Of a stretch of 37,934 bases of DNA, positions 1 through 37,934 are shown one piece after another. Under the pieces are notes generated by a model. It did not search any database and was not told the origin of the DNA. It saw only the letters and a list, made by a program, of their open reading frames with translations. Both the position numbers and the translations under genes were made by a program. Within the stretch, counting starts at the first letter, position 1; every line of letters begins with the position of its first letter. Origin of the DNA: a virus; IMG/VR virus record IMGVR_UViG_3300032132_000021, positions 1 through 37,934 of that record; one strand, written 5' to 3'.

Positions 1-568
1 GAGTTGACTGACGGGCTTGCTGCGAGCGTTAAAGTCTCCTTGTAGATCCTAGTGGGATCCCCCAGCAGCCGGCCAACTATCTCGACCTTCTTCCCAGCAT
101 CATCCGCATCGGCCAGATCAAAAAATAAATTGCCGTTAAGGAGATCAAAGTTGATACCCACAGAAGATATAGGAGAAAAGCCGCTGGCAGTGCCAGACTC
201 CGTAAGAGCACTCGGATCCACCATATACTGCGTGATAATATCCTCCGGCCTAAGCTCTTGATCGTCTGCCGTAATCGCCAGAACTTGAGCGATTGATTGG
301 GGGAGAATAAGCTCATCATTATAACCCGTTGCGTATGCCGTTGCTGTTGCCCCAGTGCCGGCCCCGCCGGTAAAGGTCACAGTGGGATTGTCCTCGTAGC
401 CGCTGCCGCTCTTGGTGAGGAGGATCTCCCCCACCGTGTCATTAAACAGCTTGGCCGTGGCTGTTGGAGCCACATAGCCGGCTGCACCGGCTGAGAAAGT
501 GATTGCGGGGGCTGATGTGTAGCCGGATCCGCCTCCAGTGACCTCAATGTGGGTTACTCGCCCGTCCG
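1..568. repeat. Terminal overlap, left copy (matches 37367-37934)
   Basis: Bases 1-568 match 37367-37934 over their whole length with six substitutions and no indels. The differing positions in the left copy are 128, 237, 321, 357, 399 and 486. The contig ends therefore overlap, and the sequence is circular, circularly permuted or terminally redundant, with a unique length of about 37,366 bp. The differences argue against a true direct terminal repeat of one molecule and suggest reads from two closely related strains. Confidence 0.95.
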
Positions 569-731
569 GCTCCATTGTTACCCTCTCAACGATTAGGCTT
601 TCGCGCCAGAGAGCTGAGTCATAGATCAGTTGGTGATGCTGACGGACATACTCCTTGCACCTAGTCACACTCGTCGAATCGGTCTTGCCGATAAGGTTAC
701 AGACGTATGTGGCTATTTCGGAGAGTGTCAC
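1..731 (-). CDS. Junction-spanning virion protein, N-terminal part (putative head-tail adaptor/tail tube A-like)
   Basis: This is the 5' part of a gene that leaves the left end and continues at 37366 down to 36913. Joined, it encodes about 394 residues. It starts with GTG at 731, which overlaps the TGA stop of the preceding fibre gene (GTGA). The N-terminus (starting MTLSEIATYVCNLIGKTDST) is helical and resembles the start of adaptor or gatekeeper proteins that lie next to tail nozzle genes in short-tailed phages. Residues about 64-93 and 106-136 form two copies of a glycine-rich motif (SGY...P.(I/V)TF...GA...TATA). All six differences between the two end copies are synonymous in this frame, which supports a real gene. 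The adaptor role is inferred mainly from position upstream of the nozzle-like gene. Confidence 0.75.
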   Translation of the reverse strand, partial: MTLSEIATYVCNLIGKTDSTSVTRCKEYVRQHHQLIYDSALWRESLIVERVTMEPDGRVTHIEVTGGGSGYTSAPAITFSAGAAGYVAPTATAKLFNDTVGEILLTKSGSGYEDNPTVTFTGGAGTGATATAYATGYNDELILPQSIAQVLAITADDQELRPEDIITQYMVDPSALTESGTASGFSPISSVGINFDLLNGNLFFDLADADDAGKKVEIVGRLLGDPTRIYKETLTLAASPSVN

Positions 732-1744
732 GATGTTAAGCCGTAAAAAATTAAGGTCGCAACTCCAGTTGGATCTTTTACTGTTAAAACATTCTCAAAT
801 TCCCCAAACGTAACTGTACACCCCACTCCGGTGGGAGTTCTTGATGTTATTCTTCCAAACATCAAATCCTTACTGGCGGTATTATATCCAGTAGCAACCA
901 CAACATACTTATCACTTGGCAAATCTGTTGCGAAAAGGATATCGTAAATCCCTTCAGTGTTTCTGGTTAAGCTGGTGATGTTAAAGGAGTTTGTAATTGT
1001 TTGAGCTATATCACTCCCGCTGCTTGCAAATTCAACCCAAGCCTTTGTCAGCATTGCGGCACTCTGGTTGACCGTCAAAACATCAGCGTCAACTGTGCCG
1101 ACTGTGGAGGGATCAATCGCCCTCTGCGTTGTCGCCAGCCTTACCACTCCGCTTGTTGTGGTCAGTGCCGGCAAACTCTGGATCAGTTTCTTCGGGGAAA
1201 TCTGCTTGAGTGAAGCCGGTGAGTCGTCATAAATCAAAAGACGATCATCATCATCATCCACATCTGTGGCGAGAGCCACCGCATCCCAATCAGTAATTGC
1301 AGCAGTGTGTAGCCTCAACTTTGTGGCCGTGCTGTCAGTGGCATCTGCATCACTGCCGTCCACCATCTTGAACTGGGGAGCCGTCAAGACGTTCAGACTG
1401 TTGGAGGTTCCCATCAATATCTTAGATGAGCCGTTTGTTCCTCCCCCAATCATTCCCAAGTCAGTCGGATCCGCTGAGCCATTGGTGGCATTGACCTTCA
1501 CCGTCTGGCTGCCCATATTGTTCAGCTTGGTGTTGTCAATGGCGTTGTCCCGTATCGTGCTCGTAGTGACCGGCTGAGGAGCGGATGTGCTGATCTTGTC
1601 AGCCGTTACGGAATTAGTTCCCAGCTCAGTCGAACCTATCGAGCCAGCCGTCACCGTGGCGTTGTCCACCAAGTTATTCAGACCGCTGGCTGTTACCGTG
1701 TCGCCAGTGGTAAATGTCGTGCCTTTGGTGAGAAAGGTTCCCAT
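728..1744 (-). CDS. Putative tail fibre/appendage protein
   Basis: The protein has 338 residues, is rich in Thr, Ser, Ala and Asp and has few charged residues, as expected of beta-structured phage fibres. The N-terminal 80 residues contain degenerate repeats of the type 'NSVTADKIS' and 'DNAIDNTKLNN', like the short repeats in the shafts of many tail fibres. A run of five Asp lies near residue 165. The C-terminal 110 residues look like a compact beta domain and may be the distal tip. It sits between a probable holin gene and the adaptor candidate, with its stop overlapping the next start. It is a smaller partner to the LamG fibre at 3600-7301. Its receptor is unknown. Confidence 0.6.
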   Translation of the reverse strand: MGTFLTKGTTFTTGDTVTASGLNNLVDNATVTAGSIGSTELGTNSVTADKISTSAPQPVTTSTIRDNAIDNTKLNNMGSQTVKVNATNGSADPTDLGMIGGGTNGSSKILMGTSNSLNVLTAPQFKMVDGSDADATDSTATKLRLHTAAITDWDAVALATDVDDDDDRLLIYDDSPASLKQISPKKLIQSLPALTTTSGVVRLATTQRAIDPSTVGTVDADVLTVNQSAAMLTKAWVEFASSGSDIAQTITNSFNITSLTRNTEGIYDILFATDLPSDKYVVVATGYNTASKDLMFGRITSRTPTGVGCTVTFGEFENVLTVKDPTGVATLIFYGLTS

Positions 1745-1748
1745 AAGA

Positions 1749-1982
1749 CTAAGCCTTCTTGATTACTCGCTTCTTTGGAGCCGGCGCTGGCTTGCTGGCA
1801 GCCACAACAGCAGCCTCAGCAGCCGTTTGGCTCTTGGCCACCCCGTGACGCAGAAAGATTGCCAGAATCGCCGTGACGGCTATCTGGAAGCCCTCTGCGA
1901 GCGTTGCCTCATTCGTTGCCACGGCTGCCACCGCCGCGATGCAGCTTGATATGGCTGCCCACACTGTTTTTGAGCGTAGCAT
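1749..1982 (-). CDS. Putative holin (two membrane segments)
   Basis: The protein has 77 residues and two hydrophobic segments, roughly residues 6-23 and 30-45, joined by a short polar turn (TNEATLAEG). A hydrophilic, lysine-rich, Ala/Pro-rich tail ending KKRVIKKA follows. This is the usual layout of small class II holins, which form inner-membrane lesions that release or activate the lytic enzyme. An AAGGA-type ribosome site lies about 9 nt before the ATG. It is the last of three small membrane or exported proteins in a row (2320-2475, 1988-2323, 1749-1982), which supports a lysis role. No conserved catalytic residues exist to confirm the call. Confidence 0.6.
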   Translation of the reverse strand: MLRSKTVWAAISSCIAAVAAVATNEATLAEGFQIAVTAILAIFLRHGVAKSQTAAEAAVVAASKPAPAPKKRVIKKA

Positions 1983-1987
1983 TGTAC

Positions 1988-2323
1988 TTAATCCTTTTCA
2001 GTCTTGTGCTCTGTCTTTTCGATAGAGCCCAGTTTTAGCTCCACCTTTGCCTTCTCCTTGCCAGCCGATAGCGTGAGGCTTGGGAAAGGCAGATCGAGAG
2101 CCAGATAAGGGATCTTGAAGCTCAGCCCGTCCGGACTGATGCCGGCATCCGGCATCACACCGGCCTTGGCTCCCAAGCAAAGGCTTGGCAGCTTCCAAGA
2201 AATCTTTTGGCCAAACAAGGTGAAGTTGGGCTTTGGCTTCCAGCCGCCACCAAACAGATCACCAGCTCCAGCGTTTGCCGTTACAAACAGCAACGCCCCA
2301 GTCAGTATAATTGTCTTTTTCAT
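1988..2323 (-). CDS. Small secreted protein with signal peptide
   Basis: I use the ATG at 2323, giving 111 residues, because it opens directly on a classical signal peptide (MKKTIILTGALLFVTANAGA, cleavage likely after ANA or AGA). That ATG also overlaps the stop of the upstream 51-residue gene (ATGA). A longer in-frame reading to 2347 would bury the signal. The mature part is rich in Gly, Pro, Leu and Lys (GDLFGGGWKPKPNFTLFG) with repeated LPFPSL/LPSL-type segments and a charged tail. It should act in the periplasm or outer membrane. I do not recognise the family. Its place beside the holin candidate makes a lysis-accessory role possible. Confidence 0.6.
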   Translation of the reverse strand: MKKTIILTGALLFVTANAGAGDLFGGGWKPKPNFTLFGQKISWKLPSLCLGAKAGVMPDAGISPDGLSFKIPYLALDLPFPSLTLSAGKEKAKVELKLGSIEKTEHKTEKD

Positions 2324-2475
2324 TTCCGATCCAACAACTGAATACACTTCAAAATTATATAAAAAAGGCTGGCACAGCTAATGCCCACCTTTAAAGCCAG
2401 ATCAATGTCCACAAGCCAGTTTCCGAGTCCGGTTATTGAGGCAAAAGCCACTTTGCAGTCATCCAGCCAGCTCAT
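2320..2475 (-). CDS. 51-residue single-pass membrane protein
   Basis: The ATG at 2475 follows the stop of the acidic protein gene by 3 nt, and the TGA (2322-2320) overlaps the ATG of the next gene. Both junctions are tight enough to suggest translational coupling. The peptide begins MSWLDDCKVAFASITGLGNW, followed by a hydrophobic helix of about 20 residues (ALKVGISCASLFYIILKC) and a short tail QLLDRK. It is a candidate pinholin, antiholin or other small membrane lysis factor. Only size, hydrophobicity and neighbours support this. Confidence 0.5.
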   Translation of the reverse strand: MSWLDDCKVAFASITGLGNWLVDIDLALKVGISCASLFYIILKCIQLLDRK

Positions 2476-2478
2476 CGC

Positions 2479-2874
2479 TTAATCAGATGCCTCTTCAGTC
2501 TCTTCGGCTTCTTCTTCGACTTCCTCAACCTCTTCCTCAACCTCTTCCTCAACCTCAACCTCAGCCCCCGGTTTCTCAACCGCAACAACTGTGTCATCAC
2601 GCTCAAGCCCAAGCTGGGCCAGTGCGAGGCCGGCAATGTAATCCGCATCACTCGGAGCCGCGCCGGGAACCCATCCAGACCAAGCTGCACCGGATACCAA
2701 TAAGAGCGTCGAGACGATGGGGTTGTTGCCCCACACATCATCACCCTCTGCGTTGGTGTACTTGCCCCACCCAACCACGTTGAATTGCATATTAAACTCA
2801 GCCGCGCTGTTTAGGCTAATCGCTAATTTCGAGACGTTAAGCCCCGCCTTCGGTTTTGTGTTTACTTCAATCAT
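2479..2874 (-). CDS. Small virion-associated-type protein with Glu-rich C-terminus
   Basis: I take the ATG at 2874 (MIEVNTKPKAG), giving 131 residues, because the upstream in-frame extension is Arg/Lys-rich and unlike the rest. The body (residues 1-90) has a mixed alpha/beta look (SLNSAAEFNMQFNVVGWGKY). The last 35 residues are almost entirely Glu and Val, encoded by a 12-bp tandem repeat at 2521-2556. It follows another Glu-rich gene at a 7-nt gap. The function is unknown. The location between the fibre and the lysis cluster suggests a virion or fibre-assembly accessory. Confidence 0.55.
   Translation of the reverse strand: MIEVNTKPKAGLNVSKLAISLNSAAEFNMQFNVVGWGKYTNAEGDDVWGNNPIVSTLLLVSGAAWSGWVPGAAPSDADYIAGLALAQLGLERDDTVVAVEKPGAEVEVEEEVEEEVEEVEEEAEETEEASD
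2521..2556 (-). repeat. 12-bp tandem repeat, three copies, inside CDS
   Basis: The unit TTCCTCAACCTC (plus strand) occurs three times in a row and a half copy follows. On the coding strand it yields the repeating acidic peptide EVEEEVEEEVEEVEEE. Such repeats can expand or contract by slippage without breaking the frame. Confidence 0.85.
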
Positions 2875-2881
2875 ACCAAAA

Positions 2882-3595
2882 TTATTCTGCCGTATCTTTC
2901 CACGGCGTTTTCTCAACCACACTCTCCGGGCGAACAACAACTGTCTCGCTGGTTTCCTCGACCGCTTCAACTGCCGGGGTGATCTCATACTCCTCCATAG
3001 TTGGAGCTTTATACATCACCGGCTCCGTCACTTCCTCGACTGCCGGTTCAAGTTCTGCACCGTCATCGTCTAGAATTGCATCTTTCGCCTCTGTCACCAC
3101 TCGCGTCTGCGGTGTGCCGTCCTCGTTGTAAAGTTGATGCTCGGTGAACTGCGGCTCGCTGACCGTCTTGGTGACGGTTTCGGTTGTGGTCTGCTCGACA
3201 TATTTGCCATCGACTAAAACCACTTCAGTCTTACTGACTTCCTCCTCGACCTCGCTCTCAACAACCACTTGCCGCTCGCCCATCACCGCATCAACTGCGG
3301 GTTGCGCTGGCGTCACTCGTTCCTCGGTGATTTCAGCGTTCTTCGCGCCGTTTGCAATCCACGCCTCGAATGATTCAAGCGCGGTCTTGTCCTCAAGTTG
3401 CGGCACATCTGCCTCGCGGTATTGCTTGCGAAGTATTTCGACCTTCAGCGTGTCCTCTTTCGCATCGAGGAACTCTTGCGGGTCGGCATCTTTCGGAATG
3501 TCGCCGTGCCACTTCTTCGTGCCATCGAAATCAATCGAGAAGAAAACCGTTTGGTCATCTGCGTTCTCGCGTTTGTTGTTAATTGTAATTGCCAT
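2882..3595 (-). CDS. Hypothetical acidic protein downstream of tail fibre
   Basis: The start is set at ATG 3595 (MAITINNKRENADDQTVFFS), 4 nt after the tail fibre stop, giving 237 residues. A longer in-frame reading would overlap the fibre's 3' end. The N-terminal 100 residues look globular (FFSIDFDGTKKWHGDIPKD). The C-terminal 130 residues are rich in Glu, Val and Thr with repeated 'VEE(V/T)' units and are probably extended. A fibre-assembly chaperone or virion accessory is possible from position alone. I do not recognise a family. Confidence 0.55.
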   Translation of the reverse strand: MAITINNKRENADDQTVFFSIDFDGTKKWHGDIPKDADPQEFLDAKEDTLKVEILRKQYREADVPQLEDKTALESFEAWIANGAKNAEITEERVTPAQPAVDAVMGERQVVVESEVEEEVSKTEVVLVDGKYVEQTTTETVTKTVSEPQFTEHQLYNEDGTPQTRVVTEAKDAILDDDGAELEPAVEEVTEPVMYKAPTMEEYEITPAVEAVEETSETVVVRPESVVEKTPWKDTAE

Positions 3596-3599
3596 TGTT

Positions 3600-6500
3600 C
3601 TATCGAAGTTGCACGGCTTTGTAAGTGATATACGCTTGTACGGTGGCACTACCAGATGCCGAGATTTGATACTGAATATCTCCAGCCGAATCGCACAATT
3701 CAAATCCGGCGTTTCGCGCATAGTTATCATTCGTAAGACCCGCACTGCTTACCCAAAAACAATCGCTTGCCGCAGAATCCGCACGGAATCGCATAAAAGT
3801 ATCGTTACTTGCACTTGCAGAGTCTCTTACCTCCCCAACAATATAAACCGCTTTCGCGCCTTTCGGAACTGCGCCATTGCTGTCGGCTTCAAGATTCAGC
3901 CCCGCATACGCAACATCGCTAAAACCGTCTGCATAAAACGCGTTTGAATTTATGTTCTTCTCAAACCAAACAATCTCCCCCATCGGTCGCGAATAATTCC
4001 CCGAGCCGATTGCGCTGCCTAGCACGACCATACAACTCGAAACATAAGTCAGATTGTTAGACGTAGCTGAACCATCGCCAGCACCGTCCATCTGAATCCC
4101 AAACCGAACATCGGTCGGTGACGCACCAACATCCATCGTTGCCTCCAGCCACTCCCAAGTGTTGCCGCCCGTGTGATAACTGCTTACCGTATTGGTCGAA
4201 TACCCGTCTTTGGTCATCCGAATCTTCGCATTGCTGGCTTGGTCGGTCTTAACCCACGCGCCCATTGTCACCGTGCGTCCCGCATACTTCTGAAGATGAA
4301 CCGGGTCTGTACCGGTGTTTACGCCAGCGGTCGCTGGCCATTGCACCCCAGTTGTCCCCGCAGATGCGACCATCTTGAGCGAATAGAAACTGCCATCGTG
4401 GGTTAATGTGCCGCCATCGTTGTGCTGCCGCCAAATTTTAACTCCGCTGTGGTCTTTGCGAGCCGTGTCGAATGCCAGATTATTAGCCCCCACGCACCCC
4501 GGCGTGATTTTTTTGAAACTGAAATTCTTTATCTCAATGTTGCTCGCAAATGCTGTTCCATCAGATAATCCAACAGATCCGGCGGTGACACCGCTGGGGA
4601 TCTCAACGGTAAACGTGTGGGTAACAAAACTTCCGGTTGTGGAAATTGCTGGCGAAGATTGGACTGTCCCACTGTGGGCTATCCTAAGTTTCAACGTGCT
4701 TGTCGATCCCAGCCCGTTCTTTACGTCACACGAAATGACATACAGCTTGCCGGCCTCTAAGGTTAGCGGGGAAATGACTCCAAGCTGCACGGTGCTGTTC
4801 GTGCCAGTAGTGGTGTAATTGTAATGATCAGTGTCGAAAGCTAATGCCGAAAATACTGTGATCCAGTCAGCCGTGTCATCACTCGCACAATCATCCTCCG
4901 CAATCGTTGCAACCGTCTCCGCCGTCGAGTTACTCCACACATCGAAGCCGGAGTTGGTCAACTCGTTCTTCAGCGGCCAACCGGGGTTGGTGACGGTTGT
5001 TAAGCCATCCGAGGCGATGGTGAGGCGAGTCGTTTCGTCTGTGCTGAATGAAAGACTGCCGGGAGCACTTCCATCATCCGGTGCGTTAATGAAAGCGGCT
5101 CCGGTGTTATGGACATAAAACCTCAAGCCTCTAGCATCAGTTGTCGTGTATGTGTCGTTGGCAACCTCCAACCCCCACGGAATATGGTCATCAGCCGTTA
5201 TCTTTGCGACGACACCGGCTGTTGTCCCGCCATCTTCAACCTCGAATTTCGCGGTGGGTGTACAGCCAATCCCCACGTTGCCAGCCGAATCGATGACTAA
5301 GTTCTCTGCCGTGCCTGTTCCAATCGCCAAGCGGTCTACTGTGCCGCTTGTCTGCATCGCTTTGATTTGCGCGATTGTTCCCGTTACGCCGTTATTGAAT
5401 TGCAACGACGGGTCGCCGCTGTTCGTGCCAGAGACAAGCATCAACTTGGGATGCGTTGCGCCACCTACTGCGCCAACAGATACATCGCCAGCCGAGGTGA
5501 TTCGCAATTTCTCGGACATTCCTGACGTAGCCGTCCGGGTGCTGAACGCCATATACGACTTCCGAAGTGCGGCAGTTGAGTAGTCGCCTTCTTTGCCGGT
5601 GACGATATACCCCGAATCGTAGCCACCCAACCTCGACTGAAATTGCGTAGTCTCGTCCGTACTGCTTCCCGCTGAAAAAGTGTTTTCTAAAATGATTTCG
5701 CAGTTGCCGCCATCCGCACTTTTAGAAACGTGCAGTTCAGCGGCAGCGGTAGCGGGGCCAATCGAAACGAGGCCAGCCGGGTCGATGGTCATTTTGGCCG
5801 AAAACACTCCAGCGTTTACTGTGGCTAAAGACAGCTTGCCCGAATTGTCCGCACCGCTGCGGCTTGCAAATATGGATGCAACTCGCGTTGTGTCATTAAC
5901 GAACTCAACACCAGACAAGTCTGCATCTCCGTTCTGGTGGCTAACTAATTCGATTGCAGAAATTTGACCAGCGGTGTGAGTCGCAACCGTTAAAGCACGG
6001 TTGTAGCCAACAATGTCTGCGCTGCCGTCGCCTATAAGCACGTCGCCACTCACCAACAACTCCCCATCAGCCGGTGTCGCCGCAGTCGTTCCTATGCGAG
6101 CCGCTTTAGAGTTCAACTGCTCAATCGGCGTGACTTGAGAAACACCCGTTGCAGACGCCGTGCCGTCAGCCGCACCGGCGCGGTCTTGCACCATCAAAGA
6201 TTGGGTCGGGTTTGCGAACGCTAGGTCGTAGTCAGCGACTGCGCCGATTTCGACGATTTCGTTAGACACGCTTGATGCGTCTAGTTGAATCGTTCCCGCT
6301 GTGGCATCTTCAGATAGAATATAAATATAACCGTTCCCGCCAGCAGCCGCAGTAAATTCAAAAATATTTGTGGTTGAAGCTACTAAATCCCCAACTGCCC
6401 ACCCCGCACCAATGCCGCCAGCATACGCCGTGTAGGTGTTTCCCGTAATAGTGCCAGTTCCGACTGTAAAACGATACTTTTTACCCCCAACAATCCCGAT

Positions 6501-7301
6501 GTATTTGTATGTTCCAGTCGTTGTGATGCTTGTGCTGAACTGATAGACATTACTTGCAACGCTAATGTCGATATTGTTATACGCCGTCCACCCATAAGCC
6601 GCATCGAATGTTGCGCGGTCATTTACATCATTGCCGGTATCGGCTTGAGCGGCAGACCAAGTTTGGTCAACGGTAGCGGAAATCTTATTCGTCTGACTCC
6701 CATACTGGTCGGCAAACGGCACGTCAGCTTGTTCAAAGCTCGCCGTGACCTCCGCTTGGGTCAGCGTCTTGTTCCAGAATCGGGCGCGGTAGAAAGTTCC
6801 GTTGAACCAAGAGTGCGCTGCACTCGCCGAACTTCCAATTGCCGCATCCGTTGCGCCGTCGATGTTGTGCGCTCCTATTCCGGTTGCCGTGGCAATTTGG
6901 TTTCCGTTATCATAAAGCGTCGCCGTTGTGCCATCTACGGTAACAACTAAATGATGAACGACGAGGTCATCAACGACTTTCACGGCTGGCGAAAACACTC
7001 TCCAAGCTAAATCATCATAAATCGCAAGATTATCGGATTGGGAGGAAACGTTACCGAATACAAACCGTGCGCCGCTTCCCTCAAAATCGACATAATACTT
7101 GTTTACCCCAGCTGCGAAACTGGACGCTTGAACGATGAACTCGAAACTGAACTTCGTTCCCAAGTCGGGCGGCGTTGCAATGTCGATGTTGCCAGCCGCA
7201 CCGTCGAAGTGGAGGCCTTGGCCGTCAGTGCCATTAATGAGATGCGTTATGATCTCACCGCCGCTCGTTGAGCGGTTGTAGGTATAATTTACTATGCCCA
7301 T
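3600..7301 (-). CDS. Large tail fibre/receptor-binding protein with LamG-like domain
   Basis: The protein has 1233 residues. Residues about 25-190 read as a LamG/concanavalin-like sandwich (GLHFDGAAGNIDI, FSFEFIVQ, HHLVVTVDGTTATLYDNG, WFNGTFYRARFWNKTLT), a fold that often binds glycans. The middle carries fibre-shaft repeats of the form 'L.I.S.G.V.IG' at about residues 500, 600, 670 and 760 (for example NLVIDSAGNVGIGCTPTAKF), typical of tail spikes and fibres. Residues about 785-1080 resemble carbohydrate-binding jelly rolls. It most likely binds the cell envelope. No S74-type intramolecular chaperone or catalytic motif is evident. It is followed by two acidic small proteins that may be accessories. 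Confidence 0.75.
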   Translation of the reverse strand: MGIVNYTYNRSTSGGEIITHLINGTDGQGLHFDGAAGNIDIATPPDLGTKFSFEFIVQASSFAAGVNKYYVDFEGSGARFVFGNVSSQSDNLAIYDDLAWRVFSPAVKVVDDLVVHHLVVTVDGTTATLYDNGNQIATATGIGAHNIDGATDAAIGSSASAAHSWFNGTFYRARFWNKTLTQAEVTASFEQADVPFADQYGSQTNKISATVDQTWSAAQADTGNDVNDRATFDAAYGWTAYNNIDISVASNVYQFSTSITTTGTYKYIGIVGGKKYRFTVGTGTITGNTYTAYAGGIGAGWAVGDLVASTTNIFEFTAAAGGNGYIYILSEDATAGTIQLDASSVSNEIVEIGAVADYDLAFANPTQSLMVQDRAGAADGTASATGVSQVTPIEQLNSKAARIGTTAATPADGELLVSGDVLIGDGSADIVGYNRALTVATHTAGQISAIELVSHQNGDADLSGVEFVNDTTRVASIFASRSGADNSGKLSLATVNAGVFSAKMTIDPAGLVSIGPATAAAELHVSKSADGGNCEIILENTFSAGSSTDETTQFQSRLGGYDSGYIVTGKEGDYSTAALRKSYMAFSTRTATSGMSEKLRITSAGDVSVGAVGGATHPKLMLVSGTNSGDPSLQFNNGVTGTIAQIKAMQTSGTVDRLAIGTGTAENLVIDSAGNVGIGCTPTAKFEVEDGGTTAGVVAKITADDHIPWGLEVANDTYTTTDARGLRFYVHNTGAAFINAPDDGSAPGSLSFSTDETTRLTIASDGLTTVTNPGWPLKNELTNSGFDVWSNSTAETVATIAEDDCASDDTADWITVFSALAFDTDHYNYTTTGTNSTVQLGVISPLTLEAGKLYVISCDVKNGLGSTSTLKLRIAHSGTVQSSPAISTTGSFVTHTFTVEIPSGVTAGSVGLSDGTAFASNIEIKNFSFKKITPGCVGANNLAFDTARKDHSGVKIWRQHNDGGTLTHDGSFYSLKMVASAGTTGVQWPATAGVNTGTDPVHLQKYAGRTVTMGAWVKTDQASNAKIRMTKDGYSTNTVSSYHTGGNTWEWLEATMDVGASPTDVRFGIQMDGAGDGSATSNNLTYVSSCMVVLGSAIGSGNYSRPMGEIVWFEKNINSNAFYADGFSDVAYAGLNLEADSNGAVPKGAKAVYIVGEVRDSASASNDTFMRFRADSAASDCFWVSSAGLTNDNYARNAGFELCDSAGDIQYQISASGSATVQAYITYKAVQLR

Positions 7302-7304
7302 TGT

Positions 7305-7670
7305 TTAATCTCCCATTCGGCCACTGTAGGCCACGTTGACCTTCCCAGTGCCGGAGCCAGTGCAGAAGCTCAAGCCCTTCACATAGCCGGCAAATGTAAC
7401 CCAGCCACCCGTGCCATCCTCGTCGGCGTCACCGGCTGCTAAAATCCCGCTATAGTTTCCGGAGGTTGTGGCGCATTTGGTTGAACCACTGGCATCACCG
7501 TCCAGAGTGAGCCGATAAAAAACCGGCACAGTGCCGACATTCTGCATCATCAGAAAAGCCGGACTCATCTCCGTCTGGATCGTTGAATCAGTCACCGATC
7601 CAGTTGGCACAGACAGCTCTATGTTCGTGGTGGCTCCAAAGTTGTGGAGCACATCATTCTGGGTACTCAT
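7305..7670 (-). CDS. Small probable virion protein (decoration or fibre-base)
   Basis: The protein has 121 residues, rich in Gly, Ser, Thr and Val, and looks all-beta (TTNIELSVPTGSVTD, FLMMQNVGTVPVFYRLTLDG, GKVNVAYSGRMGD). It resembles small beta-sandwich head-decoration or base proteins in general character only. It lies 3 nt before the tail fibre start in the late operon. No family was recognised. Confidence 0.5.
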   Translation of the reverse strand: MSTQNDVLHNFGATTNIELSVPTGSVTDSTIQTEMSPAFLMMQNVGTVPVFYRLTLDGDASGSTKCATTSGNYSGILAAGDADEDGTGGWVTFAGYVKGLSFCTGSGTGKVNVAYSGRMGD

Positions 7671-7676
7671 TGGGGT

Positions 7677-7859
7677 CTACCTTCGCTTTCTGGGCGTGAG
7701 CCCAAACTTCTTGCCGCCGGCTGCCTTGCGAGGCCCGGAGGCCATAGCCCTCCGGCCAGCTTTTGAAACTTTGTTCTTCAGACTCTTCCGCGCTCCACGA
7801 CGAGCGCCGAGAGATTCATCTTGCCGTGACTTGTACCCTTGTCTTTTTTTTGCTGCCAT
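7677..7859 (-). CDS. 60-residue highly basic protein
   Basis: About 40 percent of residues are Lys or Arg (for example KSLKNKVSKAGRRAM and GLTPRKRR), with Gly-Ala spacers and no hydrophobic core. This suggests a nucleic-acid-binding or disordered peptide. An 'AAGGAG' ribosome site lies just before the ATG (gtttaAGGAGaaaaaa-type context on the minus strand), which supports expression. It sits among virion genes, so it may be a DNA-associated head protein. The function is unknown. Confidence 0.5.
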   Translation of the reverse strand: MAAKKRQGYKSRQDESLGARRGARKSLKNKVSKAGRRAMASGPRKAAGGKKFGLTPRKRR

Positions 7860-7871
7860 AATTTTTTCTCC

Positions 7872-8132
7872 TTAAAGATCCCACACTTTTTTCATCTGCC
7901 CCTTGGTGTAGCGGCTTCTCCACCCCTTCGGGTTCAGCTCAGCAGAGCGTAGTGCTCCCTTTACTTGTTCCTTCGGCGTGAAAGGGGTGACTTGGCCCCC
8001 GAAAGTGAATGAAGTGGGAACATCGAGCTTGCTCCAGCTCCCTTCTCCGTTCGTAAATTGGTCGAGGCTAGGAGAGGCCAAAAATTCTTTGACCTCTCCC
8101 GTCTCGTTATTCTTGTAATCCAATAAAGGCAT
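7872..8132 (-). CDS. 86-residue hypothetical late protein
   Basis: I choose ATG 8132 (MPLLDYKNNETGEVKEFLAS) because it overlaps the previous stop as TGATG. The extension to 8183 would lie inside the upstream gene. The opening recalls the start of FmdB-type small proteins ('MP.Y.Y.C..CG'), but the cysteines of that zinc ribbon are absent, so this is only a weak likeness. The C-terminus is basic (GWRSRYTKGQMKKVWDL). The function is unknown. Confidence 0.5.
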   Translation of the reverse strand: MPLLDYKNNETGEVKEFLASPSLDQFTNGEGSWSKLDVPTSFTFGGQVTPFTPKEQVKGALRSAELNPKGWRSRYTKGQMKKVWDL

Positions 8133-8431
8133 CAATCGGCAATATACACCGGAATCCAATACTTCACGCCGTTGATGCTGCACAACACGCCCTCAATATC
8201 AGTTGCCCCCGGCGTTAAGCCGGTAACTGCGTACCGAGTCAGATTGGTTCTGCCATCTTTGTCAGTTCCATCCGTTTTCGCATTCGTAAACTCCAAGAAC
8301 GGAGTCGCTGTAGCTGCCACACCTGTGTCACCATTATCCGCCTCTATTGAAACGGGTTTCTGGTTGTTGTTCGCGCCGGTACTGGTGTACTGGCGGCCCT
8401 TCATTGTTTTACCAATTATTTTATTAGCCAT
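8132..8431 (-). CDS. 99-residue hypothetical late protein, possible capsid decoration
   Basis: The gene has a good GGAGG site about 9 nt before its ATG and is translationally linked to the next gene by TGATG. The protein is polar, rich in Thr, Gly and Asn, and appears beta-rich, with a tidy C-terminal strand region (GVLCSINGVKYWIPVYIAD). The position two genes after the major capsid gene fits a head-decoration or head-completion role. This is inference from position. Confidence 0.5.
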   Translation of the reverse strand: MANKIIGKTMKGRQYTSTGANNNQKPVSIEADNGDTGVAATATPFLEFTNAKTDGTDKDGRTNLTRYAVTGLTPGATDIEGVLCSINGVKYWIPVYIAD

Positions 8432-8432
8432 A

Positions 8433-8705
8433 TTATAATCCTCCAGTAGCGTCGATCTCGACCATTTCCGCCATTAACTCATCACGGCTTGGGCCTTCCT
8501 CCACGACTTCCTCGACAACTTCCTCCTCCGGATAAGCCGGCTGTCCGTTGACAGTTTCCATCGCAATATCGGCCATCTCGCCGTCCACTCCCTCAACAGT
8601 TCCCTCTATAGTAAAAGAGACTGCATCACCTTCAGATGGCGAGATCATCTCACCATCTTCAGAGGCCATCATTAACGAGGCCATCGGTATTGTTACTTTT
8701 GGCAT
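8433..8705 (-). CDS. 90-residue acidic protein after the major capsid gene
   Basis: The N-terminal half looks like a small beta domain (MPKVTIPMASL, AVSFTIEGTVEGVDGEMADI). A Glu/Val-rich linker (PEEEVVEEVVEEGP) and a short helix follow. It starts only 6 nt beyond the T-run of the terminator at 8711-8742 and has no clear ribosome site. Expression may therefore depend on read-through. Similar small acidic genes often follow capsid genes, but the role is unknown. Confidence 0.5.
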   Translation of the reverse strand: MPKVTIPMASLMMASEDGEMISPSEGDAVSFTIEGTVEGVDGEMADIAMETVNGQPAYPEEEVVEEVVEEGPSRDELMAEMVEIDATGGL

Positions 8706-8710
8706 AAGTC

Positions 8711-8742
8711 AAAAAGCCGGGAGGGGGATTAACCCCTCCCAG
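8711..8742 (-). terminator. Rho-independent terminator after major capsid gene
   Basis: On the minus strand an 8-bp G/C stem (GGGAGGGG paired with CCCCTCCC, plus-strand 8719-8726 and 8733-8740) closes a loop of about six bases and is followed by GGC and a run of five T. It lies between the major capsid stop and the next ATG. It should reduce transcription of the genes beyond the capsid. Confidence 0.8.
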
Positions 8743-8751
8743 CGGTTAATC

Positions 8752-9768
8752 TTAGCTGTAGTTTGTTCCGCTATAGACTTGAGCAATAAACTTCGGTTGA
8801 AGCATCTTCTGCCCGTAGTAAGTCTTGAAGCCGATAGTGGTGAGCTGTGCCAACGGATCCGTTTTGTCCGGCCCTTGGGCAATCTGCATCTTAGGCCCGT
8901 AAGGGGACTGTGATGCCAGATCAACAACGCCATAGGCTTGATCGCCAAACACCATCGTGCTGTAGACCGTACCGGCAGCGTTAGCTGTCCACTGATTCGC
9001 TCCACCGCCAAATAAAGAGCGGAAGGAGTTGGTTGACTCGATGCAGCGAATGCCGGCGTACTTGCCGACTTCACCCTTAAAGATCGCATCCGGATCACCG
9101 TAGTGACGCGAACTGATCCAATCAGAGTCGTTCTGGAGATCACGCAACACGCGAGGATCTGCGACTGCCGTGTAGTAGCCGCTCGTAGTCGGTGCGTTGT
9201 TGACCTTCAGAGCCGTAGCCGTGTCCAACAGTTCCAGACCGCTCATCACTTGCGAAGAGGTGGGCGTTGCAGCGTAATACGCAGCAGCACCGGCATACCG
9301 GACTATCTTGTTGGTCGTTGTGGCTCCACCCGGAACGTCTGCCAACTCGTGAAGGATCTTCGTGTCCAACTGAAGCGCAGCGTCCTGACCATTTACGGTC
9401 GTGGCTTGCTCCAAGTGGTTGAAGAGCTCTTGAGCGGTTAAGAGATCAGAAATTCCGATAACTTGTCCCACTTGAGCGAGCGTACAATCGACATATTCAA
9501 GCGTAAGCTCCTTGTAGGCTCCCTTGGCCCAAGCTGTGCCGCCCGTGTGGCCGTCACCCTCGGTGAGAGTCTTGATGTCCGTTGTATTCGGCTCCACATA
9601 ACGGAAAAACCTTACTGAGCTTTTCCCCGCCTTTTCTGGTAACGCCTGCCGCTTGGCAAACTGATCCAGAACTAGATTCTGCGTAATCTGATGCAGAAGT
9701 TGTTTACTGAAATAAATCTGTAGTGAATTGGCAATGCCAACACTACTGGTATCCGTAATTCCCGCCAT
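8752..9768 (-). CDS. Major capsid protein, N4 gp56-like
   Basis: The protein has 338 residues and is recognisable as an HK97-fold major capsid protein of the N4 gp56 family. The N-terminal arm (SLQIYFSKQLLHQITQNLVLDQFAKRQALP) precedes the conserved 'GKSSVRFFRY', 'LTEGDGHTGG' and 'CTLAQVGQVIGISDLL' stretches. A central domain (TSGYYTAVADPRVLRDLQND) and the C-terminal region (VVDLASQSPYGPKM ... TIGFKTYYGQKM) follow. It forms the icosahedral shell. It follows the scaffold gene and precedes a strong terminator, the usual arrangement for the most abundant virion protein. Confidence 0.9.
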   Translation of the reverse strand: MAGITDTSSVGIANSLQIYFSKQLLHQITQNLVLDQFAKRQALPEKAGKSSVRFFRYVEPNTTDIKTLTEGDGHTGGTAWAKGAYKELTLEYVDCTLAQVGQVIGISDLLTAQELFNHLEQATTVNGQDAALQLDTKILHELADVPGGATTTNKIVRYAGAAAYYAATPTSSQVMSGLELLDTATALKVNNAPTTSGYYTAVADPRVLRDLQNDSDWISSRHYGDPDAIFKGEVGKYAGIRCIESTNSFRSLFGGGANQWTANAAGTVYSTMVFGDQAYGVVDLASQSPYGPKMQIAQGPDKTDPLAQLTTIGFKTYYGQKMLQPKFIAQVYSGTNYS

Positions 9769-9792
9769 AATAATCTACCTTATTCTTATAAT

Positions 9793-10737
9793 TTAATTTG
9801 TGAGCACCAAGCCCCGCTGATCCGCATCCTTCACCATCTTCATCAGTTCATTACGCTGTTTGTCTGGTGCTAGACTATCGAAAGACTCAATATTTCCCGA
9901 TTGATCAACGGTGCTCCCGTTCAATTGTGTTTTCTCATTCAACTCCTTGAGCTCCTTCTGGAGCTTGGAGTTTTCCGTTTCCAGTTCATCCACTCTGCCG
10001 GCCTTTATAAACGCCTTTGCAGCTTCCACTGCATCGTTGATGCCTTCCGGGTAGGTTGCCAAAATCTTCTTTCTATCCAGCAGTTCAGAAACGTATTTGT
10101 AGAGCTTGGAGTCTTGATCCTTCAGATCCGGGTTATCCTTCACGTTCTGGCTCAAGTTAGCCTCCCACTGTTCCATCACTGTCCTTTGCGCTGTTAGGAC
10201 TTTCTGCTGCTCGATAGTTTCCCGCGCCGTCTTTGCCTTTGTGAGCGCCATCTCGGCCAGATCGTCACGGCCCTCCTCCCGGTACTCTTGAGCTATCTGC
10301 TCGTAGTCCTCGGGAGCGAACTGTGCCGCATCTTTCCGCTGCTGGATCTCGCTGAACGCATTGCTTTTCTGGGCTTCAAAATCGGCTTTTTGCTTGTCCA
10401 GCTCAGCCTTTTCATCCTTCACCCGTTCCTTCTCTGCGTTGATCTCCTTCCAGCTCTTGTTGGCCCTCTCTTGGCTCTTCTTTGCGCGGGAGTATTTCGA
10501 CTTTGGTTTTTCCTCGGAAGGCTCTTCGGCGTCCTTTACGGGCTCCTCAGTGGCTTCCTTGGGTTTGTCCTCTGCTTTTGCAGTCTGCTGTACGGGCTCC
10601 TCTGCTGCGTTGTCAGAGGTTGTGGTGCTCGCAGTGTCAGTCGCGGGGGCTTCACCGTCAAAGACGGCCATCTGCCCGAGTAGCTGTTCACGACTAATTT
10701 CCACCTCGCCAGCTCTTACTGTTCCAGTGTCAGACAT
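9793..10737 (-). CDS. Scaffolding/capsid assembly protein
   Basis: The protein has 314 residues, is highly charged and mostly helical. Residues about 30-85 are an acidic Glu/Pro/Ala-rich linker. Residues about 85-210 form a long coiled coil (KSWKEINAEKERVKDEKAEL). A C-terminal helix (LAPDKQRNELMKMVKDAD) may bind capsid subunits. Coiled-coil content, size and position between portal and major capsid are the usual signs of a scaffold that is removed during DNA packaging. No protease domain is visible. Sequence similarity in this class is low, so the call rests on composition and position. Confidence 0.8.
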   Translation of the reverse strand: MSDTGTVRAGEVEISREQLLGQMAVFDGEAPATDTASTTTSDNAAEEPVQQTAKAEDKPKEATEEPVKDAEEPSEEKPKSKYSRAKKSQERANKSWKEINAEKERVKDEKAELDKQKADFEAQKSNAFSEIQQRKDAAQFAPEDYEQIAQEYREEGRDDLAEMALTKAKTARETIEQQKVLTAQRTVMEQWEANLSQNVKDNPDLKDQDSKLYKYVSELLDRKKILATYPEGINDAVEAAKAFIKAGRVDELETENSKLQKELKELNEKTQLNGSTVDQSGNIESFDSLAPDKQRNELMKMVKDADQRGLVLTN

Positions 10738-10741
10738 AAAT

Positions 10742-11095
10742 TCAATTTCTGTTGGGGTTCATCATCCAAGCCAAATCGTCCGTTGCCCCGTTCGCTTCCG
10801 GAACCTTTTCCGGTTGGCGAACCATCAGCCCGTCGATTGAGGCCAGCGCCCCCTTAAACCCGGCAGCCCATCCGGCTTCGTAAGCCAGATTATTGCCACC
10901 GGATGAGATTAGCTTTTCCATCTGGTGCAAATGCAAACCCAGAAGAGAACTATTTAATTTCTGGCCGGTCGTTGAGCTAAAAAAAAGCCTCAACGATTCG
11001 GTGTCAGAATCATCCCATCCCGCCGGGTTGGGGTATCCGTTGTTCCGGCTGAACGCCCGGAGCGTTCGCCATTTCTGTAGTAGTCGCCTCACCAT
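10742..11095 (-). CDS. 117-residue hypothetical protein overlapping portal 3' end
   Basis: The ATG at 11095 puts the first 86 bases inside the portal gene in another frame, and a later start cannot be excluded. The basic N-terminus (MVRRLLQKWRTLRAF) is followed by a helical region resembling small phage proteins between portal and scaffold (DTESLRLFFSSTTGQKLNSS, AYEAGWAAGFKGALASIDGL). The stop is 5 nt before the scaffold ATG. It may help head assembly. No family was recognised. Confidence 0.55.
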   Translation of the reverse strand: MVRRLLQKWRTLRAFSRNNGYPNPAGWDDSDTESLRLFFSSTTGQKLNSSLLGLHLHQMEKLISSGGNNLAYEAGWAAGFKGALASIDGLMVRQPEKVPEANGATDDLAWMMNPNRN

Positions 11096-12923
11096 TTAAT
11101 TCTGCCGCCTGTTGCTGCTCATTGGCTGCTTGAGCTGCCTGCTCAAAAAAGGCATTGAGATCGCGCTCGATTGCGCTGCCGGCCTTGGGATCCTTCTCCT
11201 TCAACTGGGTAACGTGCTCAGCCAAGTGTTGCTGTAGCATCTGCCCCTCCAGCGGTTGCGGTGCTGCCCCCTCGGCGGATCTCATCTGGATATATTTCAT
11301 CACCGTCTCGATGTGTACCAGATCATCATCAGCCGGCTTGACAACAGCCGGGAAGCCCAGCCTTAAAATTGTAATCTCATCAGCTTGATCCTCGGCCTGA
11401 CCGGAGGCCGCTATGTCCGGCTCTTGAAAGAGCCGCTTCACCAGTGTGGCATCATCAGCTTCCAGCACACTCTTGCGTAGCTGGGCCTGATCAATAAAGG
11501 CGTCACCGTTGAACATCTCCAGCCGCATCATTGCCTTCTGGAATAGGTACTGCTTGTTCACGCCATCAGCGGAGCCGGTTGGCATAATTGCATAGTTCTG
11601 GCTCAGCGCCTCTTGGGGAACTTGCTGGGCCGTGTCCAGATACCAGTAGTTTAAATCTGTCTTGTCATACTGCTGGAGAAGGCTCCAGCTCATCCGGTAC
11701 AACTTGCCCAGACCGATCCTAAAGATTCGCATACGCAGATCTGTGCTCTGCTCGTATAGGCTGCTGACTGCCTGAACTTCAGTTGCCGTTCTGCGTTCCG
11801 GGTAGGCAAGCGTCTGGTTCAGCCCAAAGTCCGGTGTGGAAATTCTTTGCTGAGCAATCTCCCTCATCAGATTCATCTGTGTGTCGAAACTGATAGGGGG
11901 GGCTTGCTGTGGAACCGGCTGAATGTCGTAGGGCAATATCTGGCCCGGTGTGATCCGCAAGTTGCCGGCATTGGGGATCTCCCGCGCTGTCCGGTACAAA
12001 GGCCGATTGTATAGGGTCATACAATCGTTTTTTTCGTTAAGCAACTTGCAGAGCTCTGACTCAAATATAGCCACTTGCTCCACCACTCCCCGGCTGCTGT
12101 AGTAACCGGGATCCTTAACCTCATACGGGAAGGCCACAAAGGGGGGTTGGCCGTGATTGTACGGGATCTTCATTACCGGCCTCAGATCCAGATCCGGCTG
12201 GGTTGGGCTGAAGGTGCAAAGCCTCCACTCACCACTTTCCTCGCAACGATAGTAAACTTCCCAGACTATCACCTTCCCCTTGCTGTCAAAGGTCAGCCCC
12301 TCGCGCTCATACTTGATCTCCCGTGTTTCCAGATCTCCGGTGTCGTCGTCCAGTGTGCCAATGATCTGCTCCAAGACTTCCGGGTCTTGGCTGAGTGTCT
12401 TGTTCCTCCGGTACGCCTCCACCGAGTAGGTGCTGATCTGGCAGATCCGGTCTGCCGTCTCCAGATTTCTGGTGTAGGGCGGAACGACAAAGTGCTGTGG
12501 ATCCACCGAGTAATAATCAAGCTGCTTCTTGGCGTGATTCCAGATCACCTTGAGGATCCCCGTGCCGCTCACCAGTGTGCCGTCTATCACGCTGAGCACT
12601 TCCGTCTCCAGATTGCTCCGCTGCTTCACCCGGTGATCAAACCACTGTGCCGCTGCACTGGTAAGCTCAGCCACTTGGGGATTGTTGGGGATGAAGCTGG
12701 CAATCAGATCAGTGGCAAATAGCTGCTGAAAGTAGTGCGGCTTGAGCTTCTCGATAATCGAGTCGCTCAAAGGAAAGTGTGCGTCTGATGCAGTTGGCCA
12801 CGGTTTGCTTTTTCTCCGGAGACCGTGATGACGCATCTCATAAAACATTCTCTGGCGTGTGTCCCAGAGGCTTCGGTCTGCAAGATCTTGAAGGACGCTT
12901 GCATTTAATTTTTCTCTGTGCAT
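11010..12923 (-). CDS. Portal protein
   Basis: The protein has 637 residues, within the usual range for podovirus portals. The N-terminal helical part (SDAHFPLSDSIIEKLKPHYF) is followed by the clip and wing region (GTLVSGTGILKVIWNHAKKQ, YYSVDPQHFVVPPYTRNLET). The long crown/stem helices (EATEVQAV-like region, AYPERRTATEVQAVSSLYEQ) and a disordered Gln/Ala-rich C-terminus follow. The dodecameric portal occupies one capsid vertex, is the DNA channel and docks the terminase. It starts 2 nt after the upstream 79-residue gene and precedes the scaffold, the expected head-module order. Confidence 0.9.
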   Translation of the reverse strand: MHREKLNASVLQDLADRSLWDTRQRMFYEMRHHGLRRKSKPWPTASDAHFPLSDSIIEKLKPHYFQQLFATDLIASFIPNNPQVAELTSAAAQWFDHRVKQRSNLETEVLSVIDGTLVSGTGILKVIWNHAKKQLDYYSVDPQHFVVPPYTRNLETADRICQISTYSVEAYRRNKTLSQDPEVLEQIIGTLDDDTGDLETREIKYEREGLTFDSKGKVIVWEVYYRCEESGEWRLCTFSPTQPDLDLRPVMKIPYNHGQPPFVAFPYEVKDPGYYSSRGVVEQVAIFESELCKLLNEKNDCMTLYNRPLYRTAREIPNAGNLRITPGQILPYDIQPVPQQAPPISFDTQMNLMREIAQQRISTPDFGLNQTLAYPERRTATEVQAVSSLYEQSTDLRMRIFRIGLGKLYRMSWSLLQQYDKTDLNYWYLDTAQQVPQEALSQNYAIMPTGSADGVNKQYLFQKAMMRLEMFNGDAFIDQAQLRKSVLEADDATLVKRLFQEPDIAASGQAEDQADEITILRLGFPAVVKPADDDLVHIETVMKYIQMRSAEGAAPQPLEGQMLQQHLAEHVTQLKEKDPKAGSAIERDLNAFFEQAAQAANEQQQAAELNGEATTTEMANAPGVQPEQRIPQPGGMG

Positions 12924-12924
12924 C

Positions 12925-13164
12925 TCAGTCGGATCTTATCAGCTCGCCGCCGTCATCATCATCGTCATCATCGTCATCATCATACTCATCCTCAACATCA
13001 GCGAGAGCATCAACAGCTTCTAGGGCCACATAGTTGGCGTGCATATACAGCACTCCAACAATCGCCGGGAGATTCATATCGAATTCCCCTCGATACCGCT
13101 TGATCAACGCCTCCAGATCAGCCCCAAAGGCATCGGTCTGCTCTTGTAGGGACATATAGGCCAT
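12925..13164 (-). CDS. 79-residue protein with poly-Asp tail
   Basis: A helical N-terminal part (LQEQTDAFGADLEALIKRYR ... ANYVALEAVDALADV) is followed by EDEYDDDDDDDDDDGGELIRSD, so a run of ten Asp sits near the end. The ATG at 13164 is only 3 nt from the T-run of the upstream terminator. The in-frame ATG at 13155 (MSLQEQ) may be the true start. Neither has a clear ribosome site. The stop is 2 nt before the portal start. The function is unknown. Confidence 0.55.
   Translation of the reverse strand: MAYMSLQEQTDAFGADLEALIKRYRGEFDMNLPAIVGVLYMHANYVALEAVDALADVEDEYDDDDDDDDDDGGELIRSD
12952..12985 (-). repeat. GAT/GAC triplet microsatellite coding for poly-Asp
   Basis: The plus strand alternates GTC and ATC triplets, read as GAY (Asp) codons on the minus strand. 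It encodes the Asp run near the end of the 79-residue protein. Triplet slippage would change the run length and keep the frame. Confidence 0.8.
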
Positions 13165-13166
13165 AG

Positions 13167-13197
13167 AAAAAGCCGCCTCCCCAGAAGGGAGACGGCT
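13167..13197 (-). terminator. Rho-independent terminator between kinase gene and head module
   Basis: On the minus strand AGCCGTCTCCC pairs with GGGAGGCGGCT (10 of 11 pairs plus one G-U) around a five-base loop, followed by TTTTT. It separates the replication/packaging genes from the portal-capsid module. The T-run ends 3 nt from the next possible start codon. Confidence 0.85.
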
Positions 13198-13226
13198 CCA
13201 CAGATATGTGCAACTATGTAAAAGAA

Positions 13227-13799
13227 CTATTTTAGTCCCGCCACAGCCGCAGAACCAAAGGCTGCCTCAGAATCCTCAGCTCCACAACAGTGATCTGCCA
13301 CAATCCTCTCCACTTTCTTCTTTAGCTCGCGAATTGTGCCGTCATTGGTGAGCCGATAGTCGAACCCCTCAAAGTCATCCAGCAGATTCTCAGAGCTGTG
13401 GGCATCTTTTAGGCCCGTTTCCCGCTCTACCCGGAGCATTATGCCGCCGGCTCTCTTCACCAGCTCAGCCTCGTTTGGATACCTTACGTCTGTGATTACA
13501 AGCACCTCTCTGCCGGCTATTGTTTCCATCTTGGCCAGCATTTTATCCAGCCAATAACTCTCCCCCTTGTAGTGCCGGCGGAAGTCTGCCCCCCACCACT
13601 GGAGCATCGGCCTAAATCGCTCCTTATGCTCCTCAATGTGATCCAGATCCACCCCGGTAGCGCCGGCAACCTCCTCCTTTATCTGGTCACCAAAGGCTGC
13701 CCGGATGGGATTTACCCCGTCACTTTGTTTGCACATCCTTATCAGTTCGTAAACTGTATCCTTTCCGCTCCGCTTCTTGCCCGAGATTCCAATGATCAC
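13227..13799 (-). CDS. Deoxynucleoside monophosphate kinase-like P-loop protein
   Basis: The protein has 190 residues. A Walker A motif, GKKRSGKDT, lies at residues 7-15, followed by helical segments and a Walker B-like strand (REVLVITDVRYPNEAE). 'ITDVRYPNE' is typical of phage dNMP kinases of the T4 gp1 type. Such enzymes phosphorylate dNMPs to dNDPs for DNA synthesis. The GTG start overlaps the TGA of the lipoprotein gene (GTGA). The last 15 residues, rich in Ala, Gly and Glu, are a likely flexible tail. The gene is the last before the terminator at 13167-13197. Confidence 0.8.
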   Translation of the reverse strand: MIIGISGKKRSGKDTVYELIRMCKQSDGVNPIRAAFGDQIKEEVAGATGVDLDHIEEHKERFRPMLQWWGADFRRHYKGESYWLDKMLAKMETIAGREVLVITDVRYPNEAELVKRAGGIMLRVERETGLKDAHSSENLLDDFEGFDYRLTNDGTIRELKKKVERIVADHCCGAEDSEAAFGSAAVAGLK

Positions 13800-14047
13800 T
13801 TTCTGCCGCCTTTCTCAAGCTCGTATTCCAAATCAATAATTGTATCAAAAGTTTCCTCAATAAATAACTTCCCTTCCGGGGAGCTATGCACGGCGTCACG
13901 GAATCCTTTTGGATTCTCCTCCACCAGCCTCTTCGTGTTGTCCAGCCTTGTCGGGTGCAAGCAGCCAGCGCCTAAGACGGCCACGCTTAGAAGCACGCCG
14001 GTCAGCAGCCTTCCTCTCCAGTTTTGTTTCCTTAACTTTTTTTGCAT
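13796..14047 (-). CDS. Small lipoprotein, possible o-spanin-like
   Basis: From ATG 14047 it encodes 83 residues. A basic N-terminus (MQKKLRKQNWRGR), a hydrophobic stretch (LLTGVLLSVAVLGAG) and Cys form a lipobox-like signal, LGAGC, with Leu at -4 instead of -3. A mature domain of about 55 residues with two charged helices follows. An upstream TTG at 14053 is an alternative start. Half the gene lies inside the 67-residue gene in another frame, and its stop overlaps the kinase start. Overlapping lipoproteins next to the large terminase recall Rz/Rz1 spanins of T7-like phages. It is not Pro-rich as Rz1 usually is, so the call is tentative. Confidence 0.5.
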   Translation of the reverse strand: MQKKLRKQNWRGRLLTGVLLSVAVLGAGCLHPTRLDNTKRLVEENPKGFRDAVHSSPEGKLFIEETFDTIIDLEYELEKGGRK

Positions 14048-14099
14048 AACCAAAAGTCGCCCTTAAGATCTCCAGTATTGTTTTAATTATCCCAATCAT
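13896..14099 (-). CDS. 67-residue protein nested with the lipoprotein gene
   Basis: The ATG at 14099 overlaps the terminase stop (ATGA), which strongly suggests translational coupling. The first 20 residues (MIGIIKTILEILRATFGYAK) form an amphipathic or weakly membrane-seeking helix. A very basic stretch (KETKLERKAADRRASKRGRL) and a Gly/Glu-rich tail follow. It could be the membrane partner of the nested lipoprotein, or an unrelated DNA-binding peptide. It lacks a clean transmembrane helix, so the spanin idea is weak. Confidence 0.45.
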   Translation of the reverse strand: MIGIIKTILEILRATFGYAKKVKETKLERKAADRRASKRGRLRRWLLAPDKAGQHEEAGGGESKRIP

Positions 14100-15556
14100 T
14101 CCAAGCTGATCCCCATCTGGTTGCGGATATTATTCTCTCCCGAGAGCTCTGCCAAGCCTTCACCAAATATATCTTCAAGCGTGGCCGATCTTGGGCCGGC
14201 TTCATACAAGTGGCGGGAGCTGTAGCTTACCGCCATCACAAACGCATCAGCTCTGTCCGGACTGCTGAATCCTCTCGCTCTGCATTCCGCCTTACTCTCC
14301 AGATTCAGCTTTCCGGTCTTGGTTGTTGTCACTCTTCGGTTGGTCAACTGTGCGTGCAAGATCTCATCATCCGGCACAACCAGATCCGCCTTCTCAATCT
14401 GTCGTGCTGCCGTGAACCACATCTCTGCTGAGCGGTTGGCAAATCGTTCCGGTTCGTGCGCTCGGCTTCCCAAGTTGATCATATGCAGCGGCCAACCCAT
14501 CTCCTCCAACTGCTGTGCCATTGGCAACCCCAGACCGCCGGCATCACAAAAGATCTGCTCCGGCTTTAGGCCGGCCCTCTCAAACTCCAAGGCAAACCGG
14601 CCACAGCCGGCCATCGTGTTCTTGTCACGCCAACTGATCAACTTCGTGATGCGGTTGCCGTTCCGGATGCAGAGCACGTTCTCATCACTGCCGGCTGCAA
14701 AGTCGCAAGCCGCCACAACCTCACCCTTCTCTGCTCTGGGCGGATTCTCGATACAATGCATCAAGCTCTCCCAAGGGATCACAGTGCTCTCACCGCTCTC
14801 CTCCATAAACTCCGCCCGGATCATCGAGGCAATGAGCGGATGACTGGCCCCCCACTTGTCTATCTGCTGATCCACCCAGCCACCCGGTGAGCTGTCTATG
14901 TGGTCACACTCGTAGGCCGTCACAGTGTGCAGCTCCCAGTGCTCTTGTTCCTTGCTGAAGCACTTATAAAACTGGCCTTTACAACCCCCCGGCGAACTCA
15001 TCACCAGAACCCGATTTGGCTGGCATCGCTCCAAAGCCATAAAGATCTCATCCTTCACCGTCTTGGCCTCATCAATAATCATCAAAAGATTATCAGCGTG
15101 CCACCCCTCAAACCTACCGGGATCGTCTGTACTGAATCCAATGATCCGGCTGCCGTTTGGTGTGCTCAAATCAGTCTGGTTTATCTGGATCCCCAAGCCG
15201 CCAACCTTCCGGGCCAAGCTCCTAATCGTCGGCCACATCTGTTCCCGCACTTGCCGGTACACCCCGCTGGTTGTCACGCAAACGCTGTTGGGATAAAGAA
15301 GAGCGTGCCATAACGCTGCCGGCGCTGCACACATAGCCGTCTTGCCGCTGCCGTTGGCAGCCTTCAAGGCTATCCTCGTCTTGGGCTTGCTAAGGCTCCT
15401 CAGCACCGCCTTCTGCCACGGGTACAACTTTAACCCAAATACCTTCTCAGCAAAAACGTCACAGTCCGATACGGATCGTTTCTGCCCCCTCGATGCTGAT
15501 GTAGCAGTTTTTCCTTTGGATTGTGCCGCCTTCGATTGTTCTGTTGCTTTGCTCAT
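14096..15556 (-). CDS. terL: Terminase large subunit
   Basis: The protein has 486 residues. The ATPase domain has Walker A AANGSGKT (66-73) and Walker B LLMIIDEA (157-164), with the coupling segment VLVMSSP following. The RNase H-like nuclease domain has acidic positions at D285 (CDFAAGSDEN), D338 (FCDAGGLG) and D433/D436 (SSPDRADAF). It drives ATP-dependent DNA packaging through the portal and cuts concatemers. The first 98 bases overlap the nuclease gene upstream, and the stop overlaps the next ATG (ATGA). All catalytic motifs look intact. Confidence 0.92.
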   Translation of the reverse strand: MSKATEQSKAAQSKGKTATSASRGQKRSVSDCDVFAEKVFGLKLYPWQKAVLRSLSKPKTRIALKAANGSGKTAMCAAPAALWHALLYPNSVCVTTSGVYRQVREQMWPTIRSLARKVGGLGIQINQTDLSTPNGSRIIGFSTDDPGRFEGWHADNLLMIIDEAKTVKDEIFMALERCQPNRVLVMSSPGGCKGQFYKCFSKEQEHWELHTVTAYECDHIDSSPGGWVDQQIDKWGASHPLIASMIRAEFMEESGESTVIPWESLMHCIENPPRAEKGEVVAACDFAAGSDENVLCIRNGNRITKLISWRDKNTMAGCGRFALEFERAGLKPEQIFCDAGGLGLPMAQQLEEMGWPLHMINLGSRAHEPERFANRSAEMWFTAARQIEKADLVVPDDEILHAQLTNRRVTTTKTGKLNLESKAECRARGFSSPDRADAFVMAVSYSSRHLYEAGPRSATLEDIFGEGLAELSGENNIRNQMGISLE

Positions 15557-15932
15557 ATAATTCCCTCGTCACGTTCATCTTGTCACCGTTGCCGGCCACT
15601 ACCCTCTGCGTCACCAGACAGTCATCCAACAAATACAGCAACAGTGTCGGAACTCCAAACGCATAGGCAAACGCTTGCCCAGCCAGTAGCTTGTCAGCCG
15701 GCATCTGCATCTCCCCACCATAATCCCTCAACAACTTCTTCAGCCCAAACCGCCGCCACTTGACCTCCACCCCATAAACCAACTCTCCACCAAGCACCAG
15801 CATCCCATCCAGCCGGCTCATCTTCACGCCACTGCCAACCCACTCATAATGCACACCACAACACACACTATGCCGAATGAACTGCACAACCGCCTCAGTC
15901 TCCTTCTCAATCGCTTGCTCCAGTACTGTCAT
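15459..15932 (-). CDS. PD-(D/E)XK nuclease-like protein
   Basis: The protein has 157 residues. The order of conserved residues (acidic N-terminal helix with E13, D42 in SRLDGMLVL, E56-V-K58 in YGVEVKWR, then a helix with AGQAFAYAFG) fits the PD-(D/E)XK/VRR-NUC-like endonuclease fold. The ATG overlaps the previous stop (ATGA), and the 3' 98 bases overlap the terminase gene. Placement between the two terminase genes suggests a packaging or DNA-maturation role, but this could also be a recombination nuclease. Confidence 0.6.
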   Translation of the reverse strand: MTVLEQAIEKETEAVVQFIRHSVCCGVHYEWVGSGVKMSRLDGMLVLGGELVYGVEVKWRRFGLKKLLRDYGGEMQMPADKLLAGQAFAYAFGVPTLLLYLLDDCLVTQRVVAGNGDKMNVTRELYEQSNRTIEGGTIQRKNCYISIEGAETIRIGL

Positions 15933-16216
15933 CTCAGCCCCCTTAGCTTCTCCCTCAACTTCTCCGCCAGTGCCGGGTTGCTGTTCTTCTGTGACTCCAG
16001 CACCGTCCTCAACAGCCCCTTGTCCGGCCTAGGCTGCACCAGCATCTCCGTTGCCTTCTCCAGCCAATACTGTCGCACACTCGGCGTCTCTTCCCTCTCT
16101 GTCCTCACATAATCCTTCTCCGGCCAACTCTCATAAAATTCCCCCGGTAACTTCAAATACCACTCCGGCAGTATCCTCCCCCCAAACCTCTCACACAGCT
16201 CTTTCCCTAAGTTCAT
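15929..16216 (-). CDS. 95-residue hypothetical protein
   Basis: The start is placed at ATG 16216 (MNLGKELCERFGGRILPEWY), which overlaps the previous gene by 26 bases. A longer reading to 16276 lies entirely inside that gene. The protein is charged and helical with Trp/Tyr-rich segments (EFYESWPEKDYVRTE) and a basic C-terminal helix (EKLREKLRGLR). The stop overlaps the nuclease ATG. The function is unknown. Confidence 0.55.
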   Translation of the reverse strand: MNLGKELCERFGGRILPEWYLKLPGEFYESWPEKDYVRTEREETPSVRQYWLEKATEMLVQPRPDKGLLRTVLESQKNSNPALAEKLREKLRGLR

Positions 16217-16397
16217 CGTGACAGTCCACAACCTCCAGCAGCCAATCCTCCAAATGCCTCTCAACCGCCTCCTCAAAGTCCGGATGCACCGGGGGATCTA
16301 TCATCAAGCCAATCTTCTCCTCGCTCTCCGCCACAACCGCCTCCGCAACGTACAGCTCCCCCCCGAAATCAAACACATTGATAAACAGATGATTCAC
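16191..16397 (-). CDS. 68-residue acidic hypothetical protein
   Basis: I choose GTG 16397 because it overlaps the small-terminase stop (GTGA) and follows a GGAGG-type sequence. The longer reading to 16445 would lie in the zinc ribbon region of the terminase. The protein (starting MNHLFINVFDFGGELYVAEA with GTG read as Met) has a beta N-terminus and an acidic helical C-terminus (FEEAVERHLEDWLLEVVDCH). No family was recognised. Confidence 0.5.
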   Translation of the reverse strand: MNHLFINVFDFGGELYVAEAVVAESEEKIGLMIDPPVHPDFEEAVERHLEDWLLEVVDCHDELRERAV

Positions 16398-17347
16398 TCC
16401 TCCTCCCGTACCGGGCTCATCCCGGCTTCCCCACAAGATCCACAAAAGAAATTCACATAAGACTTCTCCTCATCCTTCCAGCTTCCAGTGATCTCAGCCT
16501 CATTCACCCCAATCCAGCCGGAACAAGTCAAGCAATACAGCTCCCCCGTAGATGGTGTGGGAGAAGGAGGAGCAGAAAAAGCCTCTATGCGAGGGTTAGG
16601 TTGGGGGGTGGGGGCGGGCTCTAGCCCCCCGGCTCCAGTGGGGCTCCCCCCTTCTTCTCCAGAGCTGGATCCGGAGGGTGGATCTGTGCCGTTATCTGTA
16701 CCCGGAACCGTACTCTGCTCCTCAATTAGCCCCTTTTCCTCAGTTAAATCAATTATAGCGTTTGATTCATACTCAGACGATGAATCGAGTCTGTTACGTT
16801 GCTGCTGCATCTCCAGCAATTGCTCCGGACTGATCGTCGAGTTGAAGCTCATCGTCTGCATCTCCACCTTCTTGCTGGTTGAGTAGTCCTTTGAGAACCG
16901 ACTCTGTAAGGTTTTCAAAGCTAAATGGCCGTCACCGCCAATGATCCTTTCGTTGATTGTGATGTGGCAAAGGTTTGCATATTGACTTTCCGCGTGTGCA
17001 ATACACTCGGTAAAGTCAAGGAACCTTTTCTTCCAATCATACAACGTATCAGCATTGATTCCAGCACCAGCAGCAGCTCTCTCAAGCGGCAGACCAGCAG
17101 CTACAAACCTCAGCAGCGACTCGACTGTTGCTGGAGTGTAATCGCTAGGTCTGCCCATCTTCACCTTCCCTCTGGCTATGTCTCTGCTGAGTGTTAGGCA
17201 GCTCTTTGGGAGATGAATCGTTTCGAGGTGTTGAGCTCTCTCGATACGTTCTGATTCTGTCATATCAGCCACAGCGATTGCTGTGGTCTTGACGCCTCTA
17301 GGTGCTCGCTTCTTCTTTGGAGCTGTTTTCTTCTTCTTAGCGGCCAC
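16394..17347 (-). CDS. terS: Terminase small subunit with C-terminal zinc ribbon
   Basis: The protein has 317 residues, longer than usual for small terminases. It starts with GTG after an AGGAGG site. A basic N-terminus (AAKKKKTAPKKKRAPRG) precedes a typical small-terminase helix-turn-helix, residues about 64-120 (MGRPSDYTPATVESLLRFVA, LERAAAGAGINADTLYDWKK). A coiled region (about 160-200) and a disordered Pro/Gly/Ser linker (about 205-265) follow. Last comes a four-cysteine knuckle: C272-x2-C275 and C302-x2-C305. The HTH should recognise the packaging site. The zinc ribbon is an uncommon addition. It lies a few genes before terL in the same operon. Confidence 0.75.
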   Translation of the reverse strand: MAAKKKKTAPKKKRAPRGVKTTAIAVADMTESERIERAQHLETIHLPKSCLTLSRDIARGKVKMGRPSDYTPATVESLLRFVAAGLPLERAAAGAGINADTLYDWKKRFLDFTECIAHAESQYANLCHITINERIIGGDGHLALKTLQSRFSKDYSTSKKVEMQTMSFNSTISPEQLLEMQQQRNRLDSSSEYESNAIIDLTEEKGLIEEQSTVPGTDNGTDPPSGSSSGEEGGSPTGAGGLEPAPTPQPNPRIEAFSAPPSPTPSTGELYCLTCSGWIGVNEAEITGSWKDEEKSYVNFFCGSCGEAGMSPVREEE

Positions 17348-17486
17348 GATTCTGCCTCCTTTTGGCTTTGGTTAGTTCCCTCCTTCTCTTCTTTGGCTTC
17401 TGGTAGGATCTCCTTCTCCTCTCTGCTAGGGCCATCCTAAGCCTTGAAGCCCCCACTACTGTCTTTTTATTCCTTCCGAGTGTCAT
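17337..17486 (-). CDS. 49-residue highly basic peptide
   Basis: The ORF runs from ATG 17486 to TAA 17337 and overlaps the small-terminase start by 11 bases. The peptide (MTLGRNKKTVVGASRLRMAL, then an Arg/Lys-dense stretch) is almost half Lys plus Arg and would bind nucleic acid. No good ribosome site is seen before its ATG. It may be a real small gene, or just the Arg-rich reading of a purine-rich leader that carries the terminase ribosome site. Confidence 0.35.
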   Translation of the reverse strand: MTLGRNKKTVVGASRLRMALAERRRRSYQKPKKRRRELTKAKRRQNRGR

Positions 17487-17512
17487 CACAGTGCTCACAG
17501 TATTCTAACGCC

Positions 17513-17881
17513 TTATATGCCATATTCTGCCCTTACTCTCCTAAACTCCTTCAGCAGTCTGGCTCTCTCTTCATCTGAGATTGGTTTACGCCTTCTTTCT
17601 GTTGGTTGAGCTCTGGCTGGTTGAGGCTTGGGATCCACTATGCCGGCTGCTTTCTGTTTTAGGATGCTAATCGCTTCTCCCAGTTGTCTATGTTCAGCCT
17701 TATGTTCTGGTCGGATCTTGTTCTGACCGGACACGCAGTAGATCCCAGCCTCTTCCAGTTCTGCTCTTCGGTTGCTGAGGAGCTCAACTTGCTTCTGGAA
17801 AGTCCAGATCTCCTTTGAACTAAGTTCAACAACCTTCACGCCTTTAGATTTCTCGCTTTCCGTTGTATCTACTGTACTCAT
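17513..17881 (-). CDS. 122-residue helical hypothetical protein
   Basis: The central part is a predicted coiled coil (KEIWTFQKQVELLSNRRAEL). A Pro/Gln-rich linker and a basic C-terminal helix (SDEERARLLKEFRRVRAEYG) follow. It starts just downstream of the AT-rich block at 17882-18029 and may be the first gene of a transcript from there. The function is unknown. Confidence 0.6.
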   Translation of the reverse strand: MSTVDTTESEKSKGVKVVELSSKEIWTFQKQVELLSNRRAELEEAGIYCVSGQNKIRPEHKAEHRQLGEAISILKQKAAGIVDPKPQPARAQPTERRRKPISDEERARLLKEFRRVRAEYGI

Positions 17882-18029
17882 TGTTACACTGTACCTATTG
17901 TTTACATAGAGGGGGGTTATTATTCTTAATTATTAAGTATTATTATCTATTATTCTATCTATAGCTATATAGCTATATATATCTATATATCTATATATTA
18001 CGAACTAAATGCACCTATCTCCTTTTCTG
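17882..18029. other. AT-rich block with short repeats; possible origin or promoter region
   Basis: The non-coding 148 bp are strikingly AT-rich compared with the GC-rich genome. They contain overlapping repeats of AGCTATAT and ATATCTAT, about 17957-18000, and an inverted AATTATTAA-type stretch. Many -10-like sequences are present, so no single promoter can be named. It lies directly beside the DnaA domain IV-like gene. No good match to TTATCCACA boxes was seen. A role as a DNA unwinding element is inference. Confidence 0.5.
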
Positions 18030-18617
18030 TTAGCGGTTTCTGGATCCAAGTTTGTATCTTTTTAATGGTGCTTGGCCAATGATGCTCCAGCAGAACTTAT
18101 CAAACTCCTTGGCTTGCTGGTTATAGGCTGGATAGATTTCGGTAAGCGCAGTGAACTGCTTCAGAGCGTTGATGATCGTGCCGTGATCCCGGTTGAACAC
18201 CTTGCCGATTGAGCACAGCGTCATCCCTTTGGCCCTCAGCAGTGAGGCACAGACATAGCGGGGCCAACAGACCTCCACCTTCCGGCTTGGCCCCGTTATG
18301 TCGCCCTCCTCCAGCCCCCAGAAGGCTGTGGCTGCATCAATCAGATCAGTGGCCTCAAACAGAGCCGGCGGTGGCTCCTTGGGGAAGTTCTTTATGCACG
18401 CCTTGTTCACAGCAGCTTCCATAGGATCAGATAGTCCCTCACTTGGCCTTTTAGCTTCTTTTGGTATCTGGTTACGCAGTACCTTTTCCCCGCTCGCTTC
18501 ATATCCTCGATCATATTCTCGATGATCCAGCTCTCGCTTCCCGTTAGACACGGCTCGCTGAACTGGATTGAGTTTGGGAGAGGTTGATCGAGGATTTCCA
18601 TTGAGCTTAGCTTTCAT
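18030..18617 (-). CDS. DnaA domain IV-like DNA-binding protein (no ATPase domain)
   Basis: The protein has 195 residues. Residues about 112-155 match the C-terminal DNA-binding domain of DnaA: 'RYVCASLLRAKGMTLCSIGK' leads into IGKVFNRDHGTIINA (137-151), the counterpart of the DnaA signature around 'RDHSTV'. There is no P-loop and no AAA+ domain. Residues 1-65 are basic and may be disordered. It could be a replication initiator or a transcription factor that binds DnaA boxes. The start at 18617 overlaps the exonuclease stop by 11 bases. An in-frame ATG at 18422 is an alternative, and another frame is open at 18407-18601. Confidence 0.75.
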   Translation of the reverse strand: MKAKLNGNPRSTSPKLNPVQRAVSNGKRELDHREYDRGYEASGEKVLRNQIPKEAKRPSEGLSDPMEAAVNKACIKNFPKEPPPALFEATDLIDAATAFWGLEEGDITGPSRKVEVCWPRYVCASLLRAKGMTLCSIGKVFNRDHGTIINALKQFTALTEIYPAYNQQAKEFDKFCWSIIGQAPLKRYKLGSRNR

Positions 18618-19440
18618 CGTACAGTCTGGCTATGCCAACTCCGTCCTCATCCAACGCCAGAGGCTTGTAGCCTTTGGTGTCTTGCCAGATGCGGCACAGC
18701 CTCTTGAAGATCCTCCAGCCGGCTTGCAGCTCCTTGGCTGTCCAGATCTTCTCTATCGGTTCACCCGGTTCATTGCTGTTGATGACGAGGCTCATACACT
18801 GTGGAACCGGCCTGAAGCACTTGCGGTATGCCGCCAACTGGTAGACCCAGCTCTCGTAAAAGTTCACCTTGCCGTTGCGGATGTTCTGCGTCTTGTAATC
18901 CACAATTGTGACCGGTCTGGATTCCTTGTAGAGAACACAGTGCAGATCCACTGTGCCGCCGTAGCCGTGCCGAGGGTTTACTACAATCTTTTCAACAGCT
19001 TTCACCAGCTTGAGGCGACGATGTGACCAGCGGATAAACGGCTCAACAAAGGGGAACAGATCCGGCTCCTTCAGTGAGTCGAATGTGCCGTTGTTCACAT
19101 CCTCAATCGCCTTGTGGATCCGGGTTCCGAAATCCAGAATATCAGTCTGCTCGTCCTTGAGGCTCTGGTGGATCCTATTCTGGTAATCCCTCACGGCCTC
19201 CCCTTCCCTTGGCGGATTGTTGAAGCTCTCTGCTATGCACTTGTCAGCCTTCCACTTGCTGAGCTGAGGCTTCTCAAGCTGGCCAATCAAAGTGGTGACA
19301 GAAGGCAGAAGATTCTGCTTTCTGGCGTGCCTAAGAGTGGTGTTCTTGCCGTCCGGTTGAACGTGAACGGGCAGCCCACCGGTTGAATACCAGTGGGCTC
19401 CCGTTGAGCGTTTCTTCTTCTCTGGAGTAACGACTATCAT
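18607..19440 (-). CDS. Cas4/RecB-like PD-(D/E)XK exonuclease
   Basis: The protein has 277 residues with the full RecB/Cas4-type motif series: H109 (GTRIHKAIED), D165 (GYGGTVDLH), D181-Y-K183 (TIVDYKTQ) and the QxxxY motif Q201-L-A-A-Y205. Such phage enzymes resect DNA ends for recombination. It follows the putative ssDNA-binding protein at a 3-nt gap, a common pairing in phage recombination modules. No iron-sulphur cysteine cluster is obvious. Confidence 0.82.
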   Translation of the reverse strand: MIVVTPEKKKRSTGAHWYSTGGLPVHVQPDGKNTTLRHARKQNLLPSVTTLIGQLEKPQLSKWKADKCIAESFNNPPREGEAVRDYQNRIHQSLKDEQTDILDFGTRIHKAIEDVNNGTFDSLKEPDLFPFVEPFIRWSHRRLKLVKAVEKIVVNPRHGYGGTVDLHCVLYKESRPVTIVDYKTQNIRNGKVNFYESWVYQLAAYRKCFRPVPQCMSLVINSNEPGEPIEKIWTAKELQAGWRIFKRLCRIWQDTKGYKPLALDEDGVGIARLYDES

Positions 19441-19443
19441 AGC

Positions 19444-20010
19444 TCATTCTCCTTCTTTCACACTTTCCACCACACCGGCTATCGTGGCCTTCAGTGCTCT
19501 GTCCTTGATCCTCTCTCGGGCCAGTACCGGATCATACTCACCGCTTGGCTCCAGTGTCACAGTGGAGGGGTTAATGGTGCTGATGTTGGCCCAGATGCGG
19601 CCTTGGCCGTCCGGTTCGTGCTTGATGCGGAGGGTGGCTTGCCGGCCCAACAGAAGCGCCTTTAGATCCACCTTGCTCTTATCTTCCGGCAACTGGATGC
19701 CCCAGTTGTCGAGGTGCTCCCTCATATTTGAGGTTTGGCCACTCTGGCCCGGTTCCGGCTTGTAGAGGCTGGCCGGGTTGTCCGTCTGCTGGACAAACCG
19801 TCTGCCGTCCTCCATCTCGTTCTCCAGCTCAAACACAAATTTGCATCTGGCTTTGGAGGCGAATTTCTTGGAGGGAACCAGATACCGGCCTAAGTCATCC
19901 GGCTTCAGTCCCATCGCTTGCCCCACATCAATCACATCAACGCAAACAGCGTTGCTCATACCTTCGGGGGCTAATTCGTATTCTTTCTTCTTCGGTTCTG
20001 TTATTATCAT
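19444..20010 (-). CDS. Putative ssDNA-binding/recombination accessory protein
   Basis: The protein has 188 residues. The opening 'YELAPEGMSNAVCVDVIDVG', the 'CKFVFELENEMEDGRRFVQQ' strands and the 'LRIKHEPDGQGRIWANISTI' segment fit an OB-fold-like phage protein commonly encoded beside Cas4/RecB-like exonucleases. 'MREHLDNWGIQLPEDK' resembles the same family. It probably binds single-stranded DNA during replication or recombination. Evidence is family resemblance plus the neighbour, so the role is moderate in certainty. Confidence 0.6.
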   Translation of the reverse strand: MIITEPKKKEYELAPEGMSNAVCVDVIDVGQAMGLKPDDLGRYLVPSKKFASKARCKFVFELENEMEDGRRFVQQTDNPASLYKPEPGQSGQTSNMREHLDNWGIQLPEDKSKVDLKALLLGRQATLRIKHEPDGQGRIWANISTINPSTVTLEPSGEYDPVLARERIKDRALKATIAGVVESVKEGE

Positions 20011-20028
20011 TGTATTATTTTGTTATAT

Positions 20029-20403
20029 TCAGCCATTAAGACTGAAATTCTTTGTGGTGCTTTGCACTAAATCGCTTCTTCGTAGGATATTCAGAAAGTC
20101 CTCAGCCGGCAGAGTGACGAGCCAGCCGTGTTTATTCTTGGTGTGGGCCACTACCGGGATCTTCCCCACTGGCCTATCGGCCAGCACTTGAGCCATAGCA
20201 GCCCACAGATTGAGCTTCTCGACGTTTTTAACCTCCCAGTGGATGCTGGGGAGCTCCGGACACTGAACGTCTGCTGAGGAGCCGTCTGGAGCCTTCCCGC
20301 TGAACTGCTGGGATCTGTAGGCTTTAAGGAAGCCAAACTCTCGGAGCATATCGCGCCACTGACGCTCCCCCCTCTTGCCCTTGTCTCTGCTTAGCTTCCC
20401 CAT
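20029..20403 (-). CDS. Holliday junction resolvase-like PD-(D/E)XK nuclease
   Basis: The protein has 124 residues, the size of archaeal Hjc-type and phage resolvase-like nucleases. The catalytic pattern is complete: E13 (KGKRGERQW), D45 (SSADVQC) and E57-V-K59 (IHWEVKN), followed by a helix (LNLWAAMAQVLADR) and the strand 'IPVVAHTKNKHGWLVTL'. It would cut branched DNA before packaging. It overlaps the end of the HTH gene upstream by 13 bases. Confidence 0.72.
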   Translation of the reverse strand: MGKLSRDKGKRGERQWRDMLREFGFLKAYRSQQFSGKAPDGSSADVQCPELPSIHWEVKNVEKLNLWAAMAQVLADRPVGKIPVVAHTKNKHGWLVTLPAEDFLNILRRSDLVQSTTKNFSLNG

Positions 20404-20546
20404 TGCTCCAAAGATTTAACTGGGATGCGGATGCTGCCCCCTATTTTCACGGCCTTCAGTTCCTTCCTTTTGATCGCTCTTCGGACGGTATCGGTGTGGA
20501 AGCTGAACCGCTCTGCCGCCTCCTTGACTGAAACGTGAGTCATCAT
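20391..20546 (-). CDS. Excisionase/MerR-type small HTH protein
   Basis: From ATG 20546 (or the next codon, 20543) it encodes about 51 residues: MMTHVSVKEAAERFSFHTDT, then TVRRAIKRKELKAVKIGGSI and RIPVKSLEQWGS. This is the winged helix-turn-helix of the excisionase/HTH_17 type. It could be an excision directionality factor or a transcription regulator. The GTG reading to 20615 adds an unlikely hydrophobic extension. It sits early in the lytic operon, not beside the integrase. Confidence 0.7.
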   Translation of the reverse strand: MMTHVSVKEAAERFSFHTDTVRRAIKRKELKAVKIGGSIRIPVKSLEQWGS

Positions 20547-20617
20547 CCGGTGAAGGCCAACAGAATGACCGAGATGCCGGCCCCTAGGCAGAAAGCTATA
20601 ACAACCCAGTGGCACAT
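20543..20617 (-). CDS. Possible 24-residue hydrophobic peptide
   Basis: ATG 20617 to TGA 20543 reads MCHWVVIAFCLGAGISVILL then AFTG, essentially one membrane helix. Its stop overlaps the HTH start (GGATGATGA). No ribosome site is seen. It may be a leader peptide, a tiny membrane protein, or chance. Confidence 0.25.
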   Translation of the reverse strand: MCHWVVIAFCLGAGISVILLAFTG

Positions 20618-20646
20618 TGTGGTTTTATGATAATCGAAGGGCTCCC

Positions 20647-20787
20647 TCATAACTTGGCCCTTTCGATCAGCCGCACCAGCACCCCGGTCATCGTTGTTCC
20701 CCAGCGTTCAGCCAGCTTCTTCAGCTTCTTTCTGGAAAACAACGGGAGCCGGTAGTGTACCGATTTCCTCTGTTCCTCTTCGTTCAT
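20647..20787 (-). CDS. 46-residue ribbon-helix-helix-like protein
   Basis: ATG 20787 to TGA 20647 encodes MNEEEQRKSVHYRLPLFSRK followed by KLKKLAERWGTTMTGVLVRL and IERAKL. The pattern of a short strand (KSVHYRLP), helix, 'GTT' turn and second helix fits the Arc/MetJ RHH fold. A strong AGGAGG site lies 11 nt before the ATG, inside a small CAGCC/GGCTG hairpin. It is the first gene of the leftward lytic set, so it is likely an early regulator. Confidence 0.6.
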   Translation of the reverse strand: MNEEEQRKSVHYRLPLFSRKKLKKLAERWGTTMTGVLVRLIERAKL

Positions 20788-20879
20788 CTGTCAGCAGCCT
20801 CCTCGGCTGAGAGGTACTGTGGACACAGTGGACACAGAGGTGCAAGACCTAATCGAAAGAAAAATAAAAAAGATTTAGC
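20788..20879. promoter_or_regulatory. Divergent control region with GTGGACACA tandem repeats
   Basis: The region separates the leftward RHH-like gene from the rightward RHH gene. It contains GTGGACACA twice in direct tandem (20819-20827, 20828-20836). Together they match 13 of 17 bases of the palindrome in front of the integrase operon. An A-rich stretch (20860-20876) follows. I cannot assign exact -35/-10 elements. Confidence 0.55.
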
Positions 20880-21152
20880 TTGCGGCACGTAGACACAGCG
20901 CCCCTAGTGAGCTCTGTGTCTGCCGGGAAGCAACTGAAGAGAGAGAATAGGCAAGTGGTTCATTTCCGCTTTGAGGCGGATCTGAATGAATTGCTTGAGG
21001 CAGCCAGTGACTACCTCGGAACCACAAAGACGCAGCTAGTTGAGGACTGTATCCGGCTTAATCTGGATAAGGTTGTGGCTACTCAAGAGCGAAGTAAGGC
21101 CGGAGCGGCCAAGCTGTTCAAAAAGGTACGCCGTAAGGCAAAGCTCAAATAA
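20880..21152 (+). CDS. Ribbon-helix-helix regulator (only plus-strand gene)
   Basis: The core, VVHFRFEADLNELLEAASDY followed by LGTTKTQLVEDCIRL, has the RHH strand-helix-turn-helix pattern. The C-terminal 25 residues are very basic (KLFKKVRRKAKLK). The start is uncertain. The longest reading uses TTG 20880, and in-frame GTG codons at 20907, 20916 and 20955 exist. The one at 20955 begins just at the RHH strand and would leave the motif pair at 20889-20923 in its promoter. It is transcribed against the lytic and lysogeny genes and lies between them, so a switch repressor is a good guess. Confidence 0.65.
   Translation: MRHVDTAPLVSSVSAGKQLKRENRQVVHFRFEADLNELLEAASDYLGTTKTQLVEDCIRLNLDKVVATQERSKAGAAKLFKKVRRKAKLK
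20889..20923. promoter_or_regulatory. Inverted repeat of the GTAGACAC motif
   Basis: GTAGACACAG (20889-20898) and CTGTGTCTGC (20914-20923) are inverted copies (9 of 10), 15 bases apart. They share the half-site of the palindrome at 23478-23494. They lie at the beginning of the longest reading of the RHH gene, so they may be an autoregulatory operator if the gene starts later. A related half-site GTGTCTAC lies at 21240-21247. Confidence 0.5.
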
Positions 21153-21344
21153 TTCCTCTTTTCTCAGTCCCGTTTCATCGGAAGCCTTCAGCAAAGCCAC
21201 CGCCGTCTTGGTATCCAGTAGTGCATCCACAGCGGAGCAGTGTCTACACAGTAAACAGAGAGCACTCAAGTCTAATTTATTCACAAAGTTGTAACAAAAA
21301 AGCCCCACCGTTTCCGGCGGGGCTTGTGGTGGCTGAGGTTGGGG
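21153..21344. other. Convergent intergenic region
   Basis: This region between the ends of the rightward RHH gene and the leftward lysogeny operon holds the terminator at 21296-21325 and a GTGTCTACACAG motif at 21240-21251. Minus-strand ORFs across it look like shadows and are not called as genes. Confidence 0.5.
21296..21325 (-). terminator. Rho-independent terminator ending the integrase operon
   Basis: On the minus strand AAGCCCCGCCG pairs with CGGTGGGGCTT (10 of 11 pairs plus G-U) around a GAAA tetraloop, followed directly by a T-run. It ends leftward transcription of the lysogeny operon before the lytic region. The opposite strand lacks a T-run. Confidence 0.9.
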
Positions 21345-21536
21345 CTACAGCTTCACCGTCCTTCCCACTCTCGGGAGGTTCTGGGGGTTGGTTCTGGAGT
21401 GGATCCAGTTCTTCAGAGCTGCCTCGGCGGCATCCAGTGATTCCGGAGAGACTTGGCTCCACTTCTTCACCCTCGGATCCTTCTCTTGAGCTATCATCAA
21501 GATAAACTCTCGGGTTGCTTTTCGGTTTAGGAGCAT
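21345..21536 (-). CDS. 63-residue helical hypothetical protein
   Basis: ATG 21536 (MLLNRKATREFILMIAQEKD) lies 2 nt beyond the upstream stop. A TTG two codons earlier is less likely. The segment 'SPESLDAAEAALKNWIHSRT' is a well-formed helix. It ends the integrase operon just before the terminator. An alternative frame (21277-21576) is Pro/Ser/Gly-rich and runs through the terminator, so it is rejected. The function is unknown. Confidence 0.6.
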   Translation of the reverse strand: MLLNRKATREFILMIAQEKDPRVKKWSQVSPESLDAAEAALKNWIHSRTNPQNLPRVGRTVKL

Positions 21537-21538
21537 TA

Positions 21539-21874
21539 TCAATCTTCCTCCTTCCAGTCGTCCTCGCTCGGCTCACACTTGTCAGCTTCAGCTAGGTCAA
21601 TCGTTCTCATTTCAGTGCCCAGCTTCAGCACAGCCTTCTTCCAATCCGCTTCAACCACTGGCCAATCAACCGATAGATCCTCAAGAATCAATCTAGCCTC
21701 AAGCGAGGCGTTGAGCATCTCCGTCATCTGCTGGATTGCCACACAGCGAGGATCCTCTTGGGGGTGGGCTCCGTATGCCGTAACCAATAGGTTACCCAGC
21801 TCCATCAGTACCAGCTTGAGATTCACGCTTTGGTGGCCCCACTCGTCTGTTGTAATAGTCTTTGGTAAGCTCAT
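21539..21874 (-). CDS. 111-residue hypothetical protein in integrase operon
   Basis: ATG 21874 overlaps the integrase stop as TGATG, so it is probably translationally coupled. The protein is helical with an acidic C-terminus (DLAEADKCEPSEDDWKEED). It has no recognised domain. Being in the lysogeny operon, it may modify integration, exclusion or host fitness. Confidence 0.6.
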   Translation of the reverse strand: MSLPKTITTDEWGHQSVNLKLVLMELGNLLVTAYGAHPQEDPRCVAIQQMTEMLNASLEARLILEDLSVDWPVVEADWKKAVLKLGTEMRTIDLAEADKCEPSEDDWKEED

Positions 21875-22971
21875 CACGCCACCGCCTTTCTGATGTTGTA
21901 TTTCGGGGTTTCAAGCAGCCCCACATAGCTCGCCTTGGCAACCTCGGGAGTGTTGCCCAGCATCTCAGCCGCCAGCCAGACGCTCTTGGTCTGCTTGGCC
22001 ACTTGGCTCCCGAAATACTTCCGGAGCTCATAAGCCTTCTTACGGTTCGTGAAACCCAGCTCCTTCAGCTTGGCGTTGAGCCGCCTCCACAGATCCGTCC
22101 TCCGCTCCGTCTTGTGGCCTCTGAGGATATAATCCCCAGCCCACAACCCGGACGCATTGTGACTGAGGAATAGCTCCCGGTCATTGTCACTCTGGTAGGG
22201 GAGCTGCCTCACCGCCTTGGTCTTGGAGATCTCAACGGAGAGGCAATGCTCCACCAGCCAGTGCCGCTTGGCTCTGGCTGCCTCACTGTTGCGAAGGCCA
22301 TACTCGGCCATCAGCTTGAACGCTATGTGAAGCTGTGGATCCGAGTCGGCTATGCCGTAGAAGTAATCCCAAGCCTTGACGTAGCGGCCATCTGATGCCG
22401 GCTTGAATCCCTTCAGCTTTGCAGCCGGCGGCTTGACCTTGGTGAAGTCAAAGCTCTCCGGCAGCTCGTAGTGCTCCAGCATATCGCTGGCAAACACAGA
22501 GCGAGCTTGGCGAAGGACTGAGCCGGCCCGATCCTCACGCTGCTGCTGTAGCTCCTCATCCTCATCATCGCCCTTGCGCTTCTTCAGCCAAGCCTCAGCC
22601 AGCTTCTTGGTGAGCTTGGTGGCCGGCGCTGAGAGGCTGATGCCGTTCTCCCGGCAGAAGATCCCAAGACAGCACTTGTAACCTTTGGCTGTGTTCGCCT
22701 TCACCTTGGTGAGCCTCTCAAAGATAACGAGGATCTGGAGGATTGTCATTGCCGCCTTCTCGCCCTTCTTCTCAATCTTGCTGGCAACCTCAAAGTTGCC
22801 GGCTGCTTGAGTCTCCAGCCAGATCTTCACTCGATCCGCTGCCACTAGCCGGTCAGTTGTCTCCGGTGCGTGCTTCTTTGTCTTGCCGCCGATCTCGCAG
22901 CGGTACTGCCAGCGGCCAGTAGGTAGCTCCTTGAGGCGCTTAGCTATCTGTTTCTTGTTTGGTATCTTCAT
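21874..22971 (-). CDS. int: Tyrosine recombinase (integrase) with atypical active site
   Basis: The protein has 365 residues. The N-terminal basic region (about 1-70) is an arm-binding-like domain, about 75-170 is SAM-like core binding, and 190-365 is catalytic. R227 (AEYGLRNSEAARA), K250/K252 (ISKTK), R317 (YELRKYFGS) and the nucleophile candidate Y349 (KASYVGLL) are present. The usual His before Arg (HxxR) is Tyr314, and the 'LGH' His is Asn340. An AGGA ribosome site in a 22-bp leader shared with 22992-23219 lies before the ATG. It likely recombines attP at 23748-23791 with a host tRNA-Lys gene. Confidence 0.85.
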   Translation of the reverse strand: MKIPNKKQIAKRLKELPTGRWQYRCEIGGKTKKHAPETTDRLVAADRVKIWLETQAAGNFEVASKIEKKGEKAAMTILQILVIFERLTKVKANTAKGYKCCLGIFCRENGISLSAPATKLTKKLAEAWLKKRKGDDEDEELQQQREDRAGSVLRQARSVFASDMLEHYELPESFDFTKVKPPAAKLKGFKPASDGRYVKAWDYFYGIADSDPQLHIAFKLMAEYGLRNSEAARAKRHWLVEHCLSVEISKTKAVRQLPYQSDNDRELFLSHNASGLWAGDYILRGHKTERRTDLWRRLNAKLKELGFTNRKKAYELRKYFGSQVAKQTKSVWLAAEMLGNTPEVAKASYVGLLETPKYNIRKAVA

Positions 22972-22993
22972 ATCTGTGTTTCCTTTCTGTGTT
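22972..22993 (-). repeat. Shared 22-bp leader, copy 1 (before integrase)
   Basis: The 22 bases directly before the integrase ATG are identical to those before the 22992-23219 gene (23220-23241). They contain two ACACAG units around an AAAGGAAA ribosome site. The first ten bases also precede the 23242-23424 gene (23425-23434). Confidence 0.9.
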
Positions 22994-23219
22994 ATTTATT
23001 CAATTCAAACCAACCCCCGTTACTCTCTCGGCCTACAACTTTCCCAGTCTCGGAATCAACCTCAAACAGATGAGGCTCAAATAAAGAGCCGGCGGGATGT
23101 AAAAGAGTGTTTCGGGCTTCGTTCAATTCAGATAAACGCAGCCTAGCCGACTCCTTAGTTTCAAACGGCCCCCAAGTAGCTTGAGAACTCTTTAACTCGT
23201 AATGTGTTTTATTTTTCAT
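22992..23219 (-). CDS. 75-residue protein, paralogue of 23242-23424
   Basis: The sequence starts MKNKTHYELKSSQATWGPFE and shares 'Y.(L/V)K...(T/I)WGPFET.E(S/A)A...L..L' with its neighbour, so the two are tandem duplicates. It has a beta-helix-like N-terminal region and a longer C-terminus (LFEVDSETGKVVGRESNGGW). It lies between the lysogeny promoter and int. The function is unknown. Size and position could suit an integration helper or small inhibitor. Confidence 0.6.
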   Translation of the reverse strand: MKNKTHYELKSSQATWGPFETKESARLRLSELNEARNTLLHPAGSLFEPHLFEVDSETGKVVGRESNGGWFELNK

Positions 23220-23241
23220 ATCTGTGTTTCCTTTCTGTGTT
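23220..23241 (-). repeat. Shared 22-bp leader, copy 2
   Basis: This copy is identical to 22972-22993 and sits directly before the ATG at 23219. The two copies show that gene and leader were duplicated together or that the leader is under selection. Confidence 0.9.
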
Positions 23242-23424
23242 TTATATTTCCGTTTCAGTCTCTCCTTCTATCTTGAACACTTTAACTGACCAAGGAACAT
23301 ATGCACCGGTTAGCCTTTTAAGCTGTGCCAGCTTAGTCTCGGCAGCTTCCAGTGTTTCAAACGGCCCCCAAATAGCGGGACTAAGGCCGTATGTCTCTTT
23401 GACTTTGTAGTATATTTTTATCAT
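23242..23424 (-). CDS. 60-residue protein, paralogue of 22992-23219
   Basis: The sequence starts MIKIYYKVKETYGLSPAIWG and shares the WGPFET(L/K)E(A/S)A core and following helix with its neighbour. It is the first gene of the leftward lysogeny operon, downstream of the palindromic promoter at 23472-23500. The function is unknown. Confidence 0.6.
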   Translation of the reverse strand: MIKIYYKVKETYGLSPAIWGPFETLEAAETKLAQLKRLTGAYVPWSVKVFKIEGETETEI

Positions 23425-23471
23425 ATCTGTGTTTGTGTTTTCAGCTCGGCTTACTCGCCTTCGCTGGGGGG

Positions 23472-23500
23472 ATCTTCGTAGACACTGTGTCTACTGTCAA
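23472..23500 (-). promoter_or_regulatory. Candidate promoter with palindromic operator in the spacer
   Basis: On the minus strand a perfect -35 box TTGACA (23500-23495) is followed by the perfect 17-bp palindrome GTAGACACAGTGTCTAC (23494-23478) and then GAAGAT (23477-23472), a weak -10 with three of six consensus bases. A 17-bp spacer is optimal for sigma-70-type promoters. A protein bound to the palindrome would block or gate the promoter for 23424-21345. Confidence 0.65.
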
Positions 23501-23598
23501 TAGAAAAGATCAAATGCTTTTAGTGTTGTTTACTAAGGTTTTTGATGATTCTGAAAAATACTTTGAGAAGGTACGCCCTAATTTTTGCTAATCTGAAA

Positions 23599-23619
23599 AG
23601 TACGGTTCTGGGTACGGTT
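23599..23619 (+). repeat. Putative integrase arm-type sites, pair 1
   Basis: AGTACGGTT (23599-23607) and GGTACGGTT (23611-23619) are direct repeats spaced 12 bp start to start. The same pattern occurs on the other side of attP (23840-23860). A less similar copy, GGTACGCCC, lies at 23570-23578. Confidence 0.6.
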
Positions 23620-23747
23620 TAAGGTTCGTATCAGAGCACAGCAGAGCATACCTCAGCACAACATAAGGTGGGGGGTTTCAATGACTAAAATTGATTATGC
23701 TTTAGGGAACAGAAGGAAACTGAGCGGAAACTCTAAGGAAAAGGACG

Positions 23748-23791
23748 TACCCCGGGTAGGACTTGAACCTACAACCAATTGATTAAGAGTC
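23748..23791 (-). other. attP: Candidate attP: 3' half of a tRNA-Lys(CTT) gene
   Basis: Read on the minus strand, this holds tRNA bases 30 to 73: anticodon loop CTCTTAA (anticodon CTT), anticodon 3' stem TCAAT, variable TGGTT, T-stem GTAGG, T-loop TTCAAGT, CCTAC, acceptor CCGGGGT and discriminator A. The 5' half does not fold: the 5' anticodon stem mismatches and no ACCCCGG partner exists, so this is not a working tRNA. Tyrosine integrases commonly use such tRNA 3' ends as attachment cores. It lies near int and between arm-like repeats. Confidence 0.75.
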
Positions 23792-23839
23792 TAATGAGAG
23801 CACCCGTTTCGCCCTTTGTCTAAGCACCTTAAAAACTAA

Positions 23840-23860
23840 AGTACAGTTTTAAGTACAGTT
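23840..23860 (+). repeat. Putative integrase arm-type sites, pair 2
   Basis: AGTACAGTT (23840-23848) and AGTACAGTT (23852-23860) are exact direct repeats, again 12 bp start to start. They differ from pair 1 by G to A in the centre. The second copy covers the last codons of the nuclease gene at 23849-24304. Confidence 0.6.
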
Positions 23861-24304
23861 AGGCGCTTTCTTTAGGATGTCCCATCTGTCCCGCCACTCG
23901 TCCCAATACTTCTTGGGGGGCTTCTGTGAACGGCCAAAGGGGTAGAAGATCAGATGAGTGGAACCGCCGAGTGCCGAGGTGGGGATAACGTAGAAACTTT
24001 TAGACTTATGGATATAGGCCACGACCACATCTGCATTGCTCTTGTTAACGCCGGCAACCCCTATGTCTTGGCCGGCACACTCTCTAGGCTGCCATCGGGC
24101 CTTGACTTGGATCCGGTAAGTCTGCTCATCCCATAAGCTGATCAGATCCACCGGGGATCTGTCGGAGAAGGGAAAGAATATATTGAAGCCAAGCTCAACC
24201 AACCGGGCTCCTACCAAGAGCTCCGCCGCTCGGCCAGTGTTAAATCTGTCATCTGCCTCTGGACTTACGAGCCTTTTCGACCTTTCGGAGCCCTCCGTAG
24301 ACAT
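23849..24304 (-). CDS. PD-(D/E)XK endonuclease-like protein beside attP
   Basis: From ATG 24304 the protein has 151 residues. A GTG at 24349 would add 15. The motif order E29 (GRAAELLVGARLVELGF), D53 (RSPVDLISL) and Q66-V-K68 (YRIQVKARW) fits PD-(D/E)XK nucleases, near the group I intron-type or resolvase-like families. The start lies inside the 43-residue gene in another frame, and the 3' end overlaps the arm-type repeats. It could be a defence-related, homing or recombination nuclease. Being the last gene before attP, it would be at one end of the prophage. Confidence 0.6.
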   Translation of the reverse strand: MSTEGSERSKRLVSPEADDRFNTGRAAELLVGARLVELGFNIFFPFSDRSPVDLISLWDEQTYRIQVKARWQPRECAGQDIGVAGVNKSNADVVVAYIHKSKSFYVIPTSALGGSTHLIFYPFGRSQKPPKKYWDEWRDRWDILKKAPNCT

Positions 24305-24380
24305 ACGCTCGTTTTCGCTCACCGCTAAGACCTTTCTTCTTTGCGGCACTCACCAGCTTTTTGTGAACTTTTTTAGGCAT
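24249..24380 (-). CDS. 43-residue basic protein
   Basis: ATG 24380 overlaps the previous stop (TAATG), and TGA is at 24249. The peptide MPKKVHKKLVSAAKKKGLSG then ERKRAYVYGGLRKVEKARKS and RGR is strongly basic and helical. It resembles small basic proteins near virion genes of other podoviruses. It may bind DNA. The overlap with the nuclease gene is 56 bases. Confidence 0.5.
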   Translation of the reverse strand: MPKKVHKKLVSAAKKKGLSGERKRAYVYGGLRKVEKARKSRGR

Positions 24381-25183
24381 TATTCTATCTCCCCAGTAAA
24401 AGTTTCAACCTCGCCCGATTCATCCACCAACCCAATACTGTCATAAAACTTATTAAAAGCTGCATCAGCTCGGCTGTGGATCAACGTGTGAATTGCCTCG
24501 TTTCGGATATAATCCGCCGGAGCCCCAATCTCTTGCTCAAAGGCTCTGGCTATTCTCTCATAAATTTCAAGCATCTGCTGGTCGTCCTTCGGATACGGAA
24601 ACCGCTTCATCGTCTCCGCTTCCAGCTCTGTGAATGCGTTCTCTGCCGGCTCAGCAGCCACCGCTTCAATCGTCTCAGCGGCTCTCTTCTTCTTCTCCTT
24701 CTTCCGGGGCTTGGCCAGCAGCGCCTTGAGCTCCGGCAGATTGTCCAGATGAATCAGCTCTCGGATCTTCTTCCGCTTGGCCTCCTCCTCCACCAGACGA
24801 TCCTTCACTCGCTTGGCCACCTCCTCTTTGTGGCCCGGAAGCTCTGAAGGCAGCGGCTCTGCTTCTGTGCTCGACTTGGACAAGACTTTTTCGAGCTTCT
24901 CCAGCAACTTCTTGGCCTCACCAAGCTCCTTCTCCAGTGCCTCTTGACGAGGCTCAACCGGCTGACTGTAGTCCCGGCTCTCTGTGAGCTTGCTGAGGAG
25001 CTTTCTAAAGAGGCCGGGGCTCTCCGGGGCTGCATCCCATTCAAGCGCCTCATACGGCTTCTCTGGGCCAACTGGGCCTAGTCTAAACTTAGGATCTCCA
25101 GCTACCTTCGGCTTGGGGTCTGCTGCCTTTCTCTGGCGGCTTCTCCGGGCCATCTCCATCAACTTCTGTCCACCCTTTGCCAT
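24380..25183 (-). CDS. 267-residue coiled-coil protein, putative virion-associated
   Basis: A basic N-terminus (MARRSRQRKAADPKPK) is followed by a Glu/Lys-rich coiled coil (about 78-165, EALEKELGEAKKLLEKLEKV). A C-terminal helical domain (DDQQMLEIYERIARAFEQEI ... DYIRNEAIHTLIHSRADAAF) follows. The ATG overlaps the stop of the giant gene upstream. It is probably made with the ejection proteins. The function is unknown. Confidence 0.55.
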   Translation of the reverse strand: MAKGGQKLMEMARRSRQRKAADPKPKVAGDPKFRLGPVGPEKPYEALEWDAAPESPGLFRKLLSKLTESRDYSQPVEPRQEALEKELGEAKKLLEKLEKVLSKSSTEAEPLPSELPGHKEEVAKRVKDRLVEEEAKRKKIRELIHLDNLPELKALLAKPRKKEKKKRAAETIEAVAAEPAENAFTELEAETMKRFPYPKDDQQMLEIYERIARAFEQEIGAPADYIRNEAIHTLIHSRADAAFNKFYDSIGLVDESGEVETFTGEIE

Positions 25184-28100
25184 CTAAATTCCTTTCTCCT
25201 CCAGTAAGTTCAACAGCCGGCGGCTGTCCTCCTTCTCTTCTTCAGTGAGCTTCACTCTCGGCATTATTGGGGCTGCTGCCGGCTCTGGCGCTGCCACCCT
25301 CATCGGGGCTCCTCCGGTTCTGCCAGCTCCCGGTGGCATAAAGTAACTGAAGCCTTCCTCAGCCAACGCCTTCACCTCTGGGGTAATATCAACGTAGTTG
25401 GCTTCTGGAGTACCCTCCTTATTTAGATCGTTTAATTTCTGCTTTATTTCTGTTCTTCTTTTTTTGTATTTCTCCAGCATAACAGAAGAACCCGCTTTCT
25501 CGCTTACTGATTTCTTCAAATCGGCTTCTGCTAGATTAATAGCAATATCTTCATCCACTTCTTTAAGTAGAGCTGTAAGCTCATCGAATTTCTTAGTGTC
25601 GGCTTTTAACCTCGTCCTCCCTACAGCTCCCTTCTTCTTCACGATCTTCTTCGCTTGAGTGGGGAGAACTTTATCGTAGAGATTGATTGGCCACTGAGGG
25701 GAAACATCCAGATCCAAGCCGGCAAGAGACTTAACCTCTAACTCGTATTTTACTCCACTGGGATGAAACGTTTTGACCTTTTTAGGCTCAGCCTCTATTA
25801 GCTTTTTAGTCACTCCCTTACCAATGTACTCCTCAATGTCTGCCTCTTTCGCAAGAACCTTATCCAAAACTATGTTGCCCTCCTTGTCAAAGGCTTGAAG
25901 GACGCGCTTCTCTGCTGTCCACCTATAATCCTCCCGCCACATTGGGCGAAGCTCCACCCGATCAATGTGTTTACTTAAATTATACCGCTCAGCCGTATCC
26001 TTCCCGGTGATCCAGCCCAGCCGATCAAAGCCGTTATCTGATGCCCAGCGGATCATCCGCTTCAACGCCAGAGCACCATAGCGGTTGTCCCCCTTAAACG
26101 GCATATCCGGAGCTCCGGCTGGTTCGTGTGGATACTTTGCTTCCAGTTCTGCAATGCGAGCGTCTATCTCAGAAGTGTCCACCTTGTTGATCAGCTTCCT
26201 TTTTTCTGTGTAAAGTATGTTCTCCCTATCGGGATCATCTGCATACTTCGCCTCCACCTCCTCAATAAGCCTTTTGAAGTCTGCATTCATCTTCTTGCGC
26301 TTCTTGTCTTGCAGCTTCACAATCTCCTTCTGCACCTTCTTCGGCCTCTCTTGTCGCCAGCCACTCCTTCTGCCCGTGTTGCTCCAATCGCTTTGCAGCT
26401 CCTCGATAAAGAGCATCCTCTTGCCGTCTGCATCCACTCGCTCAGTGAAACGGATGTGGGCCAGTATGTTCTCCTCTGGGAAACGGTGGCCACCGGGCAT
26501 ATCAAAAGTTTCGTGACTCTTGGCTCTCTCCTTCGGCAACGTCAGCACCAGCTCGCCATAGCTTTGCTTCGCCTTCTCGTCACCGGGTAGCATTACCCAA
26601 TCTGATTCTCCGGGCTTGAAGAGGGTTGGGCCTTCTGATTTATCGGGATCTGCTTGATGTAATTTATTGAGCTCATCTAAACCGACTGCAATTTCATCCT
26701 CTAGGTCTTTTCTTTTTTTGTTTAGCTGTCTAATAGATTTCTCATATTCGCGTAATGTCGGTGCAGTTGGATTCTCAGCTTTCAGATTCTCAAAATCATA
26801 AATCTTTATATCTACTTGGCCCCTATCTATTCCTAGATTTTCGATTTCTCGCCGCTTCTCCTTAATCTTTTCTTCTTTATTGTTTCGGCTCCGATAAACC
26901 TCCTCCACCTTTACGCCTTTGTTCTGGAGGAACTCCAGCAGCTCAGCCTTTGAGACTTTGCCGGCTGCCAGCTCTTCGTTGAAGATCAGTGCCTTCTCTG
27001 CTCTGAGATAATCGTCACGAGTCGCATAATCAATTCCAACATCTTCGCCAGCCGCTTGCCGCTTATACTTATCAAGCACCGCCTTAGTCCCCTTCACTGC
27101 CGCCGCCCCTATCTCCTTCCGGCCTTCCAGCCACTCCACTACACCACTCCACTCGTATTCTGCCTTGGGGATGCCTTTGGTGGCCAGTGATACCGCCTTC
27201 TCCACTGTGGTCATTCCGCTCTTGTCGAACACTCCGCCCTTAGCTCCTTCCACTGCTCGCTCTGCTTTGCTGTAGAAGGTTGGAGCCGGCATAAAGCGGA
27301 GATCCGCCTCTTCAGTCTGTTGCTGCAACGCTCTTCTTCTGGTTCCCTTTGCTTCCGCCTCTGACTTATAGGATTCAGCAGTGCCTTCCCGGTCATACTC
27401 TCGCAACTCCAGCCCCCGCTCTTGCAGCACCTTCTTCAATTTTGGATCCAAATCAGACGGGATAATCGCCGCCTCAAATTCTTGTAGCTGCACCGCTCTC
27501 GGTATCTTAGCCTCAAAGTATCCAGTGGGGAGCTCTTTCAACTTGTTCAAAAAGTCGGCAGCCTTCTCCAAAGGAACCCCTTCATCATAATACTCACGCA
27601 GAGAGCCAATGCCTCTCTCGGCAGCTTCTTGCAGCCTTAACCCGAAAATATCACTCTCCATAAAAGGATTGTCGTTTTTCATCCCGGCCTTCAGATGAGG
27701 CTCCAGCTCTGCTTGCAGCTCCAACAGCTCTGCGTTTGCCTCCTCCTTTACCTTCTGCATTAGCTCCGGATCAGTGAGCTTGCCGCGCCTCTTCTTGATT
27801 CCAGAAAGAGATTTGAACTGTGGGGCCACCTTGGCTCTGACGTTGCCAGCTCCGTAGTTCCAGCCTTCGCCTCCCCGGATGTTGCGCTTCAATATCTTCA
27901 CAACATTGTCCAGAGTATGAGGCTGATACCGCCGGTTTCCCATCGGGGTGTAGCCTCTGAAAATCTTCTCTTCAAACTGCCAGCCTTCTCTTTCCGGAAG
28001 GTCATCAATCCAGTTCTTAAATTCTTTATAAACCTCTGGCTCTCTAACGGCATCTTGTATCGCTTTCTGAGCAGCTCGCGCTTTCCAATAAGGATCTGTT

Positions 28101-31100
28101 TCTTTTGCAGCCTCAGCACCCAGATCTGGCAGAAGCCCCTTCTCTTTTAGAAAGGCAGCTTGCAGTCCGTTGTGATCTTCTGCTGCTCTTGTCCAACCGC
28201 TATCTTCCGCTTTGCTTGCAAGATCCCTAAAAGTGAAACCGCTGATTTCCTTCCCCCCCAGATCCTCATAAGGCTTCAGATACTCTTTCATCTTGCTCCC
28301 GGTTTTTGCAGAGATCTCCGTTGTGATCTCCGGATACCTCGGAGCATAAACATCCGATCCAAACACTTTTGCACCTTTTTTCGGATCCACCATATCCTTC
28401 GACGCTACCAGCGTAATCTCTCCGAACCCTCTAAAGTCTCCTTTCGCCACATCCACAATCGCCAAAGAAGGTGACGGGATGCCCCCCATCTTCAGACTGT
28501 GCTTCAAGTTGTCAGCCGAGAGATTGTGAACGGCTACCATATCCTCACCCGGAGGCATAAGGTTCTTCAGTTGTTTCTGAAAGAAGTCTGCCCCGGATTT
28601 CATTGGCACGGCTCTGCCCAGTGCATAGCTCATTGACTTGCCAAAGTTCTCATCGAGCACCCGATCCAGCCGGTAGGATCTTAGGAGGTTCTCCAGCCCT
28701 CGGTAGGCCCGTTTCTTCTGCCTTCCCGTCTTGGGATCTATCGCTCTGCGTGCCGCTGCCACCGGGTTGAAGTTGCCCTCTGTAACAGTCTCATCACCTT
28801 TATTGATGTTAAAGAAATCGTTGAGCGCATTGCGCTTCTGCTCTGCCTTCTGCGGATTTGAATCCAGCCCGACCTCTCCCTTTCTGTCGTACTTATGATT
28901 CTCCAGATACTTAAAGAGATCCGCCTCAAACGCCCTCACATCTTTATCCCACAAGGCGAGCTTGTGGCCTCCTTTGTGCAGAGCCTTCTTTGTGGGATCT
29001 CCCCAAGCTGAAATCTTTTTGTGGTAAGCCCCAAGATCCAGTGCAGTAAAATAAAAGTTTTGTGCTTGGCTAACGTGGAAGCCAATCGGCACAGCCGTCC
29101 GGTGGGTTGAGCTCAGGCTGCTGCTGTACATCTTGCCTCTGCCCAGAGCTGCATTGTAAAGGAACTGAATGGGAGCACCGGGATCGTTCCTCATTATGTC
29201 AGCCGTCTCCCTTATGATCCGCTTCTGGTTGGGGGTAACAATCTCATCAGAGATCCGGTCTATCGCATCCAGTTGATGCGGAGAAGGGATCCCTTCAAAA
29301 GATCCGTTCTCCTTCAAAGTCATCCCAGTGCCGTCATCAGTCTCAGAAAGTTTTTCTCTGATCAGCTCCCCTCTGTTCTCTCGCAACTTCCGGATCTCTC
29401 CCTCAGTCAACAGAACAACGCGGCCATCCGGGTCATAATACACTCCACCGTCCTTGTTCTTCTTCAGCATATCAGAAGAGCTGAAGTGATCCCTTAGAAA
29501 AGAGTTTTCCTTCTTGCCTAGATGAAACTCCACTTGAGCTCTGCCGGTCTTGCCAGTTCCGCCAATGCTGAAGCCGGACGGTTCCAGCTCCCCCATCATC
29601 CTCGTTCTGTACTGCATCCCCTCCCAAGCTCTCACATATTGCCTCAGCGCAGCATTGAGCTCTCTGGTGTTGGTGATGCCTTGGCCTTTCTGGACAAATA
29701 GATCAGACGGCTGGCCAGTTGGCTTGAAGTTCACCCCAACCACTTCCAAAGCCTTCCGCATCCCCCTCAGCGTCTTGCTGTGCTCACTGAGCAGCAGATG
29801 ATCAGTGAACCTCTGGTGAAGGGATCTGTCGCCTTGAGCTATCTGGCGAGGATCTGCGTTGCTCATCAGATAGCGGAAAGATTCAGCCTCAACCTCCTCC
29901 ATCATATAATTGAGCTTCCTCTGGTTTGCTTCTGCCGGAGTTAAGTCCTTGCCGCTCTCGTCATACTTAAATTGCCGCTCAAAGGCCGTTCGTTCCTCCG
30001 GGGCCATCTTGCTTGTGTACTGATCGTAAAAGCCGCCAACCAGATCCTTCTCACTGAACATCCCCTCGGTGACCGTCTTGCCTCCCAGTCTCTTGCCAAA
30101 AAGGATTGTCTGGATCTGATCCAGATACGGCTTCAAGACCTCGACCTCTTTCTTGCCTTCCGGTGTCTTTTGCAGCTCTGTCTCACCAGCAAAACGCTTC
30201 AGTGCGTGCCAGCCTTCGTGAAAAAGAGCGTTTGGCCCCTTGAAGCCAACATTGATCTCCACGCTGGGCCGCGTCTTGTTTTTTGTGACCACAACGCCCC
30301 GCTGCACCCCGTGAGCCTTTATGAAGTCTGTGGGGGATAGAAACTTGAAATCCATATTGCCACCGCCTCGGGTCACTCCGTTGAGCATCTTCACGGTGGC
30401 CATCACATTCCCCACCTCTTCCAGTGTGGGGGCATACTCCTTTATGTTGTTGAGCTGCTCCGGGGTGAGCTCTTTCTGGAACTGCCCCCACTCATTGCGG
30501 AGCTGCTCCTTCAGCTTTGCCCCTCTGGTAAGATAGCGCCCCGGTATTGTCGCAAAGAAGCCGCCAACCCCGCCGGCCCCTATGCCGGAGCCGATCACCT
30601 CCGGATCACCAGAGGGAAGTGTTAGGGCTAACCCAAAGGCTCCCCCGGTGGCTGTACCCTTACCGAGATCACCAGCAAAGTTGATTGCCGGATCCAGCCA
30701 GCTAAGCCGGTTGAAGGCATCAGCCACACTCTCGTCCTTAGCCACCCGGCTGGAAGCCTTCAGCAAACCCTCAACGCCTTCCGGCTTGGTAAGCACTTCA
30801 CCAACAGCTTCCAAGGCTGTGCCGCCTTTCTGGAGAAGCCTCCCCGCTGCGGGAATCGTTCTAACCTTCTGCTCAACCAAGCCCCCGGCAATTCCCTTTA
30901 ATATTGTTGGAGCGTCTTGGCCGGCAGCAGCCCCCAAGGCAGCCCCCAAGGCAGCAGACTTCTCCGGGCTGCTTGTTGCCCACTCGCCAATCTGCTGCAC
31001 CTTCTCCCCAGCCCACTTTGTGCCTTTGCCAGCCAGCTCTGTGGTTCTGCCAACAGCTCGCCCCGGCTTGGTGGCAGCCTTACGGGCCAGCTTGGTGGAG

Positions 31101-32170
31101 AGCACTGCCCCAACTTCTCCCGGCCCACCGGCATAGCTCGCCAGTGTCGCCACATCGCTGTTGACTAAAGCCTTGGCGGCCTCATCCACTTTCGGGCCGA
31201 AAAGCTCTCCTAGTATCGTTTGCTCGCCTCTACGGGCCAGCTCTGTGGTTCGCATCAAGTAGCGGCCTCTTCTCCACCGATCACGCTGCCGCTTGTTGAT
31301 CCACTTTGGAAATTCCTTGTAATACCTCTCCCGCTGCTTTGCCGGCAGCACCTCGTTGATGTACTTCGGTGAAGTGTAAAACCCTCTATCCTCGCCATCC
31401 ACAAAGACCAAGCCCCTACGGCCAAAGTCCCGCTTGAGATCCGCCTTTGAATCCTTAAAGTTGTTTGTGGTTCCTTCCAGATCCTCCAGATCCTCCTTGA
31501 TGCGTTTTTTAATATAGAAGGTTGACCAGCTCTTTCGCATTGCCTCCTTCTGTTCCTTTGTGGAGGTTTCCCAATGCCGGGTTTTCATCTTCCAATCCGG
31601 ATTGGATTGGCGGAGCTTCATATCGTCGATTTCCTCTTGATACTCCAGATCACGCTGCTCGCCAAACCAGTCATTGATATAGCGGCCAACAGTGCCGAGA
31701 TCCCAAGTTGCTCTGGCAGCTCCCTCTGCCAGTGTGGTCACCCGTCTGGCTTGACCTTTTGGAACCGGAGAAAAAGCAAGCTCTGGATCCTTGATTGCCC
31801 CCCAGACGCCTTTGGCCAGATCTGTGACTACAGCCTTGCCGCCGTGCCAAGCTCCCTTGATCAAATCAATTGCGTACTTTGGTTGCCGGGATTTGTACTT
31901 TAGAAATTTATCAAGCTCCGCATCGGTTGGCTGATAAGTTATCTCCCCCTCAATGCGTCGAAAGAGATCATCATCCGTCTCGCTTCTCTCCTCTCCCGGT
32001 ATGGGGACAAGCTCAAGATGAGGAGCCAGATCCGGCGCTGTGTAGTCAGTAGTGGACGGCTCTAGGCGGCGGCTTGTATCCGGACGCGCTGCATCGAAGT
32101 CCGGAACAATCTCCAGCTCCGTCTCTTTTTTCGGAGCCTCCTCCAGTAAAATCAAATCCTCTTGAGCCAT
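25184..32170 (-). CDS. Giant polyvalent/internal virion protein (2328 residues)
   Basis: The largest gene (6987 bp). The N-terminal 350 residues are charged and helical. Gly/Ala-rich hydrophobic segments at about 402-430 and 502-544 could insert into membranes. HEGWH at 651-655 (NALFHEGWHALKRFAG) resembles a metallopeptidase motif with Gly-Trp inside HExxH. About 1210-1260 (VAVHNLSADNLKHSLKMGGI ... SPSLAIVDV) and about 1920-2000 (FIEELQSDWSN ... ALALKRMIRWASDNGFDRLG) match domains of large polyvalent phage proteins. Such proteins are packaged and injected with the DNA. It ends a block of three putative ejection proteins. Confidence 0.7.
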   Translation of the reverse strand: MAQEDLILLEEAPKKETELEIVPDFDAARPDTSRRLEPSTTDYTAPDLAPHLELVPIPGEERSETDDDLFRRIEGEITYQPTDAELDKFLKYKSRQPKYAIDLIKGAWHGGKAVVTDLAKGVWGAIKDPELAFSPVPKGQARRVTTLAEGAARATWDLGTVGRYINDWFGEQRDLEYQEEIDDMKLRQSNPDWKMKTRHWETSTKEQKEAMRKSWSTFYIKKRIKEDLEDLEGTTNNFKDSKADLKRDFGRRGLVFVDGEDRGFYTSPKYINEVLPAKQRERYYKEFPKWINKRQRDRWRRGRYLMRTTELARRGEQTILGELFGPKVDEAAKALVNSDVATLASYAGGPGEVGAVLSTKLARKAATKPGRAVGRTTELAGKGTKWAGEKVQQIGEWATSSPEKSAALGAALGAAAGQDAPTILKGIAGGLVEQKVRTIPAAGRLLQKGGTALEAVGEVLTKPEGVEGLLKASSRVAKDESVADAFNRLSWLDPAINFAGDLGKGTATGGAFGLALTLPSGDPEVIGSGIGAGGVGGFFATIPGRYLTRGAKLKEQLRNEWGQFQKELTPEQLNNIKEYAPTLEEVGNVMATVKMLNGVTRGGGNMDFKFLSPTDFIKAHGVQRGVVVTKNKTRPSVEINVGFKGPNALFHEGWHALKRFAGETELQKTPEGKKEVEVLKPYLDQIQTILFGKRLGGKTVTEGMFSEKDLVGGFYDQYTSKMAPEERTAFERQFKYDESGKDLTPAEANQRKLNYMMEEVEAESFRYLMSNADPRQIAQGDRSLHQRFTDHLLLSEHSKTLRGMRKALEVVGVNFKPTGQPSDLFVQKGQGITNTRELNAALRQYVRAWEGMQYRTRMMGELEPSGFSIGGTGKTGRAQVEFHLGKKENSFLRDHFSSSDMLKKNKDGGVYYDPDGRVVLLTEGEIRKLRENRGELIREKLSETDDGTGMTLKENGSFEGIPSPHQLDAIDRISDEIVTPNQKRIIRETADIMRNDPGAPIQFLYNAALGRGKMYSSSLSSTHRTAVPIGFHVSQAQNFYFTALDLGAYHKKISAWGDPTKKALHKGGHKLALWDKDVRAFEADLFKYLENHKYDRKGEVGLDSNPQKAEQKRNALNDFFNINKGDETVTEGNFNPVAAARRAIDPKTGRQKKRAYRGLENLLRSYRLDRVLDENFGKSMSYALGRAVPMKSGADFFQKQLKNLMPPGEDMVAVHNLSADNLKHSLKMGGIPSPSLAIVDVAKGDFRGFGEITLVASKDMVDPKKGAKVFGSDVYAPRYPEITTEISAKTGSKMKEYLKPYEDLGGKEISGFTFRDLASKAEDSGWTRAAEDHNGLQAAFLKEKGLLPDLGAEAAKETDPYWKARAAQKAIQDAVREPEVYKEFKNWIDDLPEREGWQFEEKIFRGYTPMGNRRYQPHTLDNVVKILKRNIRGGEGWNYGAGNVRAKVAPQFKSLSGIKKRRGKLTDPELMQKVKEEANAELLELQAELEPHLKAGMKNDNPFMESDIFGLRLQEAAERGIGSLREYYDEGVPLEKAADFLNKLKELPTGYFEAKIPRAVQLQEFEAAIIPSDLDPKLKKVLQERGLELREYDREGTAESYKSEAEAKGTRRRALQQQTEEADLRFMPAPTFYSKAERAVEGAKGGVFDKSGMTTVEKAVSLATKGIPKAEYEWSGVVEWLEGRKEIGAAAVKGTKAVLDKYKRQAAGEDVGIDYATRDDYLRAEKALIFNEELAAGKVSKAELLEFLQNKGVKVEEVYRSRNNKEEKIKEKRREIENLGIDRGQVDIKIYDFENLKAENPTAPTLREYEKSIRQLNKKRKDLEDEIAVGLDELNKLHQADPDKSEGPTLFKPGESDWVMLPGDEKAKQSYGELVLTLPKERAKSHETFDMPGGHRFPEENILAHIRFTERVDADGKRMLFIEELQSDWSNTGRRSGWRQERPKKVQKEIVKLQDKKRKKMNADFKRLIEEVEAKYADDPDRENILYTEKRKLINKVDTSEIDARIAELEAKYPHEPAGAPDMPFKGDNRYGALALKRMIRWASDNGFDRLGWITGKDTAERYNLSKHIDRVELRPMWREDYRWTAEKRVLQAFDKEGNIVLDKVLAKEADIEEYIGKGVTKKLIEAEPKKVKTFHPSGVKYELEVKSLAGLDLDVSPQWPINLYDKVLPTQAKKIVKKKGAVGRTRLKADTKKFDELTALLKEVDEDIAINLAEADLKKSVSEKAGSSVMLEKYKKRRTEIKQKLNDLNKEGTPEANYVDITPEVKALAEEGFSYFMPPGAGRTGGAPMRVAAPEPAAAPIMPRVKLTEEEKEDSRRLLNLLEEKGI

Positions 32171-32173
32171 TGG

Positions 32174-33673
32174 TCACGGTCTAATTGAAGTCGGGGCCGG
32201 AGCCCCCTTGAGGAGCGGATTGGTTTTCGGATCCGGCAGAGTCTCAAAATCAACCTCTTCTGCCACTTCCTCCGCCGGTTCTTCTTTTCGCTTCTGAACC
32301 GTGAAGGGGATTATCATATTCCCCTCTCGGTACTCAGCCTTGTCTCCCTCTTTGAGCCATTTGCCGGCGTACTCCATAGCCGACTCCTTTGACGGGAACG
32401 TCATCGGCTTTCTGGGAAGATAAGACTCTTCCCAAGGTGTTCCGGAGACTCTCCGCATTGTGTCGGCTATTCCCATCCGTAGATCTCTCTTGTGTTCCGC
32501 CAGCTTGTCGCTATCTCCCAAGAGTGAAATATAATCCTTGAAGCCTCCAATATATTCATTGTCCGCAATTGCAGCACCCGACTCCTTCCGGAGAGTTGCC
32601 CGGATAAAGTTGTCAGCCGCCGATTTCCAAACTTGGAACTCCGGGGCTATAAGCGCATTGGCAATGCTGAAAGGATCGCCTGCCGTGACGTTTGCAATAA
32701 GCCCGTTGATGAAGTCCTTGGTCGGAACTGCTCCCTCAATAACCATCCGATCCATTGTCTCATTGGCGAAACGTAACCGCTCTGAATACATCAAGGCATT
32801 GCCTTGAGACTCAGAAAGAGATTTGCCCTTTATGCCTCTCTCAGTTTTCTGTTTGTTCGCCAAAGTTCTCAGCTTAGCCAACACCGCTAGATGATTCTCG
32901 TAACCACTGCCGTCCGGCTTGATCACCAGCTCGGCCATAATCGGCAGACCGTCCTCGCCCACCTCCATAATGAGATCCTTAACCTCCTCGGTCTGGTTGT
33001 GAATCCGTAATGCAGTCTTGGCTTCCGGCTTCTCATAATCCTCCGGCTTGAAGGCGCTGCCGGTTTCCTCAACAAAAGCTACGAACTCAGCCTTATCCTT
33101 CAAGGCTGTTTCTGCTTCGCTCCTTGTCTCTACCTCTGCCCGGAGCTCCTTGTTTTTCTGTTCTTGTAAATAGTCTTTATATGACTGGTCAATAGACGAC
33201 AATACTTCCGGCGGAGCTGTTCTAGGATCAATCGGGGAAAGCGGATTTCTCTTATTCCACCATTCCGTAACTTTCCAAGCGTTATTTTCAGCCTCAACTT
33301 GAGCCTTGTAAATGGCGTTTCCTTTCACCATCCCGTCAATAGCGTTGAACTTCTCCAAAGATTCCGGAGCCATAGACATTCCGGTGATCTTGTTTTTAAC
33401 GAGATCAGAATACTGGGAAACAAACTCCGGGCTATTCATATCCAGAGCATCAAACTCAATCTTGAACTCCTCTAGGTTCTTCAGTCCGGTGGCAAGCCTC
33501 GTTCCCTTGGCAGCAGCCGTTGCTGCCTCAACCTCCAGCTTGTTCTTCTGAAGGTTGAGCATATCTCTCTTCGCCTTTTTATCAATCTGATCCTCCCGGC
33601 TCTTCAATATATCCGGGTACAACTTGGCCCCCATCTGGAAGGCTGACAGAAAAGTTTTTCCGCTCATTCCCAT
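32174..33673 (-). CDS. Internal virion/ejection protein
   Basis: The protein has 499 residues, mostly helical. The C-terminal motif 'WKSAADNFIRATLRKESGAA' followed by IADNEY is a segment seen in internal virion proteins of several podoviruses ('LRKESGAAI'). The N-terminus (about 1-75) is a likely coiled coil (KKAKRDMLNLQKNKLEVEAA), and the C-terminus is acidic and Pro-rich. It is probably ejected with DNA to form a trans-envelope channel. It starts 4 nt after the upstream ejection gene. Confidence 0.65.
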   Translation of the reverse strand: MGMSGKTFLSAFQMGAKLYPDILKSREDQIDKKAKRDMLNLQKNKLEVEAATAAAKGTRLATGLKNLEEFKIEFDALDMNSPEFVSQYSDLVKNKITGMSMAPESLEKFNAIDGMVKGNAIYKAQVEAENNAWKVTEWWNKRNPLSPIDPRTAPPEVLSSIDQSYKDYLQEQKNKELRAEVETRSEAETALKDKAEFVAFVEETGSAFKPEDYEKPEAKTALRIHNQTEEVKDLIMEVGEDGLPIMAELVIKPDGSGYENHLAVLAKLRTLANKQKTERGIKGKSLSESQGNALMYSERLRFANETMDRMVIEGAVPTKDFINGLIANVTAGDPFSIANALIAPEFQVWKSAADNFIRATLRKESGAAIADNEYIGGFKDYISLLGDSDKLAEHKRDLRMGIADTMRRVSGTPWEESYLPRKPMTFPSKESAMEYAGKWLKEGDKAEYREGNMIIPFTVQKRKEEPAEEVAEEVDFETLPDPKTNPLLKGAPAPTSIRP

Positions 33674-33677
33674 AATC

Positions 33678-34556
33678 TTATCCTCCTCCTATGCCTTTGC
33701 GTGCTCCTTTAGAGACCCCTTTCCAGCCGCCGCCGCCAATAGCTCCCAGCAGCCCCCCGGTCATTGCTCCCATACCCAGACCGGCCACTGCTCCCAGCAT
33801 ATCGCCGGCCATAGAGCTCTGCTGCATATAGTCTTGAAATTGATTATTATAGACGTTTGTAGCCAGCCCTAGAGATCTGGCTCCGGCGTTTGGATCCAGA
33901 CCTATGCCGCTACGAACCCCCATCGGGTTGAACCCGGCAGCTCCTTGCTGAGCCCCGGCTATCTGCCCAAACTGGGCCACCGGAGTCGTTCCACTCAAAT
34001 AACTGGCTGCATTGGCCAGCCGTTGCTGTCTCAGCCTAAAGGCAGCGTTGCCCACCTCAAAAGCCTCCTCAGCAGCCGGCGCTGCTCCAAACACATTGCC
34101 CCGTGCGTACTGTGCCGCTCTGGTGGCTTGCTGAACCTCTTCCCTCATACCGGGAGCCAGCTTGTAACCACTCTCCACATCCTCAAGAGCCGCTTCTCCA
34201 AGCGCATCCCTCACCTTCCTAAATTGTGGATCAGCCAGCTCCAGCTCCTTCAGTCGTTGCTTAACAAAGTCAGCCCCATACTTCTCTTGCACAGAGAGCA
34301 TCGCTTGAGCCATCCGATCAGCCGATTCCTCGGCAAACTCAAGATCCTTCCGGCTCATATCAGTGTCGCCAAAGCCGGTGAAGTCCACCGTCTGCTCTTT
34401 GCCGTCCATATCGGTGTATGTGACCTTCGTGCCTTGGCGTGCTGCCGCCTCGATCAGTTTCCTAATCGGCAAACTTTCAATATCCGCCTCGATCCCCTCA
34501 CGGTGGGCAGCACCGTAGTCAGGCGGCTTCGGGGGTTTTGAGCTGTAGAGTCCCAT
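33678..34556 (-). CDS. Putative internal virion protein with Gly-rich hydrophobic C-terminus
   Basis: The protein has 292 residues. A helical, Ala/Gln-rich middle (EEVQQATRAAQYARGNVFGA) leads into 'AGDMLGAVAGLGMGAMTGGL' and a Gly-rich basic end (GGGWKGVSKGARKGIGGG). The small N-terminal domain contains a strand pair (TKVTYTDMDGKEQTVDFTGF). This composition and position are typical of small ejection proteins that enter membranes. It is the first of three such genes in a row. Confidence 0.6.
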   Translation of the reverse strand: MGLYSSKPPKPPDYGAAHREGIEADIESLPIRKLIEAAARQGTKVTYTDMDGKEQTVDFTGFGDTDMSRKDLEFAEESADRMAQAMLSVQEKYGADFVKQRLKELELADPQFRKVRDALGEAALEDVESGYKLAPGMREEVQQATRAAQYARGNVFGAAPAAEEAFEVGNAAFRLRQQRLANAASYLSGTTPVAQFGQIAGAQQGAAGFNPMGVRSGIGLDPNAGARSLGLATNVYNNQFQDYMQQSSMAGDMLGAVAGLGMGAMTGGLLGAIGGGGWKGVSKGARKGIGGG

Positions 34557-34559
34557 TGT

Positions 34560-34991
34560 CTAAAATTCCTCCTTTATGAATAATTCTCTTACTTTCAAAC
34601 TGATCTTCTCCAAATAGTCCCTTCCCCCAACCAAATGGGCCACCATTAGACCCAGCTCAGTGAGGGTGTCCCGAATCACAAGCGCATACGTTCGCTTGAC
34701 TCCTTCAGCACCTTCCCAGTTATTTGCATCCTTCCAAGCGTTCAAAGAAACTAAATGCAGCGGAAGGAGGCTGTGCCGGTTGGACACAAAAAACGGGTTG
34801 TCCGGTAATTCCACCAAAAGCAGATGTGCCAGATCGTAAGTGTCCTCTCCCTTCCACTTGTCTTTTTCATCAAATAAATCATCAATCAACCGGGCTGATC
34901 TACAAATAATATTCAAATAGAGATGTGCCTCCCGGTTTCCCCCGGCACACAGTTTAACAGCCTCAGCGACTCTCTGGTCATAGTCGCTCAC
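34560..34991 (-). CDS. 143-residue protein between nozzle and ejection genes
   Basis: The GTG start overlaps the nozzle gene stop (GTGA). The protein is alpha-helical with 'YLNIICRSARLIDDLFDEKD' and 'THLLLVELPDNPF'-type segments (YDLAHLLLVELPDNPFFVSN). I recall similar small proteins in this position in other marine podoviruses, but no function is known. It may be an internal virion or tail assembly protein. Confidence 0.6.
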   Translation of the reverse strand: MSDYDQRVAEAVKLCAGGNREAHLYLNIICRSARLIDDLFDEKDKWKGEDTYDLAHLLLVELPDNPFFVSNRHSLLPLHLVSLNAWKDANNWEGAEGVKRTYALVIRDTLTELGLMVAHLVGGRDYLEKISLKVRELFIKEEF

Positions 34992-36910
34992 AGATCCGCC
35001 TCCATCGTGTCCATAAAGCCCCCGGCGTGAATGCTCCTCAACGCAACGTACTTGCTGCTACCGGTATCGCCGGTACTTTGCTCAATCCTAAACTGTAACT
35101 CTCGAAAGGGATCGTACTGGGTAAGGCTATACCGGAACCGCCTCACCTTGGCGGCTGAAAGGGTAAAGGGCAGAGTGGTCGCACTGGTTCCAACCACAGC
35201 CTCCTCGTTGTCCACCAGCGCGGCATCATAGAGCGTGCCGTAAATTGTCGTTGCCCCAATAGCAGCCAAGGCGCTTAGCGAAAGCCTTCCGCCTCCGCTG
35301 AAGAATAAAGTCTGTCCACTGCTCAATGCTATTGGCAAAGAATCCACCGCTATGCCGCTTGATGTGTAGTCTCCAATCGCATAGCCGGCTCCATTGTCAA
35401 CTGTCACCGTGCCGGTTGTGGCCAGTGAAATCGTTCCCACTCCCGTGACCAGATCCGTAACCAAACGGGCGGCATCGTCTCCGTCCAGCACCGGGATGAT
35501 GTCCACCTTGGCGTTGCTTCTATCAAATTCCCACTCCACAAACTCGGGGCTCTTCGGGCTCAACTGGTCGCCAAAGGTCATCCCCCTCGTCAACGCTTGC
35601 CAAGCTGTGTCCCGATAGTTGCTGCCATCAAAATTGTCTTGATAATCTGTTGCCACCGCGTTCTCTGGGCTGACATAATCCCGAAACTCCAGCGGGTTGC
35701 CCACCTTGTCCAGCGTCAGCAGCTTCTCGGCATAGCCGTTGAAGGCGCTCACACAGAAATCCGTTGGCTTGATGTTGTAACTGGCATTCCCTTGCCAGTA
35801 ACCAATCCAGCTAGAAGTGTTTGCCGAATAAACAAGACAACAGTTGTTTTCTGTGCTGGAAAGAATTGGGACACTGATCAGCAGCAAGCCGTTCCAAAAT
35901 GTTGCCGTGGCCTTCTGCACTGCCGCATTCCAGTTGATCGAGTCAATCAAATCTTGAATCGGGTAGGAGATCACACCGGACTGCTCAGCCACCATCTCCT
36001 CCGCCATCGTCCTCTTGAGGCTCCTCACGCCGTCTCTGGCGAGAAACAGAAGATCCTCACCGACTTGGGCAATGGCCCGGTGACTGACTGCCCCCGAAAG
36101 GTTCGATACTTGGCGAATGTTAAACGAGCTGGTGGCGTTGCCGGCTGATGCCGCCGCTGCTGTCAACGGGTTGGTGTCCACCAAGTAAATGCTGTTCTCA
36201 CAGAACACAACCACATTGAAGCCCACCCAGCTATACATCCCGGTAACTGTCTCGGCTCCCGTGCCAACCTTAAACGGGTTGATAGTGGTTGCCCCCAAGG
36301 TGAACAAGGTGCTCGTAGCCGCCAAGTCCGGTAAAATTGTGCTTACAAAGATCTGGTTGCCGCTTGGATCATAGGCAAACACTCTGCCAGCGTTGGCCAC
36401 CAGATACTTTGAGTTAGCCGGGAATGTTGAGTCTGTTGAGTCTGTCTTTACCCAAGCCCCCCCGGAATATTTCAGCTCAAAGATCTTTGTGGTTGTCGTG
36501 TCGCTGCTCCAGTACATCTTGTCAGCCACTTGACACATATAGGCCGGGTTGGTTGCTGAGCTGAGCTTGCTGGCTGCTGCTGCGATTGCCGTAACCGTGC
36601 CGCTTGCGGTTATCTCGTAGATCGAACTGTTGACGGCAGCAATCACCCTCTCCCGAGAGTCGGAATCAAAGAAGTGAATCGCTTGGACGTTGGTGCTTGA
36701 GGTTGTGCTGCCCAGCAGATTGGCGAAGCGGTGGAAACCTCTCCGGGTCTTTAACACACCGGAGATCTCCGGGCTCATATCCTTGATGAGCTCCGCTTGT
36801 GACTCGTTTAGAAGGTTCTCCCGAAAGTTGGAGACTTGGCCACCAATGAATGAGGCTTGCCGGTCATACAGCAGTATGTCATCAACGGCATCATTGAAAT
36901 AGACCGGCAT
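34988..36910 (-). CDS. Tail nozzle/tail tube B-like protein
   Basis: The protein has 640 residues and is largely beta. The N-terminal phrase 'ELIKDMSPEISGVLKTRRGF' is like the start of T7 gp12- and P22 gp10-type nozzle or stabilisation proteins, in which 'GL..R.G' follows an N-terminal sequence. The middle has repeated blade-like segments (VFAYDPSGNQIFVSTILPD, DLLFLARDGVRSLKRTM), consistent with a propeller. The C-terminus ends in a beta domain. It closes the short tail and interacts with fibres. It follows the adaptor candidate by 2 nt. Confidence 0.7.
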   Translation of the reverse strand: MPVYFNDAVDDILLYDRQASFIGGQVSNFRENLLNESQAELIKDMSPEISGVLKTRRGFHRFANLLGSTTSSTNVQAIHFFDSDSRERVIAAVNSSIYEITASGTVTAIAAAASKLSSATNPAYMCQVADKMYWSSDTTTTKIFELKYSGGAWVKTDSTDSTFPANSKYLVANAGRVFAYDPSGNQIFVSTILPDLAATSTLFTLGATTINPFKVGTGAETVTGMYSWVGFNVVVFCENSIYLVDTNPLTAAAASAGNATSSFNIRQVSNLSGAVSHRAIAQVGEDLLFLARDGVRSLKRTMAEEMVAEQSGVISYPIQDLIDSINWNAAVQKATATFWNGLLLISVPILSSTENNCCLVYSANTSSWIGYWQGNASYNIKPTDFCVSAFNGYAEKLLTLDKVGNPLEFRDYVSPENAVATDYQDNFDGSNYRDTAWQALTRGMTFGDQLSPKSPEFVEWEFDRSNAKVDIIPVLDGDDAARLVTDLVTGVGTISLATTGTVTVDNGAGYAIGDYTSSGIAVDSLPIALSSGQTLFFSGGGRLSLSALAAIGATTIYGTLYDAALVDNEEAVVGTSATTLPFTLSAAKVRRFRYSLTQYDPFRELQFRIEQSTGDTGSSKYVALRSIHAGGFMDTMEADL

Positions 36911-36912
36911 AG

Positions 36913-37934
36913 TTAAAATCCAAAGTCATTGCGAGTGTAGCCCACTGTGTAGTTGTCCGGCACGATCCTCATTATCTTGGCCGTCTGGTTCGTTTCCGCA
37001 TCCCGCGCCACAGTCAAAAGTCTGTCGCCTTCTCCCGTCTCAAGCTGGGCTTTCCCGTACTGCCGCTGCCTCTTCAGCATATCGGCTGTGCCGTACTTGA
37101 TCAGTGCATTGTCTATGCCGCTGATCATCGGTGCGTCTGTGTCAGAAACCAGTGGCCGGATCTTCTGCTTGCCCAAGATCACCAACTGAACCGGGCCGGT
37201 GGCATCATACTCTGGCCGGCGGTACAGCTTCACCCTCTGAAACTCCGCCTTTGTCTCCCAACTGTACCAGTAAAACTTGTTGTAGCCGGTGATGTTCTTG
37301 ACCGTCACAGTGTCCGTTGTAGCCTCTTTTGAGAGCGAAGTGATCTCTGAGTAGCTTTCAAAGCTGGAGTTGACTGACGGGCTTGCTGCGAGCGTTAAAG
37401 TCTCCTTGTAGATCCTAGTGGGATCCCCCAGCAGCCGGCCAACTATCTCGACCTTCTTCCCAGCATCATCCGCATCGGCCAGATCAAAAAATAGATTGCC
37501 GTTAAGGAGATCAAAGTTGATACCCACAGAAGATATAGGAGAAAAGCCGCTGGCAGTGCCAGACTCCGTAAGAGCACTCGGATCCACCATATACTGCGTG
37601 ATGATATCCTCCGGCCTAAGCTCTTGATCGTCTGCCGTAATCGCCAGAACTTGAGCGATTGATTGGGGGAGAATAAGCTCATCATTGTAACCCGTTGCGT
37701 ATGCCGTTGCTGTTGCCCCAGTACCGGCCCCGCCGGTAAAGGTCACAGTGGGATTGTCCTCGTAACCGCTGCCGCTCTTGGTGAGGAGGATCTCCCCCAC
37801 CGTGTCATTAAACAGCTTGGCCGTGGCTGTTGGAGCCACATAGCCGGCTGCCCCGGCTGAGAAAGTGATTGCGGGGGCTGATGTGTAGCCGGATCCGCCT
37901 CCAGTGACCTCAATGTGGGTTACTCGCCCGTCCG
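36913..37934 (-). CDS. Junction-spanning virion protein, C-terminal part
   Basis: This is the continuation of the gene that starts at 731 on the left end. It enters from the right end and stops at 36913, 2 nt before the nozzle ATG. The piece contains both Gly-rich repeats and the C-terminal domain (FYWYSWETKAEFQRVKLYRR ... RIVPDNYTVGYTRNDFGF). A GTG at 37839 can look like a start in isolation, but the frame is open to the contig end and joins the left piece exactly, so it is internal. Confidence 0.75.
   Translation of the reverse strand, partial: DGRVTHIEVTGGGSGYTSAPAITFSAGAAGYVAPTATAKLFNDTVGEILLTKSGSGYEDNPTVTFTGGAGTGATATAYATGYNDELILPQSIAQVLAITADDQELRPEDIITQYMVDPSALTESGTASGFSPISSVGINFDLLNGNLFFDLADADDAGKKVEIVGRLLGDPTRIYKETLTLAASPSVNSSFESYSEITSLSKEATTDTVTVKNITGYNKFYWYSWETKAEFQRVKLYRRPEYDATGPVQLVILGKQKIRPLVSDTDAPMISGIDNALIKYGTADMLKRQRQYGKAQLETGEGDRLLTVARDAETNQTAKIMRIVPDNYTVGYTRNDFGF
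37367..37934. repeat. Terminal overlap, right copy (matches 1-568)
   Basis: See the left copy. The six differences from it all fall in the junction-spanning gene. Confidence 0.95.

Follow-up and report, generated by a model that had tools for sequence, protein, structure and literature searches.

The integrase operon of this virus record is preceded by a promoter-like sequence whose spacer is a perfect palindrome, and the locus raises the question of what that palindrome does. The window analysed is the whole record, 37,934 bases in length. On direct reading of the minus strand from 23500 to 23472, TTGACA is followed by the 17-bp palindrome and then by GAAGAT, exactly as the first-pass annotation had described; the interval given there, 23478-23500, covers the -35 element and the palindrome, while the GAAGAT -10 falls just outside it. 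The palindrome, GTAGACACAGTGTCTAC (23494-23478, minus strand), has 8-bp arms around one central base with 0 mismatches, and the first operon gene (23242-23424) begins about 48 nt downstream of the promoter. The elements are as follows.

23495-23500, minus strand: -35 element TTGACA of the integrase-operon promoter (direct sequence reading; TTGAC invariant in 8 of 8 sequences)
23478-23494, minus strand: candidate two-box operator GTAGACAC-A-GTGTCTAC, occupying the whole 17-bp spacer (sequence and relatives)
23472-23477, minus strand: -10-like hexamer GAAGAT (promoter table of the window and seven relatives)

It is considered probable that 23472-23500 is a sigma-70-type promoter of the integrase operon, and that the two 8-bp boxes in its 17-bp spacer, set at a 9-bp pitch, form an operator bound by a ribbon-helix-helix (RHH) repressor of the phage. 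The transcription unit concerned contains the following features.

23443-23465, minus strand: 5' leader hairpin immediately after the predicted start of transcription (relatives retain the stem and its 6-nt loop)
23422-23432, minus strand: ACACAGATATG, translation-start context of the first gene
23242-23424, minus strand: first operon gene, 60 aa, no family, variable in relatives
22992-23219, minus strand: second operon gene, 75 aa, no family
21874-22971, minus strand: tyrosine integrase, 365 aa (phrog_1, E=8e-13; alignment of relatives)
21539-21877, minus strand: gene after the integrase, 112 aa, no family
21345-21542, minus strand: operon gene, 65 aa, conserved in relatives
21300-21325, minus strand: intrinsic terminator of the operon, 11-bp stem and T run (-22.9 kcal/mol, z -5.6)

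By sequence, the operon is bracketed by the conserved leader hairpin and the strong terminator; the hairpin of the relative L028 alters the middle stem pair on both sides, which constitutes one compensatory change. The start context ACACAGATATG stands before three operon genes (22969-22979, 23217-23227 and 23422-23432, minus strand) and ends the leader before the first operon gene in all seven relatives; at one mismatch it is found 6 times in the window against 0.5 expected. The view that this is the only strong promoter-like sequence of the region holds between the first gene of the operon and attP, whereas further upstream a generic sigma-70 consensus scan gives a 10/12 match at 24408-24379 (minus strand). 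The same scan omits the integrase-operon promoter because of its -10; GAAGAT matches TATAAT at only 3 of 6 positions.

The palindrome by itself is weak evidence, since perfect palindromes with 8-bp arms and a loop of 0 or 1 occur near chance level: 5 in the window against 1.08 +/- 1.0 per dinucleotide shuffle. The position it occupies and its conservation, unlike the palindrome alone, are not near chance; TTGACN followed by a 17-bp palindrome arose once in 100 shuffles. Relatives were gathered via the integrase and via RHH1, the candidate repressor described below, and seven contigs contain the integrase with upstream DNA (L018/L035 and L021/L036 end before this region). All seven display TTGAC(A/T), two boxes in 17 bp and a -10-like hexamer; the spacer is 17 bp long in all eight sequences compared, window included, each with a binding-site-like repeat between the -35 and the -10, and in 6 of the 7 relatives the spacer element differs in sequence from that of the window.

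Window: TTGACA GTAGACACaGTGTCTAC GAAGAT
L028: TTGACA GTAGACACaGTGTCTAC GATAAT
L016: TTGACA GTAGACACaGTAGACAC AATACT
L033: TTGACT GTGTACACaGTGTCTAC TATGGT
L034: TTGACT GTGTACACaGTGTACAC TATGGT
L031: TTGACT GTGTACACaGTGTACAC TATTCT
L030 and L032: TTGACT GTAGACACaGTGTATAC AATACT

The integrase of L028 is 94% identical to that of the window; the two DNAs agree at every base from 23478 upstream across the promoter and part just downstream of the palindrome, at the start of the -10. The other six integrases are 58-61% identical, and the first genes of their operons differ too. What these promoters conserve is a pair of 8-bp GTnnACAC boxes, of either orientation, set at a 9-bp pitch so that one A separates them. 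The boxes are inverted in the window and direct in L016, and orientation has no meaning in L034 and L031, whose box GTGTACAC is itself palindromic. Palindromicity as the key feature is ruled out by the direct repeat of L016 and the tandem GTGTACAC of L034 and L031. The promoter and its 17-bp spacer element are kept in 7 of 7 relatives, but perfect palindromicity is not (L016 has the direct repeat GTAGACACaGTAGACAC); the palindrome first noticed is best read as one variant of a two-box operator.

The rule for the boxes was drawn up from the window, L015/L028, L016 and L020/L033, and was then obeyed by the integrase promoters of L030, L031, L032 and L034, none of which had been used in framing it. 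When 2.9 million viral contigs were scanned twice for TTGACW followed by two boxes, these seven were the only contigs returned. The window has 2 exact two-box elements against 0 in 100 shuffles, a count that is not independent as the box pattern was partly defined on these sequences; 80 kb of relatives has 12 against 0 in shuffles. Because the relatives are one phage lineage, the conservation comes partly from common ancestry. On comparative evidence the promoter and its putative operator are real and conserved. That the palindrome in this record is a functionless product of chance, as the abundance of its size class might allow, is strongly disfavoured by the 7/7 conservation, the exact spacing and the specificity of the collection scans, and is regarded as extremely improbable. 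A search of viral contigs for the bare 17-bp palindrome gave 12 loci, of which one is a true relative and the rest lie in unrelated sequence, several apparently intragenic; in two unrelated contigs (L005 2639-2655 and L012 6193-6209) the same palindrome lies beside a second AGACACnGTGTCT repeat, perhaps the mark of another regulator with a similar site. The DNA of the integrase-operon promoter was sought in phage records and gave no match.

A spacer-located palindrome had been proposed to serve either a repressor or an activator that compensates for a poor -10. The first element of this proposal, a promoter with an operator in its spacer, is strongly supported by all seven relatives; the second is not favoured. 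An activator, MerR-like or other, bound between the -35 and the -10 would suit the weak GAAGAT, and the phage encodes an HTH_17/excisionase-like protein (20391-20615). However, GAAGAT is peculiar to this record, and the -10 hexamers of the relatives (GATAAT, AATACT, TATGGT and TATTCT) match the consensus at 4/6 to 5/6 positions beside the same kind of element. MerR-type activators work on spacers of 19-20 bp, whereas the spacer here is 17 bp throughout, which sets the element apart from that type. On account of the better -10s and the fixed spacer a repressor is favoured, the rescue of a weak -10 is not upheld, and activation is considered unlikely.

The proximity of the element to the phage attachment site suggests another role, that of a recombination site for an integrase arm, an excisionase or an accessory factor; the attP core is about 250 bp away, with the element on its P-arm side.

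23748-23789, minus strand: attP core, matching the 3' half of a tRNA-Lys(CTT) gene (found without mismatch in five Verrucomicrobiota MAGs)
23600-23619, plus strand: candidate P-arm integrase sites, GTACGGTT twice at 12-bp pitch; the promoter lies outside them
23841-23860, plus strand: candidate P'-arm integrase sites, GTACAGTT twice at 12-bp pitch

The integrase (phrog_1) next to an attP in tRNA sequence makes up a tyrosine integrase module, and distinct candidate arm repeats, GTACGGTT at 23600/23612 and GTACAGTT at 23841/23853, flank the core with the element outside them. Furthermore, the element takes up exactly the promoter spacer in each relative, and its boxes recur at RHH genes 2.3-2.7 kb away; a recombination role is accordingly given very little credence. 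Upstream of the promoter, a short stretch (23516-23591, plus strand) is kept in relatives and can be read as a small peptide, MLLVLFTKVFDDSEKYFEKVRPNFC; it may be coding or P-arm DNA.

The operator reading gains from the distribution of the boxes, which recur around a cluster of small regulatory genes.

20391-20615: HTH_17/excisionase-like protein
20647-20787, minus strand: RHH3, small ribbon-helix-helix protein, divergent from RHH1
20819-20835: two-box element GTGGACAC-A-GTGGACAC, a direct repeat between RHH3 and RHH1
20889-20896, plus strand: single box GTAGACAC at the RHH1 5' end
20907-21152, plus strand: RHH1, a candidate repressor of the ribbon-helix-helix type whose C-terminal helix is long
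20916-20923, minus strand: inverted partner box GCAGACAC, 1 mismatch (the pair with the 20889 box is kept in L016)
21036-21230, minus strand: RHH2, 64 aa, antisense, sharing 117 nt with the end of RHH1
21240-21247, minus strand: box GTAGACAC upstream of antisense RHH2

A two-box element with at most 1 mismatch is situated between RHH3 and RHH1 in 9 of 9 sampled RHH1 loci (the window and 8 relatives). No distinct -10 stands out in the RHH1 and RHH3 promoters against which these boxes could be placed. Operator-like boxes would thereby recur at the regulator's own gene, where RHH1 or RHH3 is the regulator, as we infer; the shared boxes tie the integrase promoter to a candidate immunity region.

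RHH1 matches PHROG 876, annotated as 'transcriptional repressor'. Pfam RHH_3 matches 2 of 9 members of the RHH1 family, at best 1.9e-4, and the RHH1 of the window has no Pfam match; its model contains two main helices, the second of 39 residues, and Foldseek matches are weak (E>1), so that the support for the fold is modest. The RHH3 model shows helices at 16-29 and 33-43 after a ribbon segment that contains an R, in agreement with an RHH fold; by Foldseek it resembles MatP, AmrZ, Arc and CopG with a probability up to 0.99 and a best E of only 0.28, and RHH3 also has weak Arc-like PHROG matches. The ribbons of RHH1 and RHH3 have V-H-[FY]-R in common; base contacts in AmrZ are made by alternating residues of the ribbon, Lys18, Val20 and Arg22 (PMC3325190). 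The ribbon residues and the bases of the boxes were not seen to covary strictly. With respect to sequence homology to Arc or Mnt, the RHH1 profile found no RHH chain among solved structures and RHH3 found Mnt of P22 at E=0.17 only, the sole phage RHH match there, which leaves both outside the P22 Arc/Mnt family by sequence.

RHH2 has homologues in L016 (5887-6081), L017 (1200-1394), L018 (4693-4887), L019 and L020 (6097-6291 in each) and L022 (2663-2857), all on the minus strand, and in L032 (3478-3678, plus strand). Its start and length are conserved, at 64 aa with 66 aa in L032, and a box lies upstream in most loci. In the part that does not overlap RHH1, differences are most frequent at third codon positions and every computable pair gives dN/dS <1, a purifying pattern; for these reasons RHH2 is probably a real gene.

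The earlier suggestion that RHH proteins are the binders is plausible and is supported by the matching boxes around the RHH genes. RHH1 is the most likely repressor among them, with RHH3 perhaps acting also or instead; RHH2 or the HTH_17 protein at 20391-20615 could be the binder as well. Apart from this cluster, the C-terminal part of a 195-aa protein (18030-18617, minus strand) reads like the DnaA DNA-binding domain; it has no PHROG match.

As the phage binder is so far a candidate only, a host regulator might bind the boxes in its place. The tRNA-Lys match at attP and a terminase nearest to those of Akkermansia phages (35-36% identity) make Verrucomicrobiota the probable host group, and several of the five MAGs that match the tRNA-Lys bear marine sample names; the host is probably a marine member of the group. 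A palindromic form of the element is absent from these Verrucomicrobiota genomes with the same tRNA-Lys (0/5), and the boxes cluster around phage RHH genes, which makes a host binder improbable. RHH1 was found neither in phage records nor in the genome contigs searched for host prophages, and a search for the integrase in 384 genomes of the host class gave three distant matches only, all without boxes.

It is hypothesized that each box takes up one dimer of the phage repressor, most likely RHH1 and perhaps also or instead RHH3; with the spacer occupied by a neighbouring pair of dimers, RNA polymerase would be unable to bind or to melt the promoter. Acting at the like boxes that surround and separate the divergent RHH1 and RHH3 genes, the repressor would control its own synthesis together with the leftward early genes; the integration genes would be on at infection and off once repressor accumulates.

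The Arc operator of P22 is situated between the -35 and the -10 of the Pant promoter. Arc and Mnt are RHH repressors of a temperate phage, Arc with a spacer operator as proposed here, and RHH1 resembles Mnt in its size of about 80 aa and its long C-terminal helix; the present system differs in that its target is the integrase operon, not ant, and in its 8-bp boxes at 9-bp pitch in free orientation. Mycobacteriophage BPs gp33 also has an operator, OR, in the -35/-10 spacer of the phage promoter PR, and several two-half-site operators across the genome (PMC4557955); unlike the element here, these have 12-bp palindromic half sites and serve a different repressor and an early lytic promoter. Omega-type RHH dimers bind one per short repeat, and two repeats, direct or inverted, give high affinity (PMC9499535); binding of this kind would explain the free orientation of the boxes. 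Omega, the ParB of pSM19035, differs in its 7-bp heptads and its role in plasmid partition and copy control, the likeness being one of binding mode rather than of demonstrated sequence homology. RelB of E. coli is an RHH autorepressor with multiple short subsites overlapping its promoter (PMC2812701); relO, however, spans -10 to +17 rather than the spacer, consists of hexads and belongs to a toxin-antitoxin operon.

A phage repressor operator within a promoter spacer is hence of a kind already known. A more novel arrangement, unproven and put forward tentatively, would be a CI/Cro-like lysogeny switch composed wholly of RHH proteins, in which divergent RHH1 and RHH3, with their shared DNA-contact motif, compete for 8-bp boxes of either orientation, through which they would regulate each other and the integrase promoter; a third RHH-like protein, RHH2, is encoded antisense over the end of RHH1 and has a box of its own. 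No description of lysogeny control in this phage group was seen among the papers found; the locus offers a concrete, testable regulatory circuit for temperate phages that probably infect marine Verrucomicrobiota. The natural variants, with inverted, direct or self-palindromic boxes at one fixed pitch, would be a ready test of how far RHH repressors tolerate changes in box orientation. The ends of the record (1-568 and 37367-37934) are near-identical over an imperfect repeat of ~568 bp, suggesting a circular or terminally redundant genome.
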